A DNA stretch of 64,000 bases from Prevotella sp. Lineage in GTDB: Bacteria > Bacteroidota > Bacteroidia > Bacteroidales > Bacteroidaceae. How positions within the stretch are numbered: position 1 is the stretch's first letter; every line of letters begins with the position of its first letter. The notes below the pieces were generated by a model. That model was not told the origin of the DNA and did no database searches. It saw only the letters and a list, made by a program, of their open reading frames with translations. The position numbers were made by a program, and so were the translations under genes. Shown here piece after piece: positions 1 through 64,000 of the stretch. The stretch is from positions 1-64,000 of the forward strand of contig JAFRYZ010000041.1 of assembly GCA_017442825.1 (NCBI GenBank), in the 5' to 3' direction.

Positions 1-258
1 ACAGGGAAAATGCCATCAAAAGACTTGGCTGCATGAAATAAATGATGTAGCTTTGCAGTCGACTTTGGGGAACAACCCTATTTGTGACTAATAAGAAACT
101 GATAGCAACTGAAATTAAAAGTAAACAAAAAGAGAGTCAACAGAAAGTATAACTAAGTATTAACCAAAGTCAACCACAACTACAAATAAGACTCAAAGTA
201 GTCAACTAAAATCGTTAAACTACAACAAGCCCGCTATGAGTAAAGCTGAATGACATCA

Positions 259-490
259 GTACGAAGGCTTCGTACTCGCAGTTTTAAAGCTAAAAACTCG
301 CAGTTTTAAAGGTTCGTACTGACAGTTCGAACAGTTCGAACTAGTCCGTACTGAAAATGACACGGTGTTTTTCGATTTCAAAAGCATGGAGTTTGCATTG
401 CAAAAGCATAGGTTTTGGACGGCAAAAGAGGTGAGTTTGGAACGCAAAGGGATAGGTTTTGAAAAAGGGGCGTTTTTTACATCAAAAAGT
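259..490. repeat. Dispersed intergenic repeat, copy A
   Basis: A block beginning with a short inverted repeat around GTACGAAGGCTTCGTAC, followed by two CTCGCAGTTTTAAA-type units and GTTCGTACTGACAGTTCG, recurs at 51671-51850 in the same orientation. The first ~95 bp are close to identical between copies and weaker similarity continues through a purine-rich stretch ending near an ATCAAAAA tract. Both copies are followed by AACACCT-type repeats. The short minus-strand ORFs that cross both copies are alike only because the DNA is repeated. I see no coding evidence. Confidence 0.8.
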
Positions 491-527
491 GGACTTTTTG
501 CAACGAAAAGTGTGATTTTTCACAACA

Positions 528-640
528 ACACCTAACACCTACCTCAAAATGTTCGGAACAGCGATAAACACTGGGATTGACAATAGGTAGGTGTTGACGA
601 AACACCTACCTCAACACCTACCCTAACATCTACCTTTTCG
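528..640. repeat. AACACCTACC / GGTAGGTGTT repeat cluster 1
   Basis: Several direct and inverted copies of the 10-mer AACACCTACC (some with TAAC or ATC variants) lie here, including an inverted pair TAGGTAGGTGTT and AACACCTACCT near 585-612 that can form a stem. The same word clusters again at 921-1030 and, degenerate, at 51877-51900. No gene is supported between 1 and 1039. Confidence 0.7.
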
Positions 641-670
641 CCCGACCACGAATGAACAACGGAAGCGGAC

Positions 671-909
671 TTTTATACTACGAATGATATTAATTATACG
701 AAGAATGTTTGAACAACAGAAAACTCGGTAACCGCGAAGCGCTTTTACCAAGGCGACAGCCGACTAAAAGAAGACACGGAAAGTTTCTTCTTTTGAACAC
801 GTATCTCACTCTAACGAATTATTTTTGAACAACAGAAAACACAGAAGACACGGAATTTTTATACTACGAATGATATTAATTATACGAAGATTTTTTTGAA
901 CAACGGAAG
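671..909. repeat. Duplicated ~50-bp unit flanking a VTAK-type repeat
   Basis: The unit starting TTTTATACTACGAATGATAT occurs at 671-721 and again at 857-909, each ending in TTGAACAAC(A/G)GAA, a word also present near 650 and 828. Between them, at 728-770, lies the dispersed element GTAACCGCGAAGCGCTT that recurs at 14268, 15618 and 15912. The region appears to be repeat-only intergenic DNA. Confidence 0.65.
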
Positions 910-920
910 ACACGGAAATA

Positions 921-1030
921 AGGTAGGTGTTGAAGTAGGTCTTAGGTAGGTGTTAGAAGAACACCTACCTGTGGCTCAGCCCTGTATTCATCGGGGGTTC
1001 AGGAGGTTTGAGGTAGGTGTTAGGTGTTTA
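921..1030. repeat. GGTAGGTGTT repeat cluster 2
   Basis: Four or more copies of GGTAGGTGTT or its complement. An inverted pair at about 942-972 (GGTAGGTGTT with AACACCTACC) lies just downstream of the leftward EamA gene. It could act as a 3' hairpin for that transcript, but no T-run follows it. Confidence 0.55.
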
Positions 1031-1039
1031 GTGGTTTTC

Positions 1040-1957
1040 TCAACTGCCGAAGTAGAGGAAGAGCATGCTCAGGAGGACGAGGGCAAGGTCGATGACTTTT
1101 GCCTTGAGGTTCTTTTCGTGGAAGAAGAGGGCTCCGAAGAGGAAGGAGACGACAACGCTGGCGCGGCGTATCATCGACACGATGGAAACCATGGAATCGG
1201 GAAGGCTCAGCGCATAGAAATAGACGAAGTCGGCAGCGCTGAGGAAGAGGCTGACCAGGATAATCATCCAATTCCAACGGAAGGGTGTGGTACGATGATG
1301 ACGCGGCCACCACAGCAACAACAGCACGATGCCCATCATGACACATTGGTAGATGTTGTACCAGCTCTGCACCAGCATCCTGTCGACACCGATGCCGCCG
1401 TTGTCGGTTCCTGCCATGAGATATTTGTCGTAAAGGGCACTGATGGCACCCAACAGCGCCGCCAAGACTATCAACCATATCCAGGAATTACGCTTGAAAT
1501 CAATGCCCTCCTTCTTTCCGCTACGGCTGAGCAGGAAGTAGGAAATGACTGCCAGCATGACACCTATCCACTGATAGACGTTCAGACGCTCGCCAAACAG
1601 CAACAACGCACCCAACAGCACCATCACGGGGCGTGTGGCATTGATGGGTCCGACGATGGTCAGCGGCAGGTGCTTCATGCCGAAATAACCACATATCCAC
1701 GACGAGAGGACGATGACACTCTTCAGTACCACATACTTGTGGACTTCCCATCCGCCTGATGCCACATGAAAGGGTGTGCCATCGAGCACTGTGGAAGAAT
1801 GTGACAAGACGATGAACGGAAGGAAAAACAATGAACAAAACAGCGTGTTCAGAAACAAGACAGGGATGACGGCATTGTCAGACAAAACCTTTTTCTTGAA
1901 GGAATCGTAGCAACCCAACCAAAGTGCAGAAAGGAAGGCTAAAATCAACCAAAGCAT
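1040..1957 (-). CDS. EamA/DMT-family inner-membrane transporter
   Basis: A 305-aa, almost wholly hydrophobic protein with about ten membrane-spanning stretches, the usual size and layout of drug/metabolite transporters made of two EamA repeats. The first half contains an ITVVGPINATRP-like segment (LTIVGPINATRPVMVLLGA) and the second half repeats the pattern. The family exports metabolites, sugars or amino acids and the substrate cannot be read from sequence. It follows truA by 12 bp and so probably ends the ispE-truA transcript. Family assignment is good; function is unknown. Confidence 0.85.
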   Translation of the reverse strand: MLWLILAFLSALWLGCYDSFKKKVLSDNAVIPVLFLNTLFCSLFFLPFIVLSHSSTVLDGTPFHVASGGWEVHKYVVLKSVIVLSSWICGYFGMKHLPLTIVGPINATRPVMVLLGALLLFGERLNVYQWIGVMLAVISYFLLSRSGKKEGIDFKRNSWIWLIVLAALLGAISALYDKYLMAGTDNGGIGVDRMLVQSWYNIYQCVMMGIVLLLLWWPRHHRTTPFRWNWMIILVSLFLSAADFVYFYALSLPDSMVSIVSMIRRASVVVSFLFGALFFHEKNLKAKVIDLALVLLSMLFLYFGS

Positions 1958-1969
1958 AGACTTGTCTTT

Positions 1970-2764
1970 TTATTCTTCGTTGTAAGCCACATCCCAGAGG
2001 AACAAGCCGTGGGCAGGCACCGACTCGCCAGCAGCAGAACGGCTGCCACAGGCTACAACGTCCTTAAACTCGTCGAGCGTCATACGATGACGTCCCACCT
2101 CTATCAACGTACCCACAACGGCACGCACCATGTTGCGAAGGAAACGGTTGGCTGTGATAATGAAGCACCACGCTTCGCCTACCTGGGAACCGCCAAATGG
2201 TTGTTCTGTTTCGAAAGACGGCGGAGCGGACGGTGTTATCTTTACCCAACGAGCTTCCGTAACGGTGCAAAGTGTAGTCTTCGCATCGCTTCCAGCTTTG
2301 CAGAAGGCACCGAAATCCTCCACCGTCAGCAGATATTCCGCCGCACGGTTCATCAGGGGGAAGTCCAAGTCGTAGTGCACTTCCCACGAATAGGTGCGCA
2401 GAAACGGATTCTTCTGCTGATGGATGTAATAATGATACGTGCGGCTCACCGCCGAGAAACGGGCATGCAACGACTCGGCAACAGCACGGACACTCCTCAC
2501 GGCAATATCACGAGGCAAGATACGGTTCAGCCGATAAGCCAACTGTGGCGCATCCAACGGCTCCTGCCAATCGAAATGAGCCACCATCGTATGCGCATGA
2601 ACCCCCGTATCCGTGCGACCGGCTCCCGTCACTGCCACTTCTGCGCCCAGCAAGGTAGATAAAGCCCGTTGCAGCACCTCCTGTACCGAAGGACTGTGCG
2701 GTTGTATCTGCCATCCATGATAGGCGCTGCCGTCAAAACTCAGTTCAATAAAATAGCGTTGCAT
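1970..2764 (-). CDS. truA: tRNA pseudouridine(38-40) synthase TruA
   Basis: A 264-aa protein matching the usual TruA length. It isomerises uridines 38, 39 and 40 in the tRNA anticodon arm. The catalytic loop GAGRTDTGVHA is present with the nucleophilic Asp at residue 52. The N-terminus (FDGSAYHGWQ) and the mid-protein RTYHYYI segment are typical of the family. It lies 43 bp downstream of ispE and 12 bp upstream of the EamA gene on the same strand, so a three-gene transcript is likely. Confidence 0.97.
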   Translation of the reverse strand: MQRYFIELSFDGSAYHGWQIQPHSPSVQEVLQRALSTLLGAEVAVTGAGRTDTGVHAHTMVAHFDWQEPLDAPQLAYRLNRILPRDIAVRSVRAVAESLHARFSAVSRTYHYYIHQQKNPFLRTYSWEVHYDLDFPLMNRAAEYLLTVEDFGAFCKAGSDAKTTLCTVTEARWVKITPSAPPSFETEQPFGGSQVGEAWCFIITANRFLRNMVRAVVGTLIEVGRHRMTLDEFKDVVACGSRSAAGESVPAHGLFLWDVAYNEE

Positions 2765-2807
2765 ATAGAGGACAAAGGTACGATCAATAAAAATAATCTG
2801 TGACTTA

Positions 2808-3680
2808 CTACAATTTCAATACTGCGGTGAAACAGTCGGGATAGGCAGAAGGGATATCGTCAGGCTGCTGGCGGAAAAGGCCGTAGATGGTGCTGCCGCT
2901 ACCACTCATCTGAGCATAGAGCGCTCCCCGCTGGTAGAGGTCCGTCTTGATGTCGGCAAGGACGGGATGTTTGTTGAAGACCGGCTGTTCGAAGTCGTTG
3001 GTGAGTTCATGGCGCCAAGTCTCGATAGGTTGGCGAACAATATCGCGGCAACACTTCTGTGGTTTTCGTGGCGTGATGGCGGCATAGGCTTCTGCGGTGG
3101 AAACAGCAATGTCGGGTTTGACGAGCGCGAGCCAATAGCCGTGCAAGTTACCTTTGGCACCGTCGGCAGGTTCGAGAATTTCGCCTATGCCCGTAGCGAA
3201 GACTGGTTCGGCTGTGATGAAGAAGGCACAGTCGGCACCCAGTTGTGCTGCATAGCGCTCCATCTCGGCAATACCCATGTTGAGCCGGAAACGTTCGTCG
3301 AGCAGGCGAATCATGAAAGCAGCGTCGGAAGAGCCACCGCCGAGACCAGCCTGCGAGGGAATGCGTTTGCAGAGATGGGCATAGATGCGCGGCAGGCGGT
3401 AGTCTTTCGCCAGCAATTGGTACGCCCTCACCACCAGGTTGTGGTCGTCGGGGAGTTCAGCCAGTTGCTGCTGTAGGGCTTTATCGCAACTGTCCTTGGG
3501 GAAGGTCACCTGCAAGTGGCACGGAATATCAGAAGGAAAGTCTTCGTGCATCTTCTTGATTTCCAGTGCATCGGTAAGCGGCACGGGATAGAACACGGTT
3601 TCTATGTTGTGGTAACCGTCAGGACGGGTTTCCACGATATTCAATCCAAGATTGATTTTGCAACAAGGGAAGGTAAGCAT
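2808..3680 (-). CDS. ispE: 4-diphosphocytidyl-2-C-methyl-D-erythritol kinase IspE
   Basis: A 290-aa GHMP kinase of the MEP isoprenoid pathway that phosphorylates CDP-methylerythritol with ATP. The N-terminal KINLGL motif (Lys8) and the glycine-rich ATP loop PSQAGLGGGSSDAA (about 108-121, with catalytic Asp119) are intact, as is the C-terminal SGSGSTIYG. It is first in the run with truA and the EamA transporter. No clear TAnnTTTG promoter is visible in the repeat-rich upstream DNA, so its promoter is unplaced. Confidence 0.96.
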   Translation of the reverse strand: MLTFPCCKINLGLNIVETRPDGYHNIETVFYPVPLTDALEIKKMHEDFPSDIPCHLQVTFPKDSCDKALQQQLAELPDDHNLVVRAYQLLAKDYRLPRIYAHLCKRIPSQAGLGGGSSDAAFMIRLLDERFRLNMGIAEMERYAAQLGADCAFFITAEPVFATGIGEILEPADGAKGNLHGYWLALVKPDIAVSTAEAYAAITPRKPQKCCRDIVRQPIETWRHELTNDFEQPVFNKHPVLADIKTDLYQRGALYAQMSGSGSTIYGLFRQQPDDIPSAYPDCFTAVLKL

Positions 3681-3694
3681 AGGGGGGCGGGGTT

Positions 3695-3785
3695 ATAGTT
3701 ACAGGTTACAGGTTTAAAGTTTCGGGTTTCAAGTTACAAGTTACAGGTTTCAAGTTCCAGGGTTCAAGTTCCAGGGTTCATGTTC
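3695..3785. repeat. Degenerate tandem repeat TTCAAGTT(A/C)CAGG
   Basis: Roughly six imperfect copies of a 12-14 bp unit (CAAGTTACAGGTTT or CAAGTTCCAGGGTT) run head to tail upstream of ispE. The last two units are identical. The 77-aa minus ORF over this DNA has no protein-like features. Confidence 0.7.
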
Positions 3786-3854
3786 AAAATGCAAAAATAG
3801 GAAAAAAAGGGGAAATACAAGAAAAAGGCAAGAAAAAACTATTTTCCTATAACT

Positions 3855-3940
3855 CAACTTTCGGAAGTTATCGCGGCTAAGCCACTTGGGAGTTAATGCC
3901 TTCGGCATGGAAGTTATAGCGGCTAACTTCAGAAACTTAA
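3855..3940. repeat. Intergenic repeat with GAAGTTATNGCGGCTAA direct copies
   Basis: Two direct copies of GAAGTTAT(C/A)GCGGCTAA at about 3865 and 3910 bracket the small hairpin ATGCCTTCGGCAT. The arrangement looks like another dispersed intergenic repeat rather than a gene. Confidence 0.5.
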
Positions 3941-4027
3941 ACCTATAATATAATAAGGTGTAAAATGATAAGCGAACTTTCATATTTGACTTTTTTCTAC
4001 TTTTTCTGCAAAAAAGTTATCATTTTG

Positions 4028-4058
4028 TTTGTTTTTTCTCGAAAAACATTTAACTTTG
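4028..4058 (+). promoter_or_regulatory. gdhA promoter
   Basis: A -7 box TAACTTTG (4051-4058) is preceded 19 bp upstream by TTTG (4028-4031), the Bacteroidota -33/-7 arrangement. Transcription should start near 4064, giving a leader of about 50 nt. Confidence 0.75.
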
Positions 4059-4113
4059 CAACCGATTTCGAGAAAATATTAGTTTTTAACCAACCAATAA
4101 AAGTAAAAAGATT

Positions 4114-5448
4114 ATGAAAGCTACAGAAGTTGTTGAGAGTCTGAAAAGAAGATTCCCCAATGAGCCGGAGTACATTCAGGCTGTCAGCCAGGTATTAGGA
4201 ACCATCGAAGAAGAGTACAACAAGCACCCCGAGTTTGAGCGTGCCAACCTGATTGAGCGTCTTTGCATTCCCGATCGCATCATCGAATTCCGCGTGACAT
4301 GGGTTGACGACAAGGGTAACGTTCAGACCAACATGGGTTACCGCATCCAGCATAACAACGTGATTGGCCCGTACAAAGGCGGTATCCGTTATCACGCATC
4401 TGTAAACCTGAGCATCTTGAAGTTCCTTGCTTTCGAGCAGACATTCAAGAACTCTCTGACCACGCTCCCTATGGGTGGTGGCAAAGGTGGTAGCGACTTC
4501 TCTCCGCGTGGCAAGAGCAACGCCGAGGTAATGCGTTTCTGCCAGGCATTCATGACTGAGTTGTATCGCCACATCGGTCCTGACGAGGACGTTCCCGCAG
4601 GTGACATCGGTGTAGGTGGCCGCGAGGTAGCTTATATGTTCGGTATGTACAAGAAGCTGACTCACCAGTTCCAGGGTGTGCTCACCGGTAAGGGATTGGA
4701 GTTCGGCGGTTCACTCATCCGTCCTGAGGCTACAGGTTACGGCAACGTTTACTTCCTGTTGAACATGCTGAAGACCAAGGGTATCGACATCAAGGGCAAG
4801 ACCGTATTGGTATCTGGTTCTGGTAACGTTGCTCAGTACACGATGGAGAAGCTCATCCAGTTGGGTGCTAAGCCTGTTACTTGTTCAGACTCTGACGGTT
4901 ATATCTACGATCCGGACGGCATCGACCGTGAGAAGCTCGACTACATCATGGAGCTGAAAAACGTAGAACGCGGACGTATCAAGGAATATGCCGAGAAGTA
5001 TGGCGTGAAGTATGTAGCAGGTGCCAAGCCTTGGACTGAGAAGGCAGACATCGCCCTTCCTTCTGCTACCCAGAACGAAATCAACGGCGAGGCTGCCCAG
5101 GCTCTCATCGACAACGGAGTCATCGCAGTCAGCGAGGGTGCCAACATGCCTTCTACTCCTGAAGCCATCAAGATTTTCCAGGATGCCAAGATTCTCTATG
5201 CTCCTGGTAAGGCAGCTAACGCTGGTGGTGTGGCTGTATCTGGTTTGGAAATGAGCCAGAACTCTGAGCGTCTGCACTGGAGCCGCGAGGAAGTTGACCA
5301 GAAACTGAAGGACATCATGTTCGACATTCACAGCAACTGTGTGAAGTATGGTACCGATGCCGACGGTTATGTCAACTATGTGAAGGGTGCTAACGTTGCC
5401 GGCTTCCTCAAGGTTGCCAAGGCCATGATGGCACAAGGCATTGTGTAA
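4114..5448 (+). CDS. gdhA: NADP-type glutamate dehydrogenase
   Basis: A 444-aa hexameric-type glutamate dehydrogenase that interconverts 2-oxoglutarate plus ammonium and glutamate, a main ammonia-assimilation route in Bacteroidales. The substrate/catalytic segment MGGGKGGSDF, the PAGDIGVGGRE segment and the nucleotide-binding VSGSGNVAQY loop are intact. Length is that of the ~450-aa NAD(P) family. It is a single-gene unit with a good promoter upstream and a strong terminator downstream. Codon use is markedly biased, as expected for a highly expressed gene. Confidence 0.97.
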   Translation: MKATEVVESLKRRFPNEPEYIQAVSQVLGTIEEEYNKHPEFERANLIERLCIPDRIIEFRVTWVDDKGNVQTNMGYRIQHNNVIGPYKGGIRYHASVNLSILKFLAFEQTFKNSLTTLPMGGGKGGSDFSPRGKSNAEVMRFCQAFMTELYRHIGPDEDVPAGDIGVGGREVAYMFGMYKKLTHQFQGVLTGKGLEFGGSLIRPEATGYGNVYFLLNMLKTKGIDIKGKTVLVSGSGNVAQYTMEKLIQLGAKPVTCSDSDGYIYDPDGIDREKLDYIMELKNVERGRIKEYAEKYGVKYVAGAKPWTEKADIALPSATQNEINGEAAQALIDNGVIAVSEGANMPSTPEAIKIFQDAKILYAPGKAANAGGVAVSGLEMSQNSERLHWSREEVDQKLKDIMFDIHSNCVKYGTDADGYVNYVKGANVAGFLKVAKAMMAQGIV

Positions 5449-5542
5449 GCTCGGCGAAAGCAAAGTTCACATAATGATGAACAAAAGTATTGTGTAAATA
5501 AAACTAAATTTTTCAATACACAGCAACACAAAGACAATGCAA

Positions 5543-5583
5543 GAAGGCAGCTTCCCCGCAAGGAGAAGCTGCCTTTTCTTTTT
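5543..5583 (+). terminator. gdhA intrinsic terminator
   Basis: The arms AAGGCAGCTTC and GAAGCTGCCTT form an 11-bp stem around a short loop and are followed by a TTTCTTTTT tract. The terminator separates gdhA from the convergent DPP4 gene. Confidence 0.9.
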
Positions 5584-5639
5584 GTCGTCTTTATTTGGGG
5601 ATTCTGCTATACGAAGGTCGTATGCCAGACAAAGAGGGG

Positions 5640-7934
5640 TTATTTCAGTTTCGTTATGAAGAACTGTGCCACCTGTCGCAACAGATGGTTGCGTGTGTTG
5701 CCGCCAAAGATGCTGTGGTTGCGGTTGGTATAGATGAGTTCGCGAAAATCCTTGTCATTCTGGACAAGCGCTTCGGTATATTCAAACGAGTTCTGCGGGT
5801 GCACGTTGTCGTCAGCCAAACCGTGACAAAGCAGTAGGTCGCCGTGCAACTGGGGCGCACGCTGTATGGGGTTACAGTCGTAACCTGAGGTGTTCTCCTG
5901 TGGTGTACGCATATAGCGCTCGGTATATACCGTGTCGTAGAACTTCCAGTTGGTAGGAGGTGCAACGGCAACGCCGGCACGGAACACTCCCCTGCCCTCG
6001 CTCATCGACATGAGCGTGTTGAATCCGCCATAGCTCCATCCCCAGATGCCTATGCGGTCTTTATCGACAAAAGGCAGCGTAGCCAGATAGAGTGCCGTTT
6101 CCACTTGGTCTTTCGATTCCAAGTCGCCGAGTTTCAGATAGGTACTTTTCTCAAAGTCAGCCCCTCTGGCTCCCGTTCCTCTGCCATCGACGGTAACCAT
6201 CACAAAACCCTGTTGCGCCAGATACTGGTCGAAGAGCGCACCCTTCCCCATCGAACCTATGCTCCAGTTGTCGGTCACCTGCTGACTGCCCGGTCCGCTG
6301 TATTGGTGCATGACGACGGGATAGCGCTTCGCTTGGTCGAAGTCTGCCGGCTTCAGCATCCATCCGTTCAGCGTGACTCCTTCGGAGGTTGTAAACTGGA
6401 AGAACTCTTTCTTCGGCAAAGCGAGTTTGTCCAGTTTCGCACGCAGCTCGGCATTGTCGCAGATGGTACGCAGATGCTTGCCCTTTCTGTCGAAGACGGA
6501 GAACACGTAGGGATGTTCTTTGTCGCTCCACATGGCGATATAGTATTGGAAATCGGCGGAGAAGACGGCTGAGCCCCACCCCATCTGCGAATCGGAAATG
6601 CCTGTAGAGGAAGCTGGCAGACAGCTGAGCACCTTTTTCTTACCATTCGTGCCCACGACAAATACCTGTCGGTTCATTGGTGCAGGAACGGCAGCTTGGA
6701 AAAAGATGTCGCCCGTCTTTGTATCCATACCATAGACATCAGTCACGTCGTAGTTGCCCTTCTCCACCTGCCTGAGCAGCTTGCCGTCAAGGTCGTAGAG
6801 ATACAAGTGCATGTAGCCGTCCCTGTCGCTGGGCATGAGAATGTGGCGGTCGGTAATCACGATAGCCTCCATCGCCTCCTCCTTCACATAGCGGTCGCCC
6901 TTTTCCTCAATCAGCAGGCGACAAGCCCCTGTGGCAGGTGTTACGGCATAGAGACGCAGCACGTCCTGATGCCTGTTCAGGGTGTAGAGGATAATAGAAG
7001 AAGGCTCACTCCCTACCCCCCTCTCCGAAGGGCGAGAGGGCAGCCTGCGGCTGGATTGTGGCATGGTTTTGATGCGGGGGAGATAGCCGTCGTCGTCCAA
7101 CGGCACCAGCAACTGCCTTGTCGTCTTCGTCAGCACATCGTAGCTCCACGCCGTCACCCGCGAATTCTCCTGTCCTGCCTTCGGATATTTATAGGAATAT
7201 TCGCCAGGATAGTCGGCAAACTCCTTGCGTTGCGGTTTGTCGCCCTGGAAAAGTTGCAAAGCGTAGGTCTTCACCCTACTTTCGTCGTAGCGAATCCAGG
7301 AGAGTGTACGACTGTCGGCGCTCCACGCCATCGCGTTGTTGAACCCGAACTCCTCTTCGTTCACCCAATCGGGAATGCCGTTGATGACTTCGTTGAACTT
7401 GCCATCGGTGGTCACCTGACGGGTGTTGTTGCCGTCGGTCAGGTAGATGTTGTTGTCGTGAACGTAGGCTATCGTCTTGCTATCGGGCGAGAAGGTGGGC
7501 ACCTGCTCCTGTCCTTTCTCTGAGAGTCGTTTCAGCGAATGGTCGGTGGTGTCATACAGATAGAAGTCAGCCTTGAACGAACGGCGATAGACTGCCTTTG
7601 TATGGGTCTGCAACAGCAGCCGTTTGCCGTCGGGCGACAGCACATAGTCGTCTATGGACAGTTCTTTGCCTTCGTCATTCTTACTGTCTTCAGCCACGTC
7701 GCTGGCTTGATACAGGACGCCCGTCAGCTCGCCCGTCTTGAAGGAGAATTTCTCAATGCGCTTGCCGTCGTCGCTGATGCGTGCAAACTCATCGGTACCC
7801 GCTATGGGGTTGATGCCGTTCACCATCTGCGCATTATACGTCTTCCCTGTGATGTCGGTGAGCATCAGCGGCTCTGATGCCTGTATCGCCAATGAAGAAC
7901 AGATGAAAGCCATGATGCAAGAAAAAATTTTCAT
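5640..7934 (-). CDS. Dipeptidyl peptidase IV (S9B)
   Basis: A ~764-aa secreted serine peptidase that removes X-Pro/X-Ala dipeptides from peptide N-termini in the periplasm, as in asaccharolytic and proteolytic Bacteroidales. The start at 7934 is chosen because it gives a clean signal peptide (MKIFSCIMAFICSSLAIQA); an ATG seven codons upstream is possible. A beta-propeller precedes the alpha/beta hydrolase domain. The nucleophile motif GWSYGG, the Asp in GLADDNVHP and the His in NRNHSIFGG are all present. About 20 residues near positions 300-320 (RRLPSRPSERGVGSEPS) look like a translated DNA repeat inserted in frame. It lies downstream of the SH3 gene. Confidence 0.93.
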   Translation of the reverse strand: MKIFSCIMAFICSSLAIQASEPLMLTDITGKTYNAQMVNGINPIAGTDEFARISDDGKRIEKFSFKTGELTGVLYQASDVAEDSKNDEGKELSIDDYVLSPDGKRLLLQTHTKAVYRRSFKADFYLYDTTDHSLKRLSEKGQEQVPTFSPDSKTIAYVHDNNIYLTDGNNTRQVTTDGKFNEVINGIPDWVNEEEFGFNNAMAWSADSRTLSWIRYDESRVKTYALQLFQGDKPQRKEFADYPGEYSYKYPKAGQENSRVTAWSYDVLTKTTRQLLVPLDDDGYLPRIKTMPQSSRRLPSRPSERGVGSEPSSIILYTLNRHQDVLRLYAVTPATGACRLLIEEKGDRYVKEEAMEAIVITDRHILMPSDRDGYMHLYLYDLDGKLLRQVEKGNYDVTDVYGMDTKTGDIFFQAAVPAPMNRQVFVVGTNGKKKVLSCLPASSTGISDSQMGWGSAVFSADFQYYIAMWSDKEHPYVFSVFDRKGKHLRTICDNAELRAKLDKLALPKKEFFQFTTSEGVTLNGWMLKPADFDQAKRYPVVMHQYSGPGSQQVTDNWSIGSMGKGALFDQYLAQQGFVMVTVDGRGTGARGADFEKSTYLKLGDLESKDQVETALYLATLPFVDKDRIGIWGWSYGGFNTLMSMSEGRGVFRAGVAVAPPTNWKFYDTVYTERYMRTPQENTSGYDCNPIQRAPQLHGDLLLCHGLADDNVHPQNSFEYTEALVQNDKDFRELIYTNRNHSIFGGNTRNHLLRQVAQFFITKLK
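6995..7062. repeat. Palindromic repeat inserted in the DPP4 reading frame
   Basis: The stretch CCCTCTCCGAAGGGCGAGAGGG (arms CCCTCTC at 7019-7025 and GAGAGGG at 7034-7040) sits in a low-complexity segment that the DPP4 family does not normally have. The frame stays open across it and adds roughly 20 Arg/Ser/Pro-rich residues to a propeller loop. Confidence 0.6.
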
Positions 7935-7965
7935 CGTTGTACGAAATCGTAGCATGTCTGTCGCC

Positions 7966-8466
7966 TTATTTTCTCACCACCTTCACGTCAGACCGCTTCA
8001 CATACAGATTGTCGTGAGCCGTTGTCAGCAGGTAGTATTCCCCTTCTGTCTTAAACCGGTCGGCAATAATGGTTCCTTTCTTCACCTTGGCAAACCACAA
8101 GGGCTTGCTGCCGTCTTCCATGTTCTCGCGGTAGATGGGTGTCCAGTCGCGCGTTGCCACCAGCTTGGCAGCACCCTTGCCGTCGTACCAACGCAGGGTG
8201 CCCAGATACTTGCTGTTAGCCCAGCCCGTGACCTTGCCGACGCTCACCTTCCACCACTTACTGCTGCTGTCCACAAGAACACCGTCGCCCAAGCCGTGGT
8301 TGAGCATCCAGATCTTGCCCACTTCCGGAGCTTGCACCGTAGGGCGCTCGCGCACGTTGACATAGCCGTCATCCGACGTGGCGTAAACTACCGTGAACAC
8401 CTTTTGTGCCCACATCGTGCCGCACAACATACAGGCGGCAAGAATAGTCATCAATCGTTTACTCAT
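7966..8466 (-). CDS. Secreted bacterial SH3-domain protein
   Basis: A 166-aa protein with a signal peptide ending near MWAQ. An SH3b-like region (about 30-85) contains GYVNVRERPTVQAPEVG and a WWKVSVGKVTGWANSKYLG strand pair, typical of cell-wall-binding SH3 folds. The C-terminal half (GEYYLLTTAHDNLYVKRSDV) looks like a second, divergent SH3-like unit. It lies between the PL9-like gene (44 bp upstream) and DPP4, so it may be co-transcribed with both. Function beyond peptidoglycan or envelope binding cannot be stated. Confidence 0.75.
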   Translation of the reverse strand: MSKRLMTILAACMLCGTMWAQKVFTVVYATSDDGYVNVRERPTVQAPEVGKIWMLNHGLGDGVLVDSSSKWWKVSVGKVTGWANSKYLGTLRWYDGKGAAKLVATRDWTPIYRENMEDGSKPLWFAKVKKGTIIADRFKTEGEYYLLTTAHDNLYVKRSDVKVVRK

Positions 8467-8510
8467 ATTTCTGCTTTACTTTAAAATCTTTATCGCCTTT
8501 TCTGCGTATA

Positions 8511-9965
8511 TTACTTTAAAATCTTGACAGCCTTGTTCGTATCGAAGTCACGAACGATATAGATGCCGTGTTTCAGGTTCAGCTGGTCGATATTGCCGTC
8601 GCTGACCATACCCACCATCTTGCCGTTCATGTCGTAGATGTTCAGGCGACGAGCTCCTTTGAGCGGAGCCACTGTCTCCGAGATGGCGGTGGGCACGTCT
8701 TCGTATTCCTTCCATCCCAGGTCGGGTTTGCTGCCCGTGTAGTCGGAATAGCCAGGAATCACTTCGCCTGCATCGATAAACTTGCTGCCAGCAGCGAGAT
8801 GCATCAGCGTGGGAATGTTCAGCGAGCCGTCGGCATTGCGCTCAGATATGGAGAGTGTTGCATCGGTGCTCTGGAAGTCGGCAGCCGTAGGTGCCATTCC
8901 CGTCATGTCCCACGAGTTGCTGCTGTGGGTGTAGTCGTTGCTGTTGAATTCATCAGCAGCCTTGCCCGCGAAACTGATACAATTGACGCAAGTGATTTTC
9001 TGTCCCACGTTGTCGTGGAAGTTAAAGTTCGAATTGTTGCCCACGCCTGTACAGTTGTACAACTTCACATCGCCCTGCGTGTAATTCTGGTCGAAGCCCT
9101 TCTTGGTGTTGGCAATAGCCAGACAGCGATACATCGTCACGTCGGTAGCCACACCGGCACCGCCAAGTTTGAATCCATTCATGTTGCCGTTGTTGGTTTT
9201 GGTCGTTCCGTCGCTGAAACGCGGATGACCGTAGAAGGTGTAACTTTGCGGCGAATTGTTGTAGGTGATGCAGTTGATGAAAATGATAGGGCTAGACGTC
9301 TCGCGCCGGTACAGATCCCATCCGTCGTCGGAGTTGCTCCACGCACGACAGTTGATATAAGTGTTGCCGGCGCCAGCGAATTGCTTGTCGCAGAATCCGT
9401 CGGCATTACCGCCACCGTTGTTATAATCGAAGTTGTTGTAGGAATCGCAGTCTTTCACCGTGCAATATTCTCCGTTCTTGATTTGAATGCCCGTGTCGTA
9501 ATTGTCATGAGCAACCACCTGCTCTATCGTCACGTTATTGACAAACTCGGAACTGTTCGATGCTGCCACATACAATCCCTTGTAACCACCATAGCGCACA
9601 GTAATCCCTTTCACGTGGACGTTTGACTTGCGTATGCGCACAACATTACCGTTACTACCCAAAGCCAGCTTGCCACCGTCTATGATGGGGTGAGCACCCG
9701 GATAGGCTCCGATGAAGAATTTCTTTTCTGCCGATGCCGTCACGTTCTTCACATCGACCGACGACGTGATGTAATACACACCATCCAAGAGGAAAAGCGA
9801 ATCGCCGCCCACAAGGTCCTTGGCTGCAGCCAGTGTGTTCAAATCGCCCGGAGTTGAAATCGATTTGCCGTCGCCTGTGCCACCGGGGGCTGCATAGTAG
9901 TTAGTTGCTGAAACCAGTGTGCTCATGCTCAGAAGAGCCACACCAAAAAGTAGTTTTGTTTTCAT
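8511..9965 (-). CDS. Secreted right-handed beta-helix protein, PL9-like, with sorting tag
   Basis: A 484-aa protein: signal peptide (residues 1-20), a parallel beta-helix rich in NCxxYNN and GxxxD turns, and a C-terminal tag (LNIYDMNGKMVG through NKAVKILK) of the type IX secretion class. The segment NADGFCDKQ...NTYINCRAWSNSDDGWDLY matches the calcium-binding signature of polysaccharide lyase family 9 (pectate or rhamnogalacturonan lyases). That family cleaves uronate polysaccharides, so a plant-glycan substrate is inferred. It has a divergent, longer paralogue at 10517-12079, and the last ~100 codons of the two are nearly identical in DNA. Confidence 0.8.
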   Translation of the reverse strand: MKTKLLFGVALLSMSTLVSATNYYAAPGGTGDGKSISTPGDLNTLAAAKDLVGGDSLFLLDGVYYITSSVDVKNVTASAEKKFFIGAYPGAHPIIDGGKLALGSNGNVVRIRKSNVHVKGITVRYGGYKGLYVAASNSSEFVNNVTIEQVVAHDNYDTGIQIKNGEYCTVKDCDSYNNFDYNNGGGNADGFCDKQFAGAGNTYINCRAWSNSDDGWDLYRRETSSPIIFINCITYNNSPQSYTFYGHPRFSDGTTKTNNGNMNGFKLGGAGVATDVTMYRCLAIANTKKGFDQNYTQGDVKLYNCTGVGNNSNFNFHDNVGQKITCVNCISFAGKAADEFNSNDYTHSSNSWDMTGMAPTAADFQSTDATLSISERNADGSLNIPTLMHLAAGSKFIDAGEVIPGYSDYTGSKPDLGWKEYEDVPTAISETVAPLKGARRLNIYDMNGKMVGMVSDGNIDQLNLKHGIYIVRDFDTNKAVKILK

Positions 9966-9992
9966 TGTCTATAGGTTTTTAAATGCTTTTAT

Positions 9993-10049
9993 CTGTAGTA
10001 TATAATTACGTTAACTGTAGTATATCAATGTTTTTATCTGTAGTATATA
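9993..10049 (-). repeat. Three CTGTAGTATAT direct repeats in the PL9-like gene leader
   Basis: The 11-mer CTGTAGTATAT occurs at 9993, 10015 and 10039, about 23 bp apart, between the -7 box (10055-10062) and the start codon. In the mRNA each copy reads AUAUACUACAG. The regular spacing suggests a leader-binding site, but no known RNA element was recognised. Confidence 0.7.
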
Positions 10050-10054
10050 GACTG

Positions 10055-10062
10055 CAAAGATA
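10055..10062 (-). promoter_or_regulatory. -7 box for the leftward PL9-like gene
   Basis: CAAAGATA on the plus strand is TATCTTTG on the minus strand. It implies a start of transcription near 10049 and a leader of about 85 nt that carries the three CTGTAGTATAT repeats. Confidence 0.65.
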
Positions 10063-10213
10063 ATTCCTTTTTCGTTGTCTTGCAAACAATCCGATTGTTT
10101 TTTTCTCTCCCTATGCCCTATGCTCTGCCTGCCATTGATACCACACATGCCCTGCGCCTGCACCCTACCTGCCTGTCATTTGCACCATACTCGCACATTT
10201 TTTTCGTTGCAGC

Positions 10214-10245
10214 TTTGGAGTTTTTCAATATTATTGTTACCTTTG
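10214..10245 (+). promoter_or_regulatory. tRNA-Ser promoter
   Basis: TTTG at 10214-10217 and TACCTTTG at 10238-10245 are 20 bp apart, the normal Bacteroidota spacing, and lie 18 bp before the tRNA. Confidence 0.7.
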
Positions 10246-10263
10246 CAGTCGCAAACGCAAAAA

Positions 10264-10352
10264 GGAAGATTGGCAGAGTGATCGAATGCGCTGGACTCGA
10301 AATCCGGTATACCCTTTTCCGGGTATCGGGGGTTTGAATCCCTCATCTTCCG
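10264..10352 (+). tRNA. tRNA-Ser (anticodon CGA)
   Basis: The acceptor arms GGAAGAT and ATCTTCC pair fully. The anticodon loop reads CTCGAAA between GGA and TCC, giving anticodon CGA, which decodes UCG. A long variable arm (TACCCTTTTCCGGGTA) marks a class II tRNA, and the T arm contains GGGTTTGAATCCC. The discriminator base is G. CCA is not encoded. Confidence 0.96.
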
Positions 10353-10360
10353 CAGAACAG

Positions 10361-10395
10361 GAGAGAAGCTACCCGTGTAGTTTCTCTCTCTTTTT
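10361..10395 (+). terminator. tRNA-Ser terminator
   Basis: The arms GAGAGAAGCTAC and GTAGTTTCTCTC pair around a four-base loop with one G-U pair and are followed by TCTTTTT, nine bases after the tRNA. Confidence 0.85.
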
Positions 10396-10438
10396 GCGAA
10401 CCAAAATCTGAAAAATTGATGAAAATAAATACTTTATA

Positions 10439-10470
10439 TTTGGTGCTTTCAAAAAGAACTTGTATCTTTG
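10439..10470 (+). promoter_or_regulatory. Promoter of the rightward PL9-like gene
   Basis: TTTG at 10439-10442 and TATCTTTG at 10463-10470, 20 bp apart, lie about 46 bp before the ATG at 10517. Confidence 0.7.
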
Positions 10471-10516
10471 CATTTGATTTTTGTTAAAACGAACTACAAA
10501 CTAAAACCTATACAAT

Positions 10517-12079
10517 ATGAAGAAAAAATTACTCCTTGGTGTGGCTCTCTTAGGCATGAGCACACTACTTTCAGCAACTAACTACTATGCTGCCCCTGGT
10601 GCCAAGGGCGACGGCAAATCGATTGCCAACCCGGGCGACCTGAACAACCTCGCATCCAAAACCATCGCCGGCGGCGACTCACTCTTCCTGTTGGACGGAG
10701 TTTATTACATTACTGCTACGGTTGATGTGAAGACTGCAGCAGGAACAGCCAGCAAGAGAACCTATGTGGGAGCATACAAGGATGCCCATCCCATCATTGA
10801 CTGCTACAAGATGCCTTATAGCAACAACAGCCAGTCGAACGGTCTTCGTACCCGTGTTGCCTATGTTCACCTCTACGGCATCACCATTCGCTATGCAGGT
10901 TTCAAGGGTTTCCTCATTGGCGGCAGCTATAATCTGATAGAGAACTGTACGTCACAGGCAAGTGTCGATTCCGGCTTCGGCGTGAAAGATGCTGACAACT
11001 GCACGTTTATCAACTGTGATTCCTTTGACAGCTTCGACTATCAGTTGGGCGGCACTTCAAATCCCGACTTCGGCGGCAATGCCGACGGGTTCTGCGACAA
11101 ACAGTTTACTGGTGGAGGCAACACCTACATCAACTGTCGAGCTTGGAACAACTCTGACGACGGATGGGATCTGTACAAGCGCGGTACAAGCTCACCCATC
11201 GTCTTCATCAACTGCATTACCTACAACAACGCACCCGAATACTACGACTTCACAGGCAATCCGCGTTTGGAAACAGACAAGTCGTGGTTTGACAGCGTTG
11301 AAGGACAGACCATGACAACATCAAAGAATCATACCGACACTTGGTATCGTACCCACTACTACAACAACGGCAATAAGAACGGCTTTAAGATTGGTGGTGC
11401 TGGTGTAGCTACCGACGTGACGATGTATCGTTGTCTGGCGATTGCCAACACCGTTAAGGGTTTCGACCAAAACTATACGCAAGGCAACGTAAAACTCTAC
11501 AACTGTACAGGTTACGACAACAAGAACAACTACCATTTCGGTTCGGCTGAAATGGCAAGTCTCGACATCCGCAACAGTATCAGCCACTACAGCCACGAGG
11601 CTGACTGGGACAAGCCGAAGGACGAATGGTGGAAGGATATCATCACCACCGGAAACTACACCCACAGCAGCAACAGTTGGGATATGGAAGGCATGAAACC
11701 TGTCGATGGCGACTTCCTGGCTCTTGACCCGACGCTCTCTATCTCTGAGCGCAACGCCGACGGCTCGCTGAACATTCCCACGCTGCTTTGTCTGGCTCAG
11801 GGCAGCAAGTTTATCGATGCCGGTGAAGTGATTGCAGGCTATTCCGACTTCAAGGGCAGCAAACCCGACCTGGGATGGAAGGAATACGAAGACGTGCCTA
11901 CCGCCATCTCGGAGACGGTGGCTCCGCTCAAAGGAGCTCGTCGCCTGAACATCTACGACATGAACGGCAAGATGGTAGGTATGGTCAGCGATGGTAATAT
12001 CGACCAACTGAACTTGCAGCATGGCGTGTATGTCGTTCGCGACTTCGACACGAACAAGGCTGTTAAGATTCGCAAATAA
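10517..12079 (+). CDS. Secreted right-handed beta-helix protein, PL9-like, paralogue 2
   Basis: A 520-aa paralogue of the product of 8511-9965, transcribed in the opposite direction across the tRNA-Ser. It has the same signal peptide pattern (MKKKLLLGVALLGMSTLLSA), the same NADGFCDKQ and RAWNNSDDGWDLYKRG signature of PL9, and an almost identical sorting tag ending in NKAVKIRK. It is ~36 residues longer, mainly from insertions around residues 245-285 and 370-395. The two genes therefore form a long inverted repeat. Lyase activity is inferred from family only. Confidence 0.8.
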   Translation: MKKKLLLGVALLGMSTLLSATNYYAAPGAKGDGKSIANPGDLNNLASKTIAGGDSLFLLDGVYYITATVDVKTAAGTASKRTYVGAYKDAHPIIDCYKMPYSNNSQSNGLRTRVAYVHLYGITIRYAGFKGFLIGGSYNLIENCTSQASVDSGFGVKDADNCTFINCDSFDSFDYQLGGTSNPDFGGNADGFCDKQFTGGGNTYINCRAWNNSDDGWDLYKRGTSSPIVFINCITYNNAPEYYDFTGNPRLETDKSWFDSVEGQTMTTSKNHTDTWYRTHYYNNGNKNGFKIGGAGVATDVTMYRCLAIANTVKGFDQNYTQGNVKLYNCTGYDNKNNYHFGSAEMASLDIRNSISHYSHEADWDKPKDEWWKDIITTGNYTHSSNSWDMEGMKPVDGDFLALDPTLSISERNADGSLNIPTLLCLAQGSKFIDAGEVIAGYSDFKGSKPDLGWKEYEDVPTAISETVAPLKGARRLNIYDMNGKMVGMVSDGNIDQLNLQHGVYVVRDFDTNKAVKIRK

Positions 12080-12152
12080 AATCACATTTATTTTGTTTTG
12101 TGCCCAGTTTGCAGTACCTTCGCAGGCAGAAAAGAACAAAAACATATAAATA

Positions 12153-12728
12153 ATGAAATGTCCTGAATGTCAAACGGAAGTTGACGAGAAGTTGAAATAC
12201 TGCCCGAATTGTGGCGCACCAGTACCTCAGCATGCAGAAAACGCTGCATCTGCTCAGCAAGCGGAGAATGCTACGGCTGCAAAGGCAAGCCCGAAACCCT
12301 CGCAGAGCAAAGCAGTAAAAGAAGAACCACAACTGGGGAAGAAGATGATGATTTTCATCGTTGTCGGATTGGCGCTCATCCTGATCTTCTGTGTTGTTCA
12401 CTGCATCAGCCATAGGAACGACCCTGAGTATTTCCGCACAGCCATAGAACCCGATTCTACGCTGGCTGACAAAGACCTGGTGGTCTTCGACACCGTAGCC
12501 GTTGACAGCGCTGCTGCCAAGAAGGAGGAGAAGGAGGAGAAGAAGGAGGCTGAGAAGATATACAACAGCATCCGACGCAAGACAGAACCGAAGGAAGAGC
12601 CTCAGAATACTGACAACAACAGCGACAATCAAGAGTCTGGTACCAGTAGCAGTAGCGAAGGACAGACACCAGCCACACCTGAAGTGGTGGCACCTACGCC
12701 AAAAGTAGAATCGATTGAGACTGAATAA
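12153..12728 (+). CDS. Zinc-ribbon single-pass membrane protein
   Basis: A 191-aa protein starting with a CxxC...CxxC zinc ribbon (MKCPECQ and YCPNCGAP, residues 1-26). A charged linker, one membrane segment (about 63-84) and an outer Glu/Lys- and Ser-rich, low-complexity tail follow. Such zinc-ribbon_2 proteins are common in Bacteroidales without a known role. A weak -7-like TACCTTCG lies near 12115. A strong bidirectional terminator follows. Confidence 0.8.
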   Translation: MKCPECQTEVDEKLKYCPNCGAPVPQHAENAASAQQAENATAAKASPKPSQSKAVKEEPQLGKKMMIFIVVGLALILIFCVVHCISHRNDPEYFRTAIEPDSTLADKDLVVFDTVAVDSAAAKKEEKEEKKEAEKIYNSIRRKTEPKEEPQNTDNNSDNQESGTSSSSEGQTPATPEVVAPTPKVESIETE

Positions 12729-12764
12729 AAGAAGGAAAAACGCCTCAAGTATACAGGCAACATA

Positions 12765-12813
12765 AAACGAAGAGCGCCGAAGGGGAATCAACCTCTTCGG
12801 CGCTCTTCGTTTA
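12765..12813. terminator. Bidirectional terminator between convergent genes
   Basis: The arms AACGAAGAGCGCCGAAGGGG and CCTCTTCGGCGCTCTTCGTT form a stem of about 20 bp with one G-U pair. The zinc-ribbon gene ends before it and the leftward lipoprotein gene ends after it. Confidence 0.9.
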
Positions 12814-12829
12814 CATTAGAAATATATGA

Positions 12830-13282
12830 TTAAAAGTCTGCCAGCCACTTTCCCCCGCGGTTCACGAACCTGAACTCCTTGGTACATTCTTCTACCAAAA
12901 CGGGGGCTTCTCCAATGTGCTTTGGCGACATGTAGTTTTCCACTACATAGCGCACAACAGCAGACGTGTCGCTGTCGATTTCCACCCCATCGACTGTCAC
13001 CGTAGCCTCATCGGCATTGTTCACGGCATCAAGGTCTTCTTGAGTCACATTGCTGGCGGCAAAGCGAACACGTTGCATCGACGATGGCGTCACCATCGAT
13101 TGAACATCAGCATAGCGCCAGTTGAACCAAGCCTCACCGAAGTCTTCTGCCACATCTTCCAACGTGGTCTGATTGGGCGACGTCTGTGCCTCACCACCCC
13201 ATTTCGAACGAAGTTCGTCACAGGAAACGACCGACAGACCTATGGCAAGCCAGACACCGACATATAACAATACTTTCTTCAT
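12830..13282 (-). CDS. Small lipoprotein of unknown function
   Basis: 150 aa from the ATG at 13282. An upstream in-frame ATG at 13309 is rejected because the -7 box (13307-13314) puts transcription start near 13301. A lipobox (LSVVSC) follows the MKKVLLYVGVW signal. The mature part resembles the NTF2-like fold of small Bacteroidales lipoproteins (EDVAEDFGEAWFNWRYADVQSMV), which is an impression from pattern, not a proven match. It is monocistronic. Confidence 0.75.
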   Translation of the reverse strand: MKKVLLYVGVWLAIGLSVVSCDELRSKWGGEAQTSPNQTTLEDVAEDFGEAWFNWRYADVQSMVTPSSMQRVRFAASNVTQEDLDAVNNADEATVTVDGVEIDSDTSAVVRYVVENYMSPKHIGEAPVLVEECTKEFRFVNRGGKWLADF

Positions 13283-13306
13283 ATCTTTTCTATTAGAATT
13301 GTTTTG

Positions 13307-13314
13307 CAAAGTTA
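13307..13314 (-). promoter_or_regulatory. -7 box for the small lipoprotein gene
   Basis: Minus-strand TAACTTTG. Its position fixes the downstream ATG at 13282 as the usable start. Confidence 0.7.
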
Positions 13315-13387
13315 CGATTTTAATTCATAATTCCCATCTTTCAATCCAGCAATTCTTCTATTTTTCCATTTTTCAATAAAAAAGCAC

Positions 13388-13395
13388 TACCTTTG
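13388..13395 (+). promoter_or_regulatory. -7 box abutting a GTG start
   Basis: TACCTTTG ends only 5 nt before the GTG at 13401. With the normal 5-7 nt distance from -7 box to start of transcription, the mRNA would begin at or next to the start codon. Confidence 0.65.
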
Positions 13396-13400
13396 CAAAC

Positions 13401-15599
13401 GTGAAGCAAACGAGCCACATATTCATACTGCTTGCCGTTGCCCTGCTCTGTTCGTGCAGTGCCACGAAATTCGTACCCGATGGAAAATATCTACTGGACG
13501 AGGTCAGCATCAAATCTGACAACAAGGATTTCAATGCCAAACAACTGAAACCTTATATCCGACAGAAAAGCAACTCCAAGCTGTTCTGGCTGAACCGCCT
13601 CCTTCAGAAGAAGGGCAACCAACCCGTAGTATTCGACTCGCTACTCGCCCAACAATCGTGCAACGACTTGGCTAAAGCCATGCAGAACAGGGGCTACATG
13701 AGGGCATACGTGACAATGGAGACGCAAACGAAAAAGAAACGGCTGAAAGCCACTTACACTCTGCATCCGGGCGAACGTTTCTACATCAGCAACTTCCAAT
13801 ACGACATTCAGGATACGGCTGTTGCAACATTATTACAACCCATACTGAAAACACATCAGGAATCAACACCCTTCACCGTTGCCGCACTGGACAGCGAGCG
13901 CAAGCGCATCACGAAATACCTGAACGACAACGGCTATTATCGCTTTAACAAGGATTTCATTTTCTATTCGGCTGACTCTACCGTCAACGACCGACAAATA
14001 GACATAACGATGCACCTGATGCCCTACAAAGCTAACAACGATGCACCGGAGACACCGCATCCACGATTCCGCATCAACAACATCACCTACGAAGGGGGCG
14101 ACAGCACAGGACTGCACCTGCGCAACAACGTACTGGAGAATACTACGGCAATGGAGAAAGGCAAGTATTACAGTGCCGCGGACCTGCAAAAAACGTACAA
14201 CAATTTCGGCAGACTGGGAGCTGTGCGCTATACAAACATACGGTTTACGGAAAACGAAGAAGCAAGGGTAACCGCGAAGCGCTTGCCAGACCAAGAACAG
14301 GAGGTTGCACAAAATGAAGAACGCCTGCTTGATTGCAACATCCAAGTTTCCAACAACAAGCCCAACACCATCTCTTTCCAACCGGAAGGAACGAATACAG
14401 CGGGCGACTTAGGGGCAGCGGCTTCGCTGACCTGGCAGAACAGAAACCTCTTTCACGGTTCGGAACTGCTCAGCATACAGCTGCGTGCAGCCTTTGAAGC
14501 CATTACCGGACTGGAGGGCTACGACGACCACAACTACAAGGAATACGGTGTTGAGGCACGCCTGGAGTTCCCACGATTCCTGGCACCTTTCCTTTCACGA
14601 CGCTTCAAACGCCGTTCTACGGCAACATCGGAGCTGTCTATGGGGTGGAACATGCAGAACCGTCCGGAATTTCACAGGCGCTTGTTCTCGGCAGCATGGC
14701 GGTATAAATGGACGAACTCAACCCATACGACAACCTACAGCCTTGACCTGGTTGACGTCAACTACATCCGCATGCCCTGGGTGTCTGAAACATTCAAACG
14801 CGACTATATCGACGAAACATCGTCGAGCCGAAACGCCATACTGCGCTACAACTACGAAGACTTGTTCATTCTGCGTACCGGCTTCGGCATCAGCTACAGC
14901 GACAGCCGACAGTCGCTCAGAGCACACATCGAATCGGCTGGCAACTTGCTGTACGGAATCTCGTCGATGCTCAAATCGAACAAGAATGCCGACGGGCAAT
15001 ACACGCTCTTCAACATTGCTTACGCACAATATGCCAAGTTCGATATTGACTACTCACGACAGATACCCGTGGGCGAAACTTCACAGCTCGTACTCCATAC
15101 GGCATTGGGCATTGCCTATCCCTACAGCAACAGCAAGGTGCTGCCCTTCGAGAAACGCTATTTCTCAGGGGGCGCCAACAGCGTACGTGGATGGAGCGTG
15201 CGCGAGCTGGGACCAGGTAGTTTCCGAGGCACCGACGGAAAGATTGATTTCATCAACCAGACGGGCGACATGAAACTGGATTTGAATGCAGAACTGCGCA
15301 CACCGCTCTTCTGGAAATTTTATGGTGCTTTGTTTGTCGATGCCGGCAATATCTGGACCTTGCGCAACTACGAAGAACAGCCTGGCGGTCAGTTCCGATT
15401 CGACTCGTTCTACAAGCAACTGGCTGCAGCCTACGGATTGGGATTGCGCCTGAACTTCAGCTACTTCGTCGTACGCTTCGACTGCGGCATGAAGGCTGTC
15501 TCGCCTGTCTATGACGACCATAAGGAACACTACCCCATCTTCCACCCGAAACTCAAACGCGACTTCACGTTCCACTTCGCCGTGGGATTACCTTTCTAA
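13401..15599 (+). CDS. BamA/TamA-family outer-membrane protein
   Basis: A 732-aa protein starting at GTG. A lipoprotein-type signal (LLAVALLCSCSATKF) is followed by POTRA-like repeats (about 40-330) and a C-terminal 16-strand-type barrel containing the family's FSGGANSVRGW motif, near residue 590, and ending in a terminal Phe (FAVGLPF). Proteins of this family insert or export outer-membrane proteins; this one is the lipidated, Bacteroidota-type TamA relative rather than the essential BamA. Around residues 288-312 a VTAKRLPDQEQEV segment looks like a translated dispersed repeat. TrmO and OPT genes follow on the same strand. Confidence 0.88.
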   Translation: MKQTSHIFILLAVALLCSCSATKFVPDGKYLLDEVSIKSDNKDFNAKQLKPYIRQKSNSKLFWLNRLLQKKGNQPVVFDSLLAQQSCNDLAKAMQNRGYMRAYVTMETQTKKKRLKATYTLHPGERFYISNFQYDIQDTAVATLLQPILKTHQESTPFTVAALDSERKRITKYLNDNGYYRFNKDFIFYSADSTVNDRQIDITMHLMPYKANNDAPETPHPRFRINNITYEGGDSTGLHLRNNVLENTTAMEKGKYYSAADLQKTYNNFGRLGAVRYTNIRFTENEEARVTAKRLPDQEQEVAQNEERLLDCNIQVSNNKPNTISFQPEGTNTAGDLGAAASLTWQNRNLFHGSELLSIQLRAAFEAITGLEGYDDHNYKEYGVEARLEFPRFLAPFLSRRFKRRSTATSELSMGWNMQNRPEFHRRLFSAAWRYKWTNSTHTTTYSLDLVDVNYIRMPWVSETFKRDYIDETSSSRNAILRYNYEDLFILRTGFGISYSDSRQSLRAHIESAGNLLYGISSMLKSNKNADGQYTLFNIAYAQYAKFDIDYSRQIPVGETSQLVLHTALGIAYPYSNSKVLPFEKRYFSGGANSVRGWSVRELGPGSFRGTDGKIDFINQTGDMKLDLNAELRTPLFWKFYGALFVDAGNIWTLRNYEEQPGGQFRFDSFYKQLAAAYGLGLRLNFSYFVVRFDCGMKAVSPVYDDHKEHYPIFHPKLKRDFTFHFAVGLPF
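14268..14310. repeat. GTAACCGCGAAGCGCTT element inside the BamA/TamA-like gene
   Basis: The 17-mer is identical to the intergenic copy at 728-744 and is read in frame as VTAKRL within an otherwise conserved POTRA-to-barrel stretch. Confidence 0.65.
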
Positions 15600-15617
15600 T
15601 GATGAATTATTAATTGT

Positions 15618-15656
15618 GTAATCGCGAAGCGCTTTCACAAAGCGAAGCGACTGAAA
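15618..15656. repeat. GTAATCGCGAAGCGCTT element between genes
   Basis: A one-base variant of the 17-mer, followed by a partly complementary AAAGCGAAGCG so that a small hairpin can form, sits just before the TrmO start. Confidence 0.6.
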
Positions 15657-15668
15657 GAATTATAAATT

Positions 15669-16424
15669 GTGAATTGTAAAATAACACCCATCGCCCACTT
15701 CCGCTCACCGTTCACGTCGAAGTTCGGAATACCACGACAGAGCGGACTCGTTGAAGAGTTGCGCGGACGCATTGTCTTCGAACCCGAATACCGGCGCGAA
15801 GAGGCACTGAAGGGAATCGAAGACTTCGACTACCTGTGGTTGATATGGGGATTCAATGCCAACGAGGCGGCAAGGGAACAAGGGGATGAGGGAACGGAGG
15901 CATCGCAAAACGTAACCGCAAAGCACTTGACTTGCAAAGAATGCTCAAGCAAGTCATCGCCCAGCAAAAACCTGACCGTACGACCGCCACGTCTTGGAGG
16001 AAACGAGCGCATCGGAGTTTTTGCCTCACGAAGTCCGTTCCGCCCTAACGGCTTGGGACTGTCATCAGTACGCCTGTCGCGCGTCATCGACGGAGAGATT
16101 GAAGTGCTGGGAGCTGATTTGATGGACGGTACGCCCATCTACGACATCAAACCCTATATCGGCTATGCCGACTGTCATCCCGATGCACGGGGCGGTTTTA
16201 CCGACAACAGGCAGTGGAAGGAGCTGAAGGTGGTCTTCGAAGACAGCACGAAACAACTGTTCACCAACGAACAGTTGCAAACCCTGAGCAAGGTGCTCGC
16301 CCTCGACCCTCGACCTCACTACCACCACGACGACCAGCGCATCTACGGAATGCCCTTTGCCGGCTTCGACATTCGTTTTCGTGTGGCAGACGGGGTGCTG
16401 ACCGTTACAGAAGTAAAACAATAA
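15669..16424 (+). CDS. trmO: tRNA (N6-threonylcarbamoyl-A37)-N6-methyltransferase TrmO
   Basis: A TsaA/TrmO-fold protein of 251 aa, which methylates t6A37 in tRNAs using SAM. The family landmarks are present: HFRSPFTSKFGIPRQSG at the N-terminus, VRPPRLGGNERIGVFASRSPFRPN, and DIKPYIGYAD. It starts at GTG (15669). Between FNANEAAREQ and LTVRPPR it has about 25 extra residues (including NVTAKHLTCKEC), which I attribute to a dispersed DNA repeat. Whether the enzyme tolerates the loop is unknown, but the frame and all motifs are intact. Confidence 0.9.
   Translation: MNCKITPIAHFRSPFTSKFGIPRQSGLVEELRGRIVFEPEYRREEALKGIEDFDYLWLIWGFNANEAAREQGDEGTEASQNVTAKHLTCKECSSKSSPSKNLTVRPPRLGGNERIGVFASRSPFRPNGLGLSSVRLSRVIDGEIEVLGADLMDGTPIYDIKPYIGYADCHPDARGGFTDNRQWKELKVVFEDSTKQLFTNEQLQTLSKVLALDPRPHYHHDDQRIYGMPFAGFDIRFRVADGVLTVTEVKQ
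15912..15965. repeat. GTAACCGCAAAGCACTT element inside trmO
   Basis: A two-base variant of the dispersed 17-mer, read in frame as VTAKHL. The segment also contains an inverted pair GACTTGC and GCAAGTC (15929-15955). Confidence 0.6.
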
Positions 16425-16436
16425 ACCAAATACAAT

Positions 16437-18455
16437 ATGGAAGAACTAATGAAGAACCAAGCGGAACTTCCAGAGAATGCTTTCCGCGAATTGAAGGAGG
16501 GAGAAGAATACCAACCGGTGATGAGTCCGAAACATCATTTTCCTGAGGTTACGGGCTGGTCTGTCACATGGGGTGTCCTCATGGCGATGCTCTTCTCTGC
16601 TGCCGCTGCTTATTTAGGTCTGAAAGTGGGTCAGGTTTTCGAAGCAGCCATACCCATCGCCATCATTGCGGTAGGCGTTTCGGCAGCAGCCAAGCGTAAC
16701 AAGGCTTTAGGCGAGAATGTCATCATACAGAGCATCGGAGCTTGTTCGGGTTCTGTCGTTGCAGGTGCTATTTTCACCCTACCTGCTATCTACATCCTCG
16801 AAGCGAAACTCGGTGACCCAGCTCTCTCGGCTTCATTCCTGAAGATCTTTATCGCTTCTGCACTCGGCGGAATCCTCGGCATCTTGTTCATGATTCCTTT
16901 CCGCAAATATTTTGTGAAGGATATGCACGGTAAATATCCCTTCCCAGAGGCAACGGCTACCACACAGGTGCTCGTCAGCGGCGAAAAAGGCGGCAGTCAA
17001 GCCAAACCGTTGCTCATTGCCGGACTCGTTGGCGGACTGTACGACTTTATCGTGGCTTCGCTGGGTTGGTGGAACAGCGAGTTTACTTCGCGTGTGATAG
17101 GCTTCGGCGAGACGGTTGCCGAGAAAGCCAAACTGGTATTCAGACTGGATACGGGGGCTGCCATATTTGGTTTGGGCTATATCGTCGGACTGAAATATGC
17201 AGCCATCATCTGTTTCGGATCAATGGCAGTTTGGTGGCTCATCGTGCCTGGTATGTCACTCTTCTTCCACGACACGGTGCTCAACATCGGCGGCAGCACC
17301 ATCACGCAGACTGTCGGTGAAATGTCGCCTGAAGACATCTTCTCCACCTATGCACGCAGTATCGGTATCGGAGGTATCGCTATGGCGGGTGTCATCGGCA
17401 TCATTAAGTCGTGGGGCATCATCAAGAGTGCCGTTGGCTTAGCAGCTAAGGAAATCAAAGGAACAGATCAGCCGAAGCAGGCAGAGAACGACAGTCTTCT
17501 CAACAAGCAACCTCGCACTCAGCGCGACCTCTCTTTCCGCTTCATCGGCATCGCCTCCATCCTTTCTATCGTTGCTACGTTCGTATTCTTTTGGCTGGGC
17601 GTGATGAACAATCTGTTGTTTGCCATTGTAGCCATACTGCTCGTTACCGTCATAGCTTTCCTCTTCACTACCGTTGCCGCCAACGCTATCGCCATCGTCG
17701 GCTCTAATCCCGTGTCGGGTATGACGCTGATGACGCTCATCCTCGCATCAGTCGTTATGGCGGCTATCGGACTGAATGGTTCCAGTGGCATGCTGGCAGC
17801 CCTCATCATGGGTAGTGTTGTCTGCACAGCCCTGTCTGTTGCCGGTTCGTTTATCACCGACCTGAAGATTGGCTACTGGCTGGGCACCACACCAAAGAAA
17901 CAAGAGTCGTGGAAGTTTCTGGGTGTGCTGGTGTCAGCGGCTACCGTCGGCGGCGTCATGATGCTGCTCAACGACACTTACGGCTTCGCTCCCGATCGTG
18001 AAGGTCATCTCGTAGCACCGCAAGCCAACGCTATGGCTGCCGTCATCGAGCCAATGATGAACGGAGCTGGTGCTCCCTGGTTGCTCTACGGCATCGGAGC
18101 GCTCATCGCCATCGTCCTTGACCGTTGCAAGATTCCTGCACTCGCCTTCGCTTTAGGTATGTTCATCCCCCTGCAACTCAACTTGCCGTTGCTAGTCGGA
18201 GGAGCCATCAGCTGGTATGTCACCACACGCAGCAAAAACGAAGAGGAGAACAAGGCACGCGGTGAACGCGGTACACTCATCGCCAGCGGTTTTATTGCCG
18301 GCGGCGCCCTCATGGGAGTTGTCAGTGCATTGTTGAAGTTCGGAGGCTTCGACTTCATCAACACCGCCTGGTTAGACAACCCCTGGTCGCAGGTTTGCTC
18401 ACTCCTCGCCTACTTCCTCCTCATCTGCTATGTTGTCAAGGCTACCAAGAAGTAG
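16437..18455 (+). CDS. OPT-family oligopeptide transporter
   Basis: A 672-aa polytopic inner-membrane protein with about 14-16 hydrophobic segments. The OPT landmarks include MLFSAAAAYLGLKVGQVFEAAIP, GENVIIQSIGACSGSVVAGAIF and KYPFPEATATTQVLVSGEKGG. Family members import peptides or metal-chelate complexes by proton symport; the substrate here is not known. It starts 12 bp after trmO and is the last gene of that run, closed by a strong terminator. Confidence 0.93.
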   Translation: MEELMKNQAELPENAFRELKEGEEYQPVMSPKHHFPEVTGWSVTWGVLMAMLFSAAAAYLGLKVGQVFEAAIPIAIIAVGVSAAAKRNKALGENVIIQSIGACSGSVVAGAIFTLPAIYILEAKLGDPALSASFLKIFIASALGGILGILFMIPFRKYFVKDMHGKYPFPEATATTQVLVSGEKGGSQAKPLLIAGLVGGLYDFIVASLGWWNSEFTSRVIGFGETVAEKAKLVFRLDTGAAIFGLGYIVGLKYAAIICFGSMAVWWLIVPGMSLFFHDTVLNIGGSTITQTVGEMSPEDIFSTYARSIGIGGIAMAGVIGIIKSWGIIKSAVGLAAKEIKGTDQPKQAENDSLLNKQPRTQRDLSFRFIGIASILSIVATFVFFWLGVMNNLLFAIVAILLVTVIAFLFTTVAANAIAIVGSNPVSGMTLMTLILASVVMAAIGLNGSSGMLAALIMGSVVCTALSVAGSFITDLKIGYWLGTTPKKQESWKFLGVLVSAATVGGVMMLLNDTYGFAPDREGHLVAPQANAMAAVIEPMMNGAGAPWLLYGIGALIAIVLDRCKIPALAFALGMFIPLQLNLPLLVGGAISWYVTTRSKNEEENKARGERGTLIASGFIAGGALMGVVSALLKFGGFDFINTAWLDNPWSQVCSLLAYFLLICYVVKATKK

Positions 18456-18478
18456 GCACATTGTCCTCGTATAAAGAT

Positions 18479-18517
18479 AAAGAGTCTCTCCAAATCGAAT
18501 TTGGAGAGACTCTTTTT
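18479..18517 (+). terminator. Terminator after the OPT gene
   Basis: The arms AAAGAGTCTCTCCAAAT and ATTTGGAGAGACTCTTT pair perfectly over 17 bp around CGA and lead into a short T-run. Confidence 0.92.
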
Positions 18518-18566
18518 GTATTGCTACTTGCCTGACTGGGATATAGAACACCATTATTGAAAAAGA

Positions 18567-18601
18567 AATAAGGTGGATATGCTCGGCATATCCACCTTAT
18601 T
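18567..18601 (-). terminator. Terminator after the leftward isomerase gene
   Basis: AATAAGGTGGATATGC and GCATATCCACCTTATT pair perfectly around TCG. Read leftward, TTTCTTTTTC follows. Confidence 0.88.
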
Positions 18602-18638
18602 ATATATATAGTCGCTAAACTATTACAGCCTTTGACCC

Positions 18639-20780
18639 TTAGAAGAAGATGTAGCGATTGTCAACAACGCCAGCCTTAGTGATAAGGTCTTGCATGAAGT
18701 TGCCCACCTGCTGCATAGCACGCTGGCGGCAGTTCTGCATCTGTGCTGCCACGTCGAACTTGGCTCCGGCACGCTTGGTCTTCTTCTGAACCTGGAACAC
18801 ATAGACACCAGCATTACCCTTTACAGGTGCTTTAGAGAACTTGCCAGCTGCGGTACCGGCAATAGCTCCTGAGAGGGCGGGTTCCATAGCTCCAGTCTCC
18901 TGAATGAAAGCGGGAGCAGCGAAAGTAACCTGGTTGACAGCAACAATCTTGCCGCCCTTAGCCTTGGCTGCGTTCAAGCTGTTGACACCCTGCAGTTTGG
19001 CAATGAGTTTCTCAGCCTTCTTGTCCTTGATCACTTCGCGCTGCAGGAATTCTTTCACCTGAGCATCCGTATATTCACGATAGCCTTGCGGATGGATGTT
19101 AGTAAGAGCGAGAACCATCATGTGGTCGTTGTCGCCACACTCATAGAGCGGACTGATGTCGCCTTGGTTAGCAGAGAAAATCCACTTGAGGGCTTCACGG
19201 GTAGCATGAACGCCTGCAACATAGTGTTCAGCAGTAGAGATATTACTGAGTTCCTGTACCTTGTAGCCGTATTTCTTGGCATTCTGCTGCATAGCTTCAA
19301 CATTGGTACACTTGGTAACAAACTCGCTGAACTTATTGTATGCTGCGGCACGAGTGTCTTTGCTGAAGTCGATGACTTTCTTGATGACTGCTGCCGTATA
19401 TTTGTCGGTGAAGGCACGACGGTCGAGCACCTGGACGATGATATTGCCCTGGGTGAGCTGCAGGTTCTTGGTCTCGTTGACACCACCATTGAGCAAAGCA
19501 TCGATGTACTGACGGTTGTCCATGTTCATCGTGGTAGAACGCTCATACTGTGCACCCGTGAACCAAACCTTCTCGCCTGTCTGTCCGTACTTCTTGGCAA
19601 TAGCCTCGAAGTCGCCACCAGCCTGCAGTGCGTTGTAAATGCTGTCAGCCTTGGTGCGAGCCTCGTCAGCAGTCTTTGCAGCCACCTGAATCTGGCGATA
19701 CTGTACAGAGTCGGGCAAGGAAGCCTTGCTGAGGATGCGGATGATGTTGAGGGTGTTGTCCTGCTTGTTCTCAATGACACCAGAAGTACCAACAGCCATG
19801 GAATCTATCTTAGCTGCGATGTCGCTGGGGAATGCCTTTGAGGAAACGGGAACACCAATGTAGGGCACCTGCGAAGCACTCTTGCTGATCACCTGTGCTG
19901 GGTCTGTAGCTTCTGCAAGTTGAGTCTGGTAACCATTCATCTCCTTGGTGATGGCTGCACGGTCGGCAGCGCTGGCAAGAATCTGCACATCGACATACTT
20001 CACATCGCGGGTTTCAACAGCCTGACGGAAAGCAGGTTTCAGTTCGGCGTACTTAGCCTTGAGGTCGGCGTCTTCAACCTTTACGTCGGCATCCTTGATA
20101 GATGAATACGGGAAGGCTGCAAGCTGTACCTGACTCTCCTCGTTCTCATCGTTGAAAGCCATCTTAGCCTCAACCTTGTTGGAGAGGATACAATGTGCGA
20201 GCAAGCTCTGATATTTCTGTCCGAGAAGCTGTGTGCGCAGGTTCTTTTCTACAAAAAGCCAGTAGTTATATACGGGCTGCATCTGCTCAGCCTGCTGCGG
20301 AGCCTGTGTCTTCGCTTTGTTGAACTGGTCGATGAACTGCTTGAGCGAGTTCACATCGAAGCGTCCGGTCTGCTGATTCACGAACGGAGTCTGCAGGAGA
20401 GCGGGATGAGTACCTGCGTTGAGCACGTTCTGAAGTTCTGCTTCTGTTACGGTGAGACCCAGTTTCTTGGCGTCTTCTTCAATAACCTTGTTGGAAACGT
20501 ACTGTTGCCAAACCTGATCACGCACCTGATTAAGTTCTTCTTCGGTGAGATTGTCACGTTGCATGGTGAACTTCACTACGTCCTGATACTCTTCAACGAG
20601 TTTCTGGAACTCCTGAACGTTGACTTTCTCACCCATGACTTCGCCGATTTGCTGACTTGCCTGGCCTTTAATGCCATTGCAAGAACGGAAAGCTTCTTCG
20701 GCAATGAATGCAAAAAGGCCGAGCGCAATGATGATTACCAGCGTCACGCCTTTGCTTCTGATTTTTCCTAATGCTGCCAT
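18639..20780 (-). CDS. PpiD/SurA-type periplasmic peptidyl-prolyl isomerase
   Basis: 713 aa from ATG 20780. The longer ORF to 20846 is rejected because a -7 box lies at 20844-20851. An N-terminal membrane anchor (VTLVIIIALGLFAFIAEEA) precedes a SurA-N-like helical chaperone region (VWQQYVSNKVIEEDAKKLGLTVTEAEL). One or two parvulin-like regions lie in the middle (SVQYRQIQVAAKTADEARTKADSIYNAL). This is the PpiD layout: a membrane-anchored chaperone acting at the Sec exit and helping outer-membrane protein folding. It is monocistronic with its own promoter and terminator. Confidence 0.9.
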   Translation of the reverse strand: MAALGKIRSKGVTLVIIIALGLFAFIAEEAFRSCNGIKGQASQQIGEVMGEKVNVQEFQKLVEEYQDVVKFTMQRDNLTEEELNQVRDQVWQQYVSNKVIEEDAKKLGLTVTEAELQNVLNAGTHPALLQTPFVNQQTGRFDVNSLKQFIDQFNKAKTQAPQQAEQMQPVYNYWLFVEKNLRTQLLGQKYQSLLAHCILSNKVEAKMAFNDENEESQVQLAAFPYSSIKDADVKVEDADLKAKYAELKPAFRQAVETRDVKYVDVQILASAADRAAITKEMNGYQTQLAEATDPAQVISKSASQVPYIGVPVSSKAFPSDIAAKIDSMAVGTSGVIENKQDNTLNIIRILSKASLPDSVQYRQIQVAAKTADEARTKADSIYNALQAGGDFEAIAKKYGQTGEKVWFTGAQYERSTTMNMDNRQYIDALLNGGVNETKNLQLTQGNIIVQVLDRRAFTDKYTAAVIKKVIDFSKDTRAAAYNKFSEFVTKCTNVEAMQQNAKKYGYKVQELSNISTAEHYVAGVHATREALKWIFSANQGDISPLYECGDNDHMMVLALTNIHPQGYREYTDAQVKEFLQREVIKDKKAEKLIAKLQGVNSLNAAKAKGGKIVAVNQVTFAAPAFIQETGAMEPALSGAIAGTAAGKFSKAPVKGNAGVYVFQVQKKTKRAGAKFDVAAQMQNCRQRAMQQVGNFMQDLITKAGVVDNRYIFF

Positions 20781-20843
20781 TTTTTGTTGTTTTATTATTT
20801 TGTTATTTTCTATTCTTTTCCTGCTATTTTCGCAAAATGCGCA

Positions 20844-20851
20844 CAAAGATA
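20844..20851 (-). promoter_or_regulatory. -7 box for the PpiD-like gene
   Basis: Minus-strand TATCTTTG. It places transcription start near 20838 and supports the ATG at 20780. Confidence 0.7.
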
Positions 20852-20897
20852 CGAAGAAAATGGGAAATCGTGCAACTTTTCTGTAAGAAATTGCCTT

Positions 20898-22214
20898 TTA
20901 GGGGTTAACTTTCAGTCGCACAAGTTCTATCTTCGTCATTGTTTTCTGGATGATTTTGAAATCCCACCGTCCTATTGTCACAACTTCGTTGAGCTTCGGG
21001 AAGCTTTGATACGCATGAAGAATCAAGCCTCCTACCGTCATATAGTCGTCACTTTCAGGCAGGTCTAATCCGAACATCTCGTTCACTTGGTCTATCTCCA
21101 TGCGTGCCGAGAGCAGGTATTCGTCATCGGCAACCTGCTTAGCGATATATTTTGCCGAATCGTGTTCGTCTTCTATCTCACCGAATATCTCTTCTACAAT
21201 ATCTTCCAGACACACGATGCCGCTGGTTCCGCCAAACTCATCGACGACGACACCAATGGATTTCTTCTGCTGGAGGAAGATGCGCATGAGTTTTTGGGCT
21301 GCCATCGTCTCGGGAACAAACGGCATCTCGCGCAACATGGTCTTCAGGCTCTCGCTCAAAAGGAACTCGCCTTGCGGGGATGCAGCCTGCAACTTGCCCT
21401 GATTCAGTCGGAACATGTCGGAGGAATGGATATAGCCGATGATGTGGTCGATGTCATCTTTAAAGACAACAACCTTGCTCTTACCACTCTCCGTGAACTT
21501 CTGACGCAGCTCGTCCAGCGGGCAATGGTCTTCGACGGCAATGATTTCCGTTCGCGGCACCATACAGTCGCGCACCTTCGTATCGGAGAAGTCAAGAGCA
21601 TTCTGGAAGATTTTCACCTCTTCTTCTATATCTTCATTGCTACGGGCATTGTCGATGGACGACTGTACGAGATAATCCAAATCGACTTTCGTAAAGGCTC
21701 CATCGTCTTTCTGCTTATCCATCTTGATGCCGACCATGCGCAACAAGCCACGCGAAAGGAATGTGGCAAAGCGGCTGATGGGCCACAAGACGATATAGAA
21801 GACATAAGCCAACGGCGCAAAGAAAGTCAGCATCCGGTTGGGATTGCTCTTGAAGAGCGTCTTCGGCAGGAACTCACCCGTGAACAGGACGATAATGGTC
21901 GAGCAGATGGTGTCGAGCAAGACGCGAGTTCCGTCGTTGAACATAGCAAACAGGGTATTGTCGAACAAGAAGGCAAAGAGAATGCCATAGACCACCAACA
22001 CGATGTTGTTGCCCACCAGCATCGTGGAGACAAACACGTTGGGGTGGTCGTAGAATTGAGACAGGCACCGTTGTGCCAGACCGTTCTTCTCCTTATCCAT
22101 CTCCACCAGCAGCCTGTTGCTCGACACGAAAGCTATCTCCATGCCTGAAAAGAAGGCGGAGAACACCAAGGTCACGAGAATGCCGAGTACAATATGTAGA
22201 TAGGGTTCTATCAC
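20898..22214 (-). CDS. CNNM/CBS/CorC-domain membrane protein (GldE-like)
   Basis: A 438-aa protein of the hemolysin/CNNM family. A DUF21 membrane domain (residues 1-190, with FSGMEIAFVSSNRLLVEMDK) is followed by a CBS pair (about 205-330, RDCMVPRTEIIAVE and IGVVVDEFGGTSGIVCLEDIVEEIFGEIEDEHD) and a C-terminal CorC/HlyC domain. Relatives act in Mg2+ handling, and Bacteroidota members are often named GldE. It starts at GTG, whose GTGA overlaps the stop of lptC by 4 nt, so translation is probably coupled. Confidence 0.92.
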   Translation of the reverse strand: MIEPYLHIVLGILVTLVFSAFFSGMEIAFVSSNRLLVEMDKEKNGLAQRCLSQFYDHPNVFVSTMLVGNNIVLVVYGILFAFLFDNTLFAMFNDGTRVLLDTICSTIIVLFTGEFLPKTLFKSNPNRMLTFFAPLAYVFYIVLWPISRFATFLSRGLLRMVGIKMDKQKDDGAFTKVDLDYLVQSSIDNARSNEDIEEEVKIFQNALDFSDTKVRDCMVPRTEIIAVEDHCPLDELRQKFTESGKSKVVVFKDDIDHIIGYIHSSDMFRLNQGKLQAASPQGEFLLSESLKTMLREMPFVPETMAAQKLMRIFLQQKKSIGVVVDEFGGTSGIVCLEDIVEEIFGEIEDEHDSAKYIAKQVADDEYLLSARMEIDQVNEMFGLDLPESDDYMTVGGLILHAYQSFPKLNEVVTIGRWDFKIIQKTMTKIELVRLKVNP

Positions 22215-22960
22215 TTTTTCTTTATGATTTGTTGTTTTGTTTTCACAGGTGTTGTGCGCTTAGCTTTTTCAGCAATAGCATTTGTAGATTTCTCTGGCGT
22301 AAGAGGCTTTGTAGATTTATTATCTTTCTGTTCCGTTGCTTTCGCACGCGTGCTGTCGGCCTTTTGGGCCTGACGCATGGAGTCGCGCGGATTGGGTTTG
22401 TCGAATCCCATGTCAGCTTTCTCGAAAGAGCCTCTCGTATTGGTGACAATGTATTTTGTCATCTTTTCGTCGCTACGGAAATAGTTTCCTTCCAGTTCGC
22501 GTTCAGGCGTTTTCAAGTGGGAATAGCGATGCGACCATATCTCGTGGTTCATCTCGTCCCAGTACAGCTCTTCGCTGCGGAAGTCCATCCCCTGTTTGGT
22601 GTGAATACGCACACGTCCATGCAGTTCCCAACGGCGATCCTGATCGTAGTAGTAAGCCGTGTCGCCTTGAATGAACGACTGAATGTGCATCGTCTGGTCG
22701 AACTGTGTCAGGAGCACGCCCTTATCGAATATCCATCGCGAAGGATGCTTCTTGTCGTTGATTTCCCAACGCTCGGTGACGATACGATACTTGATGACTC
22801 CCGAATCGGAGATGAGCGTGTTCACACCATACGTCGTCATCATCGGCACCGAATCACGGTCGTAGATGGCAGCAGCCGTGTGCTCACGTTCTTCGCCACA
22901 CGAGAGGAAGCACAGGAACGTCAAGACGAACAAGGGAAATATGGCAAAACGTCTTATCAT
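22211..22960 (-). CDS. lptC: LPS export protein LptC
   Basis: A 249-aa lipoprotein-type LptC, the bitopic or periplasmic part of the Lpt bridge that moves LPS to the outer membrane. A lipobox (FLCFLSCGE) replaces the usual anchor. The beta-jellyroll portion contains GVIKYRIVTERWEI, GVLLTQFDQT and the YDQDRRWELHGRVRI strand pattern. A basic, low-complexity tail (from about residue 200, KADSTRAKATEQKDNKST) is unlike E. coli LptC. It lies between the outer-membrane barrel gene and the CNNM gene, a common Bacteroidales order. Confidence 0.9.
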   Translation of the reverse strand: MIRRFAIFPLFVLTFLCFLSCGEEREHTAAAIYDRDSVPMMTTYGVNTLISDSGVIKYRIVTERWEINDKKHPSRWIFDKGVLLTQFDQTMHIQSFIQGDTAYYYDQDRRWELHGRVRIHTKQGMDFRSEELYWDEMNHEIWSHRYSHLKTPERELEGNYFRSDEKMTKYIVTNTRGSFEKADMGFDKPNPRDSMRQAQKADSTRAKATEQKDNKSTKPLTPEKSTNAIAEKAKRTTPVKTKQQIIKKK

Positions 22961-22998
22961 TCTTCACTCTTCACTAAGGGATTCAGCCCGCATGCTGA

Positions 22999-24306
22999 TC
23001 AATCAACCTTGAACTTGGCAAACCAACGCTCGTTGAACGTCAGACCAACGTTGATACGGAAACTGTTTTCCTTGATGAGTCCCGAAGCGCTACGGTTCGT
23101 CCACTGGGCGCTGATATTCAGCATAGACCGGTTGTTGTAACTGTTGACAATAGGAATGCCGACACCAGCGCTGACTGAGAATTCTTTAGGACCGTTTTGG
23201 TCGTTCACTTTAATATAAGGTGTAGCGTAGGAGAAGCCTGCACGATAATGCATGCGCCCAAAGAAGCTGTGCGAACGCTCGTTGGCACAATAGTCACCAC
23301 CAAAGGTCATCTTCTGGCGGTCTTTATACAAGCCATTCACGAGGTGATAAGTAGGTTTCTCGTTCTGATAGGTCAAGACAGGCGTATCCAGCTTGCTCCA
23401 TTTCTGCACCTGATAGTCGAAGCCCAACTTCAGGCAGTTCTTGTGGTTCCACACGAGACCTCCACCGAACGAATGGGGAATGCTCAAACCGTTTTCAATC
23501 ATCAGCGTATCGCTGTGAGCAACGGAAGTCTGAGAGTTTGTCGAAGTGACGATACACTTGGGATCGGAACCCAGTTTGTGGCCCAAACCATAAATCAAGC
23601 CCAGCGTCACGCGATTGTTTCGTCCCAAGCGGGCTTCATACTGCAAGCCGAAGTCAAACTTGAAACTCGTCACTTCAGAGATATATCTCTTCGACAACGT
23701 GTTCACATAACTTTCACTATAGCTGTTGGTAATGCTGCGGTTGATCTTACCCCAGAAGTATGACACATTGGCACCCACAGACAATCCTTTTACGGGTTCC
23801 CAGCCGGCTCCGATATATACCTGCCGCAAACCGCCGTCACCCGAATAGGTATTGGTATAGGTGGTGCTGGGACCAATCGTCGAAGTGTGGTCGTTGACGT
23901 TGCCTTTTCCCGTAAAGCTATAGCCTACGTTGGAATAAGGAATCAGACCAAAGCTGAAGCCTACACGTTTGGCAAGACGGAAGGCAGCAACGACATACTC
24001 GAACGAAGCATTGTTGCGGTTCACCTTGCGCCCACCCTCAGAATAATTGGTTTTGTGTAAACTGACGCCTGCATCAAAGATGAATGTCAGCGAGTCCAGA
24101 TTGGAATACGAAGCAGGGTTCAAATAATTGATTTGATTGTGCTCGCGAAAACCTAAAGCCAGTCCGTCCATACCCCTGTTGAAACCGCTCGTCTGCTCGG
24201 CAAGGGTTCCGAAACCATACATGCTGTAAGGAGAATTGGTGCCGCCTTGGGCAAACATTGTCGTTGATGATACCGCCAAAATGGCAGCTATTATGAGTTT
24301 TTTCAT
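22999..24306 (-). CDS. Outer-membrane beta-barrel protein (FadL/porin-like)
   Basis: A 435-aa protein with a signal peptide ending near TMFAQ. The next segment, NSPYSMYGFGTLAEQTSGFNRGMDGLALGF, is typical of Bacteroidota outer-membrane barrels near lptC. Alternating amphipathic strands run to the C-terminus. Substrate unknown. It heads a likely transcript with lptC (38 bp) and the CNNM gene. A minus-strand -7 box TAATTTTG lies at 24330-24337. Confidence 0.75.
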   Translation of the reverse strand: MKKLIIAAILAVSSTTMFAQGGTNSPYSMYGFGTLAEQTSGFNRGMDGLALGFREHNQINYLNPASYSNLDSLTFIFDAGVSLHKTNYSEGGRKVNRNNASFEYVVAAFRLAKRVGFSFGLIPYSNVGYSFTGKGNVNDHTSTIGPSTTYTNTYSGDGGLRQVYIGAGWEPVKGLSVGANVSYFWGKINRSITNSYSESYVNTLSKRYISEVTSFKFDFGLQYEARLGRNNRVTLGLIYGLGHKLGSDPKCIVTSTNSQTSVAHSDTLMIENGLSIPHSFGGGLVWNHKNCLKLGFDYQVQKWSKLDTPVLTYQNEKPTYHLVNGLYKDRQKMTFGGDYCANERSHSFFGRMHYRAGFSYATPYIKVNDQNGPKEFSVSAGVGIPIVNSYNNRSMLNISAQWTNRSASGLIKENSFRINVGLTFNERWFAKFKVD

Positions 24307-24329
24307 CTGCTATTTGTTTATACAAGGCG

Positions 24330-24337
24330 CAAAATTA
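24330..24337 (-). promoter_or_regulatory. -7 box for the outer-membrane barrel-lptC operon
   Basis: Minus-strand TAATTTTG, 24 bp before the ATG at 24306. Confidence 0.65.
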
Positions 24338-24382
24338 TTAAAAAAAATTGAAACAAGCCGCATTCAAATGAGAAATATAAGT

Positions 24383-24390
24383 TAATTTTG
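24383..24390 (+). promoter_or_regulatory. -7 box abutting a GTG start
   Basis: TAATTTTG ends 4 nt before the GTG at 24395, the same geometry as at 13388-13401, so the transcript is predicted to be leaderless. Confidence 0.6.
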
Positions 24391-24394
24391 CATC

Positions 24395-25663
24395 GTGAAA
24401 CAGATAAAAGGTTCTTTTAAGATTGTTTTGGCACTCCTGACTGTGTTTTTCTTCATACAGTCGGAAGGCTTTGCCCAAGGGCAAGAAGCCGCTTCGGCAG
24501 CTACGCCGAACACCATTCCTACTCCTCAACAACACGATTCTCTGTTGGCAAAGATGGATGCTATCGACATCAGCCTGCTCACCGTAGGTCCCGGCAACGA
24601 AGTTTGGAGCCTCTACGGACATACGGCGCTGCGCTACCAAGACAAGAATCGTCGTCAAGACCTTGCCATCAACTACGGGGCTTTCAACTTTGAACAAGAC
24701 TATTTCCTCTTGCGTTTCGTCTTCGGAGCCACCGACTACGAAATGGAAACCATCCCCATGCGGCTCTTCATGGATGTCTATCAAGCAGAGGGGCGATGGG
24801 TCAGGGAACAACAACTCAACTTGACGCGCGAAGAGAAGCTAATCATTACGAATGCGCTATACAAAAATTCTTTACCCGAAAACGTTACCTATCGCTACAA
24901 CTTCTTCTACGACAATTGCACAACCCGGGCAAGAAACATGATTGTGCAACACTTGAACATTAGCGGATATAATGCTGACAATCATTGGAATGGCGAAAGT
25001 TACAGGACCATGATTCACCAATGGACAGACGACCACAGATGGACGCGCTTCGGCAACGACCTGCTATTGGGCATAGGTTCTGATTTTAATACAGAGAAAG
25101 AAGCCTCTTTCTTCCTTCCCGATAGTGTCAGCAAAGAGTTTGAAACGATGGTGCTCACCAACCCCGACGGTTCCAAGCGCCGGCTAGTGAGCCACAGTCG
25201 CATGTTAATTGAGCCTCTTTCGGAAGGCAAAAGAGCCTCTTTTGGCGACCCATTAAGCCTCTTTTGCCAACCCCGTTTTGTCTTCGGACTGCTTTTCGCG
25301 GCTATCCTCCTGACTACATGGTTGTTACAGTACCGCAAGAAGCATTCTCTCCAGTGGCTCGATGCCCTGTTGCTCCTCCTTTCAGGAGCAGCAGGCTGGA
25401 TGCTCTTGGTCATGGTTTTCTCGCAACATCCCACCGTGCGTGTCAACCTTCAGATTCTCCTGCTGAACCCACTTTCTCTGGTCTTCCTCTTCCCCACCCT
25501 CAAAGCCGCTCGCAAAGGCTACGCCCATTGGTATTGGAAGGTGTTGGCGGTATGCATCTGCCTTTTCCTCGTCGGCGGTTTCTGGCAGACCTACGCCGAA
25601 GGAATGTACTTTTTGGCATTATCTTTGCTCGTACGTTGCTGGGCAAACCTGCGGAAAAAATAA
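24395..25663 (+). CDS. DUF4105-family membrane protein
   Basis: A 422-aa protein starting at GTG, with a signal peptide ending near EGFAQ. Residues about 50-230 carry DUF4105 features: EVWSLYGHTALRY, INYGAFNFEQDYFLLRFVFG and FFYDNCTTRARN. The His and Cys in these motifs recall papain-like amidases, which is an inference. The C-terminal third holds four hydrophobic segments. No function is established for the family. secA follows on the same strand with its own promoter. Confidence 0.82.
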   Translation: MKQIKGSFKIVLALLTVFFFIQSEGFAQGQEAASAATPNTIPTPQQHDSLLAKMDAIDISLLTVGPGNEVWSLYGHTALRYQDKNRRQDLAINYGAFNFEQDYFLLRFVFGATDYEMETIPMRLFMDVYQAEGRWVREQQLNLTREEKLIITNALYKNSLPENVTYRYNFFYDNCTTRARNMIVQHLNISGYNADNHWNGESYRTMIHQWTDDHRWTRFGNDLLLGIGSDFNTEKEASFFLPDSVSKEFETMVLTNPDGSKRRLVSHSRMLIEPLSEGKRASFGDPLSLFCQPRFVFGLLFAAILLTTWLLQYRKKHSLQWLDALLLLLSGAAGWMLLVMVFSQHPTVRVNLQILLLNPLSLVFLFPTLKAARKGYAHWYWKVLAVCICLFLVGGFWQTYAEGMYFLALSLLVRCWANLRKK

Positions 25664-25715
25664 AACTCTTATAATAAATAAGGTAAAAAAGACAAGAGGT
25701 TACGGATTTTTTCCT

Positions 25716-25723
25716 TACCTTTG
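25716..25723 (+). promoter_or_regulatory. secA -7 box
   Basis: TACCTTTG, about 46 nt before the ATG at 25770. Confidence 0.65.
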
Positions 25724-25769
25724 CACCCGTTTTAGCAAATACGAATACAAACAAAACATTTAAATACAC

Positions 25770-28700
25770 ATGAATTTCAATAAATTCTTGAAATCACTCT
25801 TCGGCGACAAATCGACAAGAGACATGAAACTGATTCAGCCGTTCGTGGAGAAAGTGAAGGCGGCATACCCCGAAATTGAGGCTTTGGACAATGATGCGCT
25901 GCGTGCCAAAACCAAGGAAATACAACATTTTGTGCAAGAAGCGGCTCGACAGGAGAAGGAGGAGATAGCCAAGCTCAAGGCTTCTATCGAGGAAACGCCC
26001 ATCGATGAGCGTGAACCGATATTCAACCATATCGACAAACTGGAGAAAGAAGCGCTCGACAAATACGAGGAAGCCTTGAACGAGGTGATGCCTGTAGCTT
26101 TCAGCATCGTCAAGGAAACAGCCCGACGCTTTGCCGAAAACGAGGAAACCATCGTTACCGCCACCGATTTCGACCGCGAACTGGCTGGCGACCCGAAGAA
26201 AGACTTCATCAGCATCGACGGCGACAAAGCCATCTATCACAACCATTGGACTGCCGGAGGCAACGACCTGAAGTGGGAAATGATTCACTACGATGTGCAG
26301 CTCTTTGGTGGTACGGTGCTCCATCAGGGTAAAATCGCCGAAATGGCAACGGGTGAAGGTAAGACGCTCGTCGCTACCCTGCCCGTCTTCCTCAATGCGC
26401 TCACCGGCAACGGTGTTCACGTAGTCACCGTCAACGACTATCTTGCCAAGCGTGACTCCGAGTGGATGGGACCGCTCTATATGTTCCACGGACTCAGCGT
26501 TGACTGTATCGACAAGCACCAACCCAACTCCGATGCCCGTCGCAAGGCTTATCTGGCAGACATCACCTTTGGTACGAACAACGAATTTGGTTTCGACTAT
26601 CTGCGTGACAATATGGCCATCTCGCCTGCCGACCTCGTACAGCGTCAGCACAACTATGCCATCGTCGACGAGGTGGACTCCGTGTTAATCGACGACGCCC
26701 GTACTCCGCTCATCATCTCTGGTCCTATCCCCAAGGGCGACGACCAGATGTTCGAGGAATACCAGCCGTTGGTAGAACGCCTCGTGGGTGTTCAGCGCCA
26801 GTTGGCAACCAAGTATCTTGCCGATGCCAAGCAGATGATTACGCAGGCTCAGGAGAAACAAGACAAGCAGATGGAGGAAGAGGGCTTCCTGGCACTCTAT
26901 CGTTCCTACAAATGTCTGCCGAAAAACAAGCCGCTCATCAAGTACCTCTCTGAGGAAGGCATCAAGGCGGGCATGCTGAAGACCGAGGAATACTACATGG
27001 CAAACAACAACCGCGAGATGCCGAAGGCTGTAGAGCCGCTGTATTTCGTGGTGGATGAGAAGCTGAACTCGTGCGACCTTACCGACAAGGGTACGGCTTG
27101 GCTCGCCAAGCAGGTGAACGACGACCAGCTGTTCGTCTTGCCCGACATCACCAGCCAACTCTCGGCACTCGAAGCCGACACTTCGCTGAGCGACGAGGAA
27201 CGCCTCAACAAGAAAGACGAACTGATGAGCCACTATGGCATCCAGAGCGAACGTGTACATACCCTCCAGCAGTTGCTCAAGGCATACTGCATGTTCAACA
27301 AAGACGACGAGTATGTTGTCATCGACGGACAAGTGAAGATTGTCGATGAACAGACTGGTCGTATCATGGAAGGACGCCGCTGGTCCGACGGACTCCATCA
27401 GGCTGTGGAAGCCAAAGAGCACGTGAAGGTCGAGGCTGCTACGCAGACCTATGCCACCATCACCCTGCAGAACTACTTCCGCATGTACCACAAACTGGCT
27501 GGTATGACGGGTACCGCTTCTACTGAGGCTGGTGAGTTCTGGGACATCTACAAACTCGACGTGGTAGAGATTCCGACCAACAAGCCCGTTATCCGTAACG
27601 ATATGGACGACCGCGTCTATAAGACTGCCCGCGAGAAGTATCGTGCCGTCATCGAAGAAATCGAAGAGATGCGCAACAGCGGACGTCCGTGTCTGGTGGG
27701 TACCACTTCCGTCGAGATTTCCGAAATGCTCTCGAAGATGTTGTCCATGCGCAAGATTCCGCACAATGTGCTGAATGCCAAGCTCCACCAGAAGGAGGCC
27801 GACATCGTGGCAGAGGCTGGACGCAGCACCGACGGACTGGGTGCCGTCACCATTGCCACCAATATGGCAGGTCGTGGTACCGACATCAAGCTCACCGACG
27901 AGGTGAAGGCTGCCGGCGGTCTTGCCATCATCGGCACCGAACGCCATGAGAGCCGTCGTGTCGACCGCCAGCTGCGTGGTCGTGCCGGCCGTCAGGGCGA
28001 CCCGGGTTCGTCTGTCTTCTATGTATCGTTGGAAGACAAGCTGATGCGTCTGTTCGCTTCCGAGCGTATCGCCAGCGTCATGGACCGTCTCGGCTTCAAG
28101 GAGGGCGAACGCATCGAAAGTCCGATGATTTCCAAGAGCATCGAACGTGCCCAGAAGAAGGTCGAGGAGAACAACTTCGGCATCCGTAAGCGTCTGCTTG
28201 AATACGACGACGTGATGAACAAGCAGCGTACCGTTATCTACGAGAAGCGCCGCCACGCCCTGATGGGTGAACGCATCGGAATGGATATCGCCAACACCAT
28301 CTGGGACCGCATCGTCTATATCATCAACAACAACGACTACGAAGGCTGCAAGGAAGACTTCCTGAAGGTCATGGCTATGGAATGTCCGTTCACTGAGCAG
28401 GAATTCATCGGCAACAAGCGCGAAGAACTCTGCGAGCGCTCGTTCCAGCTGGCTATGGAGAGCTTCAAGCGCAAGACAGACAAGATTCAGGAGGTGGCTT
28501 GGCCCATCATCAAACAGGTGTACGAGAACCAAGGTGCCATGTACGAACGCATCGTCGTTCCTGTCACCGACGGCAAGCGCATCTATAACATCCCCTGCGA
28601 CCTGAAGGAAGCCTACGACTCCGAAGCGAAGTCTGTCGTCAAGCAGTTCGAGAAGGTCATCCTCCTCCACCTCATCGACGACAACTGGAAGGAGAACCTG

Positions 28701-29102
28701 CGCCAGCTCGACGAACTGCGCCACAGCGTGCAGAACGCCAGCTACGAGCAGAAAGACCCGTTGCTCATCTTCAAACTGGAGAGTGTGAAACTCTGGGACA
28801 ACATGATCAACGAGATGAACAACCGCACCACGAGCATCCTCATGCGCGGACAGATTCCAGAGATGCAGGAAGACAGCGTACAGGAGGCTGCACCAGAGCA
28901 ACGCTCACAACGCTACAACGAACAGAAGGACGACCTCACCGACCCGGGACAGAAGGCTGCAGCCAGTCAGGACACGCGCGAGACGGCTCAACAAGTCAAT
29001 CGCACACCTATTGTCAAGGACAAGATGCCGCGCCCCAACGACCCGTGTCCCTGTGGAAGCGGTAAGAAGTTCAAGCATTGTCACGGCAAAAACCTCAGAT
29101 AA
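25770..29102 (+). CDS. secA: Preprotein translocase ATPase SecA
   Basis: 1110 aa, the long SecA of Bacteroidota. It drives secretory preproteins through SecYEG. Walker A is ATGEGKT (residues 193-199), about 90 residues later than in E. coli because of an expanded, charged N-terminal region (about 55-105). [19 protein letters not shown] (motif II), the helicase C-terminal [10 protein letters not shown] and the C-terminal zinc SEC-C motif ([14 protein letters not shown]) are intact. The stop overlaps the ATG of the next gene by one base. Confidence 0.98.
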
Positions 29103-29821
29103 TGGAAATCAAGATTCAACACCTCATCAAGAAATTCGGGGATAAGACCGCTATCGACATCCCCGAATTTTCTATCCATTCCGGTGAAATCATGGGTCTT
29201 GTCGGCAACAACGGAGCTGGCAAGACTACCCTTTTCCGTCTGCTGCTCGACCTGCTGAAAGCCGACGAAGGCAACGTCACCTTCCAGCCCCGTCAACAGT
29301 CGGCAGTCATCAATCCTGCCGAGAGCGAAGAATGGAAACAGCTGACAGGTGCTTTCATCGACGACGGATTCCTCATCGACTTCCTGACACCTGAAGAATA
29401 TTTTGAGTTCATCGCCAAAGCCAACGGCATAGACAATGCCACGCTGGAAGAACGTTTGAAGACTTTCGCGCCACTCATGGCTAACGAGATTCTCGAACAA
29501 AAGAAATATATCCGAAACTTTTCGGCAGGCAACAAACAGAAGATTGGCATCATCAGCGCACTCATCAACCAACCTCAACTGCTGGTGCTCGACGAACCCT
29601 TCAACTTCCTCGACCCTACTTCGCAGAACGTGCTGAAGCACACCCTTGCCGACTATAACGCACAGACGGGTGCCACCATCCTCATCTCCAGTCACAACCT
29701 GCAATACACCATCGACATCAGCACGCGCATAGCCTTGCTCGAACAAGGTCACATCATCAAAGACCTGTCCAACCAACAAGGCAGCGCAGCCAAAGAACTG
29801 GAAAACTATTTCAACACATAA
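29102..29821 (+). CDS. ABC transporter ATP-binding protein
   Basis: 239 aa from the ATG at 29102, which shares one base with the secA stop (TAATG). An ATPase domain with Walker A GNNGAGKTT, signature FSAGNKQKIG, Walker B LLVLDEPFNFLDP and a switch His (ISSHNL) is complete. It resembles the ATPases of ABC-2 type exporters such as CcmA-like or NatA-like proteins. No permease gene lies next to it, so its membrane partner is not in this window. Translation is probably coupled to secA. Confidence 0.9.
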   Translation: MEIKIQHLIKKFGDKTAIDIPEFSIHSGEIMGLVGNNGAGKTTLFRLLLDLLKADEGNVTFQPRQQSAVINPAESEEWKQLTGAFIDDGFLIDFLTPEEYFEFIAKANGIDNATLEERLKTFAPLMANEILEQKKYIRNFSAGNKQKIGIISALINQPQLLVLDEPFNFLDPTSQNVLKHTLADYNAQTGATILISSHNLQYTIDISTRIALLEQGHIIKDLSNQQGSAAKELENYFNT

Positions 29822-29828
29822 AACCTTT

Positions 29829-30632
29829 TTATCTCCCGTTCATCCGTTCGTCGAAGCGTTCGTTCACCTTCACCATCCAGTCAGGCAGTTTCTTCATCGC
29901 CTGATAGACCAATGCGTCTGGCATCTTCTTGTAATAAGCGTATGCCATCGGACCCGCTATAGCCGCCAGCGTATCAGCATCACCACCCAGAGAGATGGCG
30001 AGTTTGATACAATCGACGTAATCTTCAGACTCCAAGAAACAGATGATGGCAGGACCAACAGAACCCGCACAGGTTGAATTGAAGGTATAGGCATCATGGA
30101 AATCAGCATACTTCTTATTCGACCAGTCCGGATAATACTTGTCGAGAATCTGCTCACGCACAAACTCCTTGTCCCTTCCATTCTTCAAATGCCAGATGGC
30201 AAGAGCCGTAGCCTCTGCCCCCTTGATGCCTTCCGGATGGTTATGCGTAGGCGCCGCCGTCTCGTAAGCCATCCGTTTACATTCCTCTTCCGTTTGCGCC
30301 AGCCATCCTGCTGAAGAGCAACGCATAGCAGAACCGTTGCCCAGACTGCGGTACGGCTGCGGATAATGGTCAGCCATCCACAACTTGAACCTGCCCCCGA
30401 ATCCAGCATGCCGATGTTCATTGGCACATTTCCACAGGTTCATGCTCATGTCTAAACCGTCAAGGAAAGCCTCAGCACACGCAAAAGTCAACACCGTGTC
30501 GTCCGTAAAACGAGCCCTGCTGCTGAACATTTTCACCTTGCCATAGTCTTTCACCCTATGCGTTCTTCCTTCGTATGCGCTACCGGCAATATCGCCGACA
30601 GCCTCACTCATCAAATAGTTCTTCATTTCCAT
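29829..30632 (-). CDS. ADP-ribosylglycohydrolase-family protein
   Basis: A 267-aa protein of the DraG/ARH fold, which removes ADP-ribose from proteins or nucleic acids, or hydrolyses related adducts, with two Mg2+ ions. The metal-binding motifs FTDDT (about 42-46) and GGDADTLAAIAGP (about 218-230) are both present, as is the N-terminal GDIAGSAYEG. It lies 3 bp after the macro-like/DUF1810 gene, so the two probably act on a common ADP-ribose-type substrate. That link is inferred. It converges on the ABC gene. Confidence 0.9.
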   Translation of the reverse strand: MEMKNYLMSEAVGDIAGSAYEGRTHRVKDYGKVKMFSSRARFTDDTVLTFACAEAFLDGLDMSMNLWKCANEHRHAGFGGRFKLWMADHYPQPYRSLGNGSAMRCSSAGWLAQTEEECKRMAYETAAPTHNHPEGIKGAEATALAIWHLKNGRDKEFVREQILDKYYPDWSNKKYADFHDAYTFNSTCAGSVGPAIICFLESEDYVDCIKLAISLGGDADTLAAIAGPMAYAYYKKMPDALVYQAMKKLPDWMVKVNERFDERMNGR

Positions 30633-30635
30633 AAC

Positions 30636-31880
30636 TCAAATCTCAGTTTCCCAGACTACAAATTCACGCGGCAGAGAAATCTTCTTCACTTCGCCACGCT
30701 CACCTGTGATGATGTAGTTTTTTGCAATCTCCTTATCCAGTTCTTTCATAAAGGCAGCACGAATGCGGGCACATTTCTCGTTGATAGAGTTCAGCAACGG
30801 ATTCGTCACATCCTCAATACTCTTTTTCGCGCGTTCCGTTAGTCCATGAGGCTTTATCTTCTCATAGATTTCCGCCAGTTCCTTTCTATACTCAGGAAGA
30901 CGTTTAAAGACTATCCCCTCAGGATGGTTCAGGAAGAGTAGATAGACAGCCTTGACAATCGGCTCCATGACGATCTCTCTTTGAAGGTCAGACAATATCA
31001 TCTTATAGTCTTTTGTAATCGTCAGTTGACTCACCCTGATAGCATTCTTTACCTTTACGTCACGACCAGTCAACCGTTTTAGAGTCTTTTCGCACCGCAA
31101 CCCATCATAATACTTGTGCAGCACACGATCGAAGATGTCGTTGGGCGAAACCAAATCAAACAAAGTCATGCACGACTTGACTTTCTTGACATCAGGATAT
31201 CCGAATATATCTTCAGCTCTTGGATTGTCGCTATCCAGGAGCGCTTGAGTGATTTCGCGCAACCTCTCACTCAACACAGGATGAGCCCAATAAGCCTGAG
31301 CCTCCTCCTTACAAGAAATACCGTAAAACTCAGAGTTACTACTATGCCCCAACCCTTTTATCTGTGGAAAGACATACCAAATCCAATGTCCACGCTTCTT
31401 TCCGTTCTCTATTTCGTGCAGCGCCATCTCGTAGGCAACCTGCTGAGCATCCACAAACCTATCTAAATCAAAAAACACACTTTCACCCTTCAAGGCATTT
31501 ACAAAAGTCCTTGGCAAACTCACATTCTTCAAATCCAAAGCCTCCTTAAAAAACTTCGCTATCTCATCATCCTTATACCCAGCAGTGCCGCAACCTATAC
31601 GAGTAACCAAGAAAAACAGCTTTTCATGCTCCTTCGCAAAAGCAATAAACCGCTCAACTGCCGCCTTCACCTCAATGTCATTACGAACACCATCACCATG
31701 ATCAGTAGGAATCGCATAACTCTGTCCTTGCAATCCCTCCGGCTGTCCCCAAACCGCCCCAAACTTCCTTGTGGCAAACTTTGCGGCACCACCCGCATGA
31801 TAGCCCAGAATATTACTGCCAAATACAAATATCTGGTCAGGCAAAAGACTGTCTATATAGTCCGGCGTATAACTATCCAT
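30636..31880 (-). CDS. Fusion: macro-like domain, DUF1810, and shared C-terminal module
   Basis: 414 aa from ATG 31880; a TTG six bases upstream is not needed. Residues ~10-130 form a macro-like domain of the phage-type family (QIFVFGSNILGYHAGGAAKF, SYAIPTDHGDG, FLVTRIGCGTAGYKDDEIA). Residues ~135-270 are DUF1810 (FVDAQQVAYEMALHEIENG, WIWYVFPQIKGLG, VKSCMTLFDLV). The last ~140 residues match the C-termini of the products of 34391-34936 and 48471-49637 (KAVYLLFLNHPEG, NSINEKCARIRAAF, GERGEVKKISLPRE). The ADP-ribosylglycohydrolase gene follows directly. A role in nucleotide or ADP-ribose turnover is inferred only. Confidence 0.8.
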   Translation of the reverse strand: MDSYTPDYIDSLLPDQIFVFGSNILGYHAGGAAKFATRKFGAVWGQPEGLQGQSYAIPTDHGDGVRNDIEVKAAVERFIAFAKEHEKLFFLVTRIGCGTAGYKDDEIAKFFKEALDLKNVSLPRTFVNALKGESVFFDLDRFVDAQQVAYEMALHEIENGKKRGHWIWYVFPQIKGLGHSSNSEFYGISCKEEAQAYWAHPVLSERLREITQALLDSDNPRAEDIFGYPDVKKVKSCMTLFDLVSPNDIFDRVLHKYYDGLRCEKTLKRLTGRDVKVKNAIRVSQLTITKDYKMILSDLQREIVMEPIVKAVYLLFLNHPEGIVFKRLPEYRKELAEIYEKIKPHGLTERAKKSIEDVTNPLLNSINEKCARIRAAFMKELDKEIAKNYIITGERGEVKKISLPREFVVWETEI

Positions 31881-31928
31881 TGTCAAACCTCCCCCATATT
31901 AAAAATCTCATCATCCTCCTTCTTCATG

Positions 31929-31936
31929 CAAAAGTA
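31929..31936 (-). promoter_or_regulatory. -7 box for the macro-like/DUF1810 operon
   Basis: Minus-strand TACTTTTG, about 49 bp before the ATG at 31880. It overlaps the space just before the end of the upstream membrane-protein gene. No clear copy of either island operator lies at the expected distance. Confidence 0.6.
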
Positions 31937-31942
31937 ACAGAG

Positions 31943-32647
31943 TTAGTCATCTTCTTTCGTCAGTATTTCCATCCAATTGTCAGGCACCTTTAACCCTTGG
32001 AAGTCAGCTAATTTCCATATATCATAAAGGAAAGCCAATGCAATTAGAACAACGCTCATATTAAGCCATAGATGATTTTGAGCATGATACGTAAGATAAG
32101 CCATTATACCTATCGAGACAAGAATCTCTATTCCCAGTTTCCTTATTCTACCTGTAAAGAGAAACAAAAAAGTTTTCACGAACATGAACACAGCGCCAAC
32201 TGCTACGGCAAAAAGAGCCGCTTTCAAGGCAATTCCTACGATATAAGCAACCCCGTCCAAAGAGGGCAATGAAATAGAACGTCCTGTAGTAGCAGAAAAA
32301 GCCAAAGCGTTGTCAGATGCTCCACACCATTGCCAGATAGACATGATGAGCAAAAAACCAAACACCAGAAAGAAAGTGTAAGATGCCACCTTTCTCGTCA
32401 ATTGGTCAATAAGACATATTTTATGTCGAGTAAAAAGATCAACAAGCCCTTCGAAGAAACAAACGACAGAAGCTATCGCAAACAGTTCAAGAATAGTCAT
32501 CCCAAAATGATCCAATCTCTCTGGCAACAACCAATGACCAAAGGAATTGGCAATACTGATCAGCAGCCATACCCCTGTGGCAAAAAACATCATTTTAAAC
32601 AATGTCGGATAGCGACATCTCAATTTATTTACCTCAACTCTTTCCAT
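31943..32647 (-). CDS. Polytopic membrane protein, unknown
   Basis: A 234-aa protein with about five hydrophobic segments and a basic N-terminus. I recognise no family. Its promoter region is the 63-bp block at 32663-32725 that is repeated base for base before the lipoprotein gene at 51526, so the two genes should respond to the same signal. Confidence 0.65.
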   Translation of the reverse strand: MERVEVNKLRCRYPTLFKMMFFATGVWLLISIANSFGHWLLPERLDHFGMTILELFAIASVVCFFEGLVDLFTRHKICLIDQLTRKVASYTFFLVFGFLLIMSIWQWCGASDNALAFSATTGRSISLPSLDGVAYIVGIALKAALFAVAVGAVFMFVKTFLFLFTGRIRKLGIEILVSIGIMAYLTYHAQNHLWLNMSVVLIALAFLYDIWKLADFQGLKVPDNWMEILTKEDD

Positions 32648-32666
32648 ATGTTTTTCCTTTTAGTTG

Positions 32667-32725
32667 CAAAATTAAACAATCCCTCCCAATTCTCCAAAAC
32701 AATATTTTCCACAAGGCTTGTGGAA
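32667..32725 (-). promoter_or_regulatory. Palindromic operator plus promoter (type 2)
   Basis: The palindrome TTCCACAAGGCTTGTGGAA (32707-32725) lies exactly 32 bp upstream of the minus-strand -7 box TAATTTTG (32667-32674). The same geometry recurs at 34324-34382, 47140-47198 and 51553-51611. The block is identical to 51549-51611. Confidence 0.8.
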
Positions 32726-32737
32726 ATATACCCTTTT

Positions 32738-33010
32738 CTAATAACGTCTTCTTGCATTTCCAACACCTCCAAATAAGCTCCCTAATACCGTCCAAATGCT
32801 AAAAATCCAATAACAGACATTATAACCAGTTGTGTATATTTCAGCTTTATATAAAGCATCTGTGAACCAACTTCTGACAAAATTAGCTACAAAAAACAGT
32901 CCATGCCATATACCAGAATACCATGTGTATTCTTTTCCAGGATCTATATCGCAAAGTAACTTGCCTAAAACGCAATAAACCCCAATCGTGATAAGAATTC
33001 TTGATATCAT
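32738..33010 (-). CDS. Small membrane protein, unknown
   Basis: 90 aa with two or three hydrophobic segments (ILITIGVYCVLG, IWHGLFFVANFV, VCYWIFSIWTVLGSLFGG). It follows the next upstream gene by 4 bp and is the last of a four-gene membrane-protein run that starts with the DUF805 gene. Not recognised. Confidence 0.6.
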   Translation of the reverse strand: MISRILITIGVYCVLGKLLCDIDPGKEYTWYSGIWHGLFFVANFVRSWFTDALYKAEIYTTGYNVCYWIFSIWTVLGSLFGGVGNARRRY

Positions 33011-33014
33011 TTTT

Positions 33015-33308
33015 TTATATTTTATTTTTCTTATGCATAAACAATAGTAAGATCAATAAAATAGCGACTGCAACATCTACAATATTCCATATTGTCCGTC
33101 CAAGTGCTACTTTAATAAGAGGTTGAAAAAGTAAAGCAAGTGATCCAAAAACCATCATTAGCACCGCCTTTTTCTCTTCATAATACTGATAGGCCATGAT
33201 GCCAAACACTACCATTGAAACAAAGCGCACCAACTGGTAATAGCCATAAGGCATTGGTGCAAGACAGAGCAGTAACAACACCGCCATGATCAAATATACA
33301 ATTCTCAT
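33015..33308 (-). CDS. Small membrane protein, unknown
   Basis: 97 aa, almost entirely hydrophobic, with three to four membrane segments and a short charged break (YYEEKKAVL). It lies 14 bp after the 146-aa gene and 4 bp before the 90-aa gene. Not recognised. Confidence 0.62.
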   Translation of the reverse strand: MRIVYLIMAVLLLLCLAPMPYGYYQLVRFVSMVVFGIMAYQYYEEKKAVLMMVFGSLALLFQPLIKVALGRTIWNIVDVAVAILLILLLFMHKKNKI

Positions 33309-33322
33309 ATTCGTATTCCTTA

Positions 33323-33763
33323 TTAATTATCTGGTCGCATACGCGGTCCTTCGGACTCGTATTCTTCAAGTTCCTCTTCCCAGTCCTCACCCATATTCTC
33401 TTCCATTTCAGTTTCATACTTCACCTTTGCACTATCCCAGTCATAGATAAGAAAAACAGTTGGGAAAGATAGCCAAACAGCTAGAATTACACCAAAATAC
33501 ATACATTCAGCGTCTTCCCAATCAAGGTGTTTCAACCGGCTGTATATCAATGATGAGATAACAAACAAGCACAATGGAATGGCAAAAAACAAAATAGACT
33601 TAAATGTACCTAAATGCCAAATCAAAGGACGCACATACAGATATGTTTCAACTCCAACAAAGCCGGAGATGACACACAACGCTGTTAACAACTTAGCTTT
33701 TTCGTGCCAGAGGCAATACCCTATAATGCCAGCCCAAATAATTGCATTAATCCAAAATCCCAT
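33323..33763 (-). CDS. Membrane protein with acidic tail, unknown
   Basis: 146 aa with four membrane segments and an acidic C-terminal tail (EMEENMGEDWEEELEEYESE) on the inner or outer face. It sits between the DUF805 gene and the two smaller membrane proteins. No family recognised. Confidence 0.62.
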   Translation of the reverse strand: MGFWINAIIWAGIIGYCLWHEKAKLLTALCVISGFVGVETYLYVRPLIWHLGTFKSILFFAIPLCLFVISSLIYSRLKHLDWEDAECMYFGVILAVWLSFPTVFLIYDWDSAKVKYETEMEENMGEDWEEELEEYESEGPRMRPDN

Positions 33764-33828
33764 AATTCTGTTTGTTAGACTTCAAAAAGAACATACCAAA
33801 ATAGTGAAGAAAAGAACTCTTTCATAGC

Positions 33829-34296
33829 TTAATTATTCACAAATGATTGTGATTGATAACTCTCTTTCGGGTTGGTTCCATATTCATTTACATTATCCTC
33901 ACCTTTTTCAAATAATAAAAAGAATGGATTAAAAATAGGAACAAGAACCCACCAGCCACTTTTCCCAATATCATGACATCGCTTAATCATTTGCAAATAC
34001 ATGCCGACAACGATAACCAAATAGGCGAGCATTAAGGACATTGTCATAGGCTGGGAAACAAAGCGTATTACTGTAATTACGAAAAAATAAAGTATAAAGT
34101 ATATTAAATACGAAATACCAAATTCTAGTCTTCGAATACGTCCTTTATAGGTAAAAACTCGTTTAAACATCCCATCAGAATTGTTGATGGGACCTTCATA
34201 GTCCTCACATACAGTATTGTCATATTTATTACCCATTCGTGACTGATTACTGCAGTTTAAATCATACTGACATGAATTACATTGTTCCCGTATCAT
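33829..34296 (-). CDS. DUF805 membrane protein with Cys-rich N-terminus
   Basis: 155 aa from ATG 34296. The ORF start at 34326 lies inside the -7 box and is rejected. The N-terminal ~40 residues hold four Cys (CNSCQYDLNC and CEDY), which could bind metal. A DUF805 membrane part follows (FTYKGRIRRLEFGISYLIYF, MIKRCHDIGKSGWWVLVPIFNPFFLLF). It leads the small membrane-protein run and is driven by a type 2 palindrome promoter. Confidence 0.78.
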   Translation of the reverse strand: MIREQCNSCQYDLNCSNQSRMGNKYDNTVCEDYEGPINNSDGMFKRVFTYKGRIRRLEFGISYLIYFILYFFVITVIRFVSQPMTMSLMLAYLVIVVGMYLQMIKRCHDIGKSGWWVLVPIFNPFFLLFEKGEDNVNEYGTNPKESYQSQSFVNN

Positions 34297-34323
34297 AATC
34301 TTCTTTTGTTTATTTAAGTGCAA

Positions 34324-34382
34324 CAAAAGTAATTAGAAGGAACATTATGAACAAATTATTTTTGTCCACAAGGCTTGTGGAA
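34324..34382 (-). promoter_or_regulatory. Palindromic operator plus promoter (type 2)
   Basis: A one-mismatch copy of TTCCACAAGGCTTGTGGAA (34364-34382) lies 32 bp upstream of the minus-strand -7 box TACTTTTG (34324-34331). Only the palindrome and its spacing match the other sites; the DNA between is unrelated, which points to selection on the operator. Confidence 0.78.
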
Positions 34383-34390
34383 ATAGAAAT

Positions 34391-34936
34391 TTATTCCCAA
34401 ACCACCAAGTCACGTGGCAAAGAAATCTTCTTCGCCTCGCCGCGTTTGCCTGAAATTGAATAAAAGCGAGCAATTGTCTCTGGCAAAATCTCGCAAAACA
34501 ATTTCCGTATTCGTGCACACTTCTCGTTAATTGAATTGTGAGTAGGAGTTGTGATGTCCGTTATACTTTGTTCTATACGTTTAGTTATTCCTGCTGGACG
34601 TAGAAGTAGATACAACCGCATCAACTCTTCCCGGTAGTCTGGTAAAGTCTTTAAAACGATACCCTCTGGGTGTGAGAGAAAAAGCAAGTAGATTGCTTTG
34701 ACAATAGGCTCCATTTTAACCTCAACAAGTTTTTCACCTTTCAGGAATACCGCATAATCCGCTGTTATTATCAGCTGAGGAAACAACTCCTCGTCATTCA
34801 TGACTGACATAATCTCAGCATTATCTACACCATACGCTTTGAGTTTCCGAACCTTCTCTTTCACTTCTTCTAAGAGAATGGAGCAATGAAAATACTTCAT
34901 CTCTTCTGTTATCAACTGCTTAATCGTGTTTTCCAT
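34391..34936 (-). CDS. Shared C-terminal-module protein, short form
   Basis: A 181-aa protein, most of which is the module found at the ends of the 30636 and 48471 genes: LIITADYAVFLKG, then MEPIVKAIYLLFLSHPEGI, NSINEKCARIRKLF, ISGKRGEAKKISLPRDLVVWE. The pattern (helices, a basic NEKCARIR helix, a short beta hairpin) resembles a winged-helix or nucleic-acid-binding unit, but this is impression only. It lies 29 bp after the helicase gene and ends that operon. Confidence 0.7.
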   Translation of the reverse strand: MENTIKQLITEEMKYFHCSILLEEVKEKVRKLKAYGVDNAEIMSVMNDEELFPQLIITADYAVFLKGEKLVEVKMEPIVKAIYLLFLSHPEGIVLKTLPDYREELMRLYLLLRPAGITKRIEQSITDITTPTHNSINEKCARIRKLFCEILPETIARFYSISGKRGEAKKISLPRDLVVWE

Positions 34937-34965
34937 AGTGTCTGAGCTAAATGATTCACTTTTTG

Positions 34966-37029
34966 TTACCCTACAAACTCTTGTTTTTTTATGAGTCGTA
35001 GCAGGTATTCCACAGCCTTAGGAGCCTTTTCGCGAGCATTTGCCAAATGCTGAGCGAACTCCTCTTCTGTCATTTCAGAATTAAAATCATCTACCAACTC
35101 ACGTGGAGCATCAGATGTTTTAACAAGCGCTAATCCTTTTCTCTTCATCAGATAACGAAGCGACAAAATTCCCTTGTCGTATCTGGGCTTTACCTTGATC
35201 AGTTCCTGCATCAAGTTCAGACCAGGGTCACCTATATACAATTCGTTAAGCATGGCTATCATGTAGAGAACTTTTGCATCGGGCATAGACATGTCGAACA
35301 CGTCGCCCATCAGCACGTTCACGGCATCTGCCTCTTGGTATCGCTCCATCTTTGCCAGACAGCGAGACTTCACATATAGCGCTTCCTGACATTGATGCAA
35401 TACCAATACGCCATCAACGTATTTCAATGCCTGCTCGTATTCTCCAGCATAGAGACTTAGCAACGCTACCAAAAACTTCGGAGCCCAATGATTGATAACC
35501 ATAAGCGACTCTGAAACTGTTTTGATTACGCCAAATAGTTCGTCATCGCAAATAACAGTATCAAGGAATCGTTTTGCCTGTTGCATAGCCTCCTTGATGT
35601 CGCCCTCCTCAGCTTTCTTTTGTACCAAAAACAGATACTGTTTTGCGGCTTCGTCGTAGTCATGATGATGCAGCAATTGATAGACGGCCTTGCCGCTCTC
35701 TATCTCGCTATTGATAACTTGGTCATTATTATACCCACTGGCATACATGAGAACCTCCCTACTCGTGTGAGCGTACTGAGGAATGATAGGGTGAGACAGG
35801 AACAATCCACCCAATGAGCGTACACGACTCAGCGCTACATAAAGCTGTCCTGCAGCAAACATACCTCTGCTCAGATCAAGGTAGAGTTTGTCGAAAGTCA
35901 TACCCTGACTCTTATGTACCGTGATAGCCCATGCCAGCCGGAGTGGATACTGCGTGAAGGTACCCATCAGTTCCTTCTTCATTTTGCGCTCTTCACGGTC
36001 ATATTCATAACTGTACGATTCCCAAGAGCAATTGGGTACCACATAAGTATCACCACCCTCGGTCTTTACCTGTATCTCGTCATTGGTTAGTTTAGCTACC
36101 GTTCCAATCGTTCCATTCACCCAACGCTTTTGTTGGTCATTGCGTGTGAACATCACCTGAGCACCCACCTTCAGCTTCAAGGTTAAGTCCACAGGGAAGC
36201 GCTTCTCCTCGAACTTTCCTGTGACGGTTCCCTCATAGGTGTACTCCTCTGACTCAATTTCAGACAAACGTTTCTGATTGATGGTGTCAGCAGTTCTATT
36301 GAGCGAAGCAAGTGTTATCACAGCACCATCATCCTTGGTAGGCATACCAACACGCTCATTCAGGTGCATCAGGTTCTCCGGTGTCGTCTTGTTCAGACGA
36401 ACATTCTCCAATATACGTAGGAAATCTTTATCCTCCTGACGATACACCTTCTGGAATTCAATCTTCACCATCCTCATTCGCTTGATGGCATCTGCCTTGT
36501 AGAAAAAGAAATCCTGTGTTTCGTAAAGATCACGCATCAGTTCACGCTCTGCACCTTGTTTTACTACTGGCGGCAGTTGGAACATGTCCCCCACGAAAAT
36601 AACTTGTTTTCCACCAAAAGGAAGTGAGCTTCGTAACGTTTTACGCATGGTATAGTCAATTGCGTCGATGATATCGCAACGCACCATGGACACCTCATCT
36701 ATAATAATGGTGTCCGTATGGACTAGCGTCAATATTTTTGACTGACTCATCTTTCCCATCGTACCTGGCGTGCAGACATCCATCGGCAGCCCGAAGAAAG
36801 AGTGGATGGTATCGCCACCAGCCAATATTGCAGCAACACCCGTCGGCGCAAGGGTGATGAATTGTTTATCCACCATCTTTTGCACCTTACGAAGGAAGGT
36901 CGTCTTACCTGTTCCAGCCCTTCCAGTGAGGAAGAAACTACTGTTCGTGTTGGCAATCAGTTCATAAGCCATCACCTGCTGCTTGTTCTCTTTGTCGATC
37001 ATGTTCTCCATCGTTTTAGTGTTCTCCAT
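34966..37029 (-). CDS. PIF1-like helicase with C-terminal TPR region
   Basis: 687 aa from ATG 37029 (a TTG 18 nt upstream opens the same frame). The SF1 PIF1/RecD-like helicase has Walker A GRAGTGKTTF (about 36-45), LAPTGVAAILAGGDTIHSFF, the DEVSM box, GDMFQLPPV and the C-terminal ITVHKSQGMTFDKLYLDL. A TPR-like helical tail (about 440-640) follows. Its start overlaps the preceding small gene by 14 nt. The N-terminus contains a duplicated MENTKT unit. It is likely co-transcribed with the two paralogous small genes upstream and the C-module gene downstream. Confidence 0.9.
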   Translation of the reverse strand: MENTKTMENMIDKENKQQVMAYELIANTNSSFFLTGRAGTGKTTFLRKVQKMVDKQFITLAPTGVAAILAGGDTIHSFFGLPMDVCTPGTMGKMSQSKILTLVHTDTIIIDEVSMVRCDIIDAIDYTMRKTLRSSLPFGGKQVIFVGDMFQLPPVVKQGAERELMRDLYETQDFFFYKADAIKRMRMVKIEFQKVYRQEDKDFLRILENVRLNKTTPENLMHLNERVGMPTKDDGAVITLASLNRTADTINQKRLSEIESEEYTYEGTVTGKFEEKRFPVDLTLKLKVGAQVMFTRNDQQKRWVNGTIGTVAKLTNDEIQVKTEGGDTYVVPNCSWESYSYEYDREERKMKKELMGTFTQYPLRLAWAITVHKSQGMTFDKLYLDLSRGMFAAGQLYVALSRVRSLGGLFLSHPIIPQYAHTSREVLMYASGYNNDQVINSEIESGKAVYQLLHHHDYDEAAKQYLFLVQKKAEEGDIKEAMQQAKRFLDTVICDDELFGVIKTVSESLMVINHWAPKFLVALLSLYAGEYEQALKYVDGVLVLHQCQEALYVKSRCLAKMERYQEADAVNVLMGDVFDMSMPDAKVLYMIAMLNELYIGDPGLNLMQELIKVKPRYDKGILSLRYLMKRKGLALVKTSDAPRELVDDFNSEMTEEEFAQHLANAREKAPKAVEYLLRLIKKQEFVG

Positions 37030-37540
37030 TGTTTTTGTGTTTTTCAAGTTTGGGTAGTATTTGGGTTAAACGTGTGTTGAAGTCAGAATCAAGGAAACTC
37101 TTGTAGCATCCGCTAATCAGTTCCTTAGCCTGCATACCAATCTGCTCTATAGGCACACAGATACGCTGCATCTTCATGACACCTGTCAGGAACTCCATGA
37201 CCATCTGCTCCGACTCTTGGCGGATGAAGTCCTCGTTGCGGAACACCTTGTCGTAGTCGCGTTTCTGGATGAGTTCCATCGTCTGTCCGTTAAAAGCATA
37301 TAGCTCGATACTGTCGATGTAGGTCCAACTATGATAAAATCCAACCTTCTCCACGATAGCGATGCGGTCGCAGAATCTTACACCGAGGTAGTAGCGGTGT
37401 CCGTTACTGCTCTCGTACTCGTCGCAGATGAACATCTTCTGACTGTTGTCCCAAGTAGGGATATGTACGCGAGGACTGCCGTATGTAGGCAGGATGCTGT
37501 CAAACAGATTCTTGTTGATTGCTTTGTTCAATGTAGCCAT
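37016..37540 (-). CDS. Paralogue B of a small tandem pair, unknown
   Basis: 174 aa from ATG 37540. The first ~80 codons of the longer open frame (to 37777) overlap the upstream gene in another frame and have unlike composition. The protein is related to paralogue A: both have YY.GVR..RI...E..G....Y...I.L..F.GQ....I...Y....R...FI..E...M..FL.G. It has no recognised domain. The stop overlaps the helicase start, which favours coupled translation. Confidence 0.7.
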   Translation of the reverse strand: MATLNKAINKNLFDSILPTYGSPRVHIPTWDNSQKMFICDEYESSNGHRYYLGVRFCDRIAIVEKVGFYHSWTYIDSIELYAFNGQTMELIQKRDYDKVFRNEDFIRQESEQMVMEFLTGVMKMQRICVPIEQIGMQAKELISGCYKSFLDSDFNTRLTQILPKLEKHKNNGEH

Positions 37541-37596
37541 TGTCTTATCGTTTTTGAGGTTGAACTTTGTGTTATTTTTGTCGCAAGCAGTCGCCC

Positions 37597-38052
37597 TTAG
37601 GCTAACCGCTTGTGCTGTGTCTCCTCTACCATACCTCTTGCGAAGCTGGCCAGCTCCTGTTCGCTGACGTGTGCACCTTGCAACTTCAGCTGCCCCTCCA
37701 AAAAGCCCTTTAGCATCAGAATGCTCTGCTCCTTGGCGAACTGCTCGCTGAAGACGCGGTAGTCGCATCCTCCCCAATACTTCTGTGCAATAAGCTGTGC
37801 CTTCTGCCCGTCGAAGCAGAACAGCTTGATGCCATTCAGGAAGGTATAGGCATAGCCCTGCCCCAGTTCGTAGTACACCACCAGCCGGTTCGAAAGACGT
37901 ACAGCCTTGTAGTACGTGTTACCTGCAGCACTGGTGTACCCTTGCGACAGGAACACATTCCTAGCGGCGTTATAAGTCACTTGCTCGCCAGAGAGTGCTG
38001 GTAGAGCCTTGGTTACGATGGTTTGGAGGGCTGTGTTCATCATAGCTGTCAT
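37597..38052 (-). CDS. Paralogue A of a small tandem pair, unknown
   Basis: 151 aa, first gene of the helicase operon. It aligns by eye with the neighbouring 174-aa protein over ~100 residues (YYKAVRLSNRLVVYYELG versus YYLGVRFCDRIAIVEKVG, and FLNGIKLFCFDGQKAQLI versus YIDSIELYAFNGQTMELI). A soluble alpha/beta protein of unknown function. Its promoter has the GGTTCC-type element shared with both kinase operons. Confidence 0.7.
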   Translation of the reverse strand: MTAMMNTALQTIVTKALPALSGEQVTYNAARNVFLSQGYTSAAGNTYYKAVRLSNRLVVYYELGQGYAYTFLNGIKLFCFDGQKAQLIAQKYWGGCDYRVFSEQFAKEQSILMLKGFLEGQLKLQGAHVSEQELASFARGMVEETQHKRLA

Positions 38053-38120
38053 CCTTTTTTAGTCCCCACCACTAACGTTTTGCAGCGTCAACTCTGGGGT
38101 GGTATCAGAGATTGACGCTG

Positions 38121-38191
38121 CAAAGATAAAGTGTCTTTTTCAACCTATCAAGAAAAACAACCTTGTGAACGGTTCCGTTCCACTTGGAACC
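38121..38191 (-). promoter_or_regulatory. GGTTCC-N9-GGAACC operator plus promoter (type 1)
   Basis: The element at 38171-38191 lies exactly 42 bp upstream of the minus-strand -7 box TATCTTTG (38121-38128) of the helicase operon. It can form an AACGGTTCC/GGAACCGTT stem and could also act as a weak 3' hairpin for the receiver gene that ends at 38201. Confidence 0.8.
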
Positions 38192-38200
38192 GTTTTACCA

Positions 38201-39349
38201 TTAATCTATTACTTGGAAATCTTCTTCACGTACAAAAAGAGGATAATATTTTTTCGTAGCAGAACTGGTGTTTGGTATAAAATTCGTGATTTTGACTTTC
38301 TTTCCAACTAAATCCATATTCTTAAGAAGAACAGAATAATCTTTTCCAATATGACAATAGCCTTTTTCATCCTTTTCTATAATCCCTTCATCTTGTTTTT
38401 GCCAATTTGACATGTTCTGCTGTTTATCTGTGTTTTTTTCTATGTAGGATATAAACCATGAAACAAGTTCAGTTATGGAAAAAAGTAAAGATCGTATTAT
38501 CAATGTGTCACTTCTTTCTGAAACAAATTGATGTACCTCATACTGAAGATTCGGTCCCTTATGTGACCCATCTTGTACCATCTCTACAACATATTGCATT
38601 AGCATATGCAGTGCTTTGGGCAACACCTCTTCGTTCAGATTATAGCCATTTGCTTTTGAACATAGGAATCGACTGAAATTGTTGAGCGAAAGATTTTCTG
38701 GAACAATTCCAAACTGAGCTGATACAGCATTCATATTATCAAGTATTTCTGTACGGAATCGATTGAAATAACTTTCTGTGTTGGTAAGAGACCCTTCTCG
38801 GCTTTGTATGAGCAGTTCTCTAATCAAGTTATATGATTTAGCTTCACATTGCTTGTCAAATACCAGAAAGTAATTCAGTTCTTTTTTATATTGATTATCT
38901 ATCTGAAATTCTACACTATTGATCTTGTCAACATCATTCTTTATTCTTTCGAGCAATGGTCGTGGACCATTACTTTTAAAGAATATGGCATTATTGTATT
39001 TGAAATAGGCCAACGACTCTTCATCTACAAGTTCTGATATATTAATTCGTTGTGTGTAGATGTAGAAAGGAATGTGTTTATATCCTTCCCTCAGAAACAT
39101 AGCTTTTCTGAGACCAGAAACTTCTCTTTCGTCTGATGGGGTAAAATCCTTTGCTGTAAAGTTTGCATCGACTATTACTGCATCAATTCGATGATTGACG
39201 TTTTTCAACATTTCTTCCAACATGACCGCATTATTGCATTTTACGACCTCAACATGCTGCATTGAAAGCAATGCTTTGCCGGTTTCATCCAGCAAAGCAT
39301 CGATTTCGTCATCAGCCCATATAATTTGATATGTCTTATCCATATGCAT
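38201..39349 (-). CDS. Response-regulator-like protein 1 with helical C-terminus
   Basis: 382 aa. Residues ~7-130 form a receiver domain with a complete phosphorylation site: Asp13/Asp14 (IIWADDE), acceptor Asp61 (AVIVDANF), Thr99 (FYIYTQR) and Lys125 (AIFFKSN). Residues ~150-310 are helical and include VVEMVQDGSHKGPN, which resembles the G-N-E-x-x-H core of DUF4145/HEPN-type domains. The last ~40 residues (LVGKKVKITNF...YYPLFVREEDFQVI) match the end of response-regulator-like protein 2. No DNA-binding domain is recognised. It follows the second kinase by 9 bp. Confidence 0.8.
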   Translation of the reverse strand: MHMDKTYQIIWADDEIDALLDETGKALLSMQHVEVVKCNNAVMLEEMLKNVNHRIDAVIVDANFTAKDFTPSDEREVSGLRKAMFLREGYKHIPFYIYTQRINISELVDEESLAYFKYNNAIFFKSNGPRPLLERIKNDVDKINSVEFQIDNQYKKELNYFLVFDKQCEAKSYNLIRELLIQSREGSLTNTESYFNRFRTEILDNMNAVSAQFGIVPENLSLNNFSRFLCSKANGYNLNEEVLPKALHMLMQYVVEMVQDGSHKGPNLQYEVHQFVSERSDTLIIRSLLFSITELVSWFISYIEKNTDKQQNMSNWQKQDEGIIEKDEKGYCHIGKDYSVLLKNMDLVGKKVKITNFIPNTSSATKKYYPLFVREEDFQVID

Positions 39350-39358
39350 ATAAAAAAA

Positions 39359-40666
39359 TTACAACGTTAAAGGAATGGAAATCATGAATGTTGTCCACCA
39401 TTCTTCTTTGTCTGGAGACGAGACCGCTTCGCTTATAAAGTCAAGAGTCCCTCCCATCACAGAAACTATTTTAAACACATGACTTCCGCCTAATCCCGAA
39501 CGACCTGTTTCTGTGCCAAATTTTCCAGAGGTAATGTATTCGTCAATGCTGAAGTCTTTCGGCATCGGCTTTCCATTATTACCAACAGCAATAATGATAG
39601 CATCCTCATCTCCAAGAGAAGTTCGATCAAGGTGTATCTTGACTTTGTTATCAGGGGATGAGGTTTTCTGGAACCCATGCCTGTTCGCATTGTCAAGCAG
39701 GCAGTCCATCATAATTGAAAGGGCAGTCTCATTGGCAAGGATAGTATTCTTCTCCTCCAATTCGCCATCACAATAGAATTCTATAGAGAAGGTTTTGGAG
39801 CCATAGTTTTCCCATCCAAGAATGTATCGCTCCATAAAGTCAACAATGCTAATCCTCTCCTTGGGATAATCATTGAAGTCAGCACCATTCATCTCTATGA
39901 GACGTTTGATATAGCCGAAGTTGTCTTGAATGTAAGCAATCCTCGACCTCCTCTCGTCATCTGTATCCAGCGAAAGAAGTTCCAACGCATTGTTAATACG
40001 TGTATAGGGTGTGCCTAACATGTGGATAAGATCTGAAGATGTCTTCTTGAGCATTTTCCGCTCTTTTGATGCCACAATATCATCAAGGTATTTTTCCTCG
40101 GCCTTGAATTCTGAGATTCTCACCTTCTGTTGTGACAAAGAACCTATCTTGCATCTTAAAGATACCCCATCATGACTGTCACTTATATCCAACAGGAAAC
40201 ATTCTTCCATCGTATGATAGACTACATCACCATGGGGAAATTCATCGGCTTCAAAATAAAGAGAATAGTCGCGACTATTGAGCAACTTCTCCCAAAAGCC
40301 TTGTCTGCACATGTAGAAGACGAACTCGGGAAGCATTTGACTGAAATCAAGGCTGAATATCAAAAAGCCTTTACGCACATATTTACCCTCACCAGTTTTG
40401 TCGAAACGCGCTGCTGGCACAAAAACAGGGTTATCCTGATTAGCCATTATGTAGGCCATGCGAGGATTCTTCATGTCTAGCACAAGTGCCTTAAAATCCA
40501 CTTTATGGAAGGTTTGAGCATTTACGACTCCGTCAGAGAGTTCTGATGGAATGACATAGATAGAATCCCAATCCTTTGCAAAGTTGTCAGCGGTGAACAC
40601 CTTACCTTTTGTCTCATCAAACTTTTCGAAATTAATCAAACTCAGACTACTGCCAAGATTACTCAT
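39359..40666 (-). CDS. Sensor histidine kinase with type I S-subunit-like N-terminus
   Basis: 435 aa from ATG 40666 (a TTG nine bases earlier is rejected). Residues ~30-185 resemble a specificity-subunit target-recognition half (KALVLDMKNPRMAYIMAN, GFLIFSLDFSQMLPEFVFYMCRQGFWEKLLN). A coiled coil follows, then an H-box HMLGTPYTRI (His215) and a GHKL ATPase with N-box CLLDNANRHGF, G1 AVGNNGKPMP and G2 GRSGLGG. No membrane segment is seen, so it is cytosolic. It probably phosphorylates the receiver protein encoded 9 bp downstream. Its promoter has the GGTTCC element. Confidence 0.82.
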   Translation of the reverse strand: MSNLGSSLSLINFEKFDETKGKVFTADNFAKDWDSIYVIPSELSDGVVNAQTFHKVDFKALVLDMKNPRMAYIMANQDNPVFVPAARFDKTGEGKYVRKGFLIFSLDFSQMLPEFVFYMCRQGFWEKLLNSRDYSLYFEADEFPHGDVVYHTMEECFLLDISDSHDGVSLRCKIGSLSQQKVRISEFKAEEKYLDDIVASKERKMLKKTSSDLIHMLGTPYTRINNALELLSLDTDDERRSRIAYIQDNFGYIKRLIEMNGADFNDYPKERISIVDFMERYILGWENYGSKTFSIEFYCDGELEEKNTILANETALSIMMDCLLDNANRHGFQKTSSPDNKVKIHLDRTSLGDEDAIIIAVGNNGKPMPKDFSIDEYITSGKFGTETGRSGLGGSHVFKIVSVMGGTLDFISEAVSSPDKEEWWTTFMISIPLTL

Positions 40667-40704
40667 AACAATCAAAAATTAAAAATTAAACTTTGTTTCG
40701 TTTG

Positions 40705-40775
40705 CAAAGGTAAAAACCGTTTTATATTGCCACAAGCATTTTTGTATTATGAATGGTTCCGTTCTATTGGGAACC
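40705..40775 (-). promoter_or_regulatory. GGTTCC-N9-GGAACC operator plus promoter (type 1)
   Basis: The element (40755-40775) ends 42 bp upstream of the minus-strand -7 box TACCTTTG (40705-40712). The -33 region reads ATGCTTGTGGCAAT, almost the same as at the methylase-like kinase promoter (ATGCTTGTAGCAAT). The element overlaps the last codons of the upstream receiver gene. Confidence 0.82.
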
Positions 40776-41906
40776 GTTTTGCTGCTCTTCTATAAGCTGA
40801 ATATTATAAGCGAAGAAGGGATAAAGCCTTGAAAGGTTGTCGTCGTTATTTGCACCATACTTTACTATTTTAACCTTTTTGCCTAACAATCCATTTTTAA
40901 GTACAAAGCCTGGATTAACTCCGAATTTGCTTCCTACATGATAGATTTTCTGGATTTCGATAATTCCCTCTAAATCATCATTTGTTGGCTTTTCAATCTT
41001 TACACACTTTCTTAAATTTTCCTCTCTATTTGGGTGCTCTTCGATATAATGGGACATCCAGTTAGCTATTTCGTACAGATTAAGAGATAAACTATAAAGA
41101 AGATAATGGGTCTTATTATTTTCATTTGGGTGTGAGAACTCATTCCCAATATTCTTGATCATAGCCATCATTGCACCTATGTATTCAGGAACTATATAAT
41201 CTCCTTGTTGCCCATATCGAACACCGGCATGAAAAGCTGGGTCTCCTACTAGATATCTATAGCACTGATCAATATTTGGCCTTCCTCCACTAAAACATTC
41301 ATTAGGTATTACTCCATTCTTGTTTGCATCTATATATACACATTCTAAAGCCTGACGAATTTGGTTATAGTATAGTTTTGAGTCAAAAGAGATATCAGAA
41401 TCAGGGTTATGCATTTTCTCAAAAATACTTATTATAGATTCACACACATCTTTGTTAATGCTTCCCAATAGTTCGACGACATCTTTATATAGTAGTTTTA
41501 CCTTAAATCTTTCGATATTATCTATTGTATTCCTTATGTCATCAAATAGTTTCTCATCATCAATGTCCTTAATATATATACGCTCATCTTTGAGCATCTC
41601 ATTATCTTTAACCTTGTCTTTCCCCGTAGAGATAAATCGAGGAATTTGTTTATGTTTTTCAGCAAGATACATAAGAGCCTTAAGAAGTCCCTTAGTCGAT
41701 GGTTCTTCATGATCGGACTTATCCTTTATTTCTCCGTCTAAAAGGACTGCATCCCAAGAATTAGGATGTTTGTCTAATTCATCCATCGCAGCCTTCTGGT
41801 ATGAATACGGATGAAGATGAATGTGAAGATCTTCACACTCATCTTTAAACTCCATCATTTTATTCCACTCGTCATCAATCCAGATGACATTATAGTCTTT
41901 CGCCAT
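40764..41906 (-). CDS. Response-regulator-like protein 2 with HEPN/DUF4145-like C-terminus
   Basis: 380 aa. The receiver domain (1-125) has Asp11/Asp12 (VIWIDDE), acceptor Asp57 (AVLLDGE), Ser93/Thr94 (FISTGKD) and Lys113. A helical region (~130-300) includes MIKNIGNEFSHPNENN (about 249-264), close to the core of DUF4145/HEPN-type domains, although the usual Arg before the His motif is Lys here. The C-terminal ~40 residues (LLGKKVKIVKYG...LYPFFAYNIQLIE) match response-regulator-like protein 1. It overlaps the methylase-like kinase gene by 17 nt, so the two are translationally linked. Confidence 0.82.
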   Translation of the reverse strand: MAKDYNVIWIDDEWNKMMEFKDECEDLHIHLHPYSYQKAAMDELDKHPNSWDAVLLDGEIKDKSDHEEPSTKGLLKALMYLAEKHKQIPRFISTGKDKVKDNEMLKDERIYIKDIDDEKLFDDIRNTIDNIERFKVKLLYKDVVELLGSINKDVCESIISIFEKMHNPDSDISFDSKLYYNQIRQALECVYIDANKNGVIPNECFSGGRPNIDQCYRYLVGDPAFHAGVRYGQQGDYIVPEYIGAMMAMIKNIGNEFSHPNENNKTHYLLYSLSLNLYEIANWMSHYIEEHPNREENLRKCVKIEKPTNDDLEGIIEIQKIYHVGSKFGVNPGFVLKNGLLGKKVKIVKYGANNDDNLSRLYPFFAYNIQLIEEQQNGSQ

Positions 41907-44634
41907 ATTTCCTACTTTTTGGTAAATAAATACTTACAGTAATCCAATCGCCATCTTGCGAAATAGAATAGTCACCATTATAATGTCTCACATTCTCGGC
42001 CACCTCATATCCACCGATGCCAGTACCACCTGTCTTTCCTGCATATTTTCTATTCTCACCATAACTCTCCTTAGTTAGTCCTTCTGGTAAAGGGTTTCCA
42101 TTATTCCGAAAGTCGATACGGTACATTTGTCTTTCCTTATCCCAGTTAAGTGCAATTTCTATTACACAATCTTTACTATTAATATATGTAAAGTCATCGA
42201 AGCCATGTTTCTTTGCGTTCTCGAGAATGTTTCTTACAATCTTCCCAAAGTTATATTCTGCAATGTCAACATAAGCCAAGCTACTTTCTGCCAGAGCAGC
42301 TTCTAACCTCTTATTCCGGCTCTTCTCGTCAAGTTTTTTCAATTCTTCTTGATGCTCCTTCCTATATTGGCGAATGGCATCATTCGAAATATTATTAGTA
42401 TATTTTATGGAACAGACATCAGCCCCAAAGTATTCTCGATAATTTCTTAAACTGTAGTCGATATCAAAAGGTGATGCCTCACCATACGTATTCTCTTCAT
42501 TAAGACGCTCAACATCTTCTGAGAGATATAATCGATGAGTCTTGATCACAGCCAATCTATCATTCAAGAACTTTTTTACCTCTTCTGAAGAATCCATATC
42601 ATTGATAAAACGTTCCATGCGACGAACAGCAGAACTAATTTGTTGACTGTGTTTTCGCATCGTATGCTGATAATTTTCCAGTTTAGATTTATACTTTTCT
42701 TGCTCTGCTGTATAATTGCTTCTCATATTAGCAATAACGGTCATTTCCTTTTTCATTCTAGAAAATTCATCACTAATTATTCGTTTATCCGTAGGAACAA
42801 GTATGTCGTCTAAATGATCATCCAACCCAAATTCCGTATATGCCTGTATTTGTCTGTGAACAATCGGCAGCCTGAGAATAGCAACGAGGGTTAAAGCATC
42901 AACACCATCATTAAGAACGAAAGCCTTGATTCCAAATCCTATAGCCATTGGCGTTTTTGCTCCACGTACGATAGCTATATCAATTCCACTCTGAGATGAT
43001 CTAAATAGCACGGCATCTTTCGAGCCATCAAGATATGTGCATCTACGATAATTATAGACCCGACCACCTTTTTTAGTGTATAGCTGTGCTAAAAAATTAT
43101 CTATGAAGTTACCAGATGTGCTAAATCCATAATCCTCAGAACCCTCAACATATTCCGGATTGTTTGGACATTCCGCTTTTTTTATTGTCGATACATCAAG
43201 TTCTCCTTTGAATAAATTGGACAAATCATTCAATTCAACCCATGGCGTATCTTCTGGAAGATTGAACTTCAATGTACTTATGCGAGTTGATGCAAGGGTG
43301 CCAAATTTTGATAAAGGCTGAGGTTTTTCTTCATCTAAAGGCTTCTCTACTACGTATGCCTGTGGTACAAGAAACTCAACATTGAGTTTTTGTGTTGGGA
43401 CAGAAACCATCTTGCGCAGTCCTGTTTCGCCTTCTTTTCCACAATTACCCAGCATCTCTTCGAAGGAGAGCAAATCGAGAACCTCCTTAAAGTTTTTATG
43501 ATTAGTTTTTTTACCAGCAAAACGTGCATCAATCAAAGTAGTTTTGTGGTATTTCCTTCCTTTTTTAGCTATGAGCATACAGAAATCTTCACGAAGATTA
43601 TTTTTGCTCATAACAGAAGGTAGTTGGATAATTTCTGTCAATGAATTATCCTTGATAAGTTTCTCCCATAAAGGACGTAAAGAGTAAAAAGAGTTACTTG
43701 CCCACAAGTGTTCTTTAGGCAAGACCAGTGCAAAAATCCCCCCTTCAGAGAGATTGTCATACGAGACAAAAAGCCTTTTAATAGTTTCGGCATCACTAGG
43801 AAAATTACTATGCAATTCGGAAACTTGTTCTGGAATAGCATTAGGTATCCATGGGATGAAAGAAATTACAGCATCATATTTTACTGGAATTTGACTATCA
43901 ACGATAACCGTCGAATCAATAGAATTTGCAAAGAGGACAATCTTCATCCATGCTGTCATGAGGTTAACTTCGCCCTTGCCTAACCTAATGTTTGATTCTT
44001 CAAGGCATTTCTCACTGAAAGTATTATACCTTTTAGTATAAGAAGCATAGCTATCCTCACAAATGAATTTACAATCTGGATAGATTAAAGGAATTTGAGC
44101 AAATCCTGTAAAAGGATTGTAGATGGTGGAACCAACAGGAATATCAACACGGTTCTTCACCAAATGTAGCAATTCCTCGGGAATAAGTTGCCAGTCCTTC
44201 TCATCATCACGATCAATACAATCGATATCATCACATGGAGTCTGAATGATATAGTTGACCATCTCTTTGAAATGCGATTTCAAGAATGTTTCTTCATCTT
44301 CAGTAAAAATGGTCTTATCATAAACCTCAGGCAAAAGTTGGTCCAGCACATCTTGTTCTGCATTCTCGCCTGCAACTTTTTGATAAAAAAAACCAAGCAA
44401 TTGTTCATTGGTTCTTAAATAATCAATATCGTCTTCTGAGATTTGAATATCAAGGACCATACCACCTTTTTGCGACAATTCATATGCTTCCTCTATCTCC
44501 CGATCATATTGTGCTTTATAGTCTTCAGCCAACTCCTTAGCTTTAATACTCCCTTTTCCCACCTTAGTGCGATATAGTTCTACGAGGTTAATCACTCTCT
44601 GCTGAATCTCTGCTGTGTTCTGTGCGTTCTGCAT
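41890..44634 (-). CDS. N6-methylase-like / S-subunit-like sensor histidine kinase
   Basis: 914 aa in one chain. Residues ~130-400 follow the HsdM-type methylase order: motif I region STIYNPFTGFAQ (169-180), acidic FICED (190-194), and YDAVISFIPWIP (253-264) where active enzymes have NPP(F/Y). The catalytic motif is thus lost. Residues ~410-620 resemble a type I specificity region (PWVELNDLSNLFKGE, RSSQSGIDIAIVRGAKTPMAIGFG). A coiled coil and possible H-box (QHTMRKHSQQI, His657 or His662) precede a GHKL ATPase (N-box IVRNILENAKKHGF, G1 DFRNNGNPLP, G2 GGTGIGGYEV). It looks like a cytosolic DNA-reading kinase, not a methyltransferase. Confidence 0.8.
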   Translation of the reverse strand: MQNAQNTAEIQQRVINLVELYRTKVGKGSIKAKELAEDYKAQYDREIEEAYELSQKGGMVLDIQISEDDIDYLRTNEQLLGFFYQKVAGENAEQDVLDQLLPEVYDKTIFTEDEETFLKSHFKEMVNYIIQTPCDDIDCIDRDDEKDWQLIPEELLHLVKNRVDIPVGSTIYNPFTGFAQIPLIYPDCKFICEDSYASYTKRYNTFSEKCLEESNIRLGKGEVNLMTAWMKIVLFANSIDSTVIVDSQIPVKYDAVISFIPWIPNAIPEQVSELHSNFPSDAETIKRLFVSYDNLSEGGIFALVLPKEHLWASNSFYSLRPLWEKLIKDNSLTEIIQLPSVMSKNNLREDFCMLIAKKGRKYHKTTLIDARFAGKKTNHKNFKEVLDLLSFEEMLGNCGKEGETGLRKMVSVPTQKLNVEFLVPQAYVVEKPLDEEKPQPLSKFGTLASTRISTLKFNLPEDTPWVELNDLSNLFKGELDVSTIKKAECPNNPEYVEGSEDYGFSTSGNFIDNFLAQLYTKKGGRVYNYRRCTYLDGSKDAVLFRSSQSGIDIAIVRGAKTPMAIGFGIKAFVLNDGVDALTLVAILRLPIVHRQIQAYTEFGLDDHLDDILVPTDKRIISDEFSRMKKEMTVIANMRSNYTAEQEKYKSKLENYQHTMRKHSQQISSAVRRMERFINDMDSSEEVKKFLNDRLAVIKTHRLYLSEDVERLNEENTYGEASPFDIDYSLRNYREYFGADVCSIKYTNNISNDAIRQYRKEHQEELKKLDEKSRNKRLEAALAESSLAYVDIAEYNFGKIVRNILENAKKHGFDDFTYINSKDCVIEIALNWDKERQMYRIDFRNNGNPLPEGLTKESYGENRKYAGKTGGTGIGGYEVAENVRHYNGDYSISQDGDWITVSIYLPKSRKYGERL

Positions 44635-44695
44635 AGTCTCTTGTGTTTTTGTTGGTTAGTACTCTCTGTTCTGCATTTGTGTCCCAAATGCGCTG

Positions 44696-44766
44696 CAAAG
44701 GTATAACCTGATTTTAATTGCTACAAGCATTTTTGTCTCGTAAATGGTTCCGTTCCGCTTGGAACC
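44696..44766 (-). promoter_or_regulatory. GGTTCC-N9-GGAACC operator plus promoter (type 1)
   Basis: The element (44746-44766) ends 42 bp upstream of the minus-strand -7 box TACCTTTG (44696-44703) of the methylase-like kinase operon. ACAAAAATGCTTGT between them is shared with the 40705-40775 promoter. Confidence 0.82.
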
Positions 44767-44792
44767 GTTTTTTTCTGTTCGAATTGCACATT

Positions 44793-45983
44793 CTATTCTT
44801 GACCTCCCAACTCTTCATTTATGAACTTCTCAAGCGTGGACTTGTCTGGCAACTGGAGCATGTAGGTGGAAACAAACAGGTTGTTGTCCATACCGGCTAT
44901 GGCATACTCCACCATCTTCTTGCCTTTGCGGGTGCAGAGAAGAATCCCGACAGGAGGAATGTCGCCAGGATGCATCTCGTTTTCCTTATAATAAGATACG
45001 TACGCATTAAGCTGACCTAAATATTCGTGCTTAAACTCGTCATTCTTCAATTCCACGATGACATTGCAATGAAGGATACGATTGTAGAATACAAGGTCAG
45101 CAAAATAGTATTCGTCATCAATTATCATACGTTTCTGCTTGTCTTCAAAGCAGAAACCTTTGCCGAGTTCCAAGAGGAAGTCTTGCAAATGATCTATGAG
45201 TGCCTGCTCTAAATCATCTTCAGTAACAGCATCTTTTGCATTCAAGCCCAAGAACTCGAAAGTGAATGGTTGGCGAATGGTGAGAGCTGGCGAGATGGTT
45301 TCTGGCTTGATGGAAGCGAGTAACTTCTTAGGATCTTTGCTCACTCCACTTCGGAAATAGAGGTTGGTTGCTATCTGGCGACGCAGTTCCTTGACAGACC
45401 ATGTACCTTTAATACACTCCGTTTCGTAGAAGAAACGAGCCAAAGGATCTTTCTGAGTCATAATCTCACAGAGATGTGAAAATGGAAGTCGCTCTATTAT
45501 TAATTTGGCAGGTGTCGCAAATTCATCCGATGGCATCGGATGAATTCCCAACGAATCGTTCTCCAATTCATCCGATACTGTCGGATGAATCTTCTTAATC
45601 AATTTGTGCGATGCTGTCGCACGAATTGGCAATAGTTCTGCAATTTGTGGATAAAGATTGTAAAAAGTTCGTGAATTTCGGAAAAGAGTTTCATTCAACC
45701 CTTTCGTATTCAAGCGCTCTTCTAACCGTTTCAGCAATCGCTCACCATACTTCGCCTTATCACTTCCCTTCTGCTCGTACTCCACAATGTAACAGCCTAT
45801 AAGCCAGTTGCGCAGAGTTGCCATCTGATTGATTGACTTGACAGCACCAGCTTGGGCAGACTGATGGGTCTGTAGAATTGATGCTGACAATTCTTCAAAT
45901 GAAGGAGTAGTCTTTTCTTGCCATCCATCAGCTATGATTGAGAGTTGCTTTGTATTCGAGTCCATTACATTATTTTCTTCCAT
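44793..45983 (-). CDS. DUF1016/YhcG-type PD-(D/E)XK nuclease-domain protein
   Basis: 396 aa. The N-terminal DUF1016 helical domain (about 40-120, RNWLIGCYIVEYEQKGSDKAKYGERLL) is followed by a Ser/Pro/Asp-rich linker (about 122-160), a middle helical part and a C-terminal PD-(D/E)XK nuclease fold (DEYYFADLVFYN, VIVELKNDEFKHEYLGQLNAYV, ILLCTRKGKKMVEYA). Such proteins often sit inside type I restriction loci and may be nucleases of mobile or defence DNA; the role is not settled. The gene overlaps the WYL gene by 14 nt. The linker is encoded by three 27-bp DNA palindromes. Confidence 0.9.
   Translation of the reverse strand: MEENNVMDSNTKQLSIIADGWQEKTTPSFEELSASILQTHQSAQAGAVKSINQMATLRNWLIGCYIVEYEQKGSDKAKYGERLLKRLEERLNTKGLNETLFRNSRTFYNLYPQIAELLPIRATASHKLIKKIHPTVSDELENDSLGIHPMPSDEFATPAKLIIERLPFSHLCEIMTQKDPLARFFYETECIKGTWSVKELRRQIATNLYFRSGVSKDPKKLLASIKPETISPALTIRQPFTFEFLGLNAKDAVTEDDLEQALIDHLQDFLLELGKGFCFEDKQKRMIIDDEYYFADLVFYNRILHCNVIVELKNDEFKHEYLGQLNAYVSYYKENEMHPGDIPPVGILLCTRKGKKMVEYAIAGMDNNLFVSTYMLQLPDKSTLEKFINEELGGQE
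45520..45627. repeat. Three 27-bp palindromes encoding the DUF1016 linker
   Basis: Units at 45520-45546, 45565-45591 and 45601-45627 have 11-bp arms (AATTCATCCGA with TCGGATGAATT; the third is AATTTGTGCGA with TCGCACGAATT) and 5-nt spacers TGGCA, TACTG and TGCTG. All stay in frame and encode the HPMPSDEF-type linker. Confidence 0.8.
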
Positions 45984-47067
45984 TTGTATATTCTTCTAAT
46001 TGTTTCGTAAGAATCGCTGTGATTTGCTCTCGCAAAGAATACGGTGCCATCACTTCGAGATATTGACCGTATGCAAGGATCTTTCCACAAAGTTCGCGAT
46101 TTGGTTCTATCGTCAAAGAAATCTCTCCATAACAGCCGTCCTCATGCTCGCCAAAAGCAAGTGATTCCTCCTGAGAATGGTGTAGTGGCTTTGTCAGTAA
46201 AAGGCCGTGTTGGTATCTTGTTTTTGTTCGAATAACAACGTCTTCTACATGTGCACCTGCCTCATGAGTTACACCTATTATATTATTAAAGTACTCTTGA
46301 TAGAAACCATTTTCAGCTGGGATATATTCAACATCTCTAACGATGGTTACTTCGCCGAGAATTCTGTCCAACGGAACATTATAGGCTTTAAAAGGTTCAC
46401 GGTCTGCTTCGCCAAAGACAAACCATCGCCCATTATATTCTTTGATGTATTGAGGATGAAACGTCAAGGTAAAAGCATCCTGCCCAAATGGGTGATAGGT
46501 GAAACGTAATACATGATGGTCTGTGATAGCGGTATAGAACTCCGGAAGCAAATGAATGTTGGTTAGATTCTGTTCAAGACTGGAGCGGATGAACATATTA
46601 CCTCCTTCAGCGGCTCGATTCGTATCAAGCAACAACTGGGTGTTCTCAAAGAAAGAAGAAAACCAGCTAAAAGGTAAAATGCCAGCAGAAGCCTTACAGA
46701 ATGCAACATAGTCTTCTAAAGACTTTTGTACAACAGCCTTACGTTCTTCAGCCAAAGGGTCATCTTTTTCACCAACATATCTGTAAGTTTTACCTTTGCC
46801 CGTCTTGCCGTTATCTTCAATACATCCTGGACTTACCGTTTCCAAAGCTCTGATTATCTCAGATGAAGCCTTTTTTAAATCTCCATAATATTTCTCCCCA
46901 GACAAAGTTTTTGTCGGGTTATTGTCATAAAAGCCTTTAGGATATCCTCTCTTAATACACATGATGTCTGCAAGTGAGATGTAGTCTCGCTTCATCAATT
47001 CATCATATAGAATATTCACGAATATTGTTTTTACGCCAATTCCAGCAAAGATATTCCTAGTAGGCAT
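45970..47067 (-). CDS. WYL-domain transcriptional regulator
   Basis: 365 aa from ATG 47067. The ORF to 47103 is rejected because the -7 box lies at 47090-47097. An N-terminal helical, winged-helix-like part precedes the WYL domain (about 195-280, including LRFTYHPFGQDAFTLTFHPQYIKEYNGRWFVFGEADREPFKAYNVPLDRI) and the WCX C-terminal extension (NRELCGKILAYGQYLEVMAP). WYL proteins bind ligands, often nucleic acids or nucleotides, and control defence and mobile-element genes. It shares a transcript with the DUF1016 nuclease gene. Autoregulation through the palindrome at 47140 is inferred. Confidence 0.88.
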   Translation of the reverse strand: MPTRNIFAGIGVKTIFVNILYDELMKRDYISLADIMCIKRGYPKGFYDNNPTKTLSGEKYYGDLKKASSEIIRALETVSPGCIEDNGKTGKGKTYRYVGEKDDPLAEERKAVVQKSLEDYVAFCKASAGILPFSWFSSFFENTQLLLDTNRAAEGGNMFIRSSLEQNLTNIHLLPEFYTAITDHHVLRFTYHPFGQDAFTLTFHPQYIKEYNGRWFVFGEADREPFKAYNVPLDRILGEVTIVRDVEYIPAENGFYQEYFNNIIGVTHEAGAHVEDVVIRTKTRYQHGLLLTKPLHHSQEESLAFGEHEDGCYGEISLTIEPNRELCGKILAYGQYLEVMAPYSLREQITAILTKQLEEYTNGRK

Positions 47068-47089
47068 GATAATAGATTTTAGGACAATG

Positions 47090-47198
47090 CAAAGATACAA
47101 CAAATCTATTTAAAACGACTATTATCTTTTTAATTATTTTTCCACAAGCCTTGTGATTTGATTTTTCTTGGAAATAATATTTGGCAGGTATAATTTTG
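47090..47198. promoter_or_regulatory. Divergent promoters around a shared type 2 palindrome
   Basis: The half-degenerate palindrome TTCCACAAGCCTTGTGATT (47140-47158) lies 32 bp before the rightward -7 box TAATTTTG (47191-47198, tandem-repeat protein gene) and 42 bp before the leftward -7 box TATCTTTG (47090-47097, WYL gene). The 10-bp difference is one DNA turn, so both promoters see the site on the same face. Confidence 0.75.
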
Positions 47199-47235
47199 CA
47201 AACAAAAAGAAGTATAACTCAAAAACAAAGGGATT

Positions 47236-47730
47236 ATGAAAAAGTTAATGATGACATTGATGGCTGTCGTATTCGCCATCACAGCTAACGCACAGTACAG
47301 CTCTACCTATTATAACCAGTATGGTGGCAGTATCGGCTCGTCAACGACACGTTCCAACTATGGCGGAGGTTACACCACAAACTACTACGACCAGTATGGA
47401 AGTAGTACGGGAAGTGCTACTACCCGTTCTAATTACGGCGGAGGGACTACGACGAACTATTATGACCAATACGGTGGCAGTACAGGGAGTGCTAGAACTC
47501 GCTCCAACTATGGTGGTGGCTACACAACGAATTACTATGATCAGTACGGTGGCAGCGCAGGCAGTTCCACAACCCGTTCTAACTATGGTGGAGGAACGAC
47601 CACCAACTACTATGACCAGTACGGAAGCAGTATCGGTTCCTCAACAACTCGCTCCAATTATGGGGGTGGTACAACCACAACTTATTATGATGCTTACGGC
47701 AATAATATCGGCTCAAGTTACGACAGGTAA
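47236..47730 (+). CDS. Secreted tandem-repeat protein rich in Gly, Tyr, Ser, Thr
   Basis: 164 aa: a signal peptide (MKKLMMTLMAVVFAITANA) then six imperfect ~24-aa repeats with the core TTNYYDQYGGSTGS.TTRSNYGG. The lack of hydrophobic core suggests a disordered or fibrous surface protein, but no family is recognised. It is transcribed divergently from the WYL regulator and under the shared palindrome. A hairpin at 47743-47790 follows. Confidence 0.75.
   Translation: MKKLMMTLMAVVFAITANAQYSSTYYNQYGGSIGSSTTRSNYGGGYTTNYYDQYGSSTGSATTRSNYGGGTTTNYYDQYGGSTGSARTRSNYGGGYTTNYYDQYGGSAGSSTTRSNYGGGTTTNYYDQYGSSIGSSTTRSNYGGGTTTTYYDAYGNNIGSSYDR
47300..47700 (+). repeat. 72-bp tandem repeats in the secreted protein gene
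   Basis: Units run in steps of 72 bp and keep the AACTA(C/T)TATGA(C/T)CAGTA core. The copies differ mostly at third codon positions, which shows selection on the protein repeat rather than very recent DNA expansion. Confidence 0.8.
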
Positions 47731-47742
47731 TCAACCTGAAAT

Positions 47743-47790
47743 GAAATTGCATAGCAGCAGAGTTGCATCTGCACTATGCAATTTTGGGTA
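47743..47790 (+). terminator. Likely terminator after the tandem-repeat gene
   Basis: AAATTGCATAG (47744-47754) and CTATGCAATTT (47774-47784) form an 11-bp stem with an internal loop and are followed by a short T-rich stretch. Confidence 0.6.
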
Positions 47791-47898
47791 TTAGCCAAAA
47801 ATTATGTTCTTCAAGTTCTCATGGTATTCTTGGATGCAACCGAATTAGAATAACTTAAATCATATTGTAACAACAAAAAAGTATAAGGAGAAATGAAA

Positions 47899-48309
47899 AT
47901 GAAAAAGATGAGAAAAACTTTGGTAACAGCATTAGTTTGTGGATGCTTCCTTAATGTGCAGGCACAGAGTGTGCCTTTGCCAACAGTTGATTTATATGAT
48001 TCTGGCATGATGAACATGGCCATCCAGTCTCACGCTCAAACGTATGGAATCCGAAAACAGAATTATGAAATGTATGTTGATATGGCTTTTGAAGCAGCAA
48101 AAAATGATGAATGGAGAAATGTGCTCATATATACAGAAAGCGCACTGGACACAGGCTTTTGGAATGCTGAACTTTATTTCATGCGTGGAAAAGCCTATGA
48201 AAGACTTGGATATCTCAAGGAGGCACAGAAAGAATATAAAACAGCAAAACGCAAGGGAAGCATATATGCAGCTGATGCCCTGGAACTATTGAAAGCAAAA
48301 ATGAAATAA
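47899..48309 (+). CDS. Small secreted TPR-like protein
   Basis: 136 aa from ATG 47899. An AAGGAG box (47885-47890) is at a good Shine-Dalgarno distance from this ATG, while the ATG at 47893 is only 2 nt away from it. The signal peptide ends near NVQAQ. The mature part holds about three helices with a TPR pattern (YVDMAFEAAKNDEWRNVLIYTESAL, AELYFMRGKAYERLGYLKEAQKEYKTAK). A clear Shine-Dalgarno is unusual here. Function unknown. Confidence 0.72.
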   Translation: MKKMRKTLVTALVCGCFLNVQAQSVPLPTVDLYDSGMMNMAIQSHAQTYGIRKQNYEMYVDMAFEAAKNDEWRNVLIYTESALDTGFWNAELYFMRGKAYERLGYLKEAQKEYKTAKRKGSIYAADALELLKAKMK

Positions 48310-48318
48310 CACCTTTAC

Positions 48319-48417
48319 TTATAAAGCCATGAAGACATCAGAATCCCACTCGACCTCTTCAGGGATTTCTAACCAGACGACCAGCCCATTGTCTTTTATC
48401 TTGTACACTTCCTGCAT
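48319..48417 (-). pseudogene. Truncated copy of the 70-aa gene at 50577
   Basis: About 100 bp match the start of the 50577-50789 gene with few changes (same MQEVYKIKDNGLVVWL start), but the frame stops after 32 codons at a TAA and the rest of the gene is absent. The neighbouring gene order suggests a local duplication around the 48-51 kb segment. Confidence 0.65.
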
Positions 48418-48470
48418 AGCTTCATAAATAGCGTCTATAGATGGTTTTCATTCATGCATATCATAGGATG

Positions 48471-49637
48471 CTATTCCTCCCAAGTAATCAGTTCCCTGTC
48501 GAGGGGTATGGCATACTGCAGGCCGCGCTCGCCTGTAATGATGTAGTGGTTGGCAAGGTGTTCGTCGAATTTTTCTATGAATGCTTTTCTTATGCGTGCT
48601 ATATTTTCATTCAACGCATTGCCCACAGGATTGACGACTTTGGTGATGGTGAGGTTGATCCGGGCTTCGTCTGTATGGGGACGCAGTTGCCGGTAGATGT
48701 TGAGAAGTTCGTTGTAATGATCCTGCATGTGCTTGTAGATAATGCCGTTGGGATAGCGGAGGAACAGGAAATAGATGGCTTTGGGCAATGCTGCCATCTC
48801 GATTTCTATGTTATTGTAGTCGGGCAGGAAGATGCGATAGTCTGGCGTAATCGTCATGCGAGACAAGGGTTCCTGCTTGTCGATGAACTCGTGGATGGCC
48901 ATCAGGGAAACGCCCTCAAGCCTTAGTTTTTGAACGGTCAGACGGAGCTCTCGCAAGACTTTCTCAGTTTCCATCAGACTCTGTTCCTCTGCGTATTCTT
49001 CTTCTGTTTTTTGGAGGTCAACATCATCCTCTGGCATTTCGAGCTTCTTGTTGAAACGATTGAAAAGTCCTTCAAGAAATCTCTTTTTGCTGCTGGATGT
49101 TTCAACCTGACCGCAACAGTGTGGAGCATGGAAATCTTCCGATTGGTAATAGCAGACTCGTTCTTGCACGATTTCCCGATGATATGCATCACGCATTTGC
49201 TCCACCCACTGCACCAGGTCGTCAACAGATTTCGACTGACTGAAATCTATGTCCGACAACGGCACCTGCAAGAACATGACTTCTCCATTGCCTCCCTTCT
49301 GGTTTCCCTCGAAGACAAGCGATGGCTGAAGATTCTTCCTCGTGTCATCGTCGGAGAGATAAGGAACCAAAGCATTACTCTGCACCTTCGTCGTCAGCAG
49401 CTGAGAAGACAGGTAGGGAGCATAATACCTGACTTTTGCTTCAATATCATGTTCGCGCAACAAGTATGGCAGATAGTAGAAATCCATACCGTTATCGGCA
49501 AACATGGATTTCAAATCAGAATAGTTACTTTGTATAAAATTGTTTACATCCGCGTCATAGCCGTTCTCGATGTAAAACACCTGATTGCGACTAGGCTGAA
49601 ATGGTAAATCCTTAAATAATAGTTGGTTTACTGCCAT
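48471..49637 (-). CDS. Shared C-terminal-module protein, long form
   Basis: 388 aa. The N-terminal ~190 residues are unrecognised (FQPSRNQVFYIENGYDADVNNF). An acidic linker follows (DDVDLQKTEEEYAEEQ, about 205-225). The C-terminal ~140 residues carry the module shared with the 30636 and 34391 genes: MTITPDYRIFLPD, MAALPKAIYFLFLRYPNGI, GNALNENIARIRKAF, YIITGERGLQYAIPLDRELITWEE. It lies 60 bp after the VWA gene and is probably co-transcribed with it from a type 2 palindrome promoter. Confidence 0.72.
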   Translation of the reverse strand: MAVNQLLFKDLPFQPSRNQVFYIENGYDADVNNFIQSNYSDLKSMFADNGMDFYYLPYLLREHDIEAKVRYYAPYLSSQLLTTKVQSNALVPYLSDDDTRKNLQPSLVFEGNQKGGNGEVMFLQVPLSDIDFSQSKSVDDLVQWVEQMRDAYHREIVQERVCYYQSEDFHAPHCCGQVETSSSKKRFLEGLFNRFNKKLEMPEDDVDLQKTEEEYAEEQSLMETEKVLRELRLTVQKLRLEGVSLMAIHEFIDKQEPLSRMTITPDYRIFLPDYNNIEIEMAALPKAIYFLFLRYPNGIIYKHMQDHYNELLNIYRQLRPHTDEARINLTITKVVNPVGNALNENIARIRKAFIEKFDEHLANHYIITGERGLQYAIPLDRELITWEE

Positions 49638-49696
49638 AACTTTATGTGTTGTTTGTGCGCTGGCAATGACTTATTGCCAGCGCAAGGGTTAAGATG

Positions 49697-50422
49697 TTAT
49701 TTCTTTCCGAACAGCCTGTTTATCAGACCTTTCTTTTCCGGTTCTTGAGAGTGGGAATCCGTCTCCGGCTCGTCATCATCTGCAAAATAGTCGTCGCGCT
49801 CGTCCATAGAATAGCCCGGCGATGACATTCTGCAGCATAAATCACCATAGAACCTGCTACGACTGCGGCGTTCCATCTCGAACATGGCTTGCGTCTCTTC
49901 CGCATTTGCCGAGAAGCGGAGCGTGTTACGCATACCCATTTTCCCTGCCTCTGCCTCAACGTCTTGATCTGCGCCGATATAGGTAAATGTCCATCCCATC
50001 TGGCGGAGTTCTTCAACGAGCGATTTGATTTGTCCCCCACTCCATGTGCGTGAGGCATTCTCGTAGCCATCAGTAATGACGGTAACCAGTACACGGTCGC
50101 CGTGAGTCACCTTCTGTTGGAGTTCGCTGATGCACGTACCCATAGCGTCGTAGAGCGCCGTACATCCGAGTAGAGGATAGTCTTCCTGGGTGATGTTGCG
50201 TGCTTCAGCAATAGGCTTCGCCGAGAAAATGCGGTTGAGGAAGTTTTTGCCTGCACTGAACGAAGCCAGCGAGACATACTGCTGCAGTTCCGGATGTTCT
50301 TCCTGTGCCATGCGAATGGTGGCAAGCGTTTCGTTTACTCCTGTAAGCGCCTGTGCGTAGATTGACGCCATAGACCCTGATGCGTCAAGAATGATAAGGT
50401 TGAAAATCTTGTGAGTTTCCAT
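49697..50422 (-). CDS. von Willebrand factor A domain protein
   Basis: 241 aa, cytosolic (no signal peptide). The MIDAS motif DASGSM (about 13-18), a second metal-site Thr (GCTALYDAM) and VITDGYENAS are all present, as in TerY-type stress or chaperone-associated VWA proteins. An acidic Asp/Glu-rich stretch and a LINRLFGKK tail follow the domain. Partner is presumably the downstream module protein. The link to tellurite-type systems is a family resemblance only. Confidence 0.82.
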   Translation of the reverse strand: METHKIFNLIILDASGSMASIYAQALTGVNETLATIRMAQEEHPELQQYVSLASFSAGKNFLNRIFSAKPIAEARNITQEDYPLLGCTALYDAMGTCISELQQKVTHGDRVLVTVITDGYENASRTWSGGQIKSLVEELRQMGWTFTYIGADQDVEAEAGKMGMRNTLRFSANAEETQAMFEMERRSRSRFYGDLCCRMSSPGYSMDERDDYFADDDEPETDSHSQEPEKKGLINRLFGKK

Positions 50423-50470
50423 ACTTTTTGAATTTTAAAATGTTTAACTTCTTGTCGTTTTTTGACGCTG

Positions 50471-50530
50471 CAAAGATAAACAACCCGTCACGCAATTTTA
50501 ATGAAAAACCATTTCACAAGGCTTGCAAAA
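50471..50530 (-). promoter_or_regulatory. Degenerate palindromic operator plus promoter (type 2)
   Basis: TTTCACAAGGCTTGCAAAA (50512-50530) retains the CACAAGGCTTG core and ends 33 bp upstream of the minus-strand -7 box TATCTTTG (50471-50478) of the VWA gene. Confidence 0.65.
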
Positions 50531-50576
50531 CACTTGTAATGCAGGAAATAACTATCCGCGCGCACCTTGTTACATC

Positions 50577-50789
50577 CTAGTACCAAGCATACGGCCAAAA
50601 TCCATGATTCGTTTCCACGACCATATCCAGCTGGAGGAGATAAATCAGGTCGGCGACCTCTGGTGTGTAGTAAATCACATCCTCCAGCTGCCTGCGTGCC
50701 ATGGAGACATCAAAATCCCACTCTTCCCCTTCAGGGATGTCTAACCAGACGACCAGACCATTGTCTTTAATCTTGTACACTTCCTGCAT
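50577..50789 (-). CDS. Small protein, unknown (70 aa)
   Basis: A 70-aa ORF (MQEVYKIKDNGLVVWLDIP) with protein-like composition: many acidic and aromatic residues and no low-complexity stretch. It lies 38 bp after the lipoprotein gene and may share its transcript. A truncated second copy at 48319-48417 keeps the start but not the end, which supports it being a real gene family. Not recognised; a Type II-toxin-antitoxin-like DUF2442-type fold is a possible alternative reading. Confidence 0.6.
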   Translation of the reverse strand: MQEVYKIKDNGLVVWLDIPEGEEWDFDVSMARRQLEDVIYYTPEVADLIYLLQLDMVVETNHGFWPYAWY

Positions 50790-50827
50790 AGCTTCAAAAA
50801 AAATCGTTATTCATTATTTCTTATGTT

Positions 50828-51526
50828 CTATTTCTCCATACTCATGGAATTGATGAAATTGCCGTTGCTGTCGAAGACGGAGACGACGGTATGTCTGCCG
50901 CCTTTGGCTTCGCCGTTCTCATCGATACCGGTATTATAGGCATAGGAATTCATGATGGCATAGCCTTCTTCGGAGGTAAAGCCCACACATCCGCAGTTGG
51001 TAGGCAGGCAGAGCACGCTCTTGTCTTCCAAGTCGATGATGTAGGAGAAGATGTTACGCATGTCGAAACAACCTTCTACCAGTAACTTGCTGTCGTAGGT
51101 GAACAGCTTGGCATCGAAAACGGCATGGATATCGCTCATCTTACATTTCATGGCATTCTTACCATCGGGCTTATACCACCCGAACTCTTCCGTCTTAGTG
51201 GTGGTGAGCAGTTTGTAAAACTTATTCGTATTAAACTCATAGACATACAGCGAGGTGATGTCGGTGTCCAGCTCGTCAACAGCCTTCTGGTCTGTATTCA
51301 TGAAAATGGCATAATCAGAATCAGATGTTTGCAGTTTTGCCGTTCTGGGCAGTCCGCGATGGCACAACGAATCCTTCAGTGCGGTGAGAGAGCCACCCTC
51401 TGCTTTCGTTACGGAATCGACAGTTGTCGCCGTTGAATCGGCAGTCGTCGCCGTTGATTTTGCTTTACTATGGCAACCACACATCAAGAGGCACATCACG
51501 AACAAAAAAAGACCAATATTTTTCAT
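50828..51526 (-). CDS. Lipoprotein of unknown function
   Basis: 232 aa from ATG 51526; the longer ORF to 51634 crosses the promoter and is rejected. A lipobox (LLMCGCHSK) is followed by a Thr/Ser-rich linker (STATTADSTATTVDS). The mature domain is unrecognised (YVYEFNTNKFYKLLTTTK and VVSVFDSNGNFINSMS read like beta-propeller or TolB-like strands). The promoter is the 63-bp block that also precedes the 234-aa membrane protein. Confidence 0.72.
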   Translation of the reverse strand: MKNIGLFLFVMCLLMCGCHSKAKSTATTADSTATTVDSVTKAEGGSLTALKDSLCHRGLPRTAKLQTSDSDYAIFMNTDQKAVDELDTDITSLYVYEFNTNKFYKLLTTTKTEEFGWYKPDGKNAMKCKMSDIHAVFDAKLFTYDSKLLVEGCFDMRNIFSYIIDLEDKSVLCLPTNCGCVGFTSEEGYAIMNSYAYNTGIDENGEAKGGRHTVVSVFDSNGNFINSMSMEK

Positions 51527-51552
51527 ATTGCAATCAGATTTATTTTTCGTTG

Positions 51553-51611
51553 CAAAATTAAACAATCCCTCCCAATTCTCCAAAACAATATTTTCCACAA
51601 GGCTTGTGGAA
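51553..51611 (-). promoter_or_regulatory. Palindromic operator plus promoter (type 2), identical copy
   Basis: The palindrome (51593-51611) lies 32 bp before the minus-strand -7 box TAATTTTG (51553-51560). All 63 bp from 51549 to 51611 are identical to 32663-32725. Confidence 0.85.
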
Positions 51612-51670
51612 TGATTATTCTTAAGTTGAACCATGTGAGTTGATTCTTCGATTGTGGCTTAATAATGTCG

Positions 51671-51850
51671 GTACGAAGGCTTCGGACTAGCAGTTTTAAG
51701 GCTAAAAACTCGCAGTTTTAAAGGTTCGTACTGACAGTTCGGACTGTTCGAACTGGCACGTACTGTGTAGTTTAACGATTTTAGAAAGGGGGATGAGTTT
51801 GGGCGAATGAGATAGGTTATAAAAAAGGGAGTTTTTTGCATCAAAAAAAA
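51671..51850. repeat. Dispersed intergenic repeat, copy B
   Basis: The second copy of the repeat at 259-490, same orientation. It ends next to a strong terminator hairpin. No gene is supported between 51615 and 51926. Confidence 0.78.
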
Positions 51851-51872
51851 AGCTCACTTAACTGAGCTTTTT
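51843..51872 (-). terminator. Terminator of the leftward FadL-like/DUF4421 genes
   Basis: AAAAAGCTCA and TGAGCTTTTT pair around CTTAAC. Read leftward, the hairpin runs directly into a T-run of about nine bases. Confidence 0.88.
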
Positions 51873-51926
51873 ATAACGGGAGGTGTTAGGTGTTATCACC
51901 AAATCGTATAGAAGAGGAGGCTGTGT

Positions 51927-52904
51927 TTAGAACCTGCAGCCTACAAAGAGGCGAGCGAGCCATTTCTGGTTGTTCACTGCCAGTTTGTTTTTATCGCCGA
52001 CATTGTTGAAGTTGTACTGCATGGATGTGCCGGCAAACCAGTTGCCGAACTGTCGGACGATGGCTCCCCTGCCTGTGATGATGACCTCAGGGAAGTGGTA
52101 TTTGAAGGGTACGTCCTCGTTGTTGACGAGGAGCGTCTTGTGACTAATGAGGCAGAAGGTAGGGAGTGCCGACAGATGGACCAGCCAATTACGGCCAGGC
52201 ACCCAGTTGTAGCCATAGCCTGCTCCGATGCCGATAGTGATAGCTTTGTACTGCGACTCAAACTGCTGTGCGTCAATCTCGGCAAACTGCCATTGTCCTG
52301 ACAGTCCTAACAGGAAACTGCCGGCTGAGCGGCGCTGTATGCAGGACTGGTTGAAGGCTGCGGGATAGGAGAAGCGCTTGTGGTTGAACGCATAATAGGC
52401 ATTGGCATTAAACGTCTTCATGCGCAACACATCGGCAGGCAAATCGATACGTTCCCTTCCTTCTTCGTCGTGCCATCCGGTGAAGTTGCGGGCATCCTGA
52501 TAGCCGACATCGAAGCCCCAACGGTTGCCGTAGGAGCTGAGGTTCAATTCAAAATCCTTGTATTTTCCCATCAGCTTTGCCGGATTCAGGCTGAGGAAGA
52601 GCGAAACGCCACTGTAGTTGACACCCACACTAATGGTGGATTTGTAATCGGCTTTCATCTTCGAGTGGAAGGGAACGCCACGTTCTTTGCCCTCAATCTC
52701 CAACTTGGTACCAGTGACCTTGACGCGTCCTGATACCGTCCACTTGGTCTTGGGGCGAATGATGTAGGCCGTATCGATTTTCTTGCGGCGTTGACGTGCA
52801 TCGAGCAAGCTGTCAGCACGATGCAGAAAACGCTGAAAACCCTGCGCCTGCAGAGTGCAGACACAGAGTTGCAAAAGGAGTATGGTCAGTAATTTCCTTC
52901 TCAT
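51927..52904 (-). CDS. DUF4421 outer-membrane protein
   Basis: 325 aa from ATG 52904. The signal peptide ends near TLQAQ. Residues ~85-325 form a beta-barrel-like DUF4421 region (KSTISVGVNYSGVSLFLSLNPAKLMG, WGFDVGYQDARNFTGWH) and the C-terminus is aromatic (VGCRF). It lies just after the FadL-like gene, probably on the same transcript, and ends at a strong terminator. Function of the family is not known. Confidence 0.85.
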   Translation of the reverse strand: MRRKLLTILLLQLCVCTLQAQGFQRFLHRADSLLDARQRRKKIDTAYIIRPKTKWTVSGRVKVTGTKLEIEGKERGVPFHSKMKADYKSTISVGVNYSGVSLFLSLNPAKLMGKYKDFELNLSSYGNRWGFDVGYQDARNFTGWHDEEGRERIDLPADVLRMKTFNANAYYAFNHKRFSYPAAFNQSCIQRRSAGSFLLGLSGQWQFAEIDAQQFESQYKAITIGIGAGYGYNWVPGRNWLVHLSALPTFCLISHKTLLVNNEDVPFKYHFPEVIITGRGAIVRQFGNWFAGTSMQYNFNNVGDKNKLAVNNQKWLARLFVGCRF

Positions 52905-52926
52905 AGTCACCAAGTATAAATCTTAT

Positions 52927-54456
52927 TTAGAAGTGGTAGCCCACCGTAAGGAGCAGCTGGTGACGGTTGTTCTTCACGCTGGTAAAGCCAGCCACGTTGT
53001 CTTGCGAATGGTCGATGACGCCTTCGTCGTTGGGGGTGCTCTCTACATATTCCGTGAACGGTGTGAAGTCGCCCTTCTGCGTGCTGAACTGGTAGGCCAG
53101 GTCAACGTTGAAGTTCTTCTTCTGGTAACCGATACCGCAGGTGATGCGGTTGGTGCCCTTCCAATTGGTAAAGTCGGTAGCGCTGGTATAGTAGTTGCCC
53201 GGCGACCAGGCGGCAGGATCTTTGGCAGCGTCGCTCTTGTACTTCGGCGATACATAGTTGTAACCTATGCGGAGCGCCAGCTCGGGAAGAGGTTTGTACT
53301 CGGCACCCACCTTGATGGTAGAAACGCCCTTCAGCGAAGCCTTGGTGTTGTTGTTCATCTCGACATCCTTACGCGTTCTCTCATAGTACTCGTCGTAGTA
53401 CCAGCTATAGCGCGAACCGTCGTTGATGCGAGTGTCGATGGTGCTGTAGTCGGTATATTCGTAGGTTGCACCAAAGGCAAGGTTCTTGCCGACGGTATGT
53501 CCGAGAGAGAAGCCGAACTTCCAGGGTGAATAAATCTTGAAGTCGTAGCTTTCGTGGATGCGTCCACCCTCTGTCATCGTTGTCGTGTTCCTGGTGGTCA
53601 GGTCGTACCAAGTGGGCGTGTGAACGTAGGCACCAATGCGGAAAGGAGACTCCTCGAAGGGGCGCACGATGATACCAGCCTTCATGTCGAAACCTGTACC
53701 TGTGATCTCGCGGTCGTCTTTCACATCGACGATGCCGTCGTTGGCGAGCAGTTCACTATACAAACCGTTGTGCTTGTACTTCACGTCCTTAATGCCGAAG
53801 GTGATACCAAGGAACACGCGGTCGTGGATGTTGCCGTTGATGCTGAAGTCGAAGTCAGCGACATACCCTTCATGTTCGCGATTCATCTGGTATTCCGTTG
53901 CCGGCAGATAGGTCATGACGTCTTCCTTCTCGTCGTAGAGCGAAGTCTTCATATAGAGAGCATCCAGCTGACTGTACGTCAGGTCGTTAGTAGAAGTGAA
54001 GATGCCGTTGCGCAGTTTCTGGAAAGTCTGCTTGTTCTGCGACGCATTGTTGAGCGTGTTGGCAGCGCCAAGAATGAAGTTGAAGTCCTTGCTCTTGTGG
54101 TAGTTGACGGCAAGGTTCAGGTAGGAGTTCTGACCTGTGCGCATGGAATAGACAAAACCCAACTGGTCGAAGCTGGCGTGCGACTTGCTGCCGTTGGCAT
54201 AAGAGGGAGCGCCAGACTGGAACATGACACTTGCCGAAGCATTCAGTGTGGAATGGCGGAAAAGTCCCAGACCGGCTGGGTTGGTGCTGATGGTGGAGAG
54301 GTCGGCACCAAGGGCTTCCATCGCACCACCCATACCCACATAGCGTGCGGTTCCGTTCAAATCGTTATCTACGATTTTTGCATTCTCGTAAGTTTCCTGT
54401 GCTGTCATTGGCATGATAGCCATCATTGCAACAGCTGATAAAATATACTTTTTCAT
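52927..54456 (-). CDS. FadL/OmpP1-like outer-membrane protein
   Basis: 509 aa from ATG 54456. A signal peptide (MKKYILSAVAMMAIMPMTAQ) is followed by a hatch-like N-terminus NDLNGTARYVGMGGAMEALGADLSTISTNPAGLGLFR, typical of the FadL family, and a strand-rich barrel ending in VGYHF. FadL proteins pass hydrophobic compounds; in Bacteroidales the substrate is mostly unknown. The DUF4421 gene follows. Confidence 0.85.
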   Translation of the reverse strand: MKKYILSAVAMMAIMPMTAQETYENAKIVDNDLNGTARYVGMGGAMEALGADLSTISTNPAGLGLFRHSTLNASASVMFQSGAPSYANGSKSHASFDQLGFVYSMRTGQNSYLNLAVNYHKSKDFNFILGAANTLNNASQNKQTFQKLRNGIFTSTNDLTYSQLDALYMKTSLYDEKEDVMTYLPATEYQMNREHEGYVADFDFSINGNIHDRVFLGITFGIKDVKYKHNGLYSELLANDGIVDVKDDREITGTGFDMKAGIIVRPFEESPFRIGAYVHTPTWYDLTTRNTTTMTEGGRIHESYDFKIYSPWKFGFSLGHTVGKNLAFGATYEYTDYSTIDTRINDGSRYSWYYDEYYERTRKDVEMNNNTKASLKGVSTIKVGAEYKPLPELALRIGYNYVSPKYKSDAAKDPAAWSPGNYYTSATDFTNWKGTNRITCGIGYQKKNFNVDLAYQFSTQKGDFTPFTEYVESTPNDEGVIDHSQDNVAGFTSVKNNRHQLLLTVGYHF

Positions 54457-54488
54457 ATCCATTGTCAATTATCAATTATCAATTGTCT

Positions 54489-54525
54489 TTCGAGCTTGCT
54501 CGCTTGCAGAGCGCAGCGGCGCAAG
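54489..54525. repeat. GCTCGCTTGCAGAGCG repeat, copy 1
   Basis: A ~37-bp unit containing TGCTCGCTTGCAGAGCG and AGCGGCGCAAG, present also at 58637-58674 in the opposite orientation. Short CAATTATCAATT repeats adjoin it. It translates as SLAERSGA in one frame but is not part of a gene here. Confidence 0.65.
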
Positions 54526-54545
54526 AATTGTCAATTTAAAAAAAA

Positions 54546-55352
54546 CTATCTCCGTCCTCCGAAGTGTCCGCCGCCGCCACCGCCGCGTGAGCCGCCGCCG
54601 AAGCTGCCGCCGCCGAAGCCGCCTGAATGACCGCCAAACGAGCCACCTCCAGAGCGTGAACTGCCAAACGAGCCCGAACGGTTGCCGAAGCTGCCGTTGT
54701 CGAAGCGCGACGAATTGGAACGGTTGCCAAAGGTGCCCGGACTTACTGTGCGCGTGTTGGAGAAGTCGCGTCCGCCACGACCGCTGTAACTGCCGCGACT
54801 GCCGCTACCACGACCACTGATATAGGAGTGGTTGCGCGTTCCTGTCAGTCCGCCACGACGGTAGGTGTACACAGGACCTACCCAATAGCGATAGGGTCTG
54901 CCCCACCCCCAGCCATAGAACCAGGGATCGTACCATCCGTACCAACTGCGCCAGCCGTAGCCGTAATACCAAGGATCGAACCAGGGGTCGAACCAAGGGT
55001 CGTACCAAGGATAGAGTCCGCGCCAGCCACGATAGGTGTACAGCCAGGGATCGTAGCCGCCGTAGAAGTCGTCGTAACGGCTCATGCGCTTGGTGTAGGT
55101 AAAGTCGTCGTCATTGGTACTGAACTCAATGATGTCGTTGCCGAGAGAGTCTTTGCCGATGACTCGGTAGTTGCCACGACGGTTGTACTCGTCAACATCA
55201 CGGTCGCTACCACTGTAGTACGCCGGAGCATCCCAATCGGTCTGCGGCGCATTCTTATCGACCTTCGTCGGGGTGAAATACATGTCGTCTTGTGCATGGA
55301 GCGCAAACGGCATGGCACCCAACATTGCTAAAAGAAAAAACAGCTTTTTCAT
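54546..55352 (-). CDS. Secreted Gly/Ser/Tyr/Trp-rich protein
   Basis: 268 aa from ATG 55352. A signal peptide (LLAMLGAMPFALHAQ), a folded-looking segment (about 20-90), then an aromatic stretch with WYDPWFDPWFDPWYYGYG (about 105-160) and a Gly/Ser/Arg-rich tail ending GGGGGGHFGGRR. Low-complexity surface or matrix proteins of this type are common in Prevotella and their role is unknown. Minus-strand -7 box TAATTTTG lies at 55387-55394. Not recognised. Confidence 0.72.
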   Translation of the reverse strand: MKKLFFLLAMLGAMPFALHAQDDMYFTPTKVDKNAPQTDWDAPAYYSGSDRDVDEYNRRGNYRVIGKDSLGNDIIEFSTNDDDFTYTKRMSRYDDFYGGYDPWLYTYRGWRGLYPWYDPWFDPWFDPWYYGYGWRSWYGWYDPWFYGWGWGRPYRYWVGPVYTYRRGGLTGTRNHSYISGRGSGSRGSYSGRGGRDFSNTRTVSPGTFGNRSNSSRFDNGSFGNRSGSFGSSRSGGGSFGGHSGGFGGGSFGGGSRGGGGGGHFGGRR

Positions 55353-55386
55353 ATCTGCCAATTTATAGTTTATTCTTAATCCAGTG

Positions 55387-55394
55387 CAAAATTA
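55387..55394 (-). promoter_or_regulatory. -7 box for the Gly/Ser-rich gene
   Basis: Minus-strand TAATTTTG, 34 bp before the ATG at 55352. Confidence 0.6.
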
Positions 55395-55459
55395 TACCAT
55401 CTTTATGTGCAAATATACGGAATTTTCCTATTCCTTGATAGGTTTTTCCCTAAATTTTA

Positions 55460-55467
55460 TATATTTG
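55460..55467 (+). promoter_or_regulatory. prmA -7 box
   Basis: TATATTTG, 20 bp before the ATG at 55488. It lies inside the longer open frame from 55407 and so supports the later start. Confidence 0.65.
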
Positions 55468-55487
55468 CACCGAAATTTAACACTGTC

Positions 55488-56342
55488 ATGAGATATTACG
55501 AGGCAATTTTCAAGCTTACGCCCTGCACTCAGGATGCCTGCGACCTGCTGGCGGCGCTGGCTTCAGAAGCAGGTTTTGAGTCGTTTACGACTGACGAGAA
55601 GGGTGTATGCGGATATGCTCAGATGGACCTTTTCGACCAACAAAGACTCGACGAAATATTGAACGAGTTTCCGCTGTCTGATGTCACCATCAGCTATACC
55701 TTGACAGAGATGGAGGACAAAGACTGGAACGAGCAATGGGAAGCTGAAGGTTTCGACCCCATACGCATCAACGACCAATGCGTCATCTATGACGCTCAAC
55801 GGGGAATGCCGGCGTTTGACGACAGTGCGACCCCTACCCTGCTCATTGCCATCGAGGCGCGACAGGCTTTCGGAACGGGCAACCACGAGACCACCCGCAT
55901 GGTTGCGGCAACGCTGATGGAACAGGACTTGCAGGGAAAACGACTGCTCGACTGCGGATGCGGAACGGGCATTCTCGGCATCATCGCCAAGAAAATGGGT
56001 GCCGAAGAGGTGGTGGGCTACGACATCGACGACTGGAGCGTGAAGAACACCTTGCACAATGCTGAACTGAACGATGTGGAAATAGAGGTGTTGGAGGGCG
56101 ACAAGAGTGTGCTCTCGCATATCAACGGGCTGTTTGACATCGTCACCGCCAACATCAACCGCAACATCCTGTTGGACGACATGGAGGCTTTCCACGGTGT
56201 GGTGGCTCACGGCGCACAGCTCATCCTCAGCGGATTCTACGAAGAGGATGCACCCATTTTATTAGAAAAAGCGGCTACTTTCGGATGGCATGAGGTAAGC
56301 CGTAAAACGGACAACAACTGGTGCTGCCTGGTTTTAGGATAG
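55488..56342 (+). CDS. prmA: Ribosomal protein L11 methyltransferase PrmA
   Basis: 284 aa from ATG 55488. It trimethylates ribosomal protein L11 using SAM. The Rossmann motif I is LLDCGCGTGILGIIAKKMGA, the acidic motif II GYDIDDWSV, and motif IV reads TANINRNIL in place of NPPY, as in the family. The MEDKDWNEQWEAEGFDPIRI segment upstream is the usual PrmA linker. Only ~14 nt of leader are predicted. It converges on the small coupled ORF, with 13 bp between stops. Confidence 0.95.
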   Translation: MRYYEAIFKLTPCTQDACDLLAALASEAGFESFTTDEKGVCGYAQMDLFDQQRLDEILNEFPLSDVTISYTLTEMEDKDWNEQWEAEGFDPIRINDQCVIYDAQRGMPAFDDSATPTLLIAIEARQAFGTGNHETTRMVAATLMEQDLQGKRLLDCGCGTGILGIIAKKMGAEEVVGYDIDDWSVKNTLHNAELNDVEIEVLEGDKSVLSHINGLFDIVTANINRNILLDDMEAFHGVVAHGAQLILSGFYEEDAPILLEKAATFGWHEVSRKTDNNWCCLVLG

Positions 56343-56355
56343 CATCCGCAGCGCT

Positions 56356-56523
56356 TTATTTATCGTCCCAGTATGTCTGGAAAGACTCCTCTTCTTCCGA
56401 AAACTCCATTTGCCTTCCTGCCTGTTCTTTGTTTCCTACCTCCTGATGGGTGCTGAGTGCTATCATAGCCGGCAGTACAAGTTGTGCTACCATACAAACG
56501 GGACGAATATAGGTTGGTTTCAT
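56356..56523 (-). CDS. Small coupled protein, 55 aa, unknown
   Basis: A 55-codon ORF starting MKPTYIRPVCMVAQLVLP. Its ATG overlaps the stop of the upstream 383-aa gene as ATGA, so it is probably translated by re-initiation. The N-terminus is basic, the middle hydrophobic and the C-terminus acidic (EFSEEEESFQ). I recall similar short ORFs in Prevotella genomes, but no function. It is shorter than most gene-calling limits. Confidence 0.6.
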   Translation of the reverse strand: MKPTYIRPVCMVAQLVLPAMIALSTHQEVGNKEQAGRQMEFSEEEESFQTYWDDK

Positions 56524-57671
56524 CTGACGACAATCTTTTTACCTTGAACAACAGCAATGCCACGATAAGAATGGGAAACACGTTGACCTGCGAGATTGTG
56601 GCGCTGGGACGACGACTGGTTCTGCTGCGACGCTGACAGCCGACTGATACCCGTGGTCATGTCCGTCATCAGGAAAGACTTTGCCGACGTCACCTCACTT
56701 TTAGGCAGAACAAGGTATGCCTTGTGCGCCCCATTGGTAAACGGAGCACCGCCATCTTCTCCAAAATAGAAGCCAGCCGAACCAACATCACTATTGGCAT
56801 TGAGTGACAACATATAGAAATAGTAATCTGAAGCATCGCCTGAGGGAGGAGTGGTTGTTGCATAAGCATCTGAACCTCTTAACAAATTCGCAGCATCGCC
56901 TTCACCTTCCGCAGTGGAAACGGCGAAGGAATAGTGTCCTTGTGCAGCGGCAACGACAACAGGCGTGCCAGCTGGAACGGTCTGCCCTGGCAGATAGGTT
57001 TTGCTGACTGCCAGCCTTCCTTCTGTCAGCTTATAAGTATAGGCTTTGACATTCTCCGGAACGACTAGTGCGACATTGCCATAATACAGGGTAGCATAGT
57101 TTAGACTGCCTACTGGAACTACAACACTTTCAACCAGGCGATAGAGGCAACATTCTTCTTCAGTCAATTCGGGAGAACCGACATTACCTGCATAACACTT
57201 GAAACCATAATTCTCGCTATATCTAAGGTAACGCGCAGACTGATTGGAACATTTGATATAAGTAGTTGTAATGTCCCATTTCGAGTAAGTTCCGACACTA
57301 CTTTTATATTCCATATTCGTCTCAGCATTTTTTGCCGAAAGATAACCACTGCTACATTTCAGAGTCCAGAAATCGCCACTCACACCCAACGTATAGACGA
57401 CAGCGTCTGTACTGGGATTGATAATCATATCGCCTTGCAACGTTACCGCTACCTTAGCGCCAGCACCTGTTTTGCTGACACCGATTTTTCCCATGGCATA
57501 CGCCTGTGTGTCATTTTCTCGTACAATGATATACTGGCTGCCCTTGACCAGTTCATTCGTAGAAGTTACCTTTTTATATATAGATTTTTCCTCTGCATAC
57601 AGGACTCCCACATGCATGAACAACAGCAGAAAAGCTAAAACTGCTCCCTTCTTCATCAAATTCGGTATCAT
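56520..57671 (-). CDS. Secreted protein with C-terminal sorting-type tag
   Basis: 383 aa. ATG at 57671 or 57656 (MKKGAVLAFLLLFMHVGVLYA). The N-terminal half has repeated YIIVREN / SGYLSAKN strand pairs as in Bacteroidales host-interface or repeat domains. The C-terminus (RLSASQQNQSSS then HNLAGQRVSHSYRGIAVVQGKKIVVR) is a Prevotella-type sorting signal (NLAGQRV...GI.V..GKK). The small 55-aa ORF is coupled to its stop. Confidence 0.75.
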   Translation of the reverse strand: MIPNLMKKGAVLAFLLLFMHVGVLYAEEKSIYKKVTSTNELVKGSQYIIVRENDTQAYAMGKIGVSKTGAGAKVAVTLQGDMIINPSTDAVVYTLGVSGDFWTLKCSSGYLSAKNAETNMEYKSSVGTYSKWDITTTYIKCSNQSARYLRYSENYGFKCYAGNVGSPELTEEECCLYRLVESVVVPVGSLNYATLYYGNVALVVPENVKAYTYKLTEGRLAVSKTYLPGQTVPAGTPVVVAAAQGHYSFAVSTAEGEGDAANLLRGSDAYATTTPPSGDASDYYFYMLSLNANSDVGSAGFYFGEDGGAPFTNGAHKAYLVLPKSEVTSAKSFLMTDMTTGISRLSASQQNQSSSQRHNLAGQRVSHSYRGIAVVQGKKIVVR

Positions 57672-57701
57672 TATTTTTTCATATTATTATTTTACAAGAT
57701 G

Positions 57702-57709
57702 CAAAAGTA
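57702..57709 (-). promoter_or_regulatory. -7 box for the secreted sorting-tag gene
   Basis: Minus-strand TACTTTTG, about 30 bp before the ATG at 57671. Confidence 0.6.
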
Positions 57710-57780
57710 ATAATACTTCATGGACTAAACAATTTTTTTAGTCTATTTTTACCAAAATAATTAAACAATAACCTCAACCA

Positions 57781-58578
57781 TCACTCTTTGATACACAACT
57801 GCTGAAGGTCGTAATAGCTGCCGTTATAGACATTGAAATCGACAAAGCCATCGATGCCTGGCAGACGGCCGGCATCGGTGTGTTGCCAAAACTTCCACTT
57901 GCCCGTATATTCCATCTTGCTGACATAATAGTGGGCTATCCAATAGGGATAGTCGTCGAATACGGGGTCGGACAAGTATTGTTCCTTAAATTTATAATAG
58001 GTGTAAATCATGGGTTTCACATGGTAGCGATCCTCCACGATGCGCAACCACGTGAGAATCTCCTTCTGGAAATCTTCCACAGACATGTTCTGGGGAATAC
58101 TCTCCACATCGAGAACAGGCGGAAGGTCGCCTGGTTCGAGTGATACATTTTTGAGAAAATACTCCGCTTGCTCTCGTGCCGACGACTTGTTGCTCCAAAA
58201 ATGGTAAGCCCCTCTGGTAAAGCCCGTTTCGCGTGCTTGATAAAAGTTTTCCTTAAAATTGTCGTCCAGGATACTTGCCCCCTCTGTCGATTTGATAATG
58301 ACAAACCGGAGCGGCGACCGCTGTATCATCGCCGTACGCAATTTGTCCCAGTCTATCTTGCCTTGATGGTGGCTGATGTCTATGCCATGAATCTCATAGC
58401 CTTCGGGATAATTCGGGTCGCCATACAAGGCTCGCCAACGAAAGCCTGTGGGACTGACGAAGAAGGAATTGAATCCCCACACATAAAGTACAATAACACC
58501 TATCGCCACCAACCACCACAAATAGCGACGCGGGCGGGGACGACGAGAACGGTGATAGGGATAAAAGTGAGGAAACAT
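57781..58578 (-). CDS. GH25 lysozyme-like muramidase
   Basis: 265 aa from ATG 58578. The longer frame to 58740 is a translated repeat region and is rejected. A basic N-terminus and one membrane anchor (YLWWLVAIGVIVLYVWGF, about 19-36) precede the GH25 barrel: GIDISHHQGKIDWDKL, RFVIIKSTEG, GAYHFW, DLPPVLDVE and WQHTDAGRLPGIDGFVDFNVY. It cleaves the muramyl-glucosaminyl bond in peptidoglycan and is probably held in the inner membrane facing the periplasm. Catalytic Asp and Glu positions are intact. Confidence 0.93.
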   Translation of the reverse strand: MFPHFYPYHRSRRPRPRRYLWWLVAIGVIVLYVWGFNSFFVSPTGFRWRALYGDPNYPEGYEIHGIDISHHQGKIDWDKLRTAMIQRSPLRFVIIKSTEGASILDDNFKENFYQARETGFTRGAYHFWSNKSSAREQAEYFLKNVSLEPGDLPPVLDVESIPQNMSVEDFQKEILTWLRIVEDRYHVKPMIYTYYKFKEQYLSDPVFDDYPYWIAHYYVSKMEYTGKWKFWQHTDAGRLPGIDGFVDFNVYNGSYYDLQQLCIKE

Positions 58579-58579
58579 T

Positions 58580-58690
58580 GGAGAGATGAGAGTGGAGAGT
58601 TGAGAGTTGAGAGATGAGAGATGAGGGATGAGAGTTCTTGCGCCGCTTCGCTCTGCAAGCGAGCAGAGCTCGAACGAGAGATGAGGGATG
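58580..58690. repeat. GAGAGATGA tandem repeats with copy 2 of the GCTCGCTTGCAGAGCG repeat
   Basis: Six or more copies of GAGAGATGA or GAGAGTTGA flank the 37-bp unit at 58637-58674, which matches 54489-54525 in inverted orientation. It lies directly upstream of the GH25 start and keeps the frame open for 54 codons without being coding. Confidence 0.7.
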
Positions 58691-58702
58691 AAAGATGAGA
58701 GA

Positions 58703-58738
58703 GTCAATGAGTTGCGCAAAGATGCGCAACTCATTGAC
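58703..58738 (-). terminator. Terminator after the phosphofructokinase gene
   Basis: GTCAATGAGTTGCGCA and TGCGCAACTCATTGAC pair perfectly over 16 bp around a 4-nt loop. The leftward T-tract is weak. Confidence 0.7.
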
Positions 58739-58749
58739 ATAAGATTCTA

Positions 58750-60390
58750 TTACTTCTGCTCGAGAGCCAAGGTCTTGGTGGTCTGATCGCAGACTTCTGT
58801 CGGACCCCAATACTGGATGGGACCAGGATAGATGTAAGCCGTTTCCTTTGCCCACTGGTCGCGAACGGCAGCAAATGCCTGGAAGGGTTTGCCGTCGAGT
58901 TCGACCAAGGCCTTGCGGATAACGGGCTTCATCTCACCATTACGGCGCTCCATGTTCATCATCATGGTGATAGGAACACCACCAGCTATCCATTGTTCTG
59001 CAGGAGCTGTGGTATTCTTCACGATGGCCATATAGCCCGTCTTGCCGTTGGCGATGAGCTGGGCGGCACTGGTTCCAAGGGCGTAGCAATAGTCGGCATC
59101 GAAGTTGGAAGGAGCGGCACAACGTCCTTCGTAGCCGAAGAAGTGGTGCTGGGCTGCAAACTTGCCATTGTACTTGCCTTCCTTCTTCCATTGTGCCAGC
59201 TTAGCCTCGCACATCTCAGAGAGAAGTTTTTCGGTCTCGATGAGCGACACCTGTACGTTGCCATGCGGGTCACGGTCGAGAGAGAGTTGACGAGCCACAC
59301 CTTCAGGCAGCGTCTCGAAGGTGGCAGCATTCTCCTTGGACAAGTGAGCGATGATGTATTCGCGCTGTGCCTGTTTGTCCAGGTCTTTATAGTCGGCACC
59401 ATGAGCGGCGAGCAGGTCGTTCAGTTCCTGAATCAGTCTGCCGATGGCTGGAATAAATTCGATAAGGCCTTCGGGGATGATTACCGTACCAAAGTTGTTG
59501 CCTGCAGCAGCACGGGATGCGATGACCTCGCAAAGCTGTTCTACCACTTGGTTCAACGTGAGGTCTTTCTGCTGGATTTCCTCAGAGATCAGACAGACGT
59601 TGGGCTGCGTCTGAAGGGCACATTCCAATGCGATATGGGAAGCAGAACGTCCCATCACCTTAATGAAATGCCAGTATTTGCGTGCAGAATTACAGTCGCG
59701 CTCAATGTTTCCAATCAGCTCGGAATAGGTTTTGCAAGCGGTGTCGAAGCCGAAGGACGTTTCAATCTGGTCGTTCTTCAGGTCGCCGTCGATGGTCTTC
59801 GGACAGCCAATCACCTGTACGCCATATTGCTTGGCTGCATAGTATTCTGCCAAGACACATGCATTGGTATTGGAGTCGTCGCCGCCAATGATGACAATGG
59901 CTTTGATGTCGAGCTGGCGGATGATTTCAAGACCTTTCTCAAACTGTTCAACCTTCTCCAGTTTGGTTCGTCCGGAACCAATCATGTCGAAACCGCCCGT
60001 GTTGCGGTATTCGTCAATGACATCGGCTGTCAGTTCCATATAGTTATGATCGACCAAACCGCCAGGACCCAGGATGAAGCCAAACAAGCGATTGGCTGGA
60101 TTCAGCTTCTTGATGGTATCGAAAAGACCTGTAATCACGTTGTGACCACCAGGAGCCTGACCACCACTCAGGATGACACCCACATTCATCGGCTCGCTGG
60201 CTGTCTGCTCTCCAGGAACAAACTCAACGAGGGGCATGCCGTAGGTATTAGGGAACAAAGCCTTGATTTCCTCTTGATTGTCAACACTCTGGGTAGGAGC
60301 GCCTTCTTTAACGTTTACGGCGCCTTTCAGTCCTGCCGGCAACTTCGGCTGGTAGGATGCTCTTGCTACTTGCAATGCACTTTTTCTCAT
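58750..60390 (-). CDS. PPi-dependent phosphofructokinase
   Basis: 546 aa, the long-chain pyrophosphate-fructose-6-phosphate 1-phosphotransferase used by Bacteroidales in glycolysis and gluconeogenesis. The substrate/metal site GGDDSNTN marks PPi as donor (ATP enzymes have GGDGT), and PKTIDGDLKND and MGRSASHIALECAL complete the active site. It is monocistronic, with a -7 box TAAATTTG at 60471-60478 (minus) and a hairpin after the stop. Confidence 0.95.
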   Translation of the reverse strand: MRKSALQVARASYQPKLPAGLKGAVNVKEGAPTQSVDNQEEIKALFPNTYGMPLVEFVPGEQTASEPMNVGVILSGGQAPGGHNVITGLFDTIKKLNPANRLFGFILGPGGLVDHNYMELTADVIDEYRNTGGFDMIGSGRTKLEKVEQFEKGLEIIRQLDIKAIVIIGGDDSNTNACVLAEYYAAKQYGVQVIGCPKTIDGDLKNDQIETSFGFDTACKTYSELIGNIERDCNSARKYWHFIKVMGRSASHIALECALQTQPNVCLISEEIQQKDLTLNQVVEQLCEVIASRAAAGNNFGTVIIPEGLIEFIPAIGRLIQELNDLLAAHGADYKDLDKQAQREYIIAHLSKENAATFETLPEGVARQLSLDRDPHGNVQVSLIETEKLLSEMCEAKLAQWKKEGKYNGKFAAQHHFFGYEGRCAAPSNFDADYCYALGTSAAQLIANGKTGYMAIVKNTTAPAEQWIAGGVPITMMMNMERRNGEMKPVIRKALVELDGKPFQAFAAVRDQWAKETAYIYPGPIQYWGPTEVCDQTTKTLALEQK

Positions 60391-60470
60391 AGTAATTTTA
60401 CTGTTAGGTTGTTTATTGAACTATTGAATCTTTACATGAATGGCGAGCGGTTGAAAACCTCTCAAAGGTG

Positions 60471-60478
60471 CAAATTTA
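60471..60478 (-). promoter_or_regulatory. -7 box for PPi-phosphofructokinase
   Basis: Minus-strand TAAATTTG, about 80 bp before the ATG at 60390. Confidence 0.6.
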
Positions 60479-60572
60479 TAAAATCTTCTCGAGAAAGAGA
60501 AGAAAATTGTATTAAAATCCTACTTTCCTATAGTTTTTTGGATTTTATTGCTTGTGTTTATTGTTTTTTTCG

Positions 60573-60580
60573 TATCTTTG
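60573..60580 (+). promoter_or_regulatory. -7 box for the 91-aa gene operon
   Basis: TATCTTTG, 27 bp before the ATG at 60608. Confidence 0.65.
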
Positions 60581-60607
60581 TAGAAATAAAACGAGAAAGG
60601 ATTCACT

Positions 60608-60883
60608 ATGACAAACAAAAAAGATTTGAAGAAGACGATAAAGTACATCTGCAACGAACTTTTTGCAGAGTGCATCGCCGTGGCACTATATGAAGGTAGC
60701 GCCAAGCAAGAGAATGTAGATGCCCTCTTGGCATCAATCATTCATATCCACAACGACTACATCCGCCGCATTTCCCACCCAGAGCCGGGAATGCCTGCCA
60801 AGCAATATTTCAAGACGCTGACGGAGCATTTCAACAAAGAAGCAAGTGACATCGTTGACCAAATAGGGAACTTGATAGGATGA
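60608..60883 (+). CDS. Small helical protein, unknown
   Basis: 91 aa, mostly alpha-helical by pattern, acidic and basic residues alternating, no signal peptide or membrane segment. It is 5' of the acyltransferase gene, overlapping it by 4 nt (ATGA), so the two are translated together. Not recognised. Confidence 0.72.
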   Translation: MTNKKDLKKTIKYICNELFAECIAVALYEGSAKQENVDALLASIIHIHNDYIRRISHPEPGMPAKQYFKTLTEHFNKEASDIVDQIGNLIG

Positions 60884-61434
60884 GTTTGAAGAAGATTTGC
60901 AACTGGATACTTTACAAACGTTGGGGATGGACGAAGAATGTCACCGTGGAACATCCCGAAAAGTTTATCATCTGCCTTGCCCCACATACCAGCAACTGGG
61001 ATTTCATCCTGGGGTTGCTCTATGCCCGCGCCGAAGGACTGAAAAGTAACTTTCTGATGAAGAAAGAATGGTTCTTCTGGCCTTTAGGACCCATTTTCCG
61101 AAAAATGGGAGGTATTCCGGTATGGCGGTCCAAGCACTCCAGCATGACGGAGAACCTCGCCAACACGGCTCGTGAAGCCGATCATTTTGTGCTCTGCATC
61201 ACCCCAGAGGGTACGCGTTCGCTGAATCCCGAATGGAAAAAAGGATTCTACTATATAGCACAGGGCGCACAGATTCCTATACTGCTCTACGGAGTGGACT
61301 ATGAAAGAAAACTCATCCAATGTACCATGAGTCTCATTCCTACGGGTGACATCGAAAAGGAAATGCACGACATTAAACTTTATTTCAAGGACTTCAAAGG
61401 CAAAAAACCAGAATTGTTTACCATTGGAGAATAA
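60880..61434 (+). CDS. 1-acyl-sn-glycerol-3-phosphate acyltransferase-like protein
   Basis: 184 aa of the PlsC/LPLAT fold. The catalytic motif HTSNWD, substrate motif GGIPVWRSKHSS and PEGTRS (block III) are present, and a hydrophobic N-terminal stretch is likely membrane-associated. It transfers an acyl group to a lysophospholipid or related acceptor; the precise acceptor is unclear because the protein is shorter than PlsC. It is coupled to the upstream 91-aa gene. Confidence 0.85.
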   Translation: MSLKKICNWILYKRWGWTKNVTVEHPEKFIICLAPHTSNWDFILGLLYARAEGLKSNFLMKKEWFFWPLGPIFRKMGGIPVWRSKHSSMTENLANTAREADHFVLCITPEGTRSLNPEWKKGFYYIAQGAQIPILLYGVDYERKLIQCTMSLIPTGDIEKEMHDIKLYFKDFKGKKPELFTIGE

Positions 61435-61453
61435 ACAAAACATAGAAGGCAAC

Positions 61454-64000
61454 ATGAAGAAATACATGATATTACTGGTTTGTGCTCTGACTTTAACAGC
61501 AAACTTATACGCACAGACTGGCGATCCGAAGAAGATTGAGAAACTGGAAAGAAAACTCAAGAACTATTTTGATGACTATAAAGCTCCCAACAACGAACTG
61601 GAACGACAGCCGAAGATGCTCAACTACAAGCTGAACGAATCGGAGAAGACGCTTGTCATTACGGCTGACGAGGTGTTTGCACAGCAAAACTTCACACCCA
61701 AGACGGTGGAGAAAATATACAAGAAAATCAGTCATGCCATACCGTCACCCTATGACGACTATCAACTCACCGTGATCACCAACGGCATGAAGATAGAAGA
61801 ACTGATTCCCAACCGACTTTCCAACAATGCCGACTCGAACAGGACATGGAAAAATATACAATATAAAGGCGAACCATGGGTGAAGAATGTGTCGCAACCA
61901 CACAGCGTCACACATGGACTGCAAAACAGACATTTGTCGCTGTGGGCAAGTCATGGCCGCTATTATGACCAGCAAAAGAGTACATGGAAATGGCAGCGGC
62001 CTAATCTTTTCTGTACAACAGAGGACCTCTTTACACAAACGGTGGTCGTTCCTTATCTGATTCCCATGCTGGAGAAAGCAGGAGCTGTGGTCTTCACACC
62101 ACGCGAACGCGACTGGCAACGCCATGAAATCATCGTTGATAACGACAACCCTACCCCACCTTATTATAAAGAGGTGAATCTGTCGAGACCTTGGCAGAAT
62201 ACCACGGAACAAGGATTTGCGTTCCATGAAGGATCCTATTCCGATGGTGAAAATCCTTTTGTACAGGGAACGGCACGCATGGCAAAGGCTTCGTCAAAGA
62301 AAGCTGCCAGTCAACTGGTTTATCAACCGGACATTCCCGAAAGTGGAAAATATGCTGTATATGTAAGCTATCAAACGCTACCCAACAGCATCGACAACGC
62401 TCAATACATTGTCTATCACAAGGGACAGGAGACAACGTTTCATGTCAACCAACAGATGGGAGGCGGAACATGGGTCTATCTGGGAACCTTTGATTTTGAT
62501 AAAGGATGCAACGAGTTCAATCGCGTTGTGCTGACCAACTACTCAAAGAAAAAGGGAGTCGTTACTGGCGATGCCGTCAGGTTCGGAGGAGGTATGGGCA
62601 ACATTGTGCGCGGAGGGACCACCAGCGGTTTCCCCCGTTGCCTGGAAGGAGCCCGATACTATGCACAATGGGCTGGAGCTCCACGCGACGTTTCCAGTGC
62701 CAGCAACGGCAAGAATGACTATAACGATGATGTTAATGCTCGTTCTTTGATGACCAACTGGCTTTCAGGCGGTTCGTGTTTCCTGCCTGGCGTTCAGGGC
62801 AAGCATGTTCCGCTGGAAATGTCACTGGCTGTTCACAGCGATGCCGGTGTTCGCCGCGACGATACCTTCGTGGGCACCCTCTCCATCTGCACCACCAGCA
62901 CCGATGGAAAAACCGTCTATCCGTCTGGAATCTCGCGCATGGCATCGCGCGATTTGGCTGACGCTCTGATTTCCGGTGTACATAGAGACCTCAGTGTGAA
63001 GTATGGGAATTGGGTACGCCGCGCCCTGTGGGACAGGAACTACAGCGAGACACGACGTCCAGAGGTGCCCTCGTCAATCCTTGAAATGCTTTCGCACCAG
63101 AATTTCACGGACATGCGATACGGACTAGATCCCAACTTCCGTTTTACTATGGCGCGTTCCATTTATAAGAGCCTGCTCCGCTACGTCTCTCAGATGCACA
63201 ACAGTTCTTATATCGTGCAACCGCTGCAACCTAAAGACTTCCGATTGACATTCACATCCAAAGGAAAAGTCACCTTGCGATGGACGCCTGTCAACGACCC
63301 ACAGGAACCAACGGCACGGCCAACATCGTATGTCGTCTATACAGCTACGGGAACAAGCGGTTTCGATAACGGTACCGTTGTCTCATCGCCTCACTATACT
63401 GTTGAACTTGAGCCGAACGTGCTCTATCATTTCCGAGTGACGGCATGCAATCGTGGTGGTGAGAGTTTCCCGACTGAGGTGTTGTGTGCAGCCCATGTAC
63501 CAAACGCCCGTAAGACTGTTGTCATTGTGAATGGCTTCCATCGCCTGTCGGGTCCGGCTGTCGTGAACACTGAAACTCGTAACGGATTCGACATGAACGA
63601 AGATGCGGGTGTCACCTATGGCAGGACGGCAGGATGGAGCGGAGCTCAACTTTGTTTCAATCGTGAACAGATGGGCAAAGAGGGTGCCGGTGCATTGGGA
63701 TTCTGCGGGGATGAACTAGCTGGCAAATTCATTGCCGGCAACGATTTCAATTATGTATCAGAACATGCGGTAGCCATCCATTCAGCCGGCTTGTACAATA
63801 TCGTCAGCTGTTCCAGTACTGCTGTCGAGAACGGCAGCATCGACCTTGCCGACTATCAGACTGTTGACCTGCTGTTAGGATTGGAAAAAGACGACGGGCA
63901 TTCTCTCGTCGCGTACAAAACCTTTACGCCAGTCATGCAACAACGACTTACCAACTACATCCGCAAAGGGGGCAGACTGCTTGTCAGCGGTTCCTATGTC
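61454..64000 (+). CDS. Secreted amidase-like/golvesin-type protein (partial)
   Basis: Open from ATG 61454 to the end of the window (849 codons, no stop seen), so it is cut off. A signal peptide (MKKYMILLVCALTLTANLYA) leads. A zinc-amidase-like part (LQNRHLSLWASHGRYYD, VVPYLIPMLEKAGAVVFTPRERD) is interrupted by a golvesin-type beta domain (YQPDIPESGKYAVYVSYQ through GTFDFDKGCNEFNRVVL), then resumes at LEMSLAVHSDAGVRRDD. A fibronectin-III-like domain (about 600-680) follows. Relatives are annotated as N-acetylmuramoyl-L-alanine amidase or xanthan-lyase-like. It lies 19 bp after the acyltransferase gene. Confidence 0.8.
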   Translation, partial: MKKYMILLVCALTLTANLYAQTGDPKKIEKLERKLKNYFDDYKAPNNELERQPKMLNYKLNESEKTLVITADEVFAQQNFTPKTVEKIYKKISHAIPSPYDDYQLTVITNGMKIEELIPNRLSNNADSNRTWKNIQYKGEPWVKNVSQPHSVTHGLQNRHLSLWASHGRYYDQQKSTWKWQRPNLFCTTEDLFTQTVVVPYLIPMLEKAGAVVFTPRERDWQRHEIIVDNDNPTPPYYKEVNLSRPWQNTTEQGFAFHEGSYSDGENPFVQGTARMAKASSKKAASQLVYQPDIPESGKYAVYVSYQTLPNSIDNAQYIVYHKGQETTFHVNQQMGGGTWVYLGTFDFDKGCNEFNRVVLTNYSKKKGVVTGDAVRFGGGMGNIVRGGTTSGFPRCLEGARYYAQWAGAPRDVSSASNGKNDYNDDVNARSLMTNWLSGGSCFLPGVQGKHVPLEMSLAVHSDAGVRRDDTFVGTLSICTTSTDGKTVYPSGISRMASRDLADALISGVHRDLSVKYGNWVRRALWDRNYSETRRPEVPSSILEMLSHQNFTDMRYGLDPNFRFTMARSIYKSLLRYVSQMHNSSYIVQPLQPKDFRLTFTSKGKVTLRWTPVNDPQEPTARPTSYVVYTATGTSGFDNGTVVSSPHYTVELEPNVLYHFRVTACNRGGESFPTEVLCAAHVPNARKTVVIVNGFHRLSGPAVVNTETRNGFDMNEDAGVTYGRTAGWSGAQLCFNREQMGKEGAGALGFCGDELAGKFIAGNDFNYVSEHAVAIHSAGLYNIVSCSSTAVENGSIDLADYQTVDLLLGLEKDDGHSLVAYKTFTPVMQQRLTNYIRKGGRLLVSGSYV

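Follow-up and report, generated by a model that had tools for sequence, protein, structure and literature searches.

The window analysed here, a stretch of 64,000 nucleotides from a Prevotella contig, contains two pairs of genes that each encode a histidine kinase and a response regulator. By their sequences, they belong to a Bacteroidota family in which a soluble kinase, with a methylase-like domain devoid of catalytic motifs and one HsdS-like domain, is accompanied by a receiver whose additional C-terminal domain shows no recognised DNA-binding fold. Two-component signalling and restriction are joined in this family, and no prior description of such a system was found in the literature. The pair may tentatively be regarded as a two-component guard of restriction, a reading whose mechanism is deduced and to which somewhat less than an even chance is given.

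The initial annotation had placed two kinase/receiver pairs side by side, and all four open reading frames are indeed present on the minus strand, with genes for a YhcG-family nuclease and a WYL regulator upstream on the same strand:

45970..47103, minus strand: WYL/WCX regulator P0006, which opens the putative operon (WYL passes the Pfam cut-off at 1.5e-6)
44793..45983, minus strand: YhcG/DUF1016 PD-(D/E)XK nuclease family protein P0005 (Pfam YhcG_C 4.5e-52, DUF1016_N 9.5e-25)
41890..44634, minus strand: kinase 1, P0001, 914 aa (HsdM-like, HsdS/TRD-like, DHp and GHKL ATPase domains)
40764..41906, minus strand: receiver 1, P0002, 380 aa (REC, helical domain, small beta domain)
39359..40675, minus strand: kinase 2, P0003, 438 aa from TTG, with an ATG at 40666 (TRD-like N-terminus, HisKA-like helix, GHKL ATPase)
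38201..39349, minus strand: receiver 2, P0004, 382 aa, of the same family as receiver 1

The genes of P0005 and P0006 overlap by 14 bp, and those of receiver 1 and kinase 1 by 17 bp. The span given in the initial annotation leaves out the YhcG/DUF1016 and WYL genes. WCX in P0006 (1e-4) lies just below the Pfam cut-off. No restriction-modification (R-M) genes adjoin the two pairs within the window, and Pfam detected no linked ABC ATPase/anticodon nuclease, as in the PrrC/RloC guard, in the six operon proteins. Chance open frames are ruled out by the domains and the conserved relatives. Among the PADLOC models, P0005 matches the candidate PDC-S02 (4e-118); in PADLOC 2.0.0, P0006 is a generic WYL protein, P0001 matches only ZorA, weakly (0.05), P0004 has two weak matches (CARF, 0.003; PDC-M38B, 0.011), and P0002 and P0003 match none of the models. 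The window kinases and receivers do not correspond to a known defence system of that library.

Kinase 1 was initially annotated as an HsdM-type fold, a specificity-like region and a GHKL histidine kinase in one 914-aa chain, and hhalign, AlphaFold and Foldseek bear this out. An HsdM-like pseudo-methylase (aa ~1-430) and a single HsdS/TRD-like domain (aa ~430-645) are followed by a transmitter with long DHp helices (aa 617-712) and a GHKL ATPase (aa ~795-906). Pfam reports neither a methylase nor a TRD family in P0001 itself, so that the methylase fold is visible only through relatives, 13 of the 22 family kinases containing N6_Mtase (best 8e-30). When the P0001 clade (12 sequences) was compared by hhalign, aa 1 to ~430 matched HsdM (98.4%, E 4e-14) and aa ~430-645 the first half of HsdS (72.7%, E 4e-6), while ten control comparisons, five per region, all gave ≤0.3%. 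When the comparison was made with the sensors of ten further family kinases, the first region gave 99.6% and the second only 12.3%. A profile of the P0001 clade only matches the HsdM structure 3lkd at 1.2e-5, and the family profile A5 matches EcoR124II M at 2.7e-27 and EcoKI M at 3.3e-6; P0001 alone gave nothing clear against PDB sequences.

Fold prediction had been proposed as a check, and the AlphaFold model of P0001 (mean pLDDT 79) does match N6-adenine methylases, which make up all of the best 50 of its 332 Foldseek PDB matches (E ≤0.001), including one that forms part of a type IIG enzyme. The best PDB match among those listed is the Ocr-bound type I enzyme 7eew, which mirrors which structures exist and is not a sign of Ocr binding. 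The methylase fold is thus found by hhalign, profiles and AlphaFold/Foldseek alike, and the TRD assignment is the weaker half of the fold evidence. The initial annotation had made its proposal depend on a methylase or TRD fold in aa 130-620 and on a receiver fold in the receivers, and these were found. Each kinase has one TRD-like unit of ~170-220 aa rather than the two TRDs of HsdS. The net charge of the TRD-like regions does not differ from that of HsdS (P 0.13), which decides nothing.

Motifs I and IV are never intact together in 44 long kinases, as against 19 of 21 HsdM proteins. P0001 reads NPFTGFAQ and SFIPW at the two sites, many family kinases read NPFAGLAS-like at motif I, and the nearest miss to both motifs is the L135 kinase (NPFTGIG, SPPF). 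Since the motifs are not kept together, the methylase domain looks catalytically dead, and an active fused methylase is ruled out by their loss. In the final motif count an HsdM-like frame of 364 aa (L124), the one HsdM without NPPF among 17 in an earlier count, is left out, and six later kinases (L135-L142) enter this count only. Long-kinase sets omit the incomplete L065 and the short kinases P0003, L028 and L030; duplicate contigs from two collections (L060, L063, L073, L075, L080) are omitted from the kinase, HsdM and HsdS sets; and the partial or broken kinases of L138 and L139 are omitted from the alignment.

The maxima of 19-residue hydropathy are 1.55 for kinase 1 and 1.31 for kinase 2, so that there is no clear membrane segment in either, as had been claimed, and a membrane sensor is ruled out on this ground; values ≥1.6 occur in 6/38 long kinases (maximum 1.96). 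P0001 has no match among plasmids and phages, and a search of viral contigs gave 36 pattern matches and no relative.

Both the DHp histidine and the GHKL ATPase of a histidine kinase are present in the two window kinases. HATPase_c exceeds the curated Pfam cut-off in kinase 1 (2.9e-7) and kinase 2 (6.6e-10) and is detected in 22/22 aligned kinases at E ≤0.1; HisKA is weak in kinase 2 (0.088). The phospho-acceptor histidine occupies its aligned column in all 44 long kinases. It corresponds to H657 in P0001, with H661 as an alternative, and to H218, within HMLGTP, in P0003. The N-terminus of kinase 2 had been called specificity-like. In hhalign it reaches 93% against the TRD-like regions of ten further family kinases when combined with two relatives, and 70.7% by itself, but no more than 14.3% against HsdS and 0.2% against the P0001-clade TRD-like region.

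In P0002, REC (aa ~1-130) is followed by a helical domain (aa ~140-300) and a small beta domain to the end. The AlphaFold model (pLDDT 88.9) has PorX and other receivers as its best Foldseek PDB matches; the receiver profile gave three weak, unrelated matches among PDB sequences. As the initial annotation stated, the receivers keep every phosphorylation residue, namely the acid pair, Asp57, Thr94 and Lys113 in P0002 and the equivalents in P0004, and with the receiver fold they have what defines a response regulator. P0004, itself a row of the receiver profile A2, matches that profile at E 1.4e-90. Asp57 is conserved in 25/25 aligned family members. In the absence of a recognised DNA-binding domain, a transcription-factor role is provisionally set aside. 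The helical domain resembles DUF4145 weakly (11/25 members at E ≤1). HEPN ribonucleases have an active-site motif R-x4-6-H; P0002 has no Arg at this spacing, and Arg184 and His259 are invariant in 25/25 receivers but far apart in sequence.

Relatives were sought, as had been suggested, across Bacteroidota, in two samples of 395 genomes each, one drawn from the phylum and one from the class. Receiver matches at ~1e-15 or better occur in 13 families, the own family included, and 20 receiver-anchored loci were found outside the window's genome. HsdM lies directly downstream of the receiver in 11 of these 20 (gaps 3-74 bp), a count in which L138 does not extend far enough for a judgement, L139 continues for only 842 bp past its receiver, the matches of G437 (L122) and G661 (L143) cover only positions 4-139 and 5-254 of 357, and L136 and L137, from one genus, are not fully independent. 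Among relatives, the pair often forms the 5' portion of a type I R-M operon. Pairwise search recognises a downstream receiver for 42 of the 44 long kinases; the exceptions are L076, whose kinase frame is interrupted ahead of the receiver, and L122, whose receiver only the profile detects. A WYL gene lies ≤4.5 kb from 35/44 long kinases, and the YhcG/DUF1016 family is also present in the type I R-M operons of L033, L074, L061 and L135, of which L061 is from Segatella baroniae B14. Receiver relatives are found in type III CRISPR and McrBC operons as well, and the role may thus exceed restriction guarding; in the sensor of the CRISPR-linked kinase L120 only the ATPase was recognised.

Transmitter and receiver co-vary. 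In 34 pairs (L076, with its interrupted kinase frame, L025, with a split receiver frame, L121 and L122 being left out), the partial r between transmitter and receiver given the sensor is 0.76, and that between sensor and receiver given the transmitter is 0.33; none of 2000 permutations reached either value. As far as kinase codon 591, the DNA of L033 and L074 is 93.6% identical, and beyond the receiver 93.8%; from that codon through the receiver there is no blastn match. Transmitter and receiver thus appear to be exchanged together as one cassette. The co-variation and the joint exchange point indirectly to phosphotransfer from kinase to receiver.

The sensor does not follow the specificity of the neighbouring restriction system, as two independent comparisons between similar operons show. 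Between L033 and L074 the methylase-like part is 99% and the TRD-like part 90% identical, while HsdS is only 49% identical; between L136 and L137 the kinases are 97% identical overall (90-100% in 50-residue blocks) and HsdS 41%. A sensor that stays ≥90% identical next to an HsdS with 41-49% identity is unlikely to read the local methylation mark, and sensing of methylation at the local R-M site is rejected on the basis of these operon pairs. In 11 R-M operons (L065, L135, L136, L137, L140 and L142 left out; the second HsdM and its HsdS used for L061), the TRD-like region ranks its own HsdS 5, 8, 5, 7, 2, 4, 7, 1, 3, 11 and 5 of 11, i.e., without preference for the own operon. The HsdM closest to the sensor is not that of the same operon, and the divergence of the sensor is uncorrelated with that of HsdM (r -0.09, one near-identical pair left out); a specific M-sensor partnership is therefore not supported. 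The initial annotation had suggested DNA or its modification state as the input. As far as methylation of the local site is concerned, the two operon pairs and the lost motifs argue against this, and it is possible that the sensor binds some other DNA, or a DNA mimic.

Occurrence of relatives inside restriction-system operons suggests an alarm over restriction as a candidate role. The sensor would mimic, within the kinase itself, the M-S half of the restriction enzyme and act as a guard. The trigger would be a phage that attacks or occupies the restriction machinery, e.g., by a DNA-mimic anti-restriction protein binding M-S, or alternatively the engaged restriction enzyme. The kinase dimer would then autophosphorylate and pass the phosphate to its own receiver, which would work through contacts with other proteins and not as a transcription factor; it would switch either a linked effector, in the window perhaps YhcG, or the restriction complex. 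The window pairs would be stand-alone guards, possibly acting in trans on the type I system that the genome carries elsewhere.

This guard reading draws on HsdM directly downstream in relatives, on the HsdM/HsdS homology with lost catalytic motifs and a conserved histidine, on the co-variation and the L033/L074 cassette swap, on the independence of the sensor from HsdS specificity, and on the Ocr-bound methylase as the best PDB match. It also draws on strong HsdR matches elsewhere in 13/15 genomes with pairs outside hsd operons versus 21/55 non-carriers, at a cut-off chosen after the matches were seen, an enrichment that may reflect defence-rich genomes. Precedents are PrrC, PARIS and Ronin, in which, according to the available parts of PMC2610378 and PMC12409349, inhibition of restriction triggers a second defence. 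In those parts PrrC (EcoprrI) is genetically linked to R-M, PrrC and PARIS, unlike the present pairs, have nuclease effectors, and no histidine kinase/receiver pair is mentioned for the three. Against the guard reading stand the lack of adjacent R-M genes in the window, the missing support for a specific M-sensor partnership, and the receiver relatives in type III CRISPR and McrBC operons. A more elaborate version, rather doubtful, is an integrated decoy in which a dead M-S replica would let anti-restriction proteins trip the kinase, exchangeable transmitter-receiver cassettes would choose the response, and cousins would serve type III CRISPR and McrBC.

A pseudo-methylase/TRD dimer that directly reads DNA sequence, methylation or free ends and informs the receiver would agree with the usual DNA binding of such folds, with the apparent solubility of the proteins, and with motif IV being kept as TPPF, SPPF or NPPF in some kinases. 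It is nevertheless unlikely, considering the two operon pairs above and the location of the least conserved 50-residue block, which in 14/15 pairwise comparisons among the window kinase and five relatives from Prevotella falls in residues 651-800, after the histidine and outside the TRD-like part. Tuning of restriction is a still less likely function: the M-S mimic kinase would sit in, or compete for, the R-M complex, and the phosphorylated receiver would raise or lower restriction (restriction alleviation) with no phage trigger. The tight operon linkage fits such a tuner, as does DUF4145 in HsdR of L055 and L116 given the weak similarity of the receivers; however, hsd genes do not follow 28/44 long kinases (not a random sample), and hhalign of the receiver C-terminus against the HsdR-linked DUF4145 domain is not significant.

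Binding of AdoMet/AdoHcy by the dead methylase fold, whose level would be reported upon, e.g., phage AdoMet destruction, is suggested by L121, L122 and L141, in which motif I still fits the search pattern and motif IV is broken. These are only 3 of the 44, the motif I sites of P0001 and many others being altered as described, and a cofactor sensor is improbable. Decay into a functionless remnant of an R-M system is very improbable: the window lacks adjacent R-M genes, the L139 kinase is broken and that of L076 interrupted, but the frames in the window are intact, the histidine and Asp57 are invariant, and the receivers are spread over 13 families.

If the guard reading is true, gut and rumen Bacteroidota would detect attacks on restriction via a histidine-aspartate phosphorelay, which could offer a way to sense anti-restriction proteins and to respond to them with exchangeable outputs. 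A testable function is offered for large soluble kinases and receivers, whose members in the window are not specifically named by the libraries searched.

Like type I M-S assemblies (EcoR124II, EcoKI, the V. vulnificus MTase 7eew), the family has an HsdM-like fold followed by an HsdS-like TRD; unlike them, the kinases lack the catalytic motifs, have one TRD-like domain instead of two, and are fused to a histidine kinase. Orthodox two-component systems share the HisKA-like DHp, the GHKL ATPase, the receiver phospho-site residues and the adjacency of the genes. They differ in the clear membrane segment and the recognised DNA-binding domain that are lacking here, in the pseudo-restriction sensor, and in the G1 box, usually DNGxG and NNGxP in most of the aligned kinases. 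Detocs, a two-component-like anti-phage system, also places a kinase and a receiver in defence; its sensor is of the TPR type, in contrast to the HsdM/HsdS-like sensor of the window kinase, and its effector is ATP-cleaving or other. The receiver model resembles PorX of PorXY, perhaps in REC only; PorX carries a PglZ-type domain, according to the available part of PMC12839542. Among the relatives, the kinases of L140 and L142 match the mad2 (1.5e-11) and mad5 (1.9e-12) models, which stand for methylase- and specificity-type genes of the methylation-associated defence MADS, as well as many type I MTase and specificity models. Neighbouring genes of relatives include AAA_13 in L033, and AAA_21 with RloB in L081.

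In the window, six genes lie on the same strand:

45970-47103, minus strand, WYL regulator
44793-45983, minus strand, YhcG/DUF1016 nuclease-family protein
41890-44634, minus strand, kinase 1
40764-41906, minus strand, receiver 1
39359-40675, minus strand, kinase 2
38201-39349, minus strand, receiver 2

The WYL and YhcG genes overlap by 14 bp, and the kinase 1 and receiver 1 genes by 17 bp; the remaining gaps are 158, 97 and 9 bp. The G+C content of the six genes (34-43%, versus 47.1% for the window) is compatible with acquisition by transfer. A small secreted-looking protein with tandem units of about 20 residues rich in glycine, tyrosine and serine is encoded at 47236-47730.

The initial annotation read kinase 1 as a methylase fold, a specificity-like region and a GHKL kinase in one chain, and this architecture is borne out by the Pfam matches of its relatives, by hhalign and by an AlphaFold model searched with Foldseek. 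In kinase 1 itself Pfam finds the GHKL ATPase and no methylase family; among 22 aligned kinases (E 0.1 or better), HATPase_c is matched in all 22, N6_Mtase in 13, Methylase_S in three and HisKA in two. In hhalign comparisons of the kinase 1 clade (12 kinases), residues 1 to about 430 score 98.4% against HsdM and residues about 430-645 score 72.7% against the first half of HsdS, and ten control comparisons of both regions (with alignments of HsdR, WYL, helicase and receiver, and with the other subunit) all stay at or below 0.3%. Compared with the sensors of ten further family kinases, which score 100% with HsdM and 98.8% with HsdS, the first region reaches 99.6% and the second only 12.3%; therefore, the TRD-like part of kinase 1 is less certain. 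The clade profile matches the HsdM structure 3lkd at 1.2e-5, and the broader family profile matches EcoR124II M at 2.7e-27. The best 50 of 332 Foldseek PDB matches of the AlphaFold model (input of 22 sequences from the window and database relatives; mean pLDDT 79) are N6-adenine methylases, one of them inside a type IIG enzyme. The top match among those listed is 7eew (E 2.1e-13), an intact type I methylase with the DNA mimic Ocr bound. The query-normalised TM-scores are low (0.24-0.31), which is expected because a multidomain chain aligns only in part.

Kinase 2 had been described as keeping only a specificity-like N-terminus. Aligned with two relatives, this region scores 93% against the TRD-like part of the ten other family kinases, 14.3% against HsdS itself and 0.2% against the TRD-like region of the kinase 1 clade, so that a TRD-like N-terminus is retained. 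Short kinases of this type also occur with a receiver and a large protein of 878-894 aa at L028:4852-9789 and L030:7249-12217. The large proteins match no significant Pfam family, and the L028 copy has cysteine-rich stretches close to its end; they possibly represent a new effector.

In a single alignment of 44 long (kinase 1-like) kinases and 21 HsdM proteins, methylase motifs I ([DEN]PxxG[ST][GA]) and IV ([NDS]PP[FYW]) are both present in none of the kinases, versus 19 of the HsdM. Motif I alone is found in three kinases and motif IV alone in four, and the phospho-acceptor histidine is kept in all 44. From these residues, the methylase domain of the long kinases looks like a pseudoenzyme. 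Single members may have residual activity, since one kinase (L135) nearly has both motifs (NPFTGIG with SPPF).

The receivers keep their phosphorylation residues, as first annotated: Asp12, Asp57 and Thr94 are invariant in all 25, and position 113 is Lys in 22, the other three having Lys nearby, perhaps through alignment shifts. Arg184, Asn211, Pro240 and His259 are invariant in the C-terminal part. The receiver model (pLDDT 88.9) has a receiver fold, with PorX as the best structural matches, and a helical domain after it; no part of the receivers was recognised as a DNA-binding domain. In 11 of the 25 receivers the helical domain weakly resembles DUF4145 (best 0.0038), and DUF4145 is matched in HsdR of two embedded operons at 4e-7 and 1e-8. 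A domain common to the receivers and HsdR is only suggested, because hhalign between the receiver C-terminal part and HsdR DUF4145 is not significant.

Matches to kinase 1 at E 0.001 occur in 16 genomes from the family set of 151 and in 21 from the phylum set of 296, several spanning the ATPase region only. The receiver profile (E 1e-15 or better, own genome included) matches 11 of 395 phylum genomes, with one more (G437) at 1.3e-15, and 13 of 395 class genomes. Among 20 receiver-anchored loci outside the own genome, a same-strand HsdM gene lies directly 3' of the receiver in 11 (L052, L053, L055, L116, L117, L118, L135, L136, L137, L140, L142), at a gap of 3-74 bp. Restriction-modification genes lie within 10 kb in three (L054, where an HsdR-like gene adjoins the WYL gene, L121 and L141), and type III CRISPR operons occur in two (L120, L143). 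McrB-like and McrC genes follow the receiver in L122; L119 is a stand-alone locus, L139 has a broken kinase and just 842 bp of contig downstream, and contig L138 is too short for a reading.

The sensor does not follow restriction specificity. Operons L033 and L074 are 97% identical in HsdM, 99% in the methylase-like part and 90% in the TRD-like part, versus 49% in HsdS; for L136 and L137 the values are 94% (HsdM), 97% (kinase) and 41% (HsdS, individual 50-residue blocks falling to 13%). When similarities are ranked over 11 operons, the operon's own HsdS comes first for the TRD-like part in one, and the operon's own HsdM comes first for the methylase-like part in none. The sensor-HsdM correlation minus the L033/L074 pair is -0.09, which also makes it less likely that sensor and HsdM are strict one-to-one partners.

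The transmitter (histidine and GHKL ATPase part) and the receiver travel together. Over 34 pairs, identity correlations are 0.81 for transmitter/receiver and 0.52 for sensor/receiver; given the third part, they are 0.76 and 0.33, each above all 2000 permutations. L033 and L074 are 93.6% identical in DNA from before the WYL gene to codon 591 of the kinase, which lies 18 codons ahead of the histidine, have no blastn match from there to the receiver stop, and are again 93.8% identical through HsdM and DUF1016; their HsdS and other cargo are different. The swapped cassettes (L033:8053-9901, L074:11386-13380) record a clean exchange between two restriction-modification operons. Of the 15 pairings between the window kinase and five Prevotella-type relatives, 14 show their lowest conservation per 50-residue block within residues 651-800, C-terminal to the histidine.

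The reading with the best support is a guard of restriction, for which the architecture, the loss of catalytic motifs, the pairing, the operon linkage of relatives and the independence from HsdS specificity are shown. The trigger would be interference with restriction, or its engagement, sensed by the kinase's M-S replica; presumed phosphotransfer would signal to the receiver, whose output would be a protein contact, and phage protection might follow. Pairs outside hsd operons might act on restriction in trans. Any HSDR_N match is found in all 15 genomes carrying such pairs (own included; two with the short kinase type; four from outside the family), versus 34 of the 55 non-carriers in a set of 61 family genomes (Fisher 0.002; same-family carriers only, 0.009). 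Strong matches (E 1e-25 or better, a cut-off chosen after the hits were seen), counted in carriers only on contigs that do not bear the pair, occur in 13 of 15 versus 21 of 55 (0.0009; same-family 0.0015). Defence-rich genomes could explain this enrichment. In G203 a second HsdR match adjoins the pair, and the window genome has elsewhere (L123) a cluster of HsdM, DUF1016-fragment, HsdS and HsdR-like genes without a kinase pair.

Precedents for guarding of restriction are PrrC with EcoprrI, PARIS and Ronin (PMC2610378, PMC12409349). Searches of the literature outside subscription papers and preprints gave no matching system; caution is due, as the DefensePredictor Fig. 6F legend has HATPase and REC among predicted systems (PMC13092281).

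One scan of genome contigs gave 24 named loci, five already in the locus set, with titles such as Bacteroidales, Prevotellaceae, Bacteroidaceae and Prevotella; they include Segatella baroniae B14, Segatella copri, Prevotella sp. tf2-5 and Paramuribaculum intestinale. Many Prevotella-type relatives start with the WYL gene, like the window, and have small genes plus a PIF1-type helicase behind the receiver. The WYL-to-kinase interval holds YhcG in the window, AAA_21 and RloB in L078 and L081 (Pfam run on L081), AAA_15 in L022 and L023, other genes elsewhere, and none in L024, L071 and L072. The tandem arrangement of two pairs seen in the window recurs in L081. In Prevotella-type genomes the helicase gene (window 34966-37047) and its small neighbours are repeatedly found next to these cassettes and mark a candidate defence hotspot.

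At L122:1-6686 (G437:C5), a pseudo-methylase kinase and receiver lie directly 5' of AAA_5 (McrB-like) and McrC, a type IV restriction pair. At L120:6759-12188 (G216:C124), a full-length receiver relative (hhalign 99.5% to the receiver profile) and a 763-aa GHKL kinase, whose sensor region matches nothing, stand in a type III-A CRISPR operon with Cas10/Csm1, RAMPs, Csm4, Csm5, Cas6 and a Csx1-CARF-like protein (below its cut-off). At L143:421-4543 (G661:C237), a receiver relative lies closely 5' of Cas6 and of a gene that fuses reverse transcriptase and Cas1.
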